DNA of 64,000 nt from Branchiostoma lanceolatum (Eukaryota; Chordata; Leptocardii; Amphioxiformes; Branchiostomatidae). Shown here in pieces: positions 1 through 64,000 of the stretch (its first letter is position 1; each line of letters opens with the position of its first letter). The stretch is from positions 8,458,734 to 8,522,733 of the forward strand of contig NC_089738.1 of NCBI RefSeq assembly GCF_035083965.1, written 5' to 3'. Below the pieces are notes generated by a model. That model was not told the DNA's origin, ran no database searches, and saw nothing but the letters and a program-made list of their open reading frames with translations. The position numbers were made by a program, and so were the translations under genes.

Positions 1-969
1 TTTTTCAGGAGATTGTGTAGGAGAAGGGGTCCAAGGCAAGGGGATCGGGATGGATCCCGGTTTAGGCGAAATGATCTCTTCAATTGGCCTCCACGGCAAG
101 ACAGCTTTGTCGGGAGGTGACAACGGCGCCGAATGTCGAATGTCTTTCGAGTTCTGGGTCTCAGAACTGACTCTTCGTTTCTCTAACTCCTCAGAAGACA
201 GTTGGTCAACTGGTTTGTTCATATCATCTGTCGATTCTCTGGTATCAGAGATCCGCCCCGTTGCTTGTTCTTTCGTCTGTCGATGGTCACATTCCTCTTC
301 CACTATCTCCTTTTTAACTGTTACGTGTCTTCTCGAGGCTCCCCCAAAGTCAAACGCCTGTTGTTTTTCAGGAGATTGTGTAGGCGAAGGTGTCCAAGGC
401 AAAGGGATGGCGATGGATCCCGGTCTAGGCGAGATGATTTCTTCAATTGGCCTCCACGGCAAGACAGCTTTGTCAGGAGGTGACATCGGCGCCGAATGTC
501 GAATATCTTTTGAGTTCTGGGTCTCGAAACTGACTCTTCGTTTCTCCAACTCCTCTGAAGACAGTTGGTCGACTGGTTTGTTGACATCATCTGTCGATTC
601 TCTGGTATCAGAGATCCACCCCGTTGCTTGTTGTTTCGTCTGTCGATGGTCACATTCCTCTTCCACTATCTCCTTTCTAACTGTTACGTGTCTTCTCGAG
701 GCTCCTCCAAAGTCAAACGCCTGTTGTTTTTCAGGAGATTGTGTAGGAGAAGGGGTCCAAGGCAAGGGGATCGGGATGGATCCCGGTTTAGGCGAGATTA
801 TCTCTTCAATTGGCCTCCATGGCAAGACAGCTTTGTCTGGAGGCGACATCGGCGCCGAATGTCGAATATCTTTTGAGTTCTGGGTCTCAAAGCTGGCTCT
901 TCGTTTCTCTAACTCCTCTGAAGACAGTTGGTCGACGGGTTTTCTCACGACATCTGTCGATTCTCTGGA
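1..969 (-). repeat. 121-residue (363-bp) in-frame tandem repeat
   Basis: The anchor AGGAGATTGTGTAG recurs at 7, 370 and 733, a spacing of exactly 363 bp, or 121 codons. On the minus strand each unit contains PTQSPEKQQAFDFGGASRR, a KEIVEEECDHRQTKQQ segment, VDQLSSEELEKRR(V/A)SFETQ and LPWRPIEEIISPRPGS. Two complete units and part of a third are visible, and the array continues beyond base 1. The upstream-most copy degenerates near 960. Confidence 0.9.
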
Positions 970-2481
970 CTCTGGTGGAACAGTTCCATCGAATGGCTGT
1001 TGCCTTTGGTCTGATGTATACGGCGGTGAGAGGATGTCTGTTTCACGAATCGTTGGGTCGTACTGGGCGGGTTGTTGGCCTATAGGTGGCATCGGAGGTG
1101 AAACAAAATCGAGACCAATGGGGGGAGGTGGTTGCAGAGGAACCGAAGGGCGGACAGCGTCTGGCTGAGCTTCTCCGGAGCTTCTTTCGGGGCCAATCTG
1201 AGACGTCTGCGCTGGTTGACCAGGATGGTGTGTTGCAGGCTGTGGAGGAGGGTAGCCCAAGTTGCCCGGCGGTGGATAGGGCAGATGCCCGGAGGTCTGA
1301 CTAGGCTGGTACGGATCGTAGGGCGACTGTGGAGGATACACTGATTGAACAGGTGGGTAAGGCGGGTAGGGACCCTGTGGAAGTTGTGGTGGGAATGCTG
1401 GATCATGTCTCTGCGGAAATGCGGGATGTGGAGTTGGATATGGCGAGCCTGGAGAAGACTGTTCTTGACCGCGGCGCTCACCTTCCGAAGGATGTGCAGG
1501 GTAGGGGAACGCTCCTCCCGGTGGCGTATAGAAGGGAGATGGGGATGGGGAGGGAGCTGGAGGATACGGTGCCGGACCAGACGGGTACTGAGGGGCATCG
1601 GGCGCCGTACTTGACGGGTAAGGGGCAACGGGCGCCGTACCTGGCGGACAAGGGGCATCGGGCGCCCTACCAGGCGGATAAGGGGCATCGGGCGACCTAC
1701 CAGGCGGATAAGGGGCATCGGGCGTCCTACCGGGCGTGTAAGGGGCATCGGGCGTCCTACCAGGCGGGTAAGGGGCATCGGGCGCCCTACCAGGCGGGTA
1801 AGGGGCATCGGGTGCCCTACCAGGCGGGTAAGGGGCATTGGGTGCCCTACCAGGCGGAGGCGGATAAGAGGCATCGACCGCTCTACCAGGCGGAGGCGGA
1901 TAAGGGGCATCGGGCGCCCTACCAGGCGGATAAGGGGCATCGGGGGCTCTACCAGGAGGATAAGGGACATCGGGCGTCCTACCAGGCGGGTAAGGGGCAT
2001 TGGGCGCCGTACCAGGCGGAGGCGGGTAAGGGGCATCGGGCGCCCTACCAGGCGGATAAGGGGCATCGGGCGCTCTACCAGGCGGGAAAGGAGCATTCGG
2101 AGCTGCACCAGACGGGTGAGGGGCCTCTGACGCCGGACCAGGCGGGTAAGGGGCATAGGGAGCTGGACCAGGCAGATAAGGGGCATAGGGAGCTGGGCCA
2201 GGCGGATAAGGGGCACATGGTGCCCCGGGAGGGTATGATGGATCGTGCTTAGGCTGGCCGACCCCAGCATTGTACTGCCAGGATGAAGAGATCAAGCCCT
2301 CGGGAGGAGGGGGTAGCTGTGCCCCTCCATGGAGCGGTTGTGACGCGGTAGGCATAGTAGGCTGGTCCGAGGAGGGGTACGGAAGGGTGGAGCCATGGTG
2401 AAATGTCGTGACGTCCTCAACAGGAGGCCTTCCGGCTAACACAGGTAGGTGGGCAGACCCTTGGCCTGGACGTTGCTCTCC
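1..2481 (-). CDS. Exon 2 of the giant repeat protein (runs off left edge)
   Basis: The frame is open for all 827 codons; I read it line by line from 2481 to 841 and through one full 121-codon repeat. It begins GEQRPGQGSAHLPV after a phase-0 acceptor. From about 2236 to 1590 it is a proline decapeptide array, from 1590 to about 970 a Pro/Gln/Tyr-rich linker, and from about 970 to the edge a 121-residue repeat. Long plus-strand frames over the same DNA are by-products of codon composition and periodicity. The absence of a stop means that more repeats or a terminal domain lie outside the window. Confidence 0.85.
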
Positions 2482-5400
2482 CTATAGCATTTGACAAAAC
2501 AATAACGCCATTGCAAATCATTTGCCAGAAGGGCAAGAAAAAACAAAGAGACAAGAAATAGTGTACACAACATCACAGTACCAACATCTACTTACAAAAT
2601 TCCACTAGGGTACATAATTCCGCCACCCTGAAAAGATACGTCCAAACAAATCTCCATCCCAACGTCCCCCAGTATAATGCAGTCGTACTCCAATAAGCTG
2701 TGCATACCTGGGGGGTGCTGCACTAGAGATCTCTCAAACCCTCTGTTTTTCAAAGTGGCGAATTTATGTAACCCGGCGGATTAATGTTAACGGAGGTTAC
2801 ATGCAAAGTCAAAGACAGACAGTGGAAAATGAAATAAGGTTACAAGGCGTCTGTCAAGTTCAAAGTTTGGTATCGGTTGATTGTTTTGCTTGACTTTGGC
2901 TTTGAAGGCAGTGACAATGAACGGATGGTTACAGTGACACTGACATACTGAAACATTCTACTTTGCCCCCACTCCTTGAAACGTTTTTTGATACTGCAGT
3001 AGTACTTCTGATTTTTGTATTTAACGTTCTGAACATGCCATGGTCATGATTTTTTCGTCTACGCAATCCTAGGACAGATTTCAATACTTGGAGTACCCAA
3101 AATTCAATCGACGTGACCTGACATTAACCGTCATTACCAGCGTCAGTCAACTACTACATTAGTATTCACACCACGATAGTGTGATGTCACCCAAGATTAA
3201 CCGCTTTGTACCGATCCTTTATTTTACCACACCTTGCCTTCTACACACTGGATTTGAAACAGTAAACTGTAACCTTGTAATTTTCGCTCGTAACACCGAC
3301 TGATCATAATATTTTCTGTCTGGCAAAACCATAGCTGCAATTTTTATAAACTTACATAGCTTATCATATGTGTAAGTCACTTGAACGCATTGGCCTGAAA
3401 GAGTCCAACCCCTACCCCATTTGTAATGACACCGCGTATGTAATAACCAAAGGCCAAAGTTGAATTGACACCTGGATAGGCTATTGCTTTGAAAACAAAC
3501 AGAAGCAAACTGTAACCAATGGGCGTCTCTTGATAAAGAGAAGATATTAGAGGATATAAATTGATGCATTTAAAGTGTTATAAACAAAAAAGAAGAAGTC
3601 GCATTTTAGATCTATAGACACACAAAAAAGCATGTGAATGTACTCTCCAAGCAGAGGTTGGTGGAGAAGATTGTGATATTTTCCCAACGTTGGTGAAGAG
3701 TGCCGACAGAAAACGTGGCGTATGATAAAAAGGTCCTCAATTTTCTCCACCAACATCTGCTTTAGAGTATGTAAATCGTTGTTGTGGCGTACGCGTCGAT
3801 TGTCACGTTTGGCATATAGAGCGACATTAATGGTTCAGTGTACAATTATATCAAAGGGCACGTACAGTTGGCACGAACACATTGCAGACTAATTTTCAGC
3901 ATACCTATTGCCTATTGTTGAAAGTTAGGTCAGAATAAAAAGATAATGTTTTCATTGAGTGGGAGGTGGTAGAAATACAAGCATAACTGTTTGATTCAAT
4001 ATATCAACAAGGTCACATACCAGGGGAACCAAAATCAACCTTGACCTGTGTCTTTCCAACAGCTACCCACATGCTAAAATATCGTTACGATCAATCCAGA
4101 GGTTTTAAGGTATGGTGACCACAAATAGCTGGAAACACAGACAGGCAGACAAACAGACAAACAAACCGACAGACACACAGACCGACACAGATAGACACAG
4201 ACATTAACAGATGAGCGAACAGACACACTAAAAATAGGTTTTCATTGAGGTAGAAATAAAGACTCACAATTTGTTTGTTATCACGTGGCGGTTGTCCTTG
4301 TTCCTGGCCCTCCCCAGCAGACGGTGTGACGGAGGCCGTTACGTCGGGACATGCCGGCGGCGCCACTAGGCTCGCCTTGGCCCTAGACGGCACTGCGTCC
4401 GCCGGTCTTTCTGGTTTCTGCCCTGACGGTCCGAATGTCTCAAGCGTCTCTTCTTCTTCATCCGTTGTTTGAACTTTCACTTGCTGCTGATTCTTGAGCA
4501 ATGGGTCAGTTTTGATCAATGGCTCTTGTGGTTTCACCTCGCATTCTAACTTATCGATAGTTTGGAACTCTGGCAGAGGCTTCGATTCCAGTGAACTTTT
4601 CCTCATGACCTTCACCTTCGTAGGTGAGGGGTCTTGAGGGACAACCGTTGCCTTTGCTTTTATTTGAAAGGGCTGGACAGTTTCTTCAACCAGTTTATCT
4701 TCTCCTTCTACAAAGGAGACGGCAGGTTGTGAACCAGAAGGAACTGTAGCCGATGCTTCTACATCTTGGCAGTGAAATGGGGGTTTTGCCCCTACGATGG
4801 TTTCTTCCTTTCTATAAGAAATTGTAGGTTGTGACTGTGAATCTGTTCCTGAAGACAGTTTCGTGGTGGCTTTTACTTCAGGAGGGTGGATTGGAGGCAC
4901 CACGCTTGCCTTTGGTTTGACCTGCGCATCATCTTCGGGCATCTGTGGTTTTTCAGGCGTCTGACACGTCTCTTCTTCTCCCTCGGTCTCCAAGGCTCTG
5001 ACCTGATGTTGATTCTTCTTGAAGACGTCTTGACTTATCCTTGACTCTGGTGGTTCGACGTGGCACTCCTCTTTTTCCACAGGAGGAAGATCTATTGGTA
5101 TTGGTGCTTCTTCTGAAGACGTTCGACGGATCTTGACCTTGGATTGAGGAGGTGGTGGTGTGACGAGGATGGCTTTTGCCTGCGATGGAATCGTGTCTGG
5201 AACTGTGCTTACTTCTTCAGTCTGAGTTTCAAGGGTTCCCTCTTTAGCATTATCTTCAGTACCAATAGCCTCGTCCCAGCTCCTTTTATGAGGGCTGCTG
5301 GGGTCTTCGGTAGGTTTGTCTTCGTCCTTAGCAAAAACGTCATATCTGTTATGTTTATTTTCTTCCCTTTCACTAGGCTTAAGCTTGTCTTCGACCTTAG

Positions 5401-6682
5401 CACAATCGCCAACTCTGTCGTCTTTATCTTCTTGCCCTTTAGTAGGTTTAACTTCGACCATAGCACCAACCCCATCTCTGTTATCTTTGTTTTCTTCGCT
5501 TTCAGTTGGTCTGTCTTCCTCCTTAGCACCATCGCCAACTTCGTCATCTTTGTCGGTTGTCTTTGAACTGTCTTCCATTTCTTTACTCTGCGGAGCTAGG
5601 GTTCCTTCTTTAGCATTGTCGTCGGTTCCAATGGCCTCGTTCCAGCTACGTTTATGAGGAGTACTGGGGTATTTTGTTTCTTCTCCTTTAGCAGGTTTGT
5701 CTTCCTCCTTAGCACGAACATCATCTCTGACACCTACATTTGAACTGTCTTCGGCTTGACTTTCTTGACCGGATGTCTTTGAAACTACAACATATCCTTC
5801 ACTGATACTTTCGGTCATGGAAGTTGTCATTCCTAGCGGCATTTCAGCTGAGATAGCTCCTTTGGGCCTGTCGTCCTTCGTAGTAGTAGTACTAGCTACA
5901 GGGGCAGGTTGTGTTGAAAAACCACGTTGCGTTATACCAGAATGTCGAACTGTCTGTGGAGGAGGAACGTCGGCTGATCTGCTCTTCTGTGCTTCTCGTG
6001 GTTCAAATGATGGTGTATTTAGTGATTTGGAATAGGCAGAGGGCGCATGTTTATCTGGCGTGCCAACTCTATGTGCTGGAGTAGAAGACCTGATGAAATT
6101 GCCATATCTTCCCCGCTTCATTTCTTCCATCTCTCCCTGAACAAGAACGAAGCCCCCGTCCGTTCTACCCCCCTGACCAGCCTGTGGTGTCCCTATCCTG
6201 GTGTCAGGGGTGCTTCTCATTGGCGAGGCTGTGCGTCTACTTGGTTGGTAAACAGAACGGCCTGGCGTGGCGGGGAAGACATCCCTCCCTGTTGTTGTTC
6301 TGTAAAGTCCTTGCCCGCTGGCCATGCCTGTTGCTGGTGACCGCCCCCTCCCAAGGCCGCCATGTTGTTTATCTCTCCACGATCCCGTGACGGAGGGGAC
6401 GGAGGCTCCAGCGACGCCACCGGTAGCACCCCAACGTCCTCCCGACGGCCGTATCTCCCGTGGCACGGTACCGGGCGTAGGAGTTCTCTGTGGCGATTCG
6501 TATGCCGGCGTCGCTGACGCTCCATAACGTGTTGTGTGCGTCGCAGTTGAATACCTCTGGCTGCCGAGAGCGGCCCTTGCCCCAAGTCCCCTGTCTTCGG
6601 TCCTACCTTGATCTCTCCCTTGTCTCTCCGAGTCTTTCACCACGTAGCGAATCTTTTTGCTTCCCTTGTTCTGGCGAATCAT
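1..6682 (-). CDS. Giant repeat-rich disordered protein, 3' end beyond window
   Basis: I do not recognise this gene. Two exons join in phase 0: exon 1 is 6682-4268 (805 codons, donor GTGAGT) and exon 2 starts at 2481 after a TATAG acceptor and stays open to base 1 (827 codons). The visible product is at least 1,632 residues and has no stop in the window. The start is the ATG at 6682 (context GTCACCATGA), giving MIRQNKGSKKIRYVV; in-frame upstream Met codons lie in sequence that looks like 5' UTR. The N-terminus is basic and Arg/Ser/Thr-Pro rich, then come acidic Lys/Glu repeats, a proline decapeptide array and 121-residue repeats. There is no signal peptide, convincing membrane segment or folded domain that I can name. 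A structural or scaffold role is only a guess. Confidence 0.85.
1590..2250 (-). repeat. 30-bp array coding YPPGRAPDAP decapeptides
   Basis: About 21 imperfect 30-nt units encode YPPG(R/T/P)APDAP-like decapeptides on the minus strand, with occasional two-codon expansions to YPPPPG. The array lies inside exon 2 of the giant repeat protein and keeps its frame throughout. This composition predicts an extended, polyproline-II-like segment. Confidence 0.9.
3641..3769. mobile_element. Short inverted-repeat element (CTCCAAGCAGA family)
   Basis: The ends are inverted copies, TACTCTCCAAGCAGAGGTTG on the left and the complement of a diverged copy on the right ending at 3769. The arms are about 33 bp and include GGTGGAGAA. 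The size and absence of coding fit a miniature inverted-repeat element (MITE). Confidence 0.7.
4010..4215 (-). repeat. Dispersed repeat shared with 38098-38260
   Basis: The minus strand here shares GGTCAAGGTTGATTTTGG and the surrounding GGTGACC, GTGGGTAG and CTGTCTG-rich blocks with the plus strand near 38100-38260. It is non-coding and ends in a CAGACA-rich simple stretch. The repeat class is unknown. Confidence 0.55.
4268..6682 (-). CDS. Exon 1 of the giant repeat protein
   Basis: This 805-codon exon has three layers. Residues 1 to about 300 are basic and low in complexity, with many Arg-Thr/Ser-Pro sites. Residues of about 340-480 carry a motif containing PHKRSW(N/D)EAIGT twice (near 5640 and 5270), flanking about four acidic repeats of roughly 23 residues with AKxEDKP and EExKxNR cores. 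Residues of about 495-790 hold two diverged copies of a ~170-residue unit, beginning near 5190 and 4664; each has a basic KVK(I/V)(R/M)R-type stretch with SS, then a KNQ(H/Q)QV motif and an EEEET-type acidic patch. The exon ends in DNKQI and a GTGAGT donor. Confidence 0.85.
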
Positions 6683-6723
6683 GGTGACAATACAGACCAA
6701 GTACACGACCAAAAACCCTGTTA

Positions 6724-6730
6724 TTTTATA
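6724..6730 (-). promoter_or_regulatory. Possible TATA box of the giant repeat gene
   Basis: TATAAAA on the minus strand lies 42-48 bp upstream of the proposed ATG at 6682. It would place transcription start close to that ATG, with a very short 5' UTR. This rests on motif and spacing only. Confidence 0.25.
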
Positions 6731-7894
6731 CACAAAGACACAGCCATGGACGAGACGTTGAACAGACAGTACGTGTTTCCAACATGGGCGGACCTTGTAA
6801 TAAAGGGACCGTCTGACAATGTATGAGTAAGTTGTTTGTTCACGTGGAAAATGTGCGACACGCCTGCGGAAAAGATGGCGGCATGTATTCTTCAAATCTA
6901 CTCAGGAAGATGTCAACTTGTGAACTGTCAATAATTTTGCATGCTTCAAAACAAGATAGTTCACCTGATATCAATCCATAGATATTTGTATGTATCATTG
7001 ACATATCAATTATTATACAAACTATCCATCGTTACAATAATAGACCGCGTTTAAAATAGTAACTGTATCAAACTAGTAATATTCCAAATATCAAAGTTTG
7101 TCTTTTTGCTTTCTTATTGTTCTTGAAAGCGGATGAAAACTATGTTCCTACATTGTATGTGTACAGTCGGAACATCAGTATGTGCTAAGAATAGAGAAGA
7201 TGTAATGTGTAGAAAACAGGTTGTTCGAGTGCATAGCTTGCAGAGTTTACACATATGCTTATTTGCTGGCCTTGTTCCAAGGCGACAGCATGCACGTTGT
7301 TTACCTTCTTCTGTATTTCAAGACCTTTGAGTATTTCCTAAAGAAGATGTAGATGTTATTGAAGAATCTGACTTTTAATTATGAATACCTTTACCTACAA
7401 CGACAGGTCTCTCAAATTCCTATAGCTTATGATAATATCAATATTGGCTAGAATATGTAGCAACCTATTCTGTAATATTACTACATAACTATGAAAAATA
7501 TGCTTTGGGGTCGAATTTTCATAGAATACAGGCGTTGTGGTTGTATCTATCAGCAATAGGTAAAACCAGTATGGATAGCCGGTACGCGAGTGTGGTCACG
7601 TACGACGTTGGCTCTCCCCATATATTATTGTCAAATCATTTGTAAAACACAACGCCCCCTAGGGAAATCTTCAGTCAGCTATCTATACTTATAAGTAGGT
7701 CTTAGACAAGATGATACAATCATATGTCAGCTACACGTATGTATTGTGGTATTAATATTGTTTTGTTAACAATGTGTCGTCGTCCTCAATTGAAATTAAG
7801 TGGTGAACCCTCAATTGCAAGGACGAATTGCTAATTTGAGGATAAGTTCGTTGAACCGTCCAGGGGTTGATCTTGGTGATATGTGCTGAGCTGG

Positions 7895-7995
7895 TATTCT
7901 CCAAGCAGAGGTTTTGAGTGGCCGGAATTTGGGAGGGAAGTGTTAAAAATTCTGGCCACTTCTAGCACCTCATCGTAACCTCTGCTTGGAGAATA
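7895..7995. mobile_element. 101-bp palindromic element (CTCCAAGCAGA family)
   Basis: TATTCTCCAAGCAGAGGTT at the left end is matched by its exact reverse complement at the right end. A second, inner inverted pair (AGTGGCCGGAATTT with AAATTCTGGCCACT) makes almost the whole element self-complementary. This is a compact MITE. Confidence 0.8.
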
Positions 7996-9205
7996 CTGAG
8001 TTTGTTGCTTCGGGGTCTATAGCGATATCTTTGTCAGAAGTATTTCTAAGATTACCGACTGTAACATGTTTCTGCCTCTGGCCATTGACGATTAGACGTT
8101 TTAGACTTTATCAGTTACATGATTCAAATCATCACACCCAACGTGTTGTTACATTGAGTTAATTAGCTACAGTGATGTTATGGGCTCATTCATTAACTCC
8201 GAAAGGTGGACTATCATGCCCAGTTTGTTCCAACCATAATAGATGTACCAGCCCACTGTCCTCGACATTAAATGAGTTTACCCTCGTCAAGAACAGGTTT
8301 GGAGCAGTTGTAACGTTACGTGCCTGAGGCGCGGAGTGACACAAAGGGCGGAACGTGTATAGGTTCCGATTCAACGCGCAGGTAAAATGGCGAATGGTGA
8401 AAAGGTCAACCCAAATGTCTGACAATGTTTTGTTTTGTTTCCTAAGAACAGAAAGGCAAGAGAAGACCTTACACTTCATATATTTACTACTATATCATGG
8501 AAAAATTATATCAATAGAATGAACAAGAGTCCGTAGGACACAATTCTCCGTGAAGTATTTATAGTATGTACAAGTATTGACCCACACAAATTGCATCTCT
8601 GCACAGTCCAAGTAGTGTTTTAGAGCAAGTAAAGAAAAAGTGTTTGTTTATCTTTTTCTTTCAATACAGGAGTGGTCAACCTGCTGAAAAGTATGTTTTT
8701 ACAGCATGGCACAGATGGGATCTAGAAATTCCGGGAAAAGTCACAAAGTTAGATCTAGATGGCCCCTTTTCAATTATCAACGAACCATTCAGCCTTACAA
8801 CTAAGATGTATCAGAAATCACAAATATGTAGTAAATCCTCTTTCCATAATTTATTGCAGGCCGGCCTGATCTATAGCTATCAAGCTATTTGCAATGAAAA
8901 AGGCTAATTTATATTATCGTAACATTCTACGAAGGTCAAAGGTCACCGGATCTAACCACCCGGAAGTGACACTGGCGCGCGCACTTTTCTGAGAGATATT
9001 TCTCAACAATCTTTCATCCCCTGCGTAAACTTTTTACATTGTCACAGCCTCCGTATTACAAACTACAAGTGTGGTAAGTTTGAAGGTCCAGCGATTTCCC
9101 ATTTTCACACTGTGCGTAAAAGTGCATCGTCCGTCCCGTGCGCACATACTGTATGCGAGTTGCGAGTGGACACGGTATACACAGACTGGAGGTCACTCTG
9201 CACAT

Positions 9206-9582
9206 GTTCGCAGCTAAAACTCACAATTCCCGTTGCCGCATTGGTATGTAACTTGGTATATCGTTTGCTAGGTTGCGTGTGGTGATGCACGTTGTCTATT
9301 TTTCAATGTAACAGTGACTATACGACCACAGCAAGTAAGGAAGATTTATACCCCGTATCTGCCTGAAGTATTCCAGTCATGCATAACGGATTATAACATG
9401 GTTCCTATGGCAGGGCAGTGGGACATAGCATTAATTATAGGGGTGCAATTACGATATTGGATTGACGTTTAAAGTAGTTATGGTGTAACAAAGCTATTGT
9501 GCATCACCACGCCGAACCAGGCAAACGATATGCCAAGTTACACACCAATGCGACAACGGGATCGTGAGTTATAGCTGCGAAC
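9206..9582. repeat. Inverted repeat with ~85-bp arms
   Basis: The arm 9206-9290 is inverted with respect to 9499-9582. Shared blocks include GTGCATCACCAC, GCAAACGATAT and CCAAGTTACA. About 210 bp of unique DNA lies between the arms. It may be a mobile element or a duplicated inverted segment. Confidence 0.7.
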
Positions 9583-10035
9583 GCGCAAACAAATGCATTC
9601 CCAATACTCCCAGAAGGAGGTCATCCTCCTTCCCGGAGTAATAATGGTAGTAGCTTCCAAGATAGACTAATGATAATTATCAATGTGCGGTGATCCTTGA
9701 ATGACCTGTCTGTTTACAGTCAGATTGTATTACATCATTTCAAGACATGTGGTTTGGCAATTTGTCGCTAGAGGTCAGATTGTTATTATCATCATCCAGT
9801 TGGAAATTTGCAGCCCAGGCGATGCTAACAAGTATACGTAGCTCGCTAGGGGGCGTTCATGATATCTTCAGTCACATACAATTTCATGTAAATGTACATG
9901 TACCATCTCCCCACATCGCCTCGACATGCATATACAAGCTGCTATGTCAACTAACAAAATTGGAATTTTCCTCAATTTCTTTTCAGTGCGCGCGAGTGTA
10001 AAATAAAGATCGAATCGTCGAAGTGTGATGATAGA

Positions 10036-10041
10036 TTTATT
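10036..10041 (-). terminator. Candidate polyadenylation signal of the hyaluronan synthase gene
   Basis: AATAAA on the minus strand lies about 640 bp downstream of the stop codon, just past the minisatellite. If used, the 3' UTR would include the whole minisatellite. Only the hexamer supports it. Confidence 0.35.
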
Positions 10042-10103
10042 ACTTTCGAAACAACTTTGAAAACAGTATAACAATGAGCAACTCTTTTTCTTTCACACAC
10101 TTT

Positions 10104-10700
10104 CAAACGTTATAATCCACTATTATGATCTAGTAAAAGTCTTCATCATCAACAATTACACTCATTTAAAACGTTACAATCCTCTATTATGATCTGGTAA
10201 ACATTTTCATCATCAAAAATTATAATCTTTTCAAACGTTGTAATTCTCTATTATGATCATCAAAAAGTACCATAATTCAAAACGATTCAATCTTCTATTA
10301 TGATCTGGTTTAACTTTTCACCATCAACAATAATTACAATCATTCAAAACGTTACAACCCTCTATTATGATCTGGTAAAGCTTGTTATCATCAACAATTG
10401 ACATAATTTTAAACGTCATAATCCTCTATCATGACCTGGTAAAAATGTCATAACAAATAATAACAATCATTTCAAACGCTACAAACCTATATTATGATCT
10501 GGCTAAGATTTTCATACAATTAAAATTTACCATCATTTCAACGTTACAATTCTCTAGATCTATACACTAGTATCATGGTCTGGTAAAAATTTTCATCATC
10601 AAAGATTTCAATCATTTAAAACCAGTTAAAGGCCTCTGTTTTGATTTGGCAAAATTTTGCATCATCAAAAATTCAAGTTCAAACGTTACAATCCTCTGGC
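10104..10700 (-). repeat. ~60-67-bp minisatellite overlapping the end of the hyaluronan synthase gene
   Basis: About nine diverged units share CAAACGTTACAATCCTCT, TATTATGATCTGG and TTTTCATCATCAA blocks in plus-strand orientation. The unit nearest the gene supplies the last codons and the stop of the synthase. Confidence 0.85.
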
Positions 10701-12493
10701 TGGCTCTGTGCGGGCGGCATGTGATAGGTATCTGGAGGGCAGTTCACTGCCTTCCGTAGAACACGACGTTTTGGACGGAGTTCCGTGCATTTGCGTAACC
10801 TGCTCCACAGTATGGACAACACGTCTATCGGACCACTATACGATATCTTCCACTTGGAGAGCACCAGCATTACGAACCAGTAAACTGCGAGAACACCGAA
10901 CCCAATGCTGAGATACAAGATCTTGGTTTTGTTTAAATCTACCCAAGACTCCATCGCAACCGTGTACGCAACTCCTCCGAAAACGACCAAAGCCCAAGTG
11001 ATTAAAGGTACAATCGGCATGAAGTTTGTCACGATCTTCTTCCTTCCGCTGGTTCCCCACCCGGTTTTGTTGATGGTTAGGATTGCCCAAAATTTGATGG
11101 GAACCAGGCTGGTCATGTAGAGGAACGAGTACATGGAGGTGTACATCATAACAGCATCCCCGCGCAAGAAGCTAGCGTAGATGGACTTAAGGATCCCGAC
11201 TATCTGTATGACCAGAAGCGCGAGGATGATGTTCCAGAGGACGCCGCTGTAAAAGAGGCGGACTACAGTGATGGTGACCAACAAAGGGAAAGTTGTTGTC
11301 ACCACGGCTTCGTACGCCATCCACAGGTGATGCTTGTGGAACCACATGGCGTTGTACAACAGTTCGCGAAAGTACGACTTTGTCCAGCGGGTCTGCTGGT
11401 TGAGCCAGCGGAGATACTGCGCGGGAGTCTCGGTGTACGCGAAGGAGCGGACCGTGTATCTTGTGCCGTAGCCGAGGCTGAGGATTCGATTCGTGAGGTG
11501 GCGGTCGTCGCCGAAGGTGCACCGGGTTCCGAGGAAGGTTTGTTTGTACCAATCGTCGACGAAGCCTTGGAGAAGATCGTTGCGATACAGACCGAGAGGC
11601 CCGCTGATGCAGCCAACACAGTTGAAGTAGGACTGACAGGCGCGCTCGATGTTGAAGGCCATCCAGTAGCGTAGACTACTGAGGAAGGAGATCCACGAGT
11701 CCGAAGGATTCCAGATTCGCAGCTCGCCTCCTACAGCTCCAATGGACTCGTCTGCATCCAGAATCTTCGCCATCTCCCTCGTGCATTGTGGGTCTAACAT
11801 GGTGTCTGAGTCACAGACCTGGATATAGTCCACGGTGTTTCCCAGAGCTTTAAACGCCGTGTACATGACCTCCCTCTTCCCTCCCCACTTCTGCATCACA
11901 CAAACGTAACGGTTGTTCTGTATCGTCTCCTCCAAAGCTCTATTCGTGCTGTGTACTACGTTTGGACCCCCACTTTTCTCAGTCTTTACTTCAGAACTTG
12001 GTTTGCCCAAGTTTGTCAGCTTTAACTGGACTTTAAGAGGGACCTTTACGTGATAGTTCTGTTGACTGACACACGTTTCTGCCTCCTCGCCAAAAACTCC
12101 CATAAATATCTCCCTCATGTAGAGATCATCCTTCTTATTCCCGTCTATAACCATAATGACCTTGAGATCCGGGTAGTCAATGTCGCGTGCGGATTCAAGA
12201 CACTTGCGCAGAAGGAACGGGTCTTCTTGATATGCTGAGATGCACAAAGCGACTTTCTTGTTCTTACAGTCGGGCAGATTCTCCGTTCTACTCCTTCGAT
12301 TCTCAAGAAGAGCGAAGACGCTTTGCATGATGAGATGGAAGAACAAGATGGCGCCGTACAGCCCGAATGACAGGTAACCGTCGGCGGTGTAGATAAAGCG
12401 GAGACCGTAGGCGTACGCCACGATCAGCCCACCTGAGAGAAGTACACAGAACCATGTAGTCAGGATGATGCGGGCTACCTGCTGGCACTGCAT
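10679..12493 (-). CDS. HAS: Hyaluronan synthase, single coding exon, 604 aa
   Basis: This is a membrane glycosyltransferase family 2 enzyme that polymerises UDP-glucuronate and UDP-N-acetylglucosamine into hyaluronan and exports it at the plasma membrane. Visible signatures are VIDGN near residue 115, CDSDTMLD (DxD) at about 227-234, ISGPLG near 296, GDDRHLT near 328, the QQTRW acceptor/processivity motif near 366 and WGTSGRK near 479. Two membrane helices precede the catalytic region and a cluster follows it. The start is MQCQQVAR at 12493, because a good acceptor (TTTGCAG) ends exactly before this ATG and the residues align with the start of vertebrate HAS2; an ATG 36 bp upstream would lie in the intron. 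A 5' non-coding exon is therefore implied. At 604 aa it exceeds the ~550 of vertebrate HAS2, with extra residues around 140-195 and a longer tail. Paralogue assignment to HAS1, 2 or 3 is not justified. Confidence 0.95.
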   Translation of the reverse strand: MQCQQVARIILTTWFCVLLSGGLIVAYAYGLRFIYTADGYLSFGLYGAILFFHLIMQSVFALLENRRSRTENLPDCKNKKVALCISAYQEDPFLLRKCLESARDIDYPDLKVIMVIDGNKKDDLYMREIFMGVFGEEAETCVSQQNYHVKVPLKVQLKLTNLGKPSSEVKTEKSGGPNVVHSTNRALEETIQNNRYVCVMQKWGGKREVMYTAFKALGNTVDYIQVCDSDTMLDPQCTREMAKILDADESIGAVGGELRIWNPSDSWISFLSSLRYWMAFNIERACQSYFNCVGCISGPLGLYRNDLLQGFVDDWYKQTFLGTRCTFGDDRHLTNRILSLGYGTRYTVRSFAYTETPAQYLRWLNQQTRWTKSYFRELLYNAMWFHKHHLWMAYEAVVTTTFPLLVTITVVRLFYSGVLWNIILALLVIQIVGILKSIYASFLRGDAVMMYTSMYSFLYMTSLVPIKFWAILTINKTGWGTSGRKKIVTNFMPIVPLITWALVVFGGVAYTVAMESWVDLNKTKILYLSIGFGVLAVYWFVMLVLSKWKISYSGPIDVLSILWSRLRKCTELRPKRRVLRKAVNCPPDTYHMPPAQSQPEDCNV

Positions 12494-12732
12494 CTGCAAA
12501 TGGTACAAAGAAAAACAGTTTCCCATCAAGAAGATGCACTATAGAACTATTGGTGCCTAAGGTTAGTTGTCTGAAAGATGAGGTGTTTTTATACAGGGAA
12601 GGCCATGGACATAAATGATAGTGAGATGGTAAAACTGAACGAATACGTCAACATGATGACACAATATGATACTCTCTCATATCTAAGATATATTTTTCAA
12701 CGTAATCAGCTTCAAAACATATTACTCTTATT

Positions 12733-14020
12733 AGACGTGACAAGTATATGGTTAAGGCATCACGTATGGTAATGTACAGTACTTTGTATTTTCTTTACAG
12801 GTCATCTTGTCAGTCCGCGTCCTTGCCTTTCAACCTGGTAACAGACATACACAAGTTTTGCGTGACTGGAAAATTTCTACATTCCACGAGGTACAATGAT
12901 GGTGGCCTATATTTACTACCAACTGTCACAGTTGTAAATTAAGCAAGCATTTTCTTCGTGCATGTTCTGTTTTCTTAAAGGGAGGTGTGTGATAAATTCT
13001 CTATTGTTGCCAGGTTGTCTTGAAATCGTGTTACTGTCAAAAGAACGTAGATTGTGTGAGGCATTGTTACCTATTTAGTAAGCTAATGACACAAGGGAAG
13101 TCAACTCAAAGTGAGTTGGTAGAACTGGTTATATCTACCATGATGGTATACATAATACTTAATACTGTTTCACTTAAAGACCACACTCTTAGCAGACGTA
13201 CGCGTGTCAAGTATAAGATTACGGCATCACGCATGGTATATTTATGATACTTTGTCTCTTTTTTACAGAGCATATCCTCAGTCTGCGTCCTTGCCCTTCA
13301 ACTTGGTAACAGATTCAAAAGCGTCGCTGGAAAACGTGTAAATTCCGAGAGGGACAATGATGGTGGCCTATATTTACTACCAATTGTCACAGTTGTAACT
13401 TAAACCATCCTTTTGTTCGTGCATACCTCTGAAAGACATGTTGTATTTACTCAAACGGAGGTATGCGATACATTCTGTATTGCTGTTGTTAGGTTGTCTT
13501 GAGAGCGTGTTAGTTTCAAAAGAACGTAGATTGCGTGACGCATTGTTTAAACAGGTTGTTACATAAGCTCATGCCACAATTTAAGTCAACTCATAGTGAG
13601 TTGGTAGAACTGGTAATATATAAATGAAAACGTCGCCATTATGGTATACATAATACTTATTAATCGTCCACTTCAAGACCACAATCTTAGCAGACGTGTG
13701 AAGTATAAGGTTAAGGCATCACGTGTAAGTATGGTAATGAATTATAGTTTTTCTTATGGGTCATCTTGTCAGTCTGTGTCCTTGCCTTTTGACGGTAACA
13801 GATACACAAGGTTTGCGTGACTGGCAAATGTGTACATTCTGCGAGGTACAATGACGGTGGCCTAATCTTCTATCCATTGTTATAGTTGTCAATCAATCAA
13901 GCAATGCGTTTGTTCTTGCGTGCTCTAGTAAGACATGTCGGTAGTTTCTAAGAGGGAGGTAAGTGATAAATTCCCGTTTTGATTTCAAAAGAACCTATAG
14001 CTACATGTAGGTTGCGTGAT
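12733..14020. repeat. Three tandem ~480-bp repeats
   Basis: The landmark GGCATCACG recurs near 12755, 13223 and 13715. Each copy also contains a CTTGCC(T/C)TT block followed by GGTAACAGA, a GGTGGCCTA block, and where preserved AAAAGAACGTAGATTG. The spacing is about 470 and 490 bp and the copies are diverged. They lie upstream of the synthase coding exon. Confidence 0.8.
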
Positions 14021-14989
14021 GCGTAACTCATGAACTTCTCACCTTCATGACTACACTGTCTATCGCCTCAAAAGTCATGCCCTGAACAAAGTGGCATAAT
14101 TACAGAGGATTTCACCCCAAACTGAAGTGTGCGAAACAATTTGATGATGCAACACTCAAACCAACGAGATCAAACAAAAGTACATACCTTGTTTTTCTAT
14201 TCAACATGTAAAACACCGCTGTGGCATGTATCAGCAAGATCAGATGTATCAGAAAGATGTAGCCGCATAGTTCCCGTTTAGAACTTTATTCCAGCACACA
14301 CCGACTAGTTTCGCCTTATGTATGGCTTTTTTAAGGATCAGAGCTCGAATGAGCACAAGTACAGTGTGTTCTGGTTTTTATAGGCCATGTGCAATGTGCC
14401 CTTGGTGGCTTATACCAAATCACAGTTCAGGAAATATCAGGTAGCGCACTCTGTTCTGCTAGTTCGAAATGCACTGGCCACATGACCTCACTTGAATGGA
14501 TGACTTCACCTATTGTTCTACAGCAAAAGTACATACCTTGTACATATTTTTCTCGTTGACATGTCAAACATTGTTGTGAAATGTATAAAAAAGATTGTAC
14601 GTATATGTCACCTATAGATGTAATTTCAGATGGTCTTTAATTCACACCATCACTTTCTTTTACTTTAGTTTTTGATAGGTCGAAAGCGACACAACACATT
14701 CGGCTCATCATAGATTAAGTCCAATGCATGATGAACATAAATTTGAAGTCACTGTCTCGTACTGCTATCGAATTGCTTCTCGTTCCATCATTCATTACAA
14801 AAGACTGACGACCAGGCGAGATCTGTCCTTGGCTTGAAAATTAGTCACTTGTGTCGTTAGTCATTCTGCCCCTGCATGACAGAATAATGGAAGCAGCAAC
14901 AAAAAGATCAGACGAAGATAAAGATCTACTTCACCATGTGGACAACCCTGACCTTTTGTTGTCCTATAAGGCCCAGCAGCAGGAGTACA

Positions 14990-15265
14990 AAAAAAGTTCA
15001 AGTATCCCAGACGTCTTAATAAGATGCATAGGGGTGGCGCCCTTCTCCATTTGTGCAGCCCTTGGGCTACACATTTGTGCAAGTCACTACCGCAGGGGGC
15101 TGGTCCGCTGGTAGTGATATGTGTTTAACTTCTATACTCTTTTCCAAATGCTGAGTGCTAAGCAGAGAAAGCAGTATGTAACATTTGTTGGTTTTTGGTT
15201 TTACCCGGTCGAACTCACGGCCGGCTACTGCGTGCTAGGCGAACACTCTACCCACTAGGCCATTA
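14990..15265 (-). mobile_element. tRNA-derived SINE, family B, minus orientation
   Basis: The complement contains a tRNA-like head (CCTAGTGGGTAGAGTG for box A, GAGTTCGACC-like box B). The body shares GGACTAGCCCCCTGC-type and ACTGCTTTCTCTGCT blocks with copies at 51222-51526 and about 61680-61993. It has no coding. Confidence 0.65.
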
Positions 15266-16781
15266 CACCAGTTCAAAGCAACAACTGTATTAATGTTAAA
15301 GACCCCAGTAAAACTATATAAATACGGGATTATGTAAACTATAGCCTTCAGTATGCGTCTGACAGCCGTACAGTGCACATCAGTGGTGGCCTGGCTGAGA
15401 AAGTTTACCATGTACAAGTTACTCTTCAAGTCATGTTTGAATTCTATAGATAACATATAAGAATTTGAAGTATGGCTACACGTAAAGAAGTTAGCTTGAA
15501 GGACAGTTAGCCAAGAAATAAAGTAATGACAACACTGGCTTGCAATTTAGTTTGAGACATTGGCTAGCAGTTATATGTACTGTTCTACAGAGCCCTATTC
15601 TATGCTGGTTACAACAACAAGAAGACGCAAAAAATCCCAAGTCATATTTCTAGACACACAACCTAGGCTAATTTTGGGAAGACATTGGAAATTTATATCC
15701 ATTTAGACACTCTAACACAACGTTGACAGGGTCGATTTGAAAGTTTGAAAATTTGAACAAGGTTGGCTTCCCCCAAACTGAAAGTTGTAGATAGCATTGT
15801 CTTGATTATCCAAGGGATCTTATCTGATTGAAACTTCCTTGGATTATGTGACTTTTTGATAGATATCTGGGCCATTCTGCATGGTTTGATACTGTTCATA
15901 GAAAAACCAGTACAGAAAAAAGTTTGAATTCTCTGACAGTTATTATGGTAATCTGTCCCTGCTATTGTCCCAGGCTGGCAGACATCTAATCCTTTTATGA
16001 ATTTATGTGGTTATGGGGGATTAATCCAGCCCTCAACCTGCTGGGCAGCTCACAGTAGGAGCACTCCCTTTACGACTTCCCCAGGGCAAGGTTTTGGTTC
16101 CTTTAAGTGCGACTGATTGATATTTGTCCTGAGAAGGAAAGTTATCATAACTGTGAGGATGTATTCGATACTTTTCTACAATGTACGTGTACGTCTTCGC
16201 GTATGAAGTTTTGTTACGTTAACCCTTGTCCTGCTGGATTTCCAGAGCAAAAAAAAATTCTCCCTACTGTTGAAGTGCCCAGACACCTTTGAAACAAAGG
16301 TACTAGTTTGATGTTGCTCATTTTTAAGTACTTCGCTTCACTAAAACCGCGCGTGTGCAAGGTACACATTCTAGAAATACCCTCAACCCGACAATTGTGA
16401 GGGCTAGCATACAGAACAAGCATGTTCAAACCGACAATTGTCGGGATCAGGAGGACTAGCTTCATTGCACCACGAATGAACTTCAAATTTACTCTCTCTC
16501 TCTCTGGTTCTGTAGTGGGTTTGCGACAAACCGACCCTAGCCTATGAGTGTCTTTCAAAGTTGAACCTCAAGTTCAACTTGAAGTATGTTGGCATTTCTC
16601 CGAGTTCTTCAATTTCAATCCCACGCGGCTTGGTGAAATATAGGTTGTGCCCACGCATTGTTGGTCGTACAAAAAACGTTCCAACAACACGATGTTAACG
16701 TGTGTACATGAGAAAGAGGCGTGTCGGCCCATAATGAGCTTCTGACGTGCCCCCCAAGACAAAACACATGAGTGGCATCTA

Positions 16782-17860
16782 ACGTTGGGTAACATAAATT
16801 CGTGGGGTACTTAAATTCGCGATTTTTCGAAAACGGGGTATTTAGGGATATGTGCTAGATGCAACATCAGTAATACCGCTAGAAGTGCAAACTTGACAGA
16901 CTAACGTATTCAGAACGCTGTCTGAAAAGCTTCGATAAGCATGCATTAGAAGTTGACGAGGACAAAAACTCTCGGTCCCTTATTGGAACAGTCTGAGGGC
17001 TTCGTGGGAGAATCACACTACATCGTTGTCGGCTGGTTTATAAGACAAATGTCACATCCGCTTCCTGCTAAACACAATCATTTACAAGACAACTTATTTT
17101 CTTAAAATTGCTGACCTGCAAATGGACTCTAAGTGTGATCAATCATCAAAACCCCTCTTTGTTGCTACAACCTACGGCACGTGTATTTTCCCGCCGCCAT
17201 ATCATTACCCAGAATCCTGTTGTCAAGCAGACGACAAAGGTTTGTGAGGAACACTTTTTTGTCTAAATGTTGCGTGTGATTGTGGACTGAGGACGATATT
17301 TTCCTCAAAGTGTGCTCCTAACACAACAAGGAATACATGGACATAGTAGTATTATCAATGCTACGGCATCCGGCTAACTTGCCATGAATAATGTACACGT
17401 TGCCATGACGGTGGATGTCGACTTTGACGTTCTATAGCTACCGACTCAACACACGGGTTGTTCCCGTAGGCCTGATGTGTGCGGTACGGCCGTTTTTTCG
17501 TGTATTTTTTTACTTGGACACGTCTATATCCATAGCACTCTCCTCAAGCCAAGGATGGAACGAATAGCTGCTGTATAAAATGTAATTAGCGGTAAGATAT
17601 TCAAGACGAATCTTCTCTCCCGAATTAATGTTCACCCCTGTCCGACAGCACCGTCATTGTGCGTGCGGCGGACGGTAGTTTCAAGTTGAAATATTATGGT
17701 GTCAGCATGACTAGAGACAAAATCTACCATATATATGATTAGTGCAAAGATAGTACATGATACTGACAGAATAATAGAAAAAAAGGATGGTTTATTGTTC
17801 TGCTAGATAGATTTCAGTCAATCATCATCGGAAAAATCCCGAATTTATGTTACCCAATGT
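16782..17860. mobile_element. Non-autonomous inverted-repeat transposon, 1.08 kb
   Basis: The left end reads ACGTTGGGTAACATAAATTC and the right end is its near-perfect reverse complement. TA dinucleotides flank both ends (16780-16781 and 17861-17862), as expected for a Tc1/mariner-type target duplication. No transposase frame was found inside. Confidence 0.65.
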
Positions 17861-17874
17861 TACGTACACTGAGT

Positions 17875-18393
17875 TCTATTTGACCCTTCTATCAGTGTTT
17901 GAATCTGAAGGCAAATCCTTGACCCAAAACGCACCCTACCTTCTCAGAATCTACCAACGAACTGTCTTTCGTAAAGGAAAGCTGGTAAGAATTTTGTTTC
18001 GTCGACCAAGATATCAACAAACTCATAAGTTCAGTGCTAAATGATCTGGAGGCCGGATATACAGAGCAACCTAACCTAGCTAGAGCATAGTGAACTAGAC
18101 CTTTAGATCAGGGCAACCTAGCCTATAACCAGGGCAAAAATGAGATCCTTAACGCTGACTGGTCAATATCTTAAACTCGCGTTAGAGCGCCCTGTACTAG
18201 GGAGGCACAGAAAAAGTCGAAACCGGTCGAATTCCGTGTCAGCGCTGTCATTGTCCCAGAGCTACGAATGAAATTTTAATCAGTGTTTTGTATCTGAAGA
18301 TAAAAAGCCTTGACCCAAAACGCTCCCTACTTTCTCAGAATTCACTAGCGATCTGTCGTCCCTAAAAAGAATTTTGTGTCGTCGACCAAGCTG
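17875..18393 (+). repeat. Direct duplication of a ~130-bp block
   Basis: The blocks near 17875-18010 and 18273-18393 share TTGACCCAAAACGC, CTTTCTCAGAAT-like and GTCGTCGACCAAG stretches, with a spacing of about 398 bp. The function is unknown. Confidence 0.6.
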
Positions 18394-21300
18394 TTTTTTA
18401 GTCTTAACACAATAGGAGCGATTCCTGACACACGTAGTTATACAGTAACGTGTATAAAAGCCGTTACAGAAATTAGTCTCCGTCAGGCCTACGGGGGTAC
18501 GGGGGTACGGATGAATTCGGCACTAAAGGGGGAATAATTGGTCAGGACAGTCAGTCCACGGGAAGGCCAACAGTTCCCCCTCCGCCGACCAATGAAACCC
18601 TTTGGTGGCTAAACTACCATGGTAAATTATTTTCTCTATGGACAGTGTAGTTAGTCTGGTAGAGACTGCACAGAAATGGTGACTAAAGATAATGTGCTCA
18701 GTGAGTGAGGTGAAGAGTTCAGTGACACCTTCCAAATCTGGCTCGACAAGTTATGACCTGGCCGGCAAAGGTTCTTGCCCCGTGCCAATCGATCATAGTC
18801 CGACAGGTTACGCCATGTTTCTTGCCCCGACGCGACCCCTTTCCCGGACAATGACTCGAAACAAAAACTCTACAGTGACAGTAGTCTTCATAGTTACATT
18901 CTATCATCAAGTTTGATCAAATTTGACGCGTATTTCTTGTCGTAACGCGAGGCAAACAGAATTTTTAGGCCGTCAGGTCACGTCTTGTTTCTTACCACGT
19001 CGCAAGACGGACATTGTAGTTACTTCAATGAAAAGTCTAAATAATACTGAGTGAATGAAGACCTTCATTGTGAACATATACCCACTGGATGATGCAAAGC
19101 AACATCTCTACTAATATTAATGACAACAAACTTTACAGCTGCTTTTTATCATCATGTTAATAGATAGAATTACATGCTATAAAGGCAGGTAATGGCTCGT
19201 TAAGTAAACACATATAATCTGTCCTCACGGCAGGTAAACAATTACCAGGAGTACAAGTTACGACATGTTTCCTGCCCTGTTATGGTGTGCTACCTTTTTC
19301 GTAGCCTGATAACCATACCATCGGGAGCTCCCTGGTATCTCTACGGTGCAGGGGGTGATGCTTGCCCGCCCAGGCAGGTTAGTGCGCACGGGGGTACTGT
19401 TACAGACTTGGCTTAACTCGATATGCCAGCTAAAAAGACGGAATGACAGAAACAGGCCAAAATAGCAGACTGGGCCCGGTAGAGCACCCCTAATAGACTA
19501 CCTGTAGAAACCTTTTTCGATAAAGTGAGAGCGCAGAACAACGATTCTATCTTCTATGGTGACGGTCTCTTTTCAGGCACTTTTTGTCGCCATAAACGTT
19601 AATAATAGTATGGTTTGAAGCCACTTAATCATACCTCATTATCACCTGCAACAATATTTTTCATTTTTTTTTCAGTCGTCAGGGGAAGTAAACAGGTCTT
19701 CTATAAACCCTTGAAATTAGTCTTCTTTGTCATGTTGTCTTTTTAGTACGTCATGCTACAATATTTCAGCATCCTGCAACCAGATGAGGGCTAAGAGTTC
19801 AAACATGGCTAAAGGCATATTCAGACAACGCCTATTTAAAAGATCGTTTAGTAGATGTCCTGTTAACGAAAATATCCTACATTTTATATAATTCCGTGCC
19901 GTTAGCTAGTCACCCATTTCTGTAAACTTTGTGAACGAAGGTTCCAATATGCCTTCCCTGACCCAGGCGTACTTGCTAATTCTATTATGAATGCACAGGT
20001 AACCAGTTGTAATGTGTTTTGTAAGTGTCCCACTGTCTGTGGCACATGATAGCTTCAGGGCTCGCCTGTTAGACGAGTACGTTGGACACACTACCAACTG
20101 GATTTCCATTAAACGGACGTTTTGGGGACCTCACACCAAATGTGGGGTGAAAGGGAGAGAAAAGTCACTCTTTTGAACCCACTTTTTACTCCTTGGGTCC
20201 AGGTAAAATGGGGTATGGACCCCCAAGACGTCCATTTAACCCAAGTTCAGTTGGTAGTGACAACAGATAGTTGCCCGGCATTCATAGATATCAAGTTGCC
20301 GTAGTTTACGTTGGGTGTTGTTTGATAGTTTACCTAAAAAGTACTACCGTGTAATTACATCCAAAGTGTTGCCTGTTCCGTGAACGTGACACAAACTCTC
20401 TATCCTACAACAGACCAACACGTACACAATACTGGGTGTACTTTTCCTTTTCTCTAATTGCTGAAGATTTCAAACGATAAACACCATACGCCAAATGTAC
20501 ATGTATCTCCTTATAAGACGAAGAACGTACCTTTGTATACAGCTATGACACCTGTTGAGCAAAGACGCGCAGCTACATGTAGCCAACAAGCCCCCACCGG
20601 CACTAAAGGCGAGCTTCACCCCCTACTGGTGCTGTACCTGTATAGCCCTGCAAGTAACTGAACAACGATTCGGTCTACAGGTTGTTAAGAAACTTTCCCT
20701 TCGTGCCCTGAGGCGACTGTGTGTGCTAACACGTGTGGCATGGGTCACGGCCCTCACGGGTGACCAGTTCACTTTCGCTGAAGGCTGGATTATTATGTGA
20801 GTTACCATGGCGCTGCAAGCCTTACTGTATGTAACATTTAGACCTTTAGCAATGTTGAGATGAAATGCTTACAAGAGTGTAACGCTTAGACCACGAGATC
20901 TGTTAACATATCCATCTAAAACAATCAAACTCTAAACTTGACTGAACACCGATGATTACATTGGCGAGCTTGGTGTAGCATTCCAGGAGTACAAAATGTA
21001 GCCCTTCTCACGCAACACACTGCAAGACTAGCATCACCGCAGAAACAAAGATCTAGAACCAACAAAGCTCACGGACATACTACAATGAGCGCATTAGATG
21101 GATAAAAACATAGGCTTTGTCAGCACTCCAAAGAACAAGAAGGATATTGATTGTGTTTTTGGTACCGTTTGTCTGTCTGTGTCTCTCTCTGTATGTTTGT
21201 CACTATGTGTGTGTGTGTGTGCGTGTGTATGTCTGACTCTGGGCCCATATTAGCTTGTTCTGGAACTGCAGGGGAGTTTTTGTTAAAACCTTTGAAAGAG

Positions 21301-22418
21301 AATAACTCAAGATAGGTCTGATTGATCATCCGTCAATTTCGGTACCTAGGTAGCTTAAGTGATGATTGACATAAAAGGATAAAAACAAAACTGTTTCCCC
21401 AAGTAAAACTGTTCTCCATGAAAAATTGTCCCCGATGAAAAATTGTCCTCCATGCAAGTGTAATATGATTCTGGGTGGGCAGACGAACCACAATGTAGAA
21501 TGCTCAAATAAGACATGCTTCAGACGGAACATTTCATTTGCATATCTTTAATGTAACCACAAACATTTTAGGTCCTACACATAATGTCTGGATACAGTTC
21601 ATATTTGTAACAATCCAGTTAATCATTTCAGAAAAAAATACAACTTAGTGATAAATCTATGATATGCATTATGGAAAAGTCTATGATATGCGTTATGTTC
21701 AACAGAATCTATTGCAAAATATACATACAAGTTCCTGACATAACAAGGGAAAAAATACAAACTTCATCAGCTCCAATATACTACGTAAACAGTACTATAA
21801 TGTGATATAATGTCATGGTTCTTAACAAATATGCAGAGTCTTTTGGCAAGAGAAAATAAAAAGCACCATTAAAGAAAAGATATCTATTCCTTGCAAATGA
21901 AATATTTGAGTTTGATTTTGATTTCTAACCACTTTAAGTTGAGAGCAAGTGGTATCAAAAACAAAATTGATGAATTATTGGATTTTATCCAAGCATACTC
22001 TCCATTACATGACAGTACATACATGTATGTCTTGTAAAAGAGAAGGAAATCATCTGACATAGTGATCTTTTGACAGTGCCATGTTTGCAGAGAAATTCGT
22101 ATCAATATGAAATATGTAACATAAATGCACAGGATGTAAAAGTTTAGGGGCATCATGTTTAATGGATGCCAACAAGTAAGTCTTTTTATTACGCGGGTTG
22201 ATTAATAAGTTTACGGACTCACTCAAAAGTGCACAACTCAAATCATACTATACGCATGATTATGCCCCGAAATTTGAGTTGTGTACATTATTTCCAGGTG
22301 AGGCCAAGAACTTATTCTATCACCCCTCGTACTACTAAGCCCATGTGTAACTCCTGAGAAACATAGTCACTGTGGTTTTCTGCTAATCTCCAAGCAGATG
22401 TAAGTCAGACTGCCTGTG

Positions 22419-25400
22419 TCACTGGTGATTCTGTAGAAAGCTGAGAACAGGCTGCATAGGTCTCCTCAGCTCAGGAGGGAACCCAGACACTGTGGTCAGG
22501 AGAGAGCCGGTCAGGGAGTTCATCCTGTGGGAAGAAGTTAAAAGGTTAAGAAATGTGAACAAGAAAATCTGCCATTTAAATCATCATCATCACCGTCGGC
22601 GGAAGCTTGTGTCAAAGCATTGTATTCGAGTCAGGTTCAAATTGGCTTCAGTTAGTTTGTAGCTGTTCTTGGATGGCAGTGTCTGATATAATTGCCCAAG
22701 CCAGCGCTGTATGAAAGTGTTGAGGACAATTTGAATACAATATGCATAAATGGCTTACAGAATTACAAGTGTGCATAAAGTCGAAGATCTTGGGCACTTA
22801 AGGTTCCAGATTGTAACTTTTGAATTCTTTCCCATCAATCTTTACTACATTCATATGTTGATTCATTTCTTGCTTCATTATTCATTGAATAAAAACTTAA
22901 GACTCTTTGCACACAATCTAGACACTGTGATCTATTCAACGTTTCGGTGACCATCTGTCACCATCCTCAGGGAAATTCTGACTGGTTCACATTGCACTGC
23001 AGCACAGGTGTCGCTGATTATAGATGCGGTCCCAAACACCTATAGCTGCAGTGCAATGTGAACCAGTCCGAATTGCCCTGAGGAAGGTGACAGATGGTCA
23101 CTGAAACGTTGGTTGAATACATCACTTAGTTGTGCTCAAGAAGTCTTTTCATTCAGTGACTTACCAACCTGATGAAACTCTTTACGGATTCATTATTATT
23201 TTCAATCTACTGTAAATGCAGAAATGTTCCCAGGGATTTAATTTCACGATAGCAAGAAAATGGAGTGTTTATAAGTTGCGGTGGTTACAAGTTCGCGTTT
23301 TAAACAATAGTAGCGCTAGAGTTACAGTTACATAATAGACATTTTTGCAGTGGTTTTAAGTTTGCTGTGAAGAGTTCACTGCAGAAACTGTTAAATAAAA
23401 CCACCGTGAGCATTCTGCATTTACAGTATGTTGTAAGAGTCAGTCTCACCATTCAGCCTGATCAGGAGGTAGTCTGGGTGGGTCCACACTGTCAGGGGCT
23501 ACAGTCAGGGCCTGTTTGATGTTGTTGAAGTTCTGTTTGATGGCCTTTTCATGTGGAGCCAGGGGACCTCTACTGCCCAGAGGATTCACTGACTGCTGCA
23601 GGGGGAACACATAGATATGACTTTTTATGTAAATTTGACAGAAAAACTGAAAAACACTAAATGTAATGTTACTATAGTGGGAAATATGGATGTTTTTTGG
23701 AAAACTACATCTTCAAAAGTAAGTGATCTTGAACTAAACTACTTCAAGATCACAGTCACTTTTGAAGATCTTAGCTCACTGAACAGCTATTCTTCCACTG
23801 GTCGTGACAGAGAAGACAGACACTACCATGTGCAGTATTTACAAGTTTATTGTACTGGGAAATTCCCCTGGCTCTATCTTTTCGACAAGCACATGAGTGA
23901 GTGAACCTTGGACCACAGCTTAATGTCCCGTTTCCAGTAGCTTGCATGTCGGGTGAGCGACAACAGCCTGGATTCGAACTCATGGCTTCTTGGTCCAGAG
24001 TCAGGGTTGCTAATCACTGAACAATGTACCTTACATGCTGAAATCATGTGGATAATCTATAATTGCACAAATATCGGAAAAGTAGAGCGGAATAATTTTC
24101 AATTGACAGAAATGGTGATAGTTATTGTCCCAGACAGTAGCAAGATGTAACAAGAATGTGAGCAAATAGGGCAAGGGCACATATCAAGATGCCAAAATGG
24201 CAGGGTCTTGATAGTGTGCAGGGTGGTTATTCAGTCCCCCAATTTCACGATTCACAGTTCCCAAATTTCTCCCTTTCACGTATGTTTATACCCCTGGTAG
24301 TGTAAGCAGGAACTTTAACTACCATATCAGAGCATGCTATTGTTTCTTTTTGTATTGCATACCCGTTAAACTGCCTCATGGTGTAACACATCAGGGTTAT
24401 ACTGAATAGTACAAGCTGCATATCCATTCAGATTTATTTGATCCACTCACCCCATAAAGGACCCCTACTCTTTTTGTAAAAGTGTGGTGGGTTCTTTAAC
24501 GTGCTCAGGTGTGGCTCTCCTTAAACACAGGATCCCCATTTAACGTCCTATCCGAGGAATGTCCCTAAACAAAGCTAGATACTCAGTTTTACCTGAGTGA
24601 AGTGAGGGAATTTGTGTAAAGTGCCTTTCCCTGGGCACAACATTGGGGGTTCGAACACAGGACCTCTTGATTCTGAGCCAAACACCTTACAATTACGTTG
24701 ATAGATGCCACACAAACTCCACTCACAACCTCACCCACTATGCAGAGGGTTAATGACTAGACTTACATATAGCAGAGCCACCTGGTGAGCGATGTACTTG
24801 TGGTTGGCGAGGTTGTTGACATCTGAGTTGAGCTGACGACACATGGAGGACACCAGGTGTAAGCTGGCCATGTGCTGGAAGTGTTCTGGAGAAAAACAGA
24901 GATTATTACTAAAATCATAAACAATCATAAACAATAAGAGACAGAGTGGCCATTAAACTTCCCCCTGCTTTCTCACCAGTTATATTCAAGAATTGATGTC
25001 GCCACACAGTTGAAAATAACATGGTTGTCACGGGCAGGGATTTTGCAATGTGCAGTCCCAACTTGAGCCAGTCTCAGTCGCAATAGCGAGGTGGCTGTCT
25101 TGGGCGAGCTCCTTAATTAATACTTGCATTGATAAAGAAAATTTTCAAGACAGAGCAAAAGCAGTCGTTATGGCCAGTTGGTCTGCTTGAAAAGGTAGCT
25201 CTGGCAGGTTTTACTACATTTCATCTAAAGTCAAACTCAGATCTAGATTACATGCAGCTGGGAATACCAACTGTTTTGCTCTTCTTTTCTTTTCTTTTCA
25301 TTCCTGCTTCTTTGGACAGCATATTTTTCAAAGCTAGTGTTGAGAATCATATGTAGTCACATACCATCCATACTGCCCTGTTGTCCCAAATCGTAGAGCG

Positions 25401-26843
25401 TCTGAGGATTAGCGATGTACGCCGCAGCTCTGGGAAACATGCCGGCAAGACCGGTGCTTTGTAAGTAGTCCTGGGAAAACACAACAATTCCATTGTATCA
25501 TCAAGCAGTGTAAAGAAGTGCTTCAAAAACAGATATAGCCTTTATTTGTTTGTGAAGATTAGTCATCCAGGAGTTGAAGACAATACTTTGAATCTATACA
25601 ACTGAATTACGAAATGAGATATAACTGATATTTCAGATGTCCTTCCAACATCTTTCGTTTTTTGTTCACTGATGAAAGATGTTGGAAGGACATCTGAAAC
25701 GTCTGGTATTTCTCATATTGTAATCCAGTTGTATAGATTGAATAAAAATATTATAAATACAACCAAATGTTCTTTCATACTTGACAAGGAAATACAATTT
25801 AATGTAAACATTGAACTATATGAAAATGAAAAATGTTTGTATCTTTATCTGGTTGCTGAGTTCTTCTAACAAGCAACAGCCTACAAGGTTGTTGGAAAAC
25901 TTGAGTCTTTTCTCCCAACATCTGCTTGGAGATTGTTCCCACCCACCTGTATGAATGCAGGGGGCTGAGGCAGCCTGTTCAGAGCTTCCCTCATCTTCCC
26001 GATCAGCACCATGGCATGGGACTCGAACGTGGGGCTCAGGGACTTCCTGCACCGGTCCTGAGATAAAAACTCCCTGGAAACCCCCTGGAGAGGAATAAGA
26101 GAACAGAAAAATGTTGAAAATTATGAAGAAAAGTTATAAAAGATTAGATTTGGAACTGCATTGTCTCACCATTGTTGCTTAACAATATCTATGTATGTGA
26201 CAATACGTTTGGGACTGCATTGCTAGCAGTAACACCTAGCTTCAGTATGCCGTGAACCAGTCAGTATTGCCCTGATGAAGATGACAAACGGTCATCAAAA
26301 CATCAGCTCTTGTTAGAAATATGGTGGTGAATAAAGAACTTTGCTTATGATTCTGAAAAATGATAAGGTTTGCTACATGAGGAACCATATGCCAGACTTG
26401 AACATTTACTTAGCCAAAGACTTCTATTAAATTGTTTTTACCTTTTGATAATGACATGTAGAAAAGGTCAGTCTTTTAGAATATTATGAATACTTTAGGA
26501 AAGATTGCTATATGCAAATTGTATCAAACGCTCGTTAACCAATGAAATGACTGCCTTATTCTTATGTTACAGATATATTTTACAATATATACATAATTGT
26601 ATTGTACAATATACTATAGGTTGTGAAGTAATAAATTTAGGTTAGACACATTGATCCCAAGTTTCGATTGCCTGATGCTGTAAGAAGACAAAAAGCCACA
26701 CATCTGCTTGGAGATTGTTTGTACCTCGTTCATCTCCTTCTCACACAGAAGTTCTAGCTGTGAACACAGCGTCACAATCTCCACGGCAACGTCGCCCCTG
26801 GTTACCGGCACCACCCATAGGGGCTCCTGGATGCAGACATCAA
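22419..26843 (-). CDS. Unrecognised protein, C-terminal six exons
   Basis: Six exons join with matching phases: 26843-26725, 26084-25947, 25470-25365, 24885-24767, 23595-23450 and 22524-22419, ending in TGA. They encode about 244 residues, starting DVCIQEPLWVVPVTRGD and ending PVLSFLQNHQ. The sequence is probably helical, with blocks such as LCSQLELLCEKEMNE, GKMREALNRLPQPPAFIQ and SSMCRQLNSDVNNLANHKY. There is no signal peptide or catalytic motif that I can see. The first exon listed has a phase-1 acceptor, so at least one upstream coding exon is missing; none was found convincingly up to 29.7 kb. The fifth exon has a CAGCAG acceptor, so one Gln may be optional. I cannot name the family. Confidence 0.8.
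22933..23119. mobile_element. Long palindromic MITE
   Basis: TATTCAACGTTTCGGTGACC on the left is inverted at the right end, and inner arms containing CACATTGCACTGCAG and CTGCAGTGCAATGTG are also complementary. A partial relative containing GAACCAGTC and ATTGCCCTGA lies near 26255. There is no coding. Confidence 0.8.
23208..23429. mobile_element. MITE with TACTGTAAATGCAGAAATG ends
   Basis: The left end TACTGTAAATGCAGAAATGT is inverted at the right end. Relatives lie at 49019-49203 and 59247-59461. All three carry GGTTTTA or AAAACCACC blocks internally. Confidence 0.75.
24440..24700 (-). mobile_element. tRNA-derived SINE, family A, minus orientation
   Basis: The complement has a tRNA-like head with a GTGTTCGAACCC box B, followed by CAATGTTGTGCCCAGGGAAA and TTTACACAAATTCCCTCAC. 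The same order of blocks occurs at 35895-36150, 39535-39765, 48175-48390 and 57062-57200. Confidence 0.65.
25584..25750. mobile_element. Palindromic MITE in an intron of the unrecognised gene
   Basis: Outer arms around AATCTATACAACTG and inner arms AGATGTCCTTCCAACATCTT are each matched in inverted orientation. No coding was found. Confidence 0.75.
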
Positions 26844-27585
26844 CTGTGCACACAACACAAATTTGTTGTTTTAACATTAATAATGTGGTTAGACCAATAT
26901 GATAGATAATATGCATGCAAATACAAAAAACTGAATCATATAGAATAGGGTTATTACTTGAAAATTCTTAGATTTTACTGGAAAGTGTGATGGTAGCAGT
27001 GATTTGATGCATTTCAACATGATACAATTGCTAATTTGCATTGACAAAGTTTAACTAACGTTAAATTGTTACAAGGACAATATATAGGGTACTAGTATAC
27101 TAGTAAAATGTCCTTGATTGTGTTATGTTCACATGTAAAACTTAGCTTTATGCTTACTTCAATGACGTTACATACGTGTTAACGTTTCTTAAATGTACCC
27201 TACCGTATCTTTTTCAAATTTTACAGCTTTTATTCGTAGAAATTCCTGTTATCAGAAAACATAGTTCTACCACGACAATGTAAACACAAAACATGCTTCA
27301 CTGCAACATGCCCCCCTCCCCCTCACACGTCAACAACATCCACAGAAAGTCGTTTGAAAAACCTACGATCATCAGAATATCACATTTTTCTAATATTAAA
27401 CCCTTTAACGTTGGAAAACATACTTTTAAAGCATGGGTCCAGGCCTAGAGGACTGCAGAGTGGCGGAGTACAACTGACTGCAGCAGCCGATACCATCTTG
27501 ACACACCTCCATGTACAATACACAATAGAAAGTTCCCGACGATATCCGATCTGCGACGGAGATTACCGAACTTCAGTGCCACCTG

Positions 27586-27738
27586 TTAATCTCCAAGCAG
27601 ATGTTAGGTAGAATTGATCGTGGCGTTTTCTGCCTGTCCCACTCTTTCGTTATACCCCCTGGATTGTTGTAGGTCACTGAAAAACGGAGCAGTTGTAAAA
27701 CGCTATGAAATTTACTCCCACGTCTGCTTGAAGATTAA
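27586..27738. mobile_element. MITE of the CTCCAAGCAGA family
   Basis: TTAATCTCCAAGCAGATGT on the left is matched by an inverted, one-mismatch copy on the right ending GATTAA. The length is 153 bp with no coding. Confidence 0.75.
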
Positions 27739-28624
27739 CCACCTGTCGAGTAGGCCGTGACACCTGTTAAACACCTGTTAATCGCAAGGTGGCGCTTGAA
27801 GTAAGGCTCACTTGGGAGGGTATCCAAATGAAAGCTCTTGTCTTTTGAGTTGAACAAACACGCTACAAAAGAGCGTAGTGTAGTGTAGTGCATTTTGCAA
27901 ACTTACAACTTCATACCATACATAATATTGCAAAATTCATGCCGTAAATGTTTTCAAGGATCCAGGAATAAATACATAGCTGCAAAGCTGGCATGAAAGT
28001 TTGCAAAAATTCAGGAACCGAAATCTATCTTTATGAGGAACTTTGCCACGTATGTAGAATAATCAATGCTTAATGTGAATCATATGTTATTTACACATCC
28101 CATTATAGTGCTGTCTTAGCATAATCGAAAAACACCCGACCAAAATAGAATAAGCACACCAATGACGACACTACCAGCCAATGACAGCTGGCGACGTTGC
28201 GCCTTGTTGCGCAATGCAGAAGTGGACGAGTATAAAGGTGGGCGTTGTCAAGAGATACGTCAGACGACCTCCGAGCCCTACCACCAGGCTGCCCACTTCC
28301 AAGTCCACCATGCAGGACTGGAAGTGGGTGTTGTCGTGGGTTCAGAAAAATTTCCTTCTGGACTCATGCTTACTTCGTAACTCTCCCGGTGAGTTCACTC
28401 ATCGGGAAAACACACCCCGGCTTCTGGGCCTTCGTCCCGTCAGCGGCCTCGCTATCACCCCGCAAGGGTGCGAGAGGTTGGGACGAGGTGTCCCGGGGGC
28501 CCCCGAAGTCTCGCCCCGACCACAGCGGTTAGTTTTTACGGTACCCTGCGGTCGGGTGAGGATACGGGGGACCTCGGTGATTGTCATCTTTCGTCAGAAC
28601 TTGAAGGTAAGGTTGACTGTTCTT

Positions 28625-28748
28625 ATTTCCAAGCAGATGTTGGGAAAATTTTGACCTCATTTTGTAGCGGTAACTTGTACGCATTTCAACTATAAGATGC
28701 GTACAAAATGCTTCAAAACCAAGTCAAATACTTTCATCTGCTTGGGGG
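28625..28748. mobile_element. MITE of the CTCCAAGCAGA family, diverged
   Basis: TTTCCAAGCAGATGTTGGG on the left pairs with a CATCTGCTTGGGGG right end. Inner blocks around GTACGCATTT and AGATGCGTAC are also inverted. Confidence 0.6.
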
Positions 28749-31362
28749 TTCGGTTTGTGCCACGTCACTGACATAGAAATCTGAATTTCAGTTAGTGTGC
28801 AATGTCATTTCCGTGTTCGGTATAGAAGACGTCATTCATTACTTTACTTCGTTCAAGCCGAAATGCTTTGATAACGATTATAGGCAGACAATTTTGACAC
28901 CCACAGCTTTTCTCTTGTCTTGTTTGATTTATTTCACCAGAGCTTGAGAAAGGTTTCAGTAAGGATCAGTTTTCCCCCTGGCCTGTCCCGTGATATTTCT
29001 TGACCACGCAGTCGATCGATAATCCATGGTGACGTAGAATAACCGTTTAAGCGTACTTCACGTGACCCATGAACAAAGGCCACCTTTGACACCTGCATCA
29101 TGCAATCATTACTTCTGCTAGTTTTAGACGTCAGCTACCTCTGCTTTGTTTCAATGACAGTGGTGGGCGTTGTCGCTTGGCTAACATGGTAACCATAGCA
29201 ACTGAAGTCAACAGTGGGGTGTGGTCTTAGCCTAAATAACTCATACCATTCATCCATTAACTACTAGGATGAACTGTGGGCCAGCAAAGTATTACTGAGG
29301 TTATGTAGATGTATATCTACCTTGCTCTATTCAGCTTGCTGAATTGAAAACTTATTTTGGAATAGGCACTGAAGTCGCATTAAAAATGAACTGGCTTTTT
29401 GAGGTCCTGTGTAGGAAAAAGGCTATAGATTAGATGTAGTGGCTTTGATCGGAATTGAGTGAGTTGAGTGACATGGCACAAACAAGTCAACAGAAGGTTT
29501 AATGCTGACAAGCATGGACTGTGGTTACCTCATGAGCGAGCCGGGTACCGGGTGTAGAGACAAATCTACAGAAGTAAGCTGTGAGTGCATGGGAAACGTT
29601 TCTGGGCAACACGACAACACCTACTTCCAACTGGATCATGATGTGGATGGTAGCTGTGGTGACATGGGCTGGAGGATAGGACAGAAACAGCAATAAAAAA
29701 ACTTGGTGTCATGATATATCACTTGATTTTGTTGTTTTTTTGGTGTTTATGTCATGACTATATAGTGTTACCTAATGTTGTGCTACCAACCTGTGTGTGC
29801 ATATGTGTGTGTGTGTGCACACATTATGTGCGAGAGAGTGTATGGGTCGGTGTATGTACAGTCTATGTGCAAGTATATTTATGAGATGGTGTGTTTAATT
29901 GTGTTGAAGTGCATGTCTCTGTGATTTTATCACTGTCTGTGTGTGTGTGTGTGTGTGACAGAGAAAAATGGTGAACAAAATGAAAGGGAATCATTCATAC
30001 CAGTAATACATGTGGTAGTAGAACAACCTGTATTTTTTTGGGTCCTTTTTGTGAATAACCTGAACATTGTTATGGTACTACCAAGTGTTACAAAGCATGT
30101 TAACAGATTAGTGAAAAAAAAGTCTCTACCAGACTCCATGGGTTGCCGGAAAAAATAGTAGAAAGCCAAAGAGACTGAATGATATGCCAAAGGAGTTAAC
30201 TGGCCATAGAATGACATACGGTTACAAATTGTTATTCCATGGAAGGCTGACTTCTCTGGCATGTTATTCAGTCTATTTGGTCAAATTTCTACTACTTTCC
30301 CAGCACCCATGAAGTATGGAAGAGACTTAAAACAAACACCTACAACATATGATTCTAGCAACTTGAAACATAGTTGGTATGTCTGCAGTGTATAAGCAGA
30401 ACTGGTTTGAATATAAAGACTGCGTATTTGCCTCCTCCAAACCCTATCAGTAACAAGTCTCAGACTTTCAACATTGGCCTGTTGGAATATATAGTAAACA
30501 TTAAGCTATCTATGGCAGCTCTATCTAAATAACAGTTAACAAAAAAACAACTTAGCTAGTTATAACAAAACTTACAAAACTAAAAGGTTATGGCTTATAG
30601 TTATAGCTGGCTTCTGCTCGGAGCTACATTTGTATCAGCTTCAAGATAGATATACATTATATATGTGACTCTTGACTGACATATCCATGTACTTGTATCA
30701 GGTAAATATTTCTGGTAGTCTTTTGGATAATACATCACACAATTTGTCAAAGGGAAACAAAAGTTGGAAATCAATGGTGGCTTCTTCATGTAAGCATCCT
30801 TTTGTATGCACTTTCTTTGCAACAGTATAGTATGATGCATAAAGCATTCATAGATATTCCACAAGTAAACCACAGTAAAACATAATCTTAACTTTTTAAC
30901 TGTAAGAACAACAGAAAATAATCTGCTACTAAAATATGTTACTAAAACATGTAGCAGTTACTTTGTAGCAATTTCCTTATAACTGTTTGGAACAACAGAT
31001 GCTCATACAAGCAAACATAGGAGGTTTAAACCTGTTTAGTTACTGTTTATCCTGTTTGGTAGAGTTTTAGTACAATCCTAATTCTTACGTAACCAAAGGT
31101 AAATGAACAAAACAAAAGTATATGTAGACAAACGAGTCCACAACTGCACAGCAGTTACCAGTGTAACCCTATGTTCTTAGCAAAAATAGAACAAATCATG
31201 TTAATATCTTGAAGGATAAGCTTCCTGTTTCTGGTACAGTTATGACAAATAGTATATAGTTCTCTGCAACACTACCGTCATTCTTCAGATCTATCATTTT
31301 GAAATGACTCTGAAAGACAGTTGAAACTTTAGTAGCCTTGTTTGCTGTACATCCACTTTACT

Positions 31363-31970
31363 TTAGTCTATTTCCATAGGTACTTCCGTAGGCTCAGTAG
31401 AAGTCACTTGGTCTGATGCTGGTGTCTTAGAAGACTCTCCTGGTTTACCGACCACCCTATAAGAAGCCGTGCCCTTCTTAATGTCTATTGTGGATATGAT
31501 CTGCTTCAAAATCCCCGCTGCGAATTTTGCACTTGGTACTTGTGTTGATGACTTGCCAGGAGTACCGTTGTTGTTGTTGTTGGCCGTGGACAACCCTATT
31601 GGCTGAGTGGTTGAGGATGAAGCACTGGATAAGGCACTAGTAACTGGAGTAGAGTTAGTGGATGGTAGCACTGGCACAGCAGTGCCCCTAGTGTGGGGAA
31701 CAGTAGGAATGGCACCTGGCACATATGTGGAGATCGAACTCGTAGCTTGTGGCGGAAGTAAAACAGATCGAGGACCAAGGTTTGGACCGGTCCGCCCAGA
31801 CGTGTGCCGTGGGGCTGACTGGGAGATACTGTTTGTTGTCGGATCAGCGTACGGCACGGTTGTCACGTTTCTTGGAGCTGGCATGGTCTGGGCAGGATGT
31901 GGTGATGGCACATTTGGGATGACAGGTGTAGAAGCTGCTAGCTGCGAGTTGATCACCAGTTTATTGTTAC
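31363..31970 (-). CDS. Exon 38: C-terminal disordered exon with stop
   Basis: The terminal exon has 608 nt and ends EVPMEID and TAG. It is Pro/Ser/Thr rich, with an Asn run near 31570, and has one probably ordered patch, KFAAGILKQIISTIDIKKG. The phase-1 acceptor matches exon 37 exactly. No AATAAA was seen close to the stop. Confidence 0.85.
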
Positions 31971-34900
31971 CTGCAGTTGATGAAAAAATGGGTGCATTTT
32001 AGAGGCAATCTGATAGTAAATTTAGAATCGCCTTTGAAAAAGCATTGGTAGCTGTAGTTGTTAGAGAAATTGGTGTATCTTGGAAATAATCTTGCTGCAA
32101 GTAACAAAGAAGCTATATGTAAGTAGGTAATAATAGTGGACAACTTCAAGTTAACCGTACACACTCAGGCCACAGCTTCTTTTCTTGAAGGTTTCTTGGG
32201 CTGGTGTACAAGATCTCCTTAAGCTGTTTTCCACTACAGCTTGTCCACAAGGACACAAAGTTGTCCACTAGTTGCCTAAAGAAGCAATGTGTTGGTATAG
32301 AACTTGGTGTACCATAGATCTAGGTTAATCTTATTATGAGGATCTTAAATTGCCATTGAAGAAACTGTACTCACCAAGACAGTCAATATAACATCTTCTC
32401 TACTATTTGATACTGACATGTATTATAAAAAGCGACTTAAACAGTCTCCTGACCTATCTTGAGGTTGATGGGTCCCTTCAGTTTAAGGAGCTTGGAGATG
32501 ATGTCTTCTGTCATTGGTGAGGAGGAAGCCACCTTCCCTGTCATCCTCCCGATGATGAGTTGAAAGGCTCCATCTACTCCTGTAGTCTTGGTCAGTTCTG
32601 TGGAGACAGAAACATGGAGTCTTGTAACATCGATGAAGGTTAGACATCCAGGTAATAAGATACGCAAGAAAACAGATACTCAAGTAACTGGATAGATTTT
32701 GGAAAAAGTCTGAAGTTTCAGGTACCTTTCACTACCACTTGTGAATGACAAAAGGTATTGGATGCTACCTAAAATGTCTGACAGTTGACAAAATCTATCC
32801 AGTTGCTTGAGTAACTGTTTTCCTGCGTTTGGAGTCTTGTAACTACATGTACTAAGTTGGAAAGATACTTGGGATTTTGAAAATCCACTCTTGTGCAGTC
32901 AAGTTTCAACCAGCAAAGTTACCTTACAATGTGCCTTGAAATAAAGGGCCTTCAAGAATGAGATACAGTATTAGAAAAGTTATCAAAGAATATCACCATC
33001 AGCAATTCCTTATGTCCAAGCACATACATATGTAACTCAAATAAATAAAAATCAGCTGTCTTGGGTGGGCAAAGTTTATAACTTAAAAAGAGACTAGAAT
33101 AAACATAATGCTGTTACATAAACATTGTGATGACTAACCTAAGATCTTTGACACAATGTCCACCAGCTCAGGTGAACGTTTATTTTGTTCTCCAGTCTTG
33201 TTAGGAGCATTTTTAGGTACAACAGAAGCAGTACTGCTGTTTGGCCCTGTAGCTGAGGCACTTGTAGGTGGTGATGTCTGTGCTAAGGCACGTGTACTTG
33301 TACTCTGTACATTGCTTTTGTCTTTGCTTCGTGTTCGATAACCGTGTTTGTCTGCAGATTTTCCAGCAGGTTGAACACTTGATGCACTGCTTAAGTGTTT
33401 GCTGGCCTTCTTAACCGAATCGCCAGTATCTGAGCGTGCCCACTCCATGGGTGTTGCGTCGGTAGTTTGTTGCTTGACTCCGCCTGTATCTGCCACAGGA
33501 GATGATTTCTTTGCAATCAGTTCTTTCATCAGCAAAGTTGCTGTGTCATCCTTGCTTGTTCCAGATCCCTTGTTGGAAATGTTGAGGGTCTTGAGAGCTT
33601 TAGAGAGGTTAGGGCTTGCACCATTCCCTTTCTTCTTGGCATTTTGCATGGACGGATTCTGCTTTAGTGGATTCTCCTGGTTTGGGAGGTTATGGAGAAG
33701 TCCACTCGTCCTGACAGCCCTGAAATGGTAGAACATTTAAAGAATTGATAGTTCACCAATGCTAGCTCTTGTAACTTGTTGTACATCTTCTGTGCAAGAC
33801 ACAATTGTCTAATTTAATTATGATGTTGAAAATACCAATGCCTGAGGCATTTCAGTTATACATTGCTTAATCATATTTGTTGGATCACCTCCGCCCAAAA
33901 TCTAAAAAAAGAGAATCCCTACCTACCGACCCTATTTTTTTCAGGACCGCAACCGGTAACACAACATTTTCTAGGCCTAATACAGGTATAACTGGTATAA
34001 ATATCAGCTTCCCTTGAACAGAAAGGTGTTATATGGTTCAAATGATGGAATAAGAAATCATAATTACTGTGTGAGCTCCTTCTTCCGCCGTAGCACGCCC
34101 AAGTTCCTGTGGAGAATTTGGCCGAACTGGAACAGCTGTTGCCCCAGCTGGAAGGCATCCTTGACACGAAACAGCCAGCCAACATATGTATTGCGCATTT
34201 GGAGGTTCACGCTGATGACGTTTAACCTCTGGAAAACAATCAAAAAGACAAAAATGTGTTACAGGGCTATTTCTACTTTCGAAGGGTAGATCCCATAATC
34301 ATACATATAGACACGGTGTATTCCGTATTGCTGGAGGTACCAGCCCAATTCACAGGAGAGCTGGGACTGAGGGTGATTCGGAATAGACCATGTTGTGTTT
34401 TATTTATGTCGTACACATCCAAAAAAAATACCATTTCAATGCAAGGGCACCAGTAATTTGGAAAATTTTGTGACTCGGAACCAAAATTTAAAAACATCAA
34501 TTCCAACATCCAAATCCTGTATCCTAATTTTCCACAGCAGTGCACGCGAAATGTACGTGTATTTGAATTATTTGATGGAAGCCCATTGTGCAATAGCGTA
34601 AAATATAGACTGGTCCAGGACACTGGTATCGAATGTTATCCGGGTCCAGGAATGGCATACATGATCATATAGCAGAGTACAAGATGTTCACTATAGGTAA
34701 AAGAGTGTCTAGAAGGCAGTAACATTACTACATTTTTGTAATTTGTGATATAACATACTCCCTGTACTGCCTCCATAGCAGCCTTTAGGATGTTTACGAG
34801 TTCTTGTGGTGAAATCTCTGCAATCACTTTCCACAGGACGTCCATGGACTGCTGTACCTGGCAAAGGGAACATGAAGGAATTATGGCCTTTCTGTTTATT

Positions 34901-37900
34901 CACCATAGTACACTGCAGTCCTTTTCTAAACAAAAGCTTAAACATTTTGAGGCATGATAAAAAAAAAAAATACATTGTATACAAACAAGTAAAATACAAT
35001 ATCATTGATTGAACAGAGAAATGCATAAAATGCATGATTAACAAAGCTTAAGAGAGTGATAAACTAAAAATGAATAATTTCAGAAACCATGACTATTCTT
35101 TTTGTTCCTCTCAACACAAACAAATCTAAGTACTTGTTGTAAGATTATGATGATCAAAAAATGATGAATGATAAAGCATGTTGAATGCAAAATACCTTAT
35201 TTTTGCAAGGCTTTCCAACACAGAGTAGACTACCCCAGCTTTCAGCCACCAACCAGTTCCGTGCCTTCTGGAGGAACTGTGTGACCTCACCACTGTGTAT
35301 CTCCTTCAGAACTGCTGCTATCTGATTTATCAGAAAGGGGCATGCGACGGGGGGAAAATGGGGAAAAAAGCCGCCTTCTTTAGTTTGCTACTCTCAAAAT
35401 ACGCATGAGAAATTGGCATGTTGAGAGAGACCGAGAGAGAAAGTAAACTACTTGAGGAGGAACAGTGAAGGAAATCACTGAGCCAGTATCCTACTGAGTG
35501 CCAAACGAATTTCATCAATAGAAAACAAATCTTTTTTAAACTTTGTGTGTTTTGTTGTCTTTTTAGTCAAACATGTACATGAACGTTTTGCATGATAGTC
35601 AAGGGTAACACAAATCAAAGTTAGGATGCAGAAAGGCTGCCAACGTGCCACAGTCCAGTGAGATACTCGCTTAATGGAGACCTTAAACAAACCTTCTTAA
35701 TGACTGCAGAACAGGCAGGGTTGAAGGCATCATCACCCCTCTTGGTGCAGCCCTCCCTGGCCACAGGCAGGGACAGCAGCTCTGTGATGTGGTCACTTCC
35801 GCTCTTCATCAACAAGTCAAGGCACGACAGGAAGGTGGAGATGCTGGAAGGATTGATAAATAATCTAACTTAAACATTAAAAAAGGTAGTCCTATAGCTT
35901 TAGGGCAGTGGGTTGTTATCCACTGTGTCTAGGGCACGGAAGGGGAAGGCAGAGCCCAACCTTATCCTTTCACTGCCTTTTAGCATCCCAACCAAATTCA
36001 GTTACCCATTTTTACACCTGGGTAGAGTGAGAAAAGCATGTTAAGTGCCTTTCCAAAGGACAAAACATTGGTGGCATCGCTGGCATGTTAGGGGATTGAA
36101 ACCCAGGACCTCTGTATTCTGGGCCAAACACCCTAATTGTTACGCAAACACGATGGCACAAGGACTTTAACAGTGTGTGGGTACTTACTTTGAACAATAC
36201 ATATGGGAAACTATGAAAAGAGGACACACAAAATCAAGAGCACATTCTGCCTTGTGACATATATTCTGTTGGATGCAATTCATAAGTGCAATCAAGAAGC
36301 CAAAACTGAAGAAAGTGTGAGCCTATTCTTGTATACATGTGTTTTGGGCATGTATATGCGTTTTGGGCATATGTTGTAGTTTGTAATGCAGGGTTTATAT
36401 CTTAAAGGTTTCACTCACTTTTTGATGTCATTGATGTAAGAAACAAGGCAAGAGTCCTTCTTGAGTAACCATTCTTCAGGTCTGTAAAGAAACGGATATG
36501 AAATAGCAAACATGAATAATGCATTTAGGAAAACAGTATTATCTAGCCAATCATCCTGTAAGCTCGGTAAATTCTATGAGCTACTGGTGTAATCAACAAG
36601 AAAGGATAGGCCAAAATTGGGCTGGCCAATCAGAACCAAGGACAAATCACATGTAGGAAAGGGACAACCAACAAGCACCAAGGACAAAATATTGGATGGC
36701 CAATGAGCCCAAAGGACATGTCATCGGTAGACATGGACAACCAATCAGAACCAATGACAGCTCACATACGAACATATATGATCAGCACCAAGGACATGGA
36801 CAGTAAATCAGTCCCAAGGACTGCTACATGCAAACATGGAAAGCAGATCGGCACTAAGGAAAGCTCATGTGCAGACACGGACAGCCAATTGGCACCAAGG
36901 CCAGTCACATGCAGGCATGGACGGCAGATCAGCACAAAGGACAGTCACATACAGACATGGATGGCAGATCAGCACCAAGGACAGCTCATGCGCAGACATG
37001 GACAGGAAATCAGCACAAAGGCCAGTCACATGCAGGCATGGACGGCAGATCAGCACCAAGGACATCTCACATACAGATATGGATAGCAGATCAGCACCAA
37101 GGACAGTCACATGCAGACATGGACAGTAAATCGGCACTATGGACCAATCAACACATGCAACCATGGTTAGCCAATCAGCACTAAGGACAGACACATGCAG
37201 ATGTGGACAGCAAATCAGCACCAAGGACAGTCACATGCAGACATGTACAGTAAATCAGCACTATGGACCGATCAACACATGCAACCATGATTAGCCAATC
37301 AGCACCAAGGACAGACACATGCAGATATGGACAGCAGATCAGCACCAAGGACAGTCACATGCAGACATGTACAGTAAATCAGCACTATGGACCGATCAAC
37401 ACATGCAACCATGATTAGCCAATCAGCACCAAGGACAGACACATGCAGATATGGACAGCAGATCTGCACAAAGGACAGTCACATGCAGACATGGACAGTA
37501 AATCAGCACTATGGACCAATCAACACATGCAACCATGATAAGCAAAACAGCACCAAGGACAGACACATACAGATATGGACAGCAGATCAGCACCAAGGAC
37601 AGTCACATGCAGACGTGGACCGTAAATGAGCACTATGGACCGATCAACACATGCAACCATGATAAGCGAAACAGCACCAAGGACAGACACTTACAGATAT
37701 GGACAGCAGATCAGCACCAAGGACAGTCACATGCAGACATGGACAGTAAATCAGCACTATGGACCGATCAACACATACTACCATGATAAGCGAAACAGCA
37801 CCAAGGACAGACACATGCAGACATGGACGGCAGATTGGAACCAAGGGTTGCTCACAGACATGCAGACATCAGCTGAAATGTATATAAGCATTTTGGCTTA

Positions 37901-40900
37901 AGCTTCAAAAGTTTCTTCCTCCTACCTGCACACTTTCTTGAGTTCCTCCAAACTCTTCATGGTGGGGCAGAACTCAAAGTTTTTCTGATACATCTGCTGC
38001 AGAGAAGTCTTTGCTGATGGATCATTGATAGCCCTAATGATGGGGTCAACCTGTAACATAGCAGATTGCAATTTCAAGAAAAATTGAAGTTTTTTTTTTT
38101 TATTGGTGTGTCTGTCTGCCTGTCTGTGTGTGCTTCCTAATATTTGTGGTCAGCATAACTTAAGAACCCATGGATGGAGTATGATGATATTTGGTATGTG
38201 GGTAGGTATTTGGAAGACGAAAGGTCAAGGTTGATTTTGGGCCCCCTGGTGTGTGACCTTGGTACTGCAGCAGAACTTCCGGTTTTTGTACCTTTTGTCC
38301 TGCTTTTTGGTGGCAGATAGCTTTTGACGTAAGAAATATGTGGTGTCATTTTGGCCCCTTAGCAGCTTTTTTCTGTAATTTGGTCTTATACACAGCACCC
38401 CTACACCAAAATAGGTGCTAAAGTACAAGAAGACAGTGTTATTGACACATTAGGGGAATCTTATCAATAGTGTACATATAGCAATTGTATGTTTCATCAT
38501 TTTGTTAGGACCTACCTTACTTATGATGAATGCTAGGATATCATTGGACTTTCTGTCATACTTTTGGAGTTGGTTGAGCAGACACATGGCAAACTGTACG
38601 GCCCTCCTTTTCTTACCAAGTCCTTTCTTATCTGTGGACAAATATGTGCTAATTTTCTGTTATGGAATAAGAAAAAAATAATATTTCGTGTGGTTGTCTT
38701 CTAACAGATATTTGAAATTATTTCATAACATCAAAGATGATGGAGGTAAATTACATATCCAGAAAAAAATATTTTGTGTAATAAATGGTAGATTGTTTTA
38801 CCTGACATTGTCACCAACCGTTTTAAGATGTCGTACCCAGTTCCTTTGTCCATGAATGACACCAGCCTGAAAGACAATCATAGCAGATCTGACCAGTCAT
38901 CTTTTTTTCAAACAGACATCATTAATTATATGGCGTACCTTTAAAAGATCAGAACTTCGACTGTCTGGTCGTTAATGGACGTTCATGCTACATTGGTTTC
39001 TAACTTTCTTAGTTGCAAAGATAAACAACGTGGAAGGAATATCCCTTCGCTCCACGATTTTCAGTAGTAAGAGCAGGATTGACTCCAGCTTTAAATATTT
39101 TTCCGTCCCATTCATTGTTTGGGAGCTTTGGTTACTAAATGCATTGTTAAATCTGTCAAAATCATTTTAAGCTTAGGAAAGTGTCCACTGTTCATTGTGC
39201 TTGTCTACAAAGAGCTACACTGTAGCCTCTGTATAACGAACCTGTAAATACTGTACATAGAGTCTGTCTTCGCTGTCACTACCAGTGGAAGAATAGCTCT
39301 TCAGAGAGCTAAACTGGATCGAGATCACTTTTCTTTCCAACTATCTACTTAAAGCTCACCTTGTTGTTGCCTCTTCAGTCAGGTCGTTCAGTATCTTAGG
39401 TCCGTTCTCCTCACAGATCCATTCAGTCACGACTGTACCACTGGGGCCGTCTGGCCGGTTCAACACGAACATTAGCAGCCACTTGTTTTCCTGTGAAGTT
39501 GACAATTGGATTTAAAAAAAAAGTATGGGTAGTCCAACCAGAGCCCAACCCTCACCTTCCACCGCCTTTTATATGTATATGTACCTCCCAAACCGAAGTC
39601 ATTGTCAACATTTTTACATCTGGGCTGAGTGCTAGTGAGGAAAGTCATGTAAAGTGCCTTTCCAAAGGGCACAACATCAGATTCATGCCATTGGATTCAA
39701 ACCCAGGACCTTTGGGTTCTGGGCCAAAACAACCTAACCATTATGCCAACACAGCACCACTTACAATTGGATTAACAATGTATAATTTAATCAGACTTGT
39801 TTTCTTGGAAGTATTCAGATCAAATACAGTGACTTGCCAGCATTCTATAAAGCACTCAATCAATGCCATAACACCTGTGTATTCATCAATTTTACTTAAG
39901 GGTAACTGTACCAAAACCATGCATCTTAATGAATACTTATCATCATTCTTATACATTCTGCTATTCATATGTAGTCAAGGACGACTCAAGGAAGAAAAGT
40001 AATTGATTGTGAATTACTAAATAGAACCAATAATATACCAAACAAATATCTAATTATCACAATAAATGTTGAGATTAAATGCTGCATGAACTGATCCACT
40101 TCAATGATACCAACCTTAAGTGCATCAAGAATGATCTTCATCTTAAGCTGATCAGAATACTCCCTGCACTTCAAACCAGGCAGCGCAAGGATACAGGCCA
40201 CCACAGCTTTGCATTCCTGCAGAGTAAGCATAGCAAGAGTATGCACATTGTAGTGTGAGCGGTCCCAAAGTAATAGACCCTGAATGGTTCAGAGTTCTAA
40301 TCCTGGCTCTACATGACATATAAAGCTAGTCCCTCATCCTTGTATGAGAAAACTTGTTCTTGGTCTTGGTTCTTATTTAAAGGACTTATGAAATTTATTT
40401 GTTATAATAATAACATTTCAATGTTAACTTCTCACATATCATTATAGTAAACTTTTTCCTGAAAAAACATGATACAGTAAGCAGTAAGAAACACGTAAAA
40501 AGGAGGCAGAAATGTATCTAACCTTGCCCACTATACTAGCTGCTTTCCTTTCTGCAGCACGCTTGTCCACAGCCTCCCTTATGCTTTTGGCTATATCTTC
40601 AAGAATCTGAAAATACACATTAGATATCACAAAAATGCCCTTACTATTAGATGATATAATATATTTCAGATATTTTTTAACTAATTTTGAATCATATAGC
40701 TTATTGTACATTTCTTTTTTTAGTATCAAGCATTCTCTATGGACCCAACGGGGAGTATAGATACGATTTTGCAATTTGCCGCACAAATATGTTCTGTTAT
40801 GTAAATATCAGTGTATTTTTTGCATATGTGTACCTAGGGCCTCCCTGAAAATCAATGCCAAGCCACTAAGGGAGATACCCTAGTAAAAGAATACAGAAAT

Positions 40901-43900
40901 AAATAAATAAACAGAGTTAACAAACTAATTGACAATGCAACATTTTGTACCTTCATCATTGCGTCGCTTGGCTCTTCCATCGTCGTTGCACACAGCAAAC
41001 CCAGGAACCAGGAAATGAAACTCATCTGTGAAATAAAGCATTGGAAAATACAGTTTCTCTTTTTGGCCTACCAACATTCAACCTGTCACTTTAAGCAGAA
41101 TTCAATTGTGTGTAATGATTTTTCTAACTCTCAACTTGAAAAGCTTTATTTTTCCAAAATTCTTTTTGCTAAGAGTGAAGTTATAGATACTTACATTACA
41201 AGTAACAAGATCACATGCTAAGAACATCCAAATAGTACAGTACGAAAGAGAAAAAAAGCTAAATGCTCTATAATCTACATAAAAGTACATGTATTTCCCT
41301 TTTATTTCAACATAAACAAATGCAAACTCATACTAGTACTCTGACTCATAGTAACAAATGACACCTGTCTGAAATATTACAGAAATCTTAACAGAATAAT
41401 TGCACTACAATGTACATTTGAGTGCCATGTAATTATTGAATGGTAAGAAATCGCATTAAAAACAACAAACTCACACTCTGTTGGACCTTGTCATTCCAAA
41501 GCAATCCATAAATGCAGAGCAAGAAGATCTCATTCTCAATGTACCGTGTAGCTGAAAATATATATATATATTACACAAAATGTAAGTTGCCAATTTTACC
41601 AGACGTGATTGTACATGTAACTTGATAGGCACCAGGCTATTAGCTAGTAGGACACCAAGGCGTCTTCTTGATGCCCTACACTAAGAAAACAGAAATTACA
41701 TGTCTTTTTTTTGCTGGGAACAGACACTTAAAGGACAACCTGTTTCCCTGGGAATTACATATTACACATGTACATGTGCCCCCCCCCCCACCACAACACA
41801 CAAACTGCAACTGCTGTTTTCTCCTCATAACAAACAATGGGACAGCATGAAAATTGATTGACATTCAAAGCTACATGTACCAGGTACATGTAATTGTTAA
41901 TTTCACAGAGCCCATTGGGAAAGTTTGCACCCCCACCCTCATCTTTTGGACGTCCTATGCCGTTACATGTAAATCCTAGCTAAAAGCCTAAAAGCCACTG
42001 TCATTATTGTGTTACAAAAACTAAGGAGAATGTGAGCAAAGCTTTCCATGCAACTTTCTTGCACAACAGTAGATGCCACACGCAATACTACACCTTGGGA
42101 CTGATCAGCTCCCCAGTGTCTGAGTTTCGTCACACTTTCCACCAGAGCTTTCATGATGTCCAAAAAGTCTTCGTCACCGATCTGGGCTAATGCTTTCACT
42201 GGGCGAAACTTAGCGTCCTGTTTCTCTTTCATCAACTCCTCCTGCACTTCCTTGCATTGCCCGTCTTTTGCCATGTACAGTAAGATCCTACCCATCATCA
42301 GCTGCCTGAGAAAGTAGAGGATTGAAGACATGATTTTCATATGTGACACAAATATTGCACCAGTAGTTTTTAGTACAAAGCCTATCAAATTGTCAAATGC
42401 TGAACTTAAAATACTGTAATTCTTGATTGATCAACAGTAACCTAATTCTATCTACTTAAACGGTCATTAGTCAACCTCTTTTCTCATCGCATATATTTCA
42501 TTACTAACATCTGAGACAGTGAAATTTTTTCCCATCGCTAAAATTAAATTCAGTGAGCTACTCCCTTTCCCCCAAAATGCTAAAATCACCATCCACAATA
42601 TCAAATGCACAGTTACTGTAATTGACGAGTGTACAGTATACGTGAAACAATATAAATTTGAATGTATTTCTAACTTAGTAATTCTGATCGCGTACTCATT
42701 TTGTATTCCTCCCAATGGGCCATTCAAAAAAAAAATGTACCCCCCCAGATCCCAGTTGACGACATAGGACAGAATTCTAGGATTTAGGGGGCTTGAAGTA
42801 GACAGGATTCCGGGATTTAGGGGATTGAAGAATATGCAGATTGGGGTGTCGTCAACCACCCCTTTATTTTTTATTTTTGGAACAGCCCAATGACAGCCAC
42901 AACTACAGTTGGACATGTATGTCAGCCAAACCGATCAAATAAAATGGATGAATTCGAACACCACTGGATTACTGACCTGTTGTTTGTTAGTTTGCTTACA
43001 ACTCTCTTTGCTTGCTGGATGATCTTTACCCTTTCTTCAGGTGTCCTGTCACCTGAGTTGCAAGTGTAAGTGTAAGAATTCTTATCTTGAATTCAAATCA
43101 TATTCTAGATTTTCAAATGAATTCTTAGATATGACAAGGTGCACAAGGCAAAAAAACAGACTGATGTCTATATTGTAGGTGAAGTAAAGAACAGCAAAAT
43201 GTTTGATCATTAGCTTAAGAAAAAAGAATGAGGAGAAAAACATGGCTTACCAGTGAGCACAGCAGCCAGAATGTTTTCCAAGAGCTCTTTGGCCTTTACC
43301 AAAGGGAGCAGAGAAAGCACTCTAGATTCAAGTCAAAAGATAAATATGCAGTCAATACAAAGGATAAGAATAGGGTTTGGATTTTTCAGATTTTCAGCAC
43401 TTGACATAGACCTTCATTCTGGCTGTCAGACAAGTTCAACACTAGATGATAGAGAAACATTTAGAGCTTGAACAATATAGTAACTGAAAAACATAATATC
43501 TGTTTCCAAAGTTAAACCTACTTCTCCAAGGTAATGCTGCCAGGATGTCCATGCTGTAGGACAAAGCCTCCATGGGTTGTGATCCAGTTTGCCACTTTGT
43601 GGCACGCTTCTGACAGCCCGTAGCTGAAGTAAGCTTTCAGATCATCACACAGTTTCATCAGCAGAAAGACAGCCAACCAGACGTTATTCTTAAAGGATAA
43701 AAAAACAGTCAACAAACAGTATTTGTTTATTAAGAAAAATATCTGTACATGTATTGGTAGTTAAGATAGCAGATGCCTGATTTTCCTGACACTTTTAACC
43801 AAGTGCTGATGTTATGCTGTCATTAGGTCAAATGTTGTTAGTCATTTGTCCAGATTAAAAATTTGGTATGTTTCGTTTATGCATTGGAACAAGGTTCAGC

Positions 43901-46900
43901 TATTAGCTAAATTCGAAGGATTCTTAAACAATATTAGCACAATTAGGGTGAAAACAAATACATGTACCTTGTACCCATCCATGATCGTAGACACGTTAAG
44001 ATAAGACGATGAACGGGAGGACAAGTTTGATGAGAGCCAGCATGTTGCTGTCACAGCTCGCCCAACCTGCAGACAATAATCATCAATTAATCTTCAGTTT
44101 TGTAACCATTGTTCTAACCATGCTACAGGTAGTTCTATAGATGCGTAGGCTCTGGTGGCATACAAATCAATGAAAAAAGTACATATTTTGTCATGTACAT
44201 GTACTACAAAAAATGCACTTGTAAGCCAAAACCATCTTCATATCATATCATATCATAATTATAGTCCAACTCTTATGGCCAGAGACATAACCAACTTTCT
44301 AATAAACTCTTTGAATGAATGCTTCGATTTCAGTTTTCACATATATTAGTCAACTTTATCCAGAAATATTCTACATTTATTTCAACTTATCCAAACATTT
44401 GAGGTATCTAGAATATTCTTGGAAAATCAATAGTACATTTTCAGTATTAAGACTTACCTTACTGTTCAGGTTGCTCATATGCTCCAAATTTGTCACTCTG
44501 GTCTGAGATGTTGCTATCACGCTTTTGGCTTGCTTTTCTAACCTCTGTAAATAAGAAAAGTCTTAGTCGAAGAAGAACTTGCGAGGTCCTTGTCATATTC
44601 CTGTGTTTCGAAACATTTTCTGTTTCCTACCCTACAAATTACAGTTGATATATTGTTTATTTGATTCAATCAAAGCTTCAACAATACTGTTAAATGTTAA
44701 AATTTTCACTGTGCCTAAATGTTTGCATTTTTTGCAGTAACCTCTTTACCGCCACTTTAAAGCCACTGCAAAAATGCTTGTTTTGTCTTCTGCCTTCCCT
44801 TGTCTTAACAGATAGCTGCCAACTAAAAGCCACTGAGAACTAACAATTTTCACTCTACCCCGAAATCAAATCCCCACAAACTTTAAAGGCATCCAGAGCA
44901 TTTTATGAGGCTTGAAACGTGAATTAAAAAACTCCAATTTCTAGTCATTCCTACACATAGTAAGTTTCAGTAACACTATACCATTTCATATCGACATTAA
45001 AGGAGTAAAGATACGATGTCGTTGTGTGGTGCGAATTGATAGAAAATCCAAGCCCTAAAAGACTGATACTGACTGTCCATCACAATTAGCGGTTCGACCA
45101 ATGAGAGAGCGACTGCATGTGCGTCTAATATTTGCATTTTTATGCTTTAATTTTGCATTTCTACGTTTAGACGAGGTGGGCAGGGCTATGATATCTATCT
45201 ATTTACACTGGGCGCATTTTTTTGTGCCGCTTTTGAGCACTTTTGATAAGAAATTTGCACGCAAATGTGGAAAACAGTGGCGTTAAATGTCAATTTCATA
45301 AAGATTACAGCAAATAGAATATTTCCAGTTTTCAAGCCTCATAAAATGCTCTGGGTGCCTTTAAAGCATGTACATTATGATACAATAATGTTAAATGTCA
45401 TTTGCAAAAAAAGTTAATGCTGGAGTACGCTAATGATAATAAGGAAAGTTCAGTAAAACATATTGCAAATTCAGGGTGCACAAAATGATATATAAGTGGT
45501 TTACACACCTGGAATTCTCCCAAAGGAATCTCCTGCAATGTCTCCTGACACGTCCATGCTATGAACCAGCTTACACACTTCTCCTAAGCACAACATAGAC
45601 ACGACATCCTTCAATATTACCCCTAAATACCCTCAACAACAAAATTTTGACAGTATCATGTTCATAAAGAGAGATACAAACTGTAGATATAACTTATTAT
45701 AAGGAGGACAACTAGAGGGAAAAAATATGTGTATGCAGGGCTCAAAATAGAGGGTGCATAAGCACCTTTGTTCACCCAGAATTGGAACTGCACACCTAAT
45801 TTTTGACTGTGGGAGCACGTTTAGACATTTCTTATTGGTATAGGGTAAAGGTACTATTGTACACTAGTATACAGAATATTTTGGAAATACCAGAAAAAGC
45901 AATATAACCTTTTATTGTACTTAATTTGTACACTTTTTAGTACTTGTTTCAAATTTCCAAGTTAGGTATAGAATTACGAATTGAAGTGATTAAGAGAGGC
46001 AGTAGCATTTAACTTAAAGCATGTTTTGCTGACTTTCAACTTATTCCATGTGGTGCACCCAAAGTTCTTTCCGTGCGCCTAATTCTTTGGGTTGGGTGAA
46101 CCAGTGCATCTATTTCCAAAAATAAAATTCGAGCCCTGGTACGTGTCAGGGTATAGAATCAACGGTAGAGATCCCGAGCAAAGTTTCTGTCGACAGATCA
46201 AGACTACGATCAGGATCTAGCTAGATCTCTTCCAGCAGAATCAACAATTGGAGTCTCTGTCAATAGAAACTCCATTCCAGATCTCTACTGGCAGAATCAA
46301 CAATTCTACCAGAAAGAAAGTCTCTACTCTGACATATGTAAAGCATTTCAGTGGGGAAAAAACATTGCATTATTGCGTTAAAGAGATTCACGTATAATAC
46401 ATAATTATTTTGAAGGAAGTTTGAAGACATACGTTATGCTTGAGACTGTAGTTCTGTCCTGTGGCCATGGCATACAGATAAATCCTGAACACTTCATCCA
46501 TGTTAACACCAGGACTGGGTGTAGCGGTAGACGGTGAAGAAGCTGGCATCATCTCTATGTCTGTGGGTAAACAATAAACACAATCTATTACATTTACTAC
46601 TGCAGCCTATTAGCTAGCAGGGCGTCAGGGTGTCTTTTAGATGTCCTAAACTAAGAAAACAAAGAAATCAGATGCCATCCTTTTGTAAGGGAAACCAGGG
46701 CAGCCCTGTATCCCAGGTAAGTAATTACATACACATGTATATATATCCCTACACACACACTGCAACAGAATGCCTGACACTACAACAGCATAAACACTGA
46801 TGGACATGCAAGCTACCAGAAAACTGTTAATCCATATAGCCCATTGTAAAAATATGGTCTCCAAATTTTGTCTCCAAATTTTTGTGACACTCTGTCTATA

Positions 46901-49900
46901 AATCCTAGCTAAAAGCATGTGACATCATGAATATCTGTATCATTACTACACAACAAAATTGATTTAATGGCAAACTTAAAACTCAGTGATAACCTCCTTC
47001 TTTCCCATTATAAACAAAATTAAGTCAAAAAGAATTTACAGTAATCTGTAATAGTCTATAAAGCTGGGGCAAAAGTGACCCCCCCCCAAAAAAACACTCA
47101 CAAAAATCAAGGGGGTTTGCGATGGGGTTTTATGTTTGCGGTTTTCGCAGTGAACTTTCAGCATGAACCTAAAACCACAGCTTAATTTTTTGCCCACCCA
47201 TGACTGTAGCACTACTATTGTTTCAAATGCGAAAACTCCATTTTCTCCCTACTGCGAAATTAAAACCACGCAAACTTAAAAGCATTTACAGTATTTTAAA
47301 AAAGACACTAAGAAATCATTTTAGACACTTCAGAGCTGTCCCAAAGGTCTCAGACAAACCTTGACCAGTTGTGAAACACTTCATGATATTTAGGAAGTCT
47401 GTAGGCTCCATCCTGACCAGTCTAATTCTGCCTGCTTGGTTAGGCATTATCTTTATCAGCTCTAAGCGGACCTCATTCCACTTCCCCAAGTGTGCCTGGT
47501 AGGTCAGCAACTTGTCCTTCAGGTGACTGAAATTTCAAACAAAAACCCTTGTATAAGTATACATACAAGTACTAGTAGTCAAATTATCAAAAACTGGAAG
47601 AAGATTGTGTCTTGAAGGAAATGACAGTGCCCAAGTCGTCTTGTGGTAAGGATTGTAGACTTACTGTAATGGTTCTGGACCGTGGGTTTCAATCCCTAGC
47701 AGCCCCAAGGTTGTGCCATTGGAAAAGGTAATTTAGACCTGTTTCCTCACTTGAATCAGTGGAAATGTGTACCCCAGTTTCGTAAGGGACTTTCTCTGGG
47801 AAGGTATGTAAAGCTTGAGGTCTTGTGTTTGAGGAGACCCATACCTCAAGCACGTTAAAGATTCCATCATACAAAAAGAGTAGGGGTCCTTCCCAGTGTG
47901 AGGGGGTCTCACACAGCTTGTAAGTTGTATTGACTGCACAAATCTGGTGTGTTTCACCTTAAGCTGGTTTACTGGTTATACAAAAAAAAACCACAATGTA
48001 CAACAGTGTATAACGGCAACGTCACCTTTCAATTCCATATTGGTTGCCTCTGATGTTTACTTTCTGGATGTAGTTGGCTGCCTCCTGCCACCTATAGTAA
48101 AAGACAAATGGTGACATTGTACTTGGATCAATAAAATAAATGCATATTGTGTGATGCACAGAATGGTAAGGGTAGTCTCGTAGCCTTTTTGAGGCTGTAG
48201 GGGCAGTGGGTTGTTATTCACCGTGTCTAGGGCACAGTATTGTAAGGCAGAGCCCATCCCTTTCCTTCCACCGCCTTTTACCCCCCCAATCAAAGGAATG
48301 GAAGGAAAGGACACAATGTCTTGCCAGAAACATCAGGAATCAAACTGGTGACCTCTGAATTTTGTGCCCACTAGCCTAGTTACTAGGACATTCGAGGCCA
48401 AAGACATTATTACAGCTATAATTACACACCAGTGACATATCACTTAAACCATCATATAAAATCTGGACAACTTTCATCAGTTCATTTCTTCATAATCATG
48501 CAATACCTCTTTTCATTCTCCAGAATTTGGAGTCTCTTCTTCACCACTAAGTAGTCCTCAGTAAAGTTGCTGTTCACTGTTGTGTTACTCTGTGATGTGG
48601 TGTCCTCCACTACAATGACCTCAGCTGTACAGTTCCCTCTCGAGCTGCTAGCTGCCTTGTCTTGTCCAGAGTTGTAGGAGCCGTTCAGCACTGCCAAAAG
48701 CTCCTGATCATCCCAGCTTTTCAAACCAAGGGCTCTGGGAGGGGAGGGGGGGGGGGGGGGGGGTGAAGCCAACAGATAAAACTAAACAAGAGAGCACAAT
48801 AGAGACTGTAAGACTGCAACAGGTATTACATTATGCATAATCCCAAGCCTCATATAGGCATTTGAATGGATGGATGGATCAAGGTTGACAGTTATTTATT
48901 AACCTTTAGCACGCACACTGAAGTAGCCGTTTCACACCCAATTTCCTATTGGTTACAGTGGGAGCAATGGCAATCATTGCCAAAGCCTAATGTGGATCGG
49001 CACAAGTTTCACCCCATATACTGTAAATGCGGAAATGTTTGCGGTGGTTTTATGTCCGTGGTTTTCGCGGCCGTATCACATTTCTATCCAATACTGCAGC
49101 AGTATGTGACTATAGCACTGCAGCGAACTTAAAACCACCGCGAACACTCCATTTTTGCCTTAGTGCAAAATAAAAACCACACAAAATTAAATACATTTAC
49201 AGTATCAAACACATAATTATATGACAAATTTGCAGCTTTCTACCTCAAACAGTAGTACAAACTTTGATACTTACATGTTTGGCCCGATGTTACCACTGTT
49301 TTGAGGGGCCAGGTCAAAGGTCCTTTTTATGGCACTCAAAGCTTTCTCCTTCAGTGAAGACAGCAAAATGCCGCTCTTGTCTAGAAACATATCCACAAGG
49401 AGCTCTTCTATCCTGGAAAAAAAATTAATGAACAAAGAATGTTGACTGGAAAGTATAAGGATTTTAAGATATCCTCCTTGAGACTATATGAAATAAATCA
49501 TGTAAGTCCCCGTGGCGTAAGCGGTAACGCAACCCCGCTGCTTCACCATCTGGATCAAATTCCGTGGATCCTAGGGCCCGGGTTCGATCCTAGGGTCGAC
49601 TCCAGCTAAAGTTGAATGGCAGCAAAACTTCAACCTACAATTTCTACAAAATTTCAAATATTGTAAGTAATACATCCGATAAAGTACAACAAAAGGTTAC
49701 ATTGCTTTTCTGATACTTACACTTTAAGAATATTCTGTGTGCTAGACTGTACAGTACCTTGAATAGTGTACAAAAATATCTAGGTGCACCAGAGAGCCCA
49801 TAGTCAAAAATGAGGTGTACAGCTCCAATTTTGGGTGCACAAAGGTGCACATGCATCCAGTATTTCGAGCCCTGAATCTTCAATCACTGGAAAATAGGAA

Positions 49901-52900
49901 GTTCAAGCAAGAAGACCAACTTACGACTGCATGATCGCACGTTTGCTGCTTACCAGGCCACCGTCACTGGTTTCTCCAGAATAGCTGTTTAGTGTCACCT
50001 CACTGAAATACAAGAAAGCAGCCACAACATCGACAGTACTAAGGACAGGTGCAAAATATGAGGTTGAGTTTTGTTAAGACATTCTTAGTTACATAATTTG
50101 ACAACTGATACACTCTGTAAGAGGAATGTCCCAGTGGCTTAACTAGTAGGAGCCTCACAGTTTAGCTCCTGGTTCCAATAACTGGGAGACTCAGGGCCAA
50201 GACGTCTCGGTTGGGGCTGTACTCGTCTTTTAGAAGGGACATAAAATGGGGTCCCGTGATCGAAGGGGTGCGTCAAGTATGTTAAAAGGGAAGGGCTAGC
50301 AACCGGACCCTGTAAAAATGTAGCATACCATGCTACAGAAACAGTAAGGAAACTTGCTGACCTATGTGCCACTAGGCACTACAAGGTTTCACAGCAACAC
50401 TCTGTAAGACATTGAATCATTTGAACAAGTCTTGAAACAAGATGACATACCATGGCTGATGCAGACAAAGGGAGCGCATGGTTTCCTCCAGAATGACCAG
50501 GGCTTCAAGCGGTTTCTTGTTTTGCCAGTGTGTACGAGCTGAGGTCACTGCGCTGTTCAAGGCTCTCCTTACAGGTTCATAGCTGAGGGGAAACACAAAC
50601 CTTTAAAAACTGGCCACAAAACTAAAACATCAAAAGAACTTGGATAAAGCATGTAAGAATGAAAGAACATGTACATGTAGCAATAAAAAAATTCCCTAGT
50701 ACATATATCAATTGTGATTTAACACTATGAATATTTGCTCCAAGACATCTCTAAAATGACACCTTAACAAATATCATGTGAAAAGATGACATGTGTGTAT
50801 GACATGTATATTGTACTTGATGTTTTAACACAATATTACCTGAGAAACTTACATTATCAGAATTTCATTCTTGTTGACCAGCAAAAGAAATGAATGAGTG
50901 AATGATTAGTTTACCCTTACCAGTATCGTAACAGCACATAGCACTTACTCATGATAGGAGGCGGAAGTTCCATCATAGTGATTGTGCTCACATTCATAGC
51001 ACGACTCCTCTTCATAATCATACCTAACAAAGAGGTTTTAAAAATCAGAGAGGCAAAATTCTCACATTTGATTCCGTCTGAAAAATCTTTGAAAACAAAA
51101 CATGTCAACATTGTTTTCAATTTCATTGTAATGCTGAATTCGTACTTTACTTTACTCACATCTAAACACCAAGGAAATAAATTGGTATGGTCTACAAAAA
51201 TGTAACTCTAAGACTGATAGGGCAATGCAATGGCCTAATGGGTAGAGTGTTCGCCTTGCATATGGTGGGTCGTGAGTTCAATCCCTGACCAAGTCATACC
51301 AAAGACTTTAAAAATGGTACGTACTGCTTTCTCTGCTGAGCACTCAGTATTTGAGAAAGAATATGGTAGTTAAAGACACACCACTACCACTAGTACCAGT
51401 GGACTAGCCCCCTGCTGTAGTGATTGCACAAAGTTGCGTAGCCCAAGGGCTATTGAAACGGAGATGGGTGCTGCCCTATGCACCTGGCCACCATCTGGTG
51501 TGGGAGGACTTCAACTTTAACTTTAACTAAGACTGATAGGCACTTACCAGCACCTTCTTCTTCTTCTTCCCCAGTAGCTATCTTCATGGCAGTAACAATA
51601 GCAGTCATCCTCAATGTCGCAGTCGTTAGTTTCAGGGGCTGCAGAGTACTCCTTATATGTGGAGTCTATGCGATTGAGGATTTCATCTAAAGAAGAATCT
51701 GGAAGAAAAATCAAATACATGGCAGACTTCATGCACTCATGACGGTAAGTACCCTCAGGCAGAACATTAAAAAACTGCACTATGCCCTCTGGCAGAACAT
51801 GCAGAAACTGCACTCTGCCCTCTGGCAGAATGCACAGAAACTACATCGCAGGAACGCAGAAAGACACACTGCAGACAAACAAAAAAACAATACTTTACTC
51901 CCTTGAACTTGAAGCAAATGTAAAATCTTTTACATTCAATGATTTACATTTACTTCAATGATTTAAAATACTTTAATTTTTGTACAGCATTTACTGAGTA
52001 ATTTGTAAAGACCAAGCTAAGGTATTGTAGAGAGAAAAAAACTAGAAGACGTACCTTGGAAAGAAGACATGCCTTCAGTCTCCCTCTCCTCCTTCGATAA
52101 GGAAGACCTAAGACTGGGATGTGAAGCAAAAGACTGTCTTGCTTTCTTCCTGGAGTTGTCAGCTACTGTCTTCTTCCTTTTCAACTTCCAACTGGTGTCT
52201 TTGCTGTGGGCATTGCAGTGGTCCCCCTGTATCCACTGTTGACACTGGCAAAACAAACAAATCGTATTAGCAGAAAGTTTTTTATTATGAGTTTGCCAAC
52301 ATAGAGAGATTGGGCAACCGATCCCAAATTCTCAACCTCCTTCTGGTCTTGTTAAAAATGACGAAGGAATACATGTTCTTTCAGAGATGTGACACAAGTA
52401 ATGGTTACATCCAAGATTGTAAAAAATATAAATTAAGTGTACTACCACTTACCTCCTTGGCAGGAATATCACAAACATAACAGTAGCAACTGTCACAGAA
52501 GGTAGTGTTCTCTTGTTTGGAATTGCCGCCATACGGTTGACTGGGGATCGTGCTACTGAAATATGTAAGACATTGGTAATTCGTGACTTTTACATCAATC
52601 CTTGTGTAACTTTACTCGCTACCTAAAATATTGCTTTAATCAGAATGACAGGGTTGCCTAAGATCATACTTTTTAACACACAAAATTTGAGGATAGCATT
52701 ATGGACATGTTCAACCTTATGATACTTGGAACAATATCAACTTTATCTATTTTCTGATCATAGTTGGTTGACATACTTTGTAACAAAGCATAACTACATT
52801 TAAGCAAGCTGCAAACTTGTAACATGGCAATTTTTAAGCACTTACTTAAACTTGTGAGCCCTGCAGTCCTCTCGAGCATGTGGATACTTGATGGTGTCGG

Positions 52901-54538
52901 AAGGCTTAAAGTACGTCACTACAAAGTCTTCCTTGCCCAAGGGCTTGGCATCATTGGCTGATGTTCCTGTGGCTGTAATTGAGAAATTAAATTGAATGTA
53001 ATTGGATCCAGTTTTACAAGTCTTTTACGGAATTCTCTCACTGAATTGTTTTAACTACTCTCTCGACAAGAAGGCATGTATACGTGAGGTATAAGTTAAC
53101 TTTCCTGCTACATTTCTAATAGTTGTTTTTACCTCCTTGTGTTTCTTCCACGATCAAAACATCATCCTCGGTTTCCTTCGCACCTGATAGTTCAGGATCT
53201 CTCTTCTGTTTGAGGGAGGGAGAAAAAAATACATAAGCTTTCACAGTCTGAATATGGTGTTGAAGAGAATTATGAGAGACAAAACATGCTATGTAAGCAA
53301 AAAAATGTGAACTTGTTTTAATTTTCTTCTGAAAACTGTAACTAGAACTTGTGTCAATCCTTCTCTTTTAAAACGTAGCCTGGGTATCATCTTCCATAGC
53401 AACCACTGGCTCAATCATTTCACTTGATTAGCAAGCGAAAAAACTGAGCCAGCGGTTACTACGGCAGATGGCACCCAGGCTTTTTATAACTATCAATACT
53501 GTTAACTTACTGTAACGTTATAATACTGCGAATCATTGTGGATTTGTGATACTGATAAAAATATCTGTACCTGCTTCTTGAAGGATATGAACTCAACATC
53601 ATCATCATCATCTTCAGAAGGATGTGGTCGTTTGTGGGACTTCTGCATGTAACACAAGGAGCAAAGTTTGTTTCAAAAAGTTGACAAGCGGGAAACAACA
53701 AATTCTGTCTTTCAAAGTTTTGGTGCCTTACACTTACAGTTAGTGCAACATAACATTGACAAAGCTTGTCTAGAATGAACTTGATAATAATAACTGTGTG
53801 CAGTAAGCTTGGGAGGTGCTAGGATGAAAAAAACAATCATAGAACCCCCCTCAAAATATCAGGTGGAGCATTCCAGAATAATTATCTGGTGAAAACAGAA
53901 CTTTTACATATCAATTGGTGTTGTTGCTTTTGTAGAAACTTCTTTCTTTTTTCAAAGTTTCATTCAAGCCTTACAGTTTTTGGAAACAAATACTTAAGGT
54001 AAAAGAGATAAAGTTACGCAAAATACTTCTGATATTATGAAAAACAAACAAGCTGTGTTTCCCGCGAAAAGTCTGCTGACCTCAACAGTCTAGCCTCCCA
54101 TGGGACGACCCATGGCGCCAAAAACAGGCGGGTCCAAAACTTGTTTTCCTTCGGCCAATTTCAAATCCAAGACCTGCCCTAGCTTTGTTCTTAAGTTAAC
54201 TGGAACTCAAACTGTTTTGCAACGACGCTTGCTTCTTTTCGTTACTGATAAGTGTGATAATATGCAAACAAAACGTTTGAACAAGCCCGAAACTCGAGAG
54301 TGGGTGAAAGTCGTGCAAGATGACAGCTCGCCATATGGTCGATGGTCGCCCCGCCATTTTCTGTCGCCCCGAAATTCCACTTTCCCCGGGCTGAATTCCA
54401 AATGTCCCGGTCAAAATATTATCGTGGTAACATAAATATTATCAGGCGACACTACAAAAGCCTTTATCTGCCGAGTTTTGGTTGTTTTCCCGCCGATATT
54501 TCACTCACCTCTCTCCCCACTCCACCTCCGTCCTCCAT
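31363..54538 (-). CDS. 38-exon gene for a 1,750-aa Cys-cluster, helical protein
   Basis: I reconstructed 38 exons whose phases all match and sum to 5,253 nt (1,750 codons plus TAG). Exons in order: 54538-54509, 53642-53571, 53205-53133, 52972-52846, 52555-52453, 52244-52055, 51698-51548, 51023-50949, 50582-50451, 50002-49925, 49412-49275, 48734-48507, 48091-48026, 47526-47360, 46560-46433, 45583-45509, 44544-44458, 44066-43968, 43688-43522, 43321-43251, 43052-42977, 42305-42094, 41551-41475, 41025-40951, 40606-40523, 40216-40115, 39490-39360, 38866-38802, 38631-38516, 38050-37926, 36481-36419, 35843-35693, 35321-35196, 34857-34759, 34228-34068, 33719-33139, 32597-32454, 31970-31363. All are GT-AG. 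The start MEDGGGVGRE has a good context (CCAAGATGG). The layout is an acidic N-terminus, Cys/His clusters at about 95-148 and 225-264, a long helical middle, and a Ser/Thr/Lys-rich disordered tail. I cannot name it in animals. A nuclear role is inferred only from the basic stretches and Cys cluster. Confidence 0.9.
32637..32831. mobile_element. MITE related to 56831-57000
   Basis: Outer arms contain TAGACATCCAGGTAATA (left) and inner arms TACTCAAGTAACTGGATAG and its inverted copy (right). The element sits about 40 bp upstream of the exon 37 acceptor. The same family occurs at 56831-57000. Confidence 0.75.
33139..33719 (-). CDS. Exon 36: long disordered segment
   Basis: This 581-nt exon is much longer than its neighbours (typically 65-170 nt). 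It encodes a Ser/Thr/Lys/Asn-rich low-complexity stretch, including KHGYRTRSKDKS and ATPMEWARSD, ending SPELVDIVSKIL. The start of exon 37 and the end of exon 38 contain similar short helices (TEDIISKLLKLKG, FAAGILKQIISTI), so a short helical motif may recur three times between low-complexity linkers. Confidence 0.8.
35895..36150 (-). mobile_element. tRNA-derived SINE, family A, minus orientation
   Basis: The complement shows a tRNA-like box B (GGTTTCAATCCCC), CAATGTTTTGTCCTTTGG and TTAACATGCTTTTCTCACTC. Near its 3' part lies GATAACAACCCACTGCCC, shared with 48175-48390. Confidence 0.65.
36700..37860 (+). repeat. 124-bp satellite built from ~41-bp subunits, in intron 30
   Basis: The landmark GCACTATGGACC recurs near 37133, 37259, 37383, 37507, 37631 and 37755, a 124-bp period over the last copies. 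Each unit contains about three subunits with AGCACCAAGGACAG and CACATGCAGACATGGACAG. Upstream, from 36700 to 37130, only the short subunit repeats. Plus-strand frames stay open only because the array has few stops. Confidence 0.9.
38098..38260 (+). repeat. Dispersed repeat shared with 4010-4215
   Basis: It contains a CTGTCTG-rich stretch, GTGGTCAGCATAACTTAAG, GTGGGTAGGT and GGTCAAGGTTGATTTTGG in the same order as the inverted copy in intron 1 of the giant repeat gene. It starts with a poly-T run. Confidence 0.55.
39535..39765 (-). mobile_element. tRNA-derived SINE, family A, minus orientation
   Basis: The complement carries GGGTTTGAATCCAATGG as box B, then TGTTGTGCCCTTTGGAAAGG and TTTACATGACTTTCCTCAC. 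It lies in intron 26 of the 38-exon gene. Confidence 0.7.
41629..41990. repeat. Dispersed ~330-bp repeat, copy 1
   Basis: It shares CTATTAGCTAG, ACTAAGAAAACA and AAATCCTAGCTAAAAGC with 46602-46916 in the same order. Both copies are in introns of the 38-exon gene. No family was identified. Confidence 0.65.
44882..45366. mobile_element. 485-bp inverted-repeat element
   Basis: The left end TTTAAAGGCATCCAGAGCAT is inverted at the right end with one mismatch, and the arm extends about 36 bp in total. The interior is unique and non-coding. Confidence 0.75.
45736..46138. mobile_element. Element with CAGGGCTC ends
   Basis: CAGGGCTCAAAATAG on the left pairs with a right end of ATTCGAGCCCTG. The interior has repeated GGTGCA and CACCC motifs. 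A partial inverted relative lies near 49755-49875. Confidence 0.6.
46602..46916. repeat. Dispersed ~330-bp repeat, copy 2
   Basis: This is the second copy of the repeat at 41629-41990, sharing CTATTAGCTAG, ACTAAGAAAACA and AAATCCTAGCTAAAAGC. It lies in intron 14 of the 38-exon gene. Confidence 0.65.
47625..47900 (+). mobile_element. tRNA-derived SINE, family A
   Basis: A tRNA-like head (TCTTGTGGTAAGG and GTGGGTTTCAATCCC) is followed by AAGGTTGTGCCATTGGAAAA and a tail with CAAGCACGTTAAAGATT. It is intronic, upstream of exon 14. Confidence 0.6.
48175..48390 (-). mobile_element. tRNA-derived SINE, family A, minus orientation
   Basis: GGCAGTGGGTTGTTATTCA and GTCTAGGGCACAGTAT match the copy near 35905. 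The complement ends in a degenerate tRNA-like head. It lies between exons 12 and 13. Confidence 0.6.
48746..48763 (-). repeat. 18-base homopolymer next to the exon 12 acceptor
   Basis: An 18-base G run on the plus strand (C run in the transcript) lies about 11 bp upstream of exon 12. It forms most of the polypyrimidine tract of that acceptor. Confidence 0.8.
49019..49203. mobile_element. MITE with TACTGTAAATGC ends
   Basis: TACTGTAAATGCGGAAATGT on the left pairs with a right end reading ATACATTTACAGTA. Internal GGTGGTTTTATG and AAACCACCGCGAAC are inverted as in 59247-59461. Confidence 0.7.
49503..49620 (+). mobile_element. tRNA-like SINE head
   Basis: GTGGCGTAAGCGGTAACGC resembles box A and GGGTTCGATCC is a good box B, but the cloverleaf is interrupted by an insert, so this is not a functional tRNA. 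It ends near an AGCTAAAGTTGAATG tail. Confidence 0.55.
50105..50395 (+). mobile_element. Degenerate tRNA-related repeat
   Basis: AGTGGCTTAACTAGTAGG resembles a box A and CTGGTTCCAATAAC a weak box B. The order of blocks resembles the other SINEs, but the family is unclear. It lies in intron 9. Confidence 0.4.
50949..51698 (-). CDS. Exons 7-8: second Cys/His-rich segment
   Basis: Residues 225-264 read CDIEDDCYCYCHED, then WGRRRRRCW, then YDYEEESCYECEHNH. The CYCY core echoes the first cluster, so it may be a diverged duplicate or an extension of the same metal site. Both exons have proper splice sites, with codon W249 split across the intron. Confidence 0.75.
51208..51540 (+). mobile_element. 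tRNA-derived SINE, family B, with target-site duplication
   Basis: The body 51222-51526 is flanked by perfect 14-bp direct repeats CTAAGACTGATAGG at 51208-51221 and 51527-51540. The head has CCTAATGGGTAGAGTG and GAGTTCAATCCC. The body contains GGACTAGCCCCCTGC and ends in TTTAACTTTAAC. The right duplication ends 8 bp from exon 7 (51548), so the insertion lies just inside intron 7. Confidence 0.85.
52055..54538 (-). CDS. Exons 1-6: acidic N-terminus and first Cys/His cluster
   Basis: Residues 11-58 are charged, with an Asp run followed by VEFISFKK. Residues 75-101 read DFVVTYFKPSD then YPHAREDCRAHKF. Residues 120-148 carry FCDSCYCYVCDIPAKE and CQQWIQGDHCNAH, giving potential ligands C95, H98, C121, C124, C126, C129, C136, H144, C145 and H148. 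From memory, plant proteins annotated as RPM1-interacting protein 13-like have the same order: a PH-R-C segment, CYCYVCD, then W and HC. That resemblance is recalled, not searched. A basic segment (KLKRKK, RKKARQ) follows and could act as a nuclear signal. Confidence 0.8.
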
Positions 54539-56130
54539 CTTGGATGCCGAATGTGGGTTTGATTTTGCCGCGAACTGGGCGATTACATTGTAAAGAAGGT
54601 AGAGTACATATTTTGAGAACTTTGTTTTTAACATTATATTTCACATCAAGCTTGAATTGTAGTAGTTTTGTGATATGACTTTTTTAATATTGTTTTCTTT
54701 CTAAATTTTTATATTCCACAAAGCATTTCTATACGATACCAATGTTAAGCACGTCTTGCATGAAGTACCCTCGATGGTATCGTCTGCATAATATTTTCTG
54801 CGAACCCTTTCCATTATTATTGAGGGTTGGATATGAGAGATTCCGACACGTATTTCTTTCGTTACCTTCGCCAAGAAGGCGATGTTTTCGATAATGCTCG
54901 TTTTGATATTTGATATGTGATTCTTCTGACGGGTTTACGGTAAAATATACGATGACAAAAGACATACGCATTAACTTTTAACAGTTACCGGCCTTTGGAT
55001 CCCCCCGCCTTGTAATGTAATAGGTCCGAGAGAAGATCGCATGAACTGATGAAGTCTATATCTAACACCTCTTTGATCACATCAATGCTATTTTCTTGTG
55101 GAAAACAGAAAACATGACTCAGGTCGCCATTCTTGTTGTAACAGCTTTATTCTCTTTACCATTAACATCCAATACGACGCTATCATGATTAGTCACAAGA
55201 CTTAATGAAAGTGGCTATCATAACCGCTTTTTCATATCTTTTAATAGTTATCAAAATACTTCCAACGTTAACGTTATGACGTTATGTGCCAACACACAGT
55301 GTGACACTGATCTAGAAACACCACTGAGTTTGATTTACAGAAATACATGGACATCGATCTCTTTAAAAAGACGTTTGATAGAAAATTGCTGCAGTTAGCG
55401 GTTAGGGCTCAGTACAATCCCAACAGAAGAAAAAGAACCAATATTCACACCTTTGTGCTTAATCCGATTAAAAGCCAGCTTGACCGTCCTCCTTGTCATT
55501 TGCAGAGATTAATGTATAAAGCACAACTTCGGACTTAGAATATCTCTAAGATACCTGTGCTGTATACATTGTACAATGATGTAATTAGGTCAGTGTCAAA
55601 AGTTAAGAAATGTAAGCGCGCTAACCAAACGGAATGGTTCTCACACATATTTTTATTGATCCGAAAAGTACAAAAAGGATAGGAGATCTGTCATACTATT
55701 TTTGTAGCAATATAGCAGCTTTCATACAATTGCACCGTGATTTATCAGGGACTATTTGCATAGAGAGCTGTACATTCATACTTAGTCTCAGTGTAACAAC
55801 AATACACACAATGTACACAACTTCTCAAGTTTCCAATTGACATTTCAGGGAAAAACACCTCTGTAAGTATCTTATTTCTTATAAGCTCTATCTTCCAAAT
55901 AAAACCAAGCACACAATGTACACCCAAAGAGACTATATATGTTGCAGCTCCCAGAAAAAGGTTCATTTTCTGTAATGATATCATTAGTTGTGATGATAAG
56001 GCGTTAATGTACACGCAGGAATATAAAAAAAAAGGTTTAGTCGAAAATTTTGTGAGTGCACACCATTTTGCGTTGGAAAGAAATAAAATATATTAGCTTA
56101 AACTTTAAATCATTCGAATGACCATTATAT
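54539..56130. other. DNA upstream of the 38-exon gene and downstream of the JmjC gene
   Basis: The promoter of the 38-exon gene should lie just above 54538; no TATA box was seen. A plus-strand frame at 55338-55538 is the only coding candidate here. The rest is AT-rich. Confidence 0.45.
55338..55538 (+). CDS. Possible isolated exon or short ORF
   Basis: A frame follows a TTTGATTTACAG acceptor-like site and reads KYMDIDLFKKTFDRKLLQLA, continuing to QRLMYKAQLRT and a stop. Its composition is protein-like, but no partner exon, family or start context was found. It could equally be chance. Confidence 0.2.
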   Translation, partial: QKYMDIDLFKKTFDRKLLQLAVRAQYNPNRRKRTNIHTFVLNPIKSQLDRPPCHLQRLMYKAQLRT

Positions 56131-59100
56131 CTAAAGCTCAGTATGCACTTCAGTATCATCGACTACATTAAGGACACCAATATTGTCTTCACGTTCCTTC
56201 GTCTTCTCTTGATATTCCTCGTCCATCTCAGGAGTCATCTCTGGTTTAATCCGGATGATCCAGTTCTCCAGGGCGTACTCTATCTTCCTAACTGTCAGGT
56301 CCTGGACCACGTCTTCATCATGATCCTGACCCTCAACCAACCTGTCAAATATCTGTGCACAAATGGCAAACATTAATGACTGGCAAGTGTCATGACTGGA
56401 TATTTTTGAAAGTTTATAATCATGGATTTCTTTATCATACGTTCATCAATGGCTAAATGAGTGAGTTCATGAGCGAGTTACTTCTTGAGTCAGTGAGTTA
56501 ATGAGTGAGTGAGCAAGGGATAGCTAGGAATGCAAGTGAATAAATTAATGATAAACTTGTTTGATATGCATATTACACCACATAACATTGGTTGATATAA
56601 CTATCACATGACTGTTATATAACAAAATTTTCATCCTACGACCCAAAAGCAGTTATCATATCACACTCACCTCTGTTCCAAACTTTTCACTACCCCAAAG
56701 TTCGGTCGTGTAGGCATGGATAAAGTCAGACCTGGTCAACTCTCCATCCTTCTTAGCCAGTTTCACAATTGTGCTCCTACAAGATCACGAGATGGTAAAG
56801 GTCAAGATACATACATGATCATACATATGTCAGGATACGCCAAAAATAGTTACTCAAGCAACTGGATAAAATTTTGAAACAGTCACTGACGAAAGATAGC
56901 GGATGCTATCTGAAACGCCTGACTAGTACTGTTTCAAAATTCTATCCAGTTGCTTGAGTAACTATTTTTGGCGTATCCTATTACCTGGATGTCTAACCTT
57001 CATCAACATATGTCAGGATATAGATTGTTATCAGGTAGATTCAGTTGCTGGTAGACTGACCCCTAGGGTCGTGTGGCGTAATGGCAGGGTTTATGGTCCA
57101 GAACCCAGCGGTCCCGGGTTCGAATCCCCTGGCGCCACCGATGTTGTGCCCTTGGGAAAAGGTACTTTACACAACTTTCCTCATTTCACCCTAGTGTAAA
57201 AATGGGTATATTATTTATGGGTCCCAACACCAGCAATAGCTGCCTGTGTCCCACGTGTATTGCAATTATGAATTGTATTGCACAGTTGCAAAATTACAGA
57301 AAATCCCGATCGGGGTCGGTATATTTAAAGTCACCATATATAAATGATTTTTTTGTAATTAGATGTGAAGATCTTGGCACATTGACGCACCAAATCCGTA
57401 GTGTGCTTTGGGCTCACATTTTGACATATTAGCCACAGTGGCTCGGTGGGCGTCACTGCAACGTCAGGGAAGATCGTGTAAAGTGCAAGGACACAACGTC
57501 GGGGCATTGTGAATATTCAACCCGGGATCTATTGGTTCTGAGTCCAAAGCTCTAACCACTACGCCACGCCACACCGACGTCAATGGATTGACTTAGATTG
57601 AACTATTGTAAAATTCTATACATAAAAATTCTACTGGTTCGAACCAATTTTTCACTGGCCTGCACATTTATGAACCTGCTCAATTTGTTATCGTACACGT
57701 GTTGTACCGTGTATGTGACGAGGGGTTAATCTACATTCCCTATTGTGGTTTTATGCAATAATATCCATATTTCGTCACTATCATCAACAAGTCAGTAAGA
57801 ATATAGAAAGTGAAAGTTACTGAATTCTATGCCTGAGTTCAAACTTACATGATGTCGTGGGCGTATATGTAGGAGTATTCATACAGCTCAGTGTTGGAAG
57901 GCTCCTGGTTTTCAAATTCCAGTGTGAAGACTCGAAGTGTATCCCAATCCAAGGCTTCAACGTCGTCAGAGTCAATGTAGCCTTTAGAGTTCACATCCAA
58001 AGCCGCAAACGCCTGCAAAGATTTTTTCAGGACTTGAATATCACATATTATATTCTTTCCGGTATGTACAGGCACTATTCTACATAGCTTATTATTACAA
58101 AATAGATAATTGATTGATTGGTTGATTGATTGATTGATTGATTTTTCCATGTGTAATTTTGCTTCTGAAGATGTCAACTGCTTATGCTAGTGTCACATTT
58201 CCAATCCGAGGCCCGGCCGGGCAGTCTTTGGGAACGAAAAGTGTGATATAAAAGACAACAAAAATACAAAACCTACCCAAAATTATTTAAAAGCATAGCT
58301 TGTGCAAATTTATTGACATGCACTTTGATTTTTCGTTTCCGCAAACAGCCCGGTCGGGCCCCGGTTAGGAAATGTGACCCTAGCATTAGTCAGAGTACCT
58401 TTTAATGCAGATATATGTTGAGAAACTACCGCTACTCACCCTTTCTGCCTTCATCATTAAAACGTCATCATCATATTCAGGCATTTGCTGTGCAGAAGAA
58501 GACAAATGACACATTAAGAAAAAAAAACAGGCCTTCGTGTGGAGTAACGTTTAGTGTTTGTCCCAGAACGAAAGGTCAGAGATCACCTGACCTACCCTTA
58601 TGTTGTGCTCTTGGAAAAGACAAGTAAAAAATAAAAAGAAAGACATAATTCCTCTTCGAAATGTCAGTTCCTAAAATTGCTGCACACCTGAGTACAGTAA
58701 ATGGTACAAAATCCTAGATGTAATATTTCTGGAAGAAACTAGACTAAGTATGATAGAGAGAACGACACCTCGAAATTAGCATGTAACGTTACCATGCCCA
58801 TGTGTATTCGCAAACCCTGACGAGTTCCACATTTACCTAAATGTATACATAGAAAATTAGTAAGTTTCCATACACTTACCAACTTAAGGTCGTTAAAGAG
58901 GTCATCTTTAGTCAGTTTTCCAGTTCCGCTACCCTCTTCCCGATCCGTTATCTCTCGCAGATGGCTCCTGATAGACTCCTCCAAATCAGCATGCCCCATG
59001 GTCATATTCCCATACCCTGCCCAGTTCCACATCACCTAGTGTTTGGATACAGTTTTGTGGTAAATCGTTGTGTTATACTAAATCAATGATCAAGACTGCA

Positions 59101-60965
59101 AGAAGATACCTTTTATGAACTTGAAGCATTGGAAAGCACTTGTTCGTGAGTGAAATGTTAGAATAGAAGTTGGAGACATTCTGGAAAAAAGTCAAGGGTG
59201 CAATAGGATGAGTAATATTGAAAAGGATTGTAACTTAGAATACTAGTACTGTAAATGCAGAAATGTTCGCAAGGATTTAATTTCGAGGTAGGGGGGAAAA
59301 TGGAGGGTTTGCGGTGGTTTTGAGTTCGTGTTTGAAATAATAGTAGTGCTTAAGTCACACAATGGAATGGCTTTTTGTGGTGATTTTAAAGTCCTCGCTG
59401 AAGAGTTAACCGCAAAAACCGTGAACATGAAACCACCGCGAACATTTCTGCATTTACTGTATCAGATTCGGTATCACTTAAAGCACAAAGCACGTGTATA
59501 ACAGAATCCTGTAAACGTCATCAACACAGTCATGTCTTAGCTAACACATAAATCTAACCAGCGTAACCAGAGTACTTACCATTATACTGCAATGTAAACA
59601 TGTATGTATTCATGAGACTCTACGCAGGAAAAATAAAAACAAAACAAAGAAACAAACCTCGAGTTCGCTGAGGGGTGTGTACTCCACCCTCTGCGTGTCA
59701 CAGTCGGAGTCATCAAACTCCTCCAGCCTGGCAAACAGGATAGCCACAGCGAGGTTCACATCTCCTACTGACTCCACTTGGTGCCAGTAACCTGCAATCA
59801 CACAGAGACATTGTTTGAGACTATGTTCATGTACATTTAGCCTGGCAAACAGGATAGCCACAGCGAGGTTCACATCTCCTACTGACTCCACTTGGTGCCA
59901 GTAACCTGCGACCACACACAGAGACATTGTTTGAGACTATGTTCATGTAGTCTCCAAGCAGACCCAACGGTTGCAAAGACCGTATCCAACTGGCAGAAGG
60001 AGTTTTTTTTTTTTTTTTTTGCAATCCGACGGTCCCTGGCAACTTCTCTGGCTGACTGGAGCTTCTCTGGCTAGCTTGTACGATTTTGGCACCGTGGAGA
60101 TCTGCTTGGAGATTAATCTCCATGTAGCTTTTGCAGTCATCGTCACTGTGATGTAATTCAGCATCCACTATATCAGTTGCAAAGTCATTGTTGTGGGTAA
60201 TATCATTTTGAGAGCGTAGCAAAAATTGAAAACAGTTTTTAGCACTCGTATATAGTTTAATCGGGTTGTTTAGTCAAACTATGGCCGGGCTTCAATACTC
60301 TTCAGGTAGGTAGGTAAAGTTTTAACACTCTTTAGGTAAAGTAGCTGTTTTATTTAGGTAGGTAAGGCTTTAAAACTCTTTAGGTAGGTAGGTAGGTAGG
60401 GCTTTACAACGTTACTAGTAAGGTACTTGGTAGGTAGGGCTTCGACACTCTTTAGGTAACGTTAGGTACATGAAAATATATAGGTATAGGGATTTTAACA
60501 TGCCTTATGTAGGTAGGTAGGGCTTTACAACGTGACTTGTTATGATAGGTACTAGGTAGGTAGAGCTTTAACACTCTTTGGGTAAGGTGCACATAGGTAG
60601 AGCTCGAGCCTTAAAGACTGTTCATGAGTGTTGTTGACACTTACTCTTGGGTAGATACAGGCAGTCCCCTGCGTTGATGGTGAATTTGGACCAGTGCACT
60701 TTGGCAATGTTGGGGTGTTTCAGTAGATCAACTTTGTGCACATTAACTTCTGAGTAACCACCAACCTCTCGTGATGGCTCCCAGGCCTAAATGATCAACA
60801 TTGACAATAATCATTTTTAAAAAATGTAGTTAAGTATACGTACAATGTGATCAAAATTCTAAAAAGGTTAGACTGGGGATAGAGTGTTGTTTGGGGTTTG
60901 TCTGTGTCAAGTACATGTATGTGTGCGTCTGTGTGTCTGTCTGTCTCTAGCTCTCTCGCTGTGTG

Positions 60966-61043
<78 letters not shown>

Positions 61044-62909
61044 GTGTGTGTGTGGAAACATACCTAATTCTGCATTGACATACGATGAATGTATTGTGCT
61101 ATTGGAGATCGCTTTGATTTTCATTTTGAAAACACTGCTTGCCTTGTGCAGAAGAGGTTCATACTTGCGCTCGATCAGTTTCCAGTGTTTGGTGCCGTTG
61201 TACAGACAGTTCATGGAGTTGAAGGCATCCTTGTGTAGAACACTGCTGCCACCGTTAGAGCTCATCCACAAATCAATCTGAGTTAAAATCACATTAGAAG
61301 ATAAGATAAATACTTCAAGCAGGCGTCGAATGATTTTCCTTTGTTTTACTTTTACTTTATATAAGGCTCAATCTAGTTCAAAGAAACAAAGAATGCATAT
61401 CTTCGCGTAGCCTCTCCTTGGTTAAATCATAATGTCCACACAAAGTAGTGCCAAGATTCTGTTTTACTAACAATAACTGTCGTTCTATTTGCTTACACAG
61501 TTTGATCGTTTCGCTGAGTCTAAGACACTTGAAATTAAATTATGTCCTTTATCTTCTGTACATTACAAATGTTGATCATATAATATCATACCAGTAACCC
61601 AGTCACTGCCAGCCCATCTTAAACAAATGCATTGAACGAATATTTCTGACAACTTAGAAATGTCCTTACAAGACCCTTAGGGAGTGTCCCTGTGGTGTAG
61701 TGGTCTTCGCTTCTGGTACTTGCCACATCTGGTTCAAATTACTTGGACCAGAAGGCCCGGGTTCAAGCCCTGGGTTAGGACACTTCTGGACAAGAGGCGC
61801 ATTGAGTCATACCAAAGACTATATAAAAATGGTACATACTTCTGAAACAGTATGGAAGTTAAACACACTCCACTGTCAGTGGACTAGCCCCCTGCTGCAG
61901 TGATTACACCACAGTGTGGCCCAGGGCTATGAAACGGGGATGGGCACCGCCCTATACATCAATTATGGTGTGGGAGGATTTTAACTAACTTTAACAAAAC
62001 CCTTACCTCTACTAGATTCTTGCGGAAGCTGCCACAGGTGAGACAAGGTTGTACCAGGACTTCGTGGTACATGTCGGTGGGTAACTGTGACACTAGGTAC
62101 GCATCCTTGTTCTGATAGGTCTCGATGAAGTGTTCAATGGTGTCTCGTCCTATTATTCCCTTAGCACCAATGGGGCTCGGTCCATTCTTTTCCCTCTTGC
62201 CTTCTAGACGAACCTTTGAGCAAATCCGAAATATGACGTCAACAGATTTTGTTTATATCTGTATGCAAATTGCACGTCGTTCATGCATACATCGATTACA
62301 TCAATGACGACGACCATGTAAGAAATATCAGCTTATCCCTGTAGATAAAGGTCATTCAAATATTTAAAAAAAAGCACCTTTAAAAACGCCGGCAAGAAGA
62401 AAATCATGTGAGGCTTAGTTGACTCATTTACCTCCAGTTTTCCATAGTTGTCCCTCAGGTATTCCTCTGTCCACAAAGTGAAGGCAGGGCTGTTTTTGGC
62501 GGCACCTCTCAGTATCACAGCCTTCTCATGTTTCACATACTTGTCCCAGAACTCCTACAATTCAACAGAAAATATATCACCATCAATAATCATTCGTTAT
62601 CTTCAAGCACAGTCAGTGCATTCAACCTCTACTGATGATGTTTTCATTTATAAAGTCTGTGTATCATTGTGTTTTAGGCAGGACTTCAATAAAAGAGACA
62701 TGGCATAGTGTCACTATGATAGATTAAGATATGTATTTTTTTAAACCTACCCGTGGATGTGGGATGGTGTGCAGCTCATCTATGGGGACATCAGGAGGTC
62801 GATGGCCCCCCAGGGGTTGCAGGTGCCCCACGGGAAGGGCGGAGTCACCAGTGACAGAGTGTGATCCACACACAGCCAGGAGGAGGAGAAACTTCCAAAC
62901 TGGCGCCAT
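56131..62909 (-). CDS. Secretory-pathway JmjC dioxygenase with EF-hand-like segments, 531 aa
   Basis: Eleven exons join in phase: 62909-62751, 62554-62432, 62213-62007, 61277-61143, 60786-60645, 59791-59658, 59035-58880, 58487-58440, 58012-57849, 56776-56671, 56352-56131. Residues 1-21 are a signal peptide (MAPVWKFLLLLAVCGSHSVTG). The cupin/JmjC fold covers about 54-290: the iron ligands fit H178 and D180 in LHKDAF and H259 in SYWHQVES. K193 lies 15 residues after H178, the spacing of the 2-oxoglutarate lysine in human FIH. Residues 374-385 (DVNSKGYIDSDD) form an EF-hand loop; EF-like segments occur near 330-345 (DREEGSGTGKLTKDDL) and 435 (KKDGELTRSDF). The C-terminus HTEL resembles a KDEL-type ER-retrieval signal. 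It probably hydroxylates a protein in the ER lumen; the substrate is unknown. Intron 4 appears to use a GC donor. Confidence 0.9.
56831..57000. mobile_element. MITE upstream of JmjC exon 10
   Basis: Arms contain AGGATACGCCAAAAATAG and TTACTCAAGCAACTGGATA, inverted at the right end. It belongs to the same family as 32637-32831 and starts about 55 bp upstream of the exon 10 acceptor. Confidence 0.8.
57062..57200 (+). mobile_element. tRNA-derived SINE, family A, well preserved
   Basis: The head has GTGTGGCGTAATGGCAGG (box A) and CGGGTTCGAATCCCC (box B), followed by GATGTTGTGCCCTTGGGAAA and TTTACACAACTTTCCTCA. The anticodon arm does not fold as a normal tRNA, so it was called a SINE rather than a tRNA gene. 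Confidence 0.7.
57428..57585 (-). mobile_element. tRNA-derived SINE, family A, minus orientation
   Basis: The complement begins TGGCGTAGTGGTTAGAGC and has CCCGGGTTGAATATTC, then CGACGTTGTGTCCTTGCAC and TTTACACGATCTTCCC. It lies tail to tail with the copy at 57062-57200. Confidence 0.65.
59247..59461. mobile_element. MITE with TACTGTAAATGCAGAAATG ends
   Basis: TACTGTAAATGCAGAAATGT on the left is inverted at the right end (CATTTCTGCATTTACTGTA). The interior holds GCGGTGGTTTTGAG and AAACCACCGCGAAC. It sits in intron 6 of the JmjC gene. Confidence 0.8.
59658..59791 (-). CDS. Exon 6 of the JmjC gene, with the distal iron-binding histidine
   Basis: The exon follows an ATTGCAG acceptor and encodes SYWHQVESVGDVNLAVAILF, then an acidic segment and SELE before GTTTGT. 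Its first ~67 bp, plus the acceptor and ~45 bp of upstream intron, are repeated immediately upstream at 59839-59950. Confidence 0.85.
59725..59950 (-). repeat. ~114-bp tandem duplication of intron end plus start of exon 6
   Basis: The blocks 59725-59838 and 59839-59950 are nearly identical, including the acceptor and the GYWHQVESVGDVNLAVA codons. The period is 114-116 bp. The upstream copy has an intact acceptor but no donor of its own. A frame stays open through both copies. Confidence 0.9.
59950..60114. mobile_element. MITE of the CTCCAAGCAGA family, in JmjC intron 5
   Basis: GTCTCCAAGCAGA on the left pairs with TCTGCTTGGAGA on the right. A long T run at 60004-60021 lies inside. It abuts the duplicated partial exon. 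Confidence 0.75.
60300..60610 (+). repeat. GGTAGGTA-rich ~60-70-bp tandem repeat
   Basis: Units with GGTAGGTAGGGCTTTA followed by CACTCTTTAGGTA recur irregularly. They are intronic, between JmjC exons 5 and 6, just downstream of exon 5's donor. Confidence 0.75.
60964..61055 (+). repeat. (TG)n microsatellite
   Basis: A long TG run with two C interruptions lies in the intron between JmjC exons 4 and 5. Open frames across it on both strands are repeat artefacts. Confidence 0.95.
61680..62005 (+). mobile_element. tRNA-derived SINE, family B, next to JmjC exon 3
   Basis: The head has TGTGGTGTAGTGGTC and CCCGGGTTCAAGCCC; the body has GGACTAGCCCCCTGC and ends in TTTAACTAACTTTAAC. ACAAGACCCTTA at the left and ACAAAACCCTTA at the right look like a target-site duplication. 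The right copy runs into the 5' splice site of exon 3 (exon end 62007). Confidence 0.75.
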
Positions 62910-64000
62910 CTTGCTTTAAAGAAGGTTTGTCTGCACGGTAGATGGGGAATTTTAAGGAAAAGCTGCATGCATTCAAACAATCAATAATTCGCGAGTATGC
63001 ATCAGAGTCTGACGGCTACAGACATGGATAGCTAGCATTCAAACACAATGAATAAAATCGGTAGCCATCATCAGGAAGGTTCCATTTGCTCTGCAGATGG
63101 ACAGAGTGAAGAAAAGTGGGAGCATTCGTCTTCCACTGTCTCGAAAAAAGAAGTCGAACCCAAATAAGATAGAATTTAGTGTTAGTATTTGAACTAGAAT
63201 AGTCACGTGCTATATTGTTACCAATTGTCTGTCCGTCCTTCCATGTTTCATGTACTTGCAATTAGCCTACGGGCAAGAACTTACAATAAACTTGTCATTA
63301 TTATTATCATTATCAAAGTAAAAGGTGAAGAAAATGTTACACAAGCTGACATAAACGCTCCCAAAACAAAACAGACAGCATGCATCATGTAATTATTGGG
63401 TGAGTTCTACAATGCTAAACAGTCTAGGATTACGTTTAATCTATCATATTGCAGTTGTATTGCAAATACGCAAAGGTTCTAATATCTTACATATTACTAG
63501 TCGTAGATGTTGCTGTTATGTCGATGAACGTTGTTTCTGTTACTACCTCCAAGTAGCAATTGATGACACCGACAATTCGGCTTAGACAATTTCAACCACC
63601 TGTCGAACAAGTTGCCTAACTGTGGTTGTCCGACAGTTAGACACTTTTTCACAAGCCATTAGAAAAGCAAACACAACGTAGTGCAGCAAGTGATGCTTAC
63701 ATTACCACAAACGTGTTGTGCGCAAGCTTTTGGTTTCAAAAACTAGGATATAGACAAGCTACAGCGCGCCGACTAACCTGCAAAATGCTTCCGCCTCAGT
63801 GCCCCCAAGTAACCACTCCAGCGTTCGTCTCACAACTGGGCCAGCGCTTAAAGTGGGTCATGTGACACGGGGCGGGAATTCAAAGATGTGTTAAACGGCG
63901 CGTTTATTTCGTTGATCTTCTCCTAAATCAACTTTGGTCAATGACAATCGAGTGACGAGAGAGAGAGGGCATGAGCATATGTAATGTCCAAAAATGTAGC
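62910..64000. other. Upstream DNA of the JmjC gene
   Basis: This should include the promoter. A GC-richer stretch with GGGGCGGGAATTC near 63870 could be a GC box. I saw no TATA box or further exon. Confidence 0.4.

Follow-up and report, generated by a model that had tools for sequence, protein, structure and literature searches.

A JmjC and EF-hand gene of Branchiostoma lanceolatum with predicted signals for entry into and retention in the endoplasmic reticulum

Described JmjC and EF-hand dioxygenases

Proteins that join a JmjC domain to an EF hand have been described in planarians as "highly regenerative species-specific JmjC genes" (HRJDs), with KDM8 as their closest paralog (PMC11295675); the defining study is Cao et al. 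2019, as cited in later work (PMC11295675, PMC11077316). The published species list places Branchiostoma floridae among the animals with an HRJD, and zebrafish, human, mouse, C. elegans, and Drosophila among those without (PMC11295675). Low-regenerative species (arthropods, nematodes, and vertebrates) are reported to give no BLASTP match to the whole HRJD sequence, with Chelicerata keeping HRJD, and gene trees cluster HRJDs apart from the paralogs of low-regenerative species (PMC11077316). Across animals, HRJDs are reported to track high regenerative ability, and what they do at the molecular level is described as unknown (PMC11295675, PMC11077316); RNAi against planarian HRJDs has effects (PMC11077316). 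In S2 cells, wing discs, and midguts, HRJDs were reported to be cytoplasmic and not nuclear, as seen with 3xFLAG fused at the N-terminus; besides the UAS-FLAG lines there are lines called UAS-HRJDa/b, whose description mentions no tag (PMC11295675). Expression in the fly gut affects junction proteins non-cell-autonomously; the authors' own suggestion is that HRJDs act cell-autonomously in proliferative signaling, possibly on epigenetic targets (PMC11295675). The term "signal peptide" is absent from the main text of both PMC11295675 and PMC11077316, as is "endoplasmic" from the main text of the former.

Two further systems offer partial parallels. JMJD8 is an N-glycosylated JmjC protein of the endoplasmic reticulum (ER) lumen with a signal peptide; it is described as JmjC domain-only, clusters with JMJD7, HSPBAP1, JMJD5, TYW5, and HIF1AN, and has a metal site (H179, H181, H248) in which a His replaces Asp, conserved across the JMJD8 species compared (PMC5684140, PMC9820096). 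JMJD8 has been reported as an AKT1 lysine demethylase (PMC5684140, PMC9820096), and residence of a JmjC protein in the ER thus does not by itself imply hydroxylation. P4H-TM pairs a 2-oxoglutarate (2OG) dioxygenase domain in the ER lumen with an EF domain that binds calcium; its authors describe it as the only enzyme of its family with EF-hand motifs, and the role of the EF domain as not fully understood (PMC7948501).

Literature searches identified no work joining JmjC, EF-hand, endoplasmic reticulum, and signal peptide, and none for Cupin_8 with EF-hand (PMC11295675 spells "EF hand" without the hyphen). A search for JmjC with EF-hand showed no such protein by title among the matches listed, which did not include the HRJD papers.

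Gene structure and catalytic domain

The window analyzed here is a stretch of 64,000 nucleotides of B. lanceolatum contig NC_089738.1. Independent exon assembly recovered a gene of 10 exons and 9 introns on the minus strand, running from 62909 to 56131, whose spliced frame of 1548 nt (515 aa and a stop) is open throughout (Table 1); the original prediction's observation of the gene is confirmed. All nine introns end in AG and the phases fit throughout. Eight of the nine donors are GT, seven of them in common contexts and that of exon 6 in a weaker one (gtttgt), while the exon 4 donor is GC, in the context AAG/gcaagc. The start ATG has A at −3 and G at +4, and an in-frame TAA starts 9 bases 5' of it.

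Table 1. Positions in the window of the exons, catalytic codons, and predicted signals of the JmjC and EF-hand gene
Feature	Position	Strand	Basis
Exon 1: start codon, signal peptide (predicted), linker (aa 1-53)	62751..62909	-	assembly; upstream in-frame TAA
Predicted signal peptide, aa 1-21, V at −3, G at −1	62847..62909	-	sequence
Exon 2: JmjC/Cupin_8 domain start	62432..62554	-	assembly, Pfam
Exon 3: JmjC domain	62007..62213	-	assembly, Pfam
Exon 4: HxD metal motif, 2OG lysine, GC donor	61143..61277	-	assembly, structure alignment
Codons H178-K179-D180, Fe(II) ligands	61227..61235	-	H178/D180 align with H160/D162 of JMJD5 chain 6f4t_A
Codon K193, 2-oxoglutarate lysine	61188..61190	-	aligns with K175 of 6f4t_A
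Exon 5: JmjC domain	60645..60786	-	assembly
Partial tandem duplicate of exon 6 within intron 5, carrying its own acceptor	59792..59905	-	96% identity over 84 nt
Exon 6: YWHQV with H259, JmjC domain end	59658..59791	-	assembly, structure alignment
Codon H259, third Fe(II) ligand	59781..59783	-	aligns with H239 of 6f4t_A
Exon 7: linker with sequon N310; EF-like loop at aa 334-345, non-canonical by eye	58880..59035	-	
Exon 8: EF-hand	57849..58012	-	assembly, Pfam
EF-hand loop DVNSKGYIDSDD, aa 358-369	57962..57997	-	canonical spacing; PF13405
Exon 9: EF-like loop at aa 413-424, degenerate by eye, inside PF13499 match	56671..56776	-	
Exon 10: acidic tail and stop	56131..56352	-	assembly
C-terminal HTEL, ER retrieval signal	56134..56145	-	assembly; HTEL function in CES2, PMC11845761

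The partial copy of exon 6 sits 114 bases upstream of that exon, and use of its acceptor would set the exon start at 59905. Reading from this point stays open and in frame into the real exon 6, adding 38 residues that repeat the H259 strand; one copy of this strand is all that the JmjC fold requires, and we therefore place the usual start of exon 6 at 59791. The near-identity of the partial copy might be read as the mark of a decaying locus, with a degraded or mis-assembled gene, but the ten exons are all open and in phase, the complete copy of exon 6 is intact, and the frame survives even if the upstream acceptor is used; we consider decay highly improbable. By tblastn, the gene occurs only once in the window: 10 of the 11 matches fall on the exons of the model, one of these extending over the exon 6 copy, and the eleventh is a chance match (E 6.5).

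The introns also contain repeats. An inverted repeat in intron 8 (56832-56979; 52-nt arms, 98% complementary, 44-nt spacer) is possibly a small hairpin mobile element, and tRNA-derived SINE-like stretches with box-B-like GGTTCGAATCC/GGTTCAAGCCC were recognized by eye at 57065-57140 and 57430-57580 (intron 8) and at 61680-61800 (intron 3). ARAGORN identified no tRNA in the window, and Rfam no match at the gathering threshold, these stretches included. Elsewhere, an uninterrupted 619-aa stop-to-stop ORF at 10682-12538 (minus strand) matches hyaluronan synthase 1 (8smm; 637 bits, E 2.9e-190, ORF residues 23-560). This HAS1-like gene looks intronless; vertebrate HAS genes contain introns. Its presence near a probable HRJD-type gene would suit a non-vertebrate chordate such as a lancelet. 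A second uninterrupted ORF, of 936 aa (4094-6901, minus strand), has no Pfam match at E up to 0.01. Tandem arrays occur at 1-968 (363-bp unit, 2.7 copies) and 1591-2215 (30-bp unit, 20.2 copies), both overlapping a long, proline-rich minus-strand ORF (827 aa) that runs off the edge of the window, and a complex array with periods of 40, 84, 124, and 248 bp lies at 36793-37846.

Pfam places Cupin_8 (PF13621) at residues 52-275 of the protein with 108.8 bits against a cut-off of 27.4 (5.5e-31). JmjC_2 (PF08007) also exceeds its cut-off (26.1 bits against 22), and JmjC (PF02373) falls below its own (17.5 bits against 24). The best matches among solved structures are JMJD5/KDM8, followed by GH14974p, JMJD7, C2orf60 (which we take to be TYW5), and FIH. 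Of the 221 positions aligned with JMJD5 chain 6f4t_A, 53 are identical (24%). H178, D180, K193, and H259 all align with their JMJD5 counterparts, which means that both the metal triad and the lysine for 2-oxoglutarate are conserved; the H178-x-D180...H259 triad and K193 were correctly placed in the original prediction, residue numbers included. With a domain above the curated cut-off, the HxD...H triad, and the 2OG lysine, the protein has the features of a JmjC (Cupin_8) Fe(II)/2OG oxygenase. S184 aligns with N166 of 6f4t_A, an Asn in JMJD5, and the cofactor pocket is therefore not identical to that of JMJD5. JMJD5/KDM8 is not known to have ER signals or an EF hand. It also differs in being said to be nuclear (PMC11295675).

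NCBIfam gave no family match at E up to 1. Scans of prokaryotic and viral rather than animal collections by DNA pattern, which with a single-protein query reach close relatives only, returned 19 pattern matches in prokaryote genomes and 3 in viral contigs, none of them confirmed.

The signal peptide, ER lumen, and N-glycosylation reported for JMJD8, together with its clustering near JMJD5, JMJD7, and TYW5, make it conceivable that the gene is a lineage-specific JMJD8 with an acquired EF-hand tail. The metal site speaks for another origin: D180 completes an HxD motif here, as opposed to the HxH of JMJD8, which is described as conserved and is compared here by that description (PMC5684140, PMC9820096). 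We set this explanation aside as improbable.

Predicted ER signals and the EF-hand region

The N-terminus, MAPVWKFLLLLAVCGSHSVTG, has a short hydrophobic core followed by small residues suited to cleavage before D22, the site that we assume from the −3,−1 rule. Its hydropathy maximum (over 9 residues) is 2.9 within residues 2-26. Among the 408 ATG ORFs of at least 30 aa in the window, this gene counted, 14 reach that N-terminal hydropathy and 33 pass a crude signal-peptide filter, so the hydrophobic N-terminus alone is moderate evidence. The opposite end carries the C-terminal tetrapeptide of a KDEL-receptor client, HTEL, which is the only [KHR]xEL end among 2086 stop-terminated ORFs of at least 20 aa in the window. 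HTEL falls outside the strict KDEL/HDEL set. Two N-glycosylation sequons are present (N190 and N310). In human carboxylesterase 2 (CES2), an otherwise unrelated enzyme, the same C-terminal HTEL is an ER retrieval sequence, crucial for localization in the ER lumen; retention by HXEL need not be absolute, because the mouse relative mCes2a may occur in blood as well (PMC11845761). The original prediction placed the protein in the ER lumen; both of the signals it named are present as sequence features, and the location they predict is probable.

An alternative is that the protein works in the cytosol or nucleus on histones or signaling proteins, as a JmjC enzyme resembling KDM8/JMJD5 whose hydrophobic N-terminus and HTEL are incidental. 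JMJD5/KDM8 is indeed the closest solved relative, FLAG-tagged planarian HRJDs were reported as cytoplasmic, and their authors weigh histone or kinase-gene targets (PMC11295675). Yet the published tag was placed ahead of the HRJD N-terminus, where it would be expected to mask a signal peptide and block ER entry if planarian HRJDs have one. Chance co-occurrence in one protein of such an N-terminus (14/408) and such a tail (1/2086), with this gene counted in both, is also unlikely. These data make a cytosolic or nuclear enzyme unlikely, though less so than a JMJD8 derivative, and we favor residence in the ER lumen. By the same reasoning, the phenotypes of the UAS-HRJDa/b lines, which are described as untagged and which include the non-cell-autonomous effect on junction proteins, could reflect an ER form.

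The region following the catalytic domain (residues 281-515) is acidic, with 58 Asp/Glu against 22 Lys/Arg, including an acidic stretch at 452-467. By EF-hand ligand rules, the loop DVNSKGYIDSDD has Asp, Asn, Asp, and Asp at positions 1, 3, 9, and 12 (D358, N360, D366, and D369, all retained), Gly at 6, and Lys at 5. EF-hand_6 (PF13405), whose cut-off is 25 bits, reaches 23.0 for the full-length protein but 26.9 and 28.5 for two shorter pieces, the C-terminal 216 residues and one of 153 residues; it thus passes only in scans restricted to the C-terminal part. The pair model PF13499 (residues 347-429) stays below its cut-off of 30 in all three scans (21.1, 23.2, and 25.0 bits), as do PF00036 and PF13202 below theirs in the whole protein and both C-terminal pieces. 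By eye, the EF-like loops at 334-345 and 413-424 are degenerate. The EF-hands of the original prediction therefore come down to one clear loop with a degenerate partner, and the plural was generous. Solved structures gave four matches to the C-terminal 216 residues, none significant (E 0.37 to 1.2), with centrin and plastin among them (E 1.1 and 1.2).

Calcium binding by this region is plausible from its sequence; calcium control of the enzyme would be a guess by analogy with P4H-TM. Within the ER-lumenal reading, and compatible with it, the EF-hand domain may instead be structural or substrate-binding, with calcium absent from it or constant. That there is a single canonically spaced loop, with Lys at position 5 and a pair model below cut-off, leans this way; the retained ligands lean the other way, as does P4H-TM, which binds calcium with 23 uM affinity and whose near-UV CD in the tryptophan region is strongly shifted by calcium (PMC7948501). 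We regard an enzyme without calcium control as a real possibility, somewhat short of an even chance.

Proposed function and relation to HRJDs

Set against the published description, the gene is probably of HRJD type, by architecture and by nearest solved relative. JmjC and EF hand are its sole domains (EF-hand_6 passing in C-terminal pieces only), JMJD5/KDM8 is nearest, as judged among solved structures only, and Branchiostoma is among the genera listed for the family (PMC11295675). Its ER signals go beyond that description, in which HRJDs are reported as cytoplasmic with an N-terminal tag and the main text does not mention a signal peptide (PMC11295675). The original prediction knew of no vertebrate protein with this combination, which agrees with print as far as JmjC and EF hand are concerned, zebrafish, mouse, and human being listed without HRJDs (PMC11295675). 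It also allowed that a known family might already have the architecture: HRJDs are such a family for JmjC with EF hand, and not, as described, for the ER signals. The claim of a new combination is thus largely answered by a known, poorly understood family. A calcium-linked hydroxylase, offered as new, is likewise preceded, by P4H-TM, a 2OG oxygenase of the ER whose EF domain binds calcium (PMC7948501), and by the JmjC and EF-hand pairing of HRJDs.

We propose, with a probability of roughly 0.62, that the product of this gene is a JMJD5-like protein hydroxylase of HRJD type, dependent on Fe(II) and 2-oxoglutarate, that resides in the ER lumen and has a calcium-binding EF-hand domain. The signal peptide would bring the protein into the ER, and binding of HTEL by the KDEL receptor would keep it there. 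In the lumen, secretory or membrane proteins would be the enzyme's substrates, hydroxylated on their side chains with the help of Fe(II) (held by H178, D180, and H259), 2-oxoglutarate (bound by K193), and O2; hydroxylation is chosen as the reaction because the nearest relatives include JMJD5, JMJD7, and FIH. The acidic C-terminal EF-hand domain would bind calcium, at least at loop 358-369, and may stabilize the enzyme or shape the substrate cleft; calcium binding and regulation are the least certain part of the proposal. The analysis shows the gene model, the JmjC domain, its catalytic residues, and the two signals as features of the sequence, whereas membership in the family, residence in the ER, activity, and the class of substrate are inferred. 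A secretory-pathway enzyme suits the HRJD data, because the junction effects in the fly gut are non-cell-autonomous and HRJDs are not nuclear.

Several points count against this proposal. HRJDs are cytoplasmic in print, though with an N-terminal 3xFLAG, and their authors suggest a cell-autonomous, possibly epigenetic role (PMC11295675). In the protein itself, we count against it the EF-hand pair model below its cut-off, the single model likewise in the whole protein, the Lys at 5 and Asp at 12 of the loop, the C-terminal part with a best structure match of E 0.37, S184 in place of the JMJD5 Asn, the 33 of 408 ORFs passing the signal-peptide filter, and a retrieval signal that is neither KDEL nor HDEL and may not be absolute.

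Extended to the family, the proposal would make HRJDs ER-lumenal, calcium-responsive hydroxylases of secreted or junction proteins, not of chromatin, with the cytoplasmic location caused by a tag masking the signal peptide; we hold this tentatively, as more doubtful than the reading of the gene itself. The ER-type signals are the new part, and may surprise specialists. At the level of sequence, HRJDs and this gene qualify the description of P4H-TM as the only 2OG dioxygenase with EF-hand motifs (PMC7948501). Entry and retention signals in a likely HRJD move the hypothesis from histone demethylation to the modification of secretory proteins, and action of HRJDs in the secretory pathway would make their non-cell-autonomous effects in the fly gut easier to understand.
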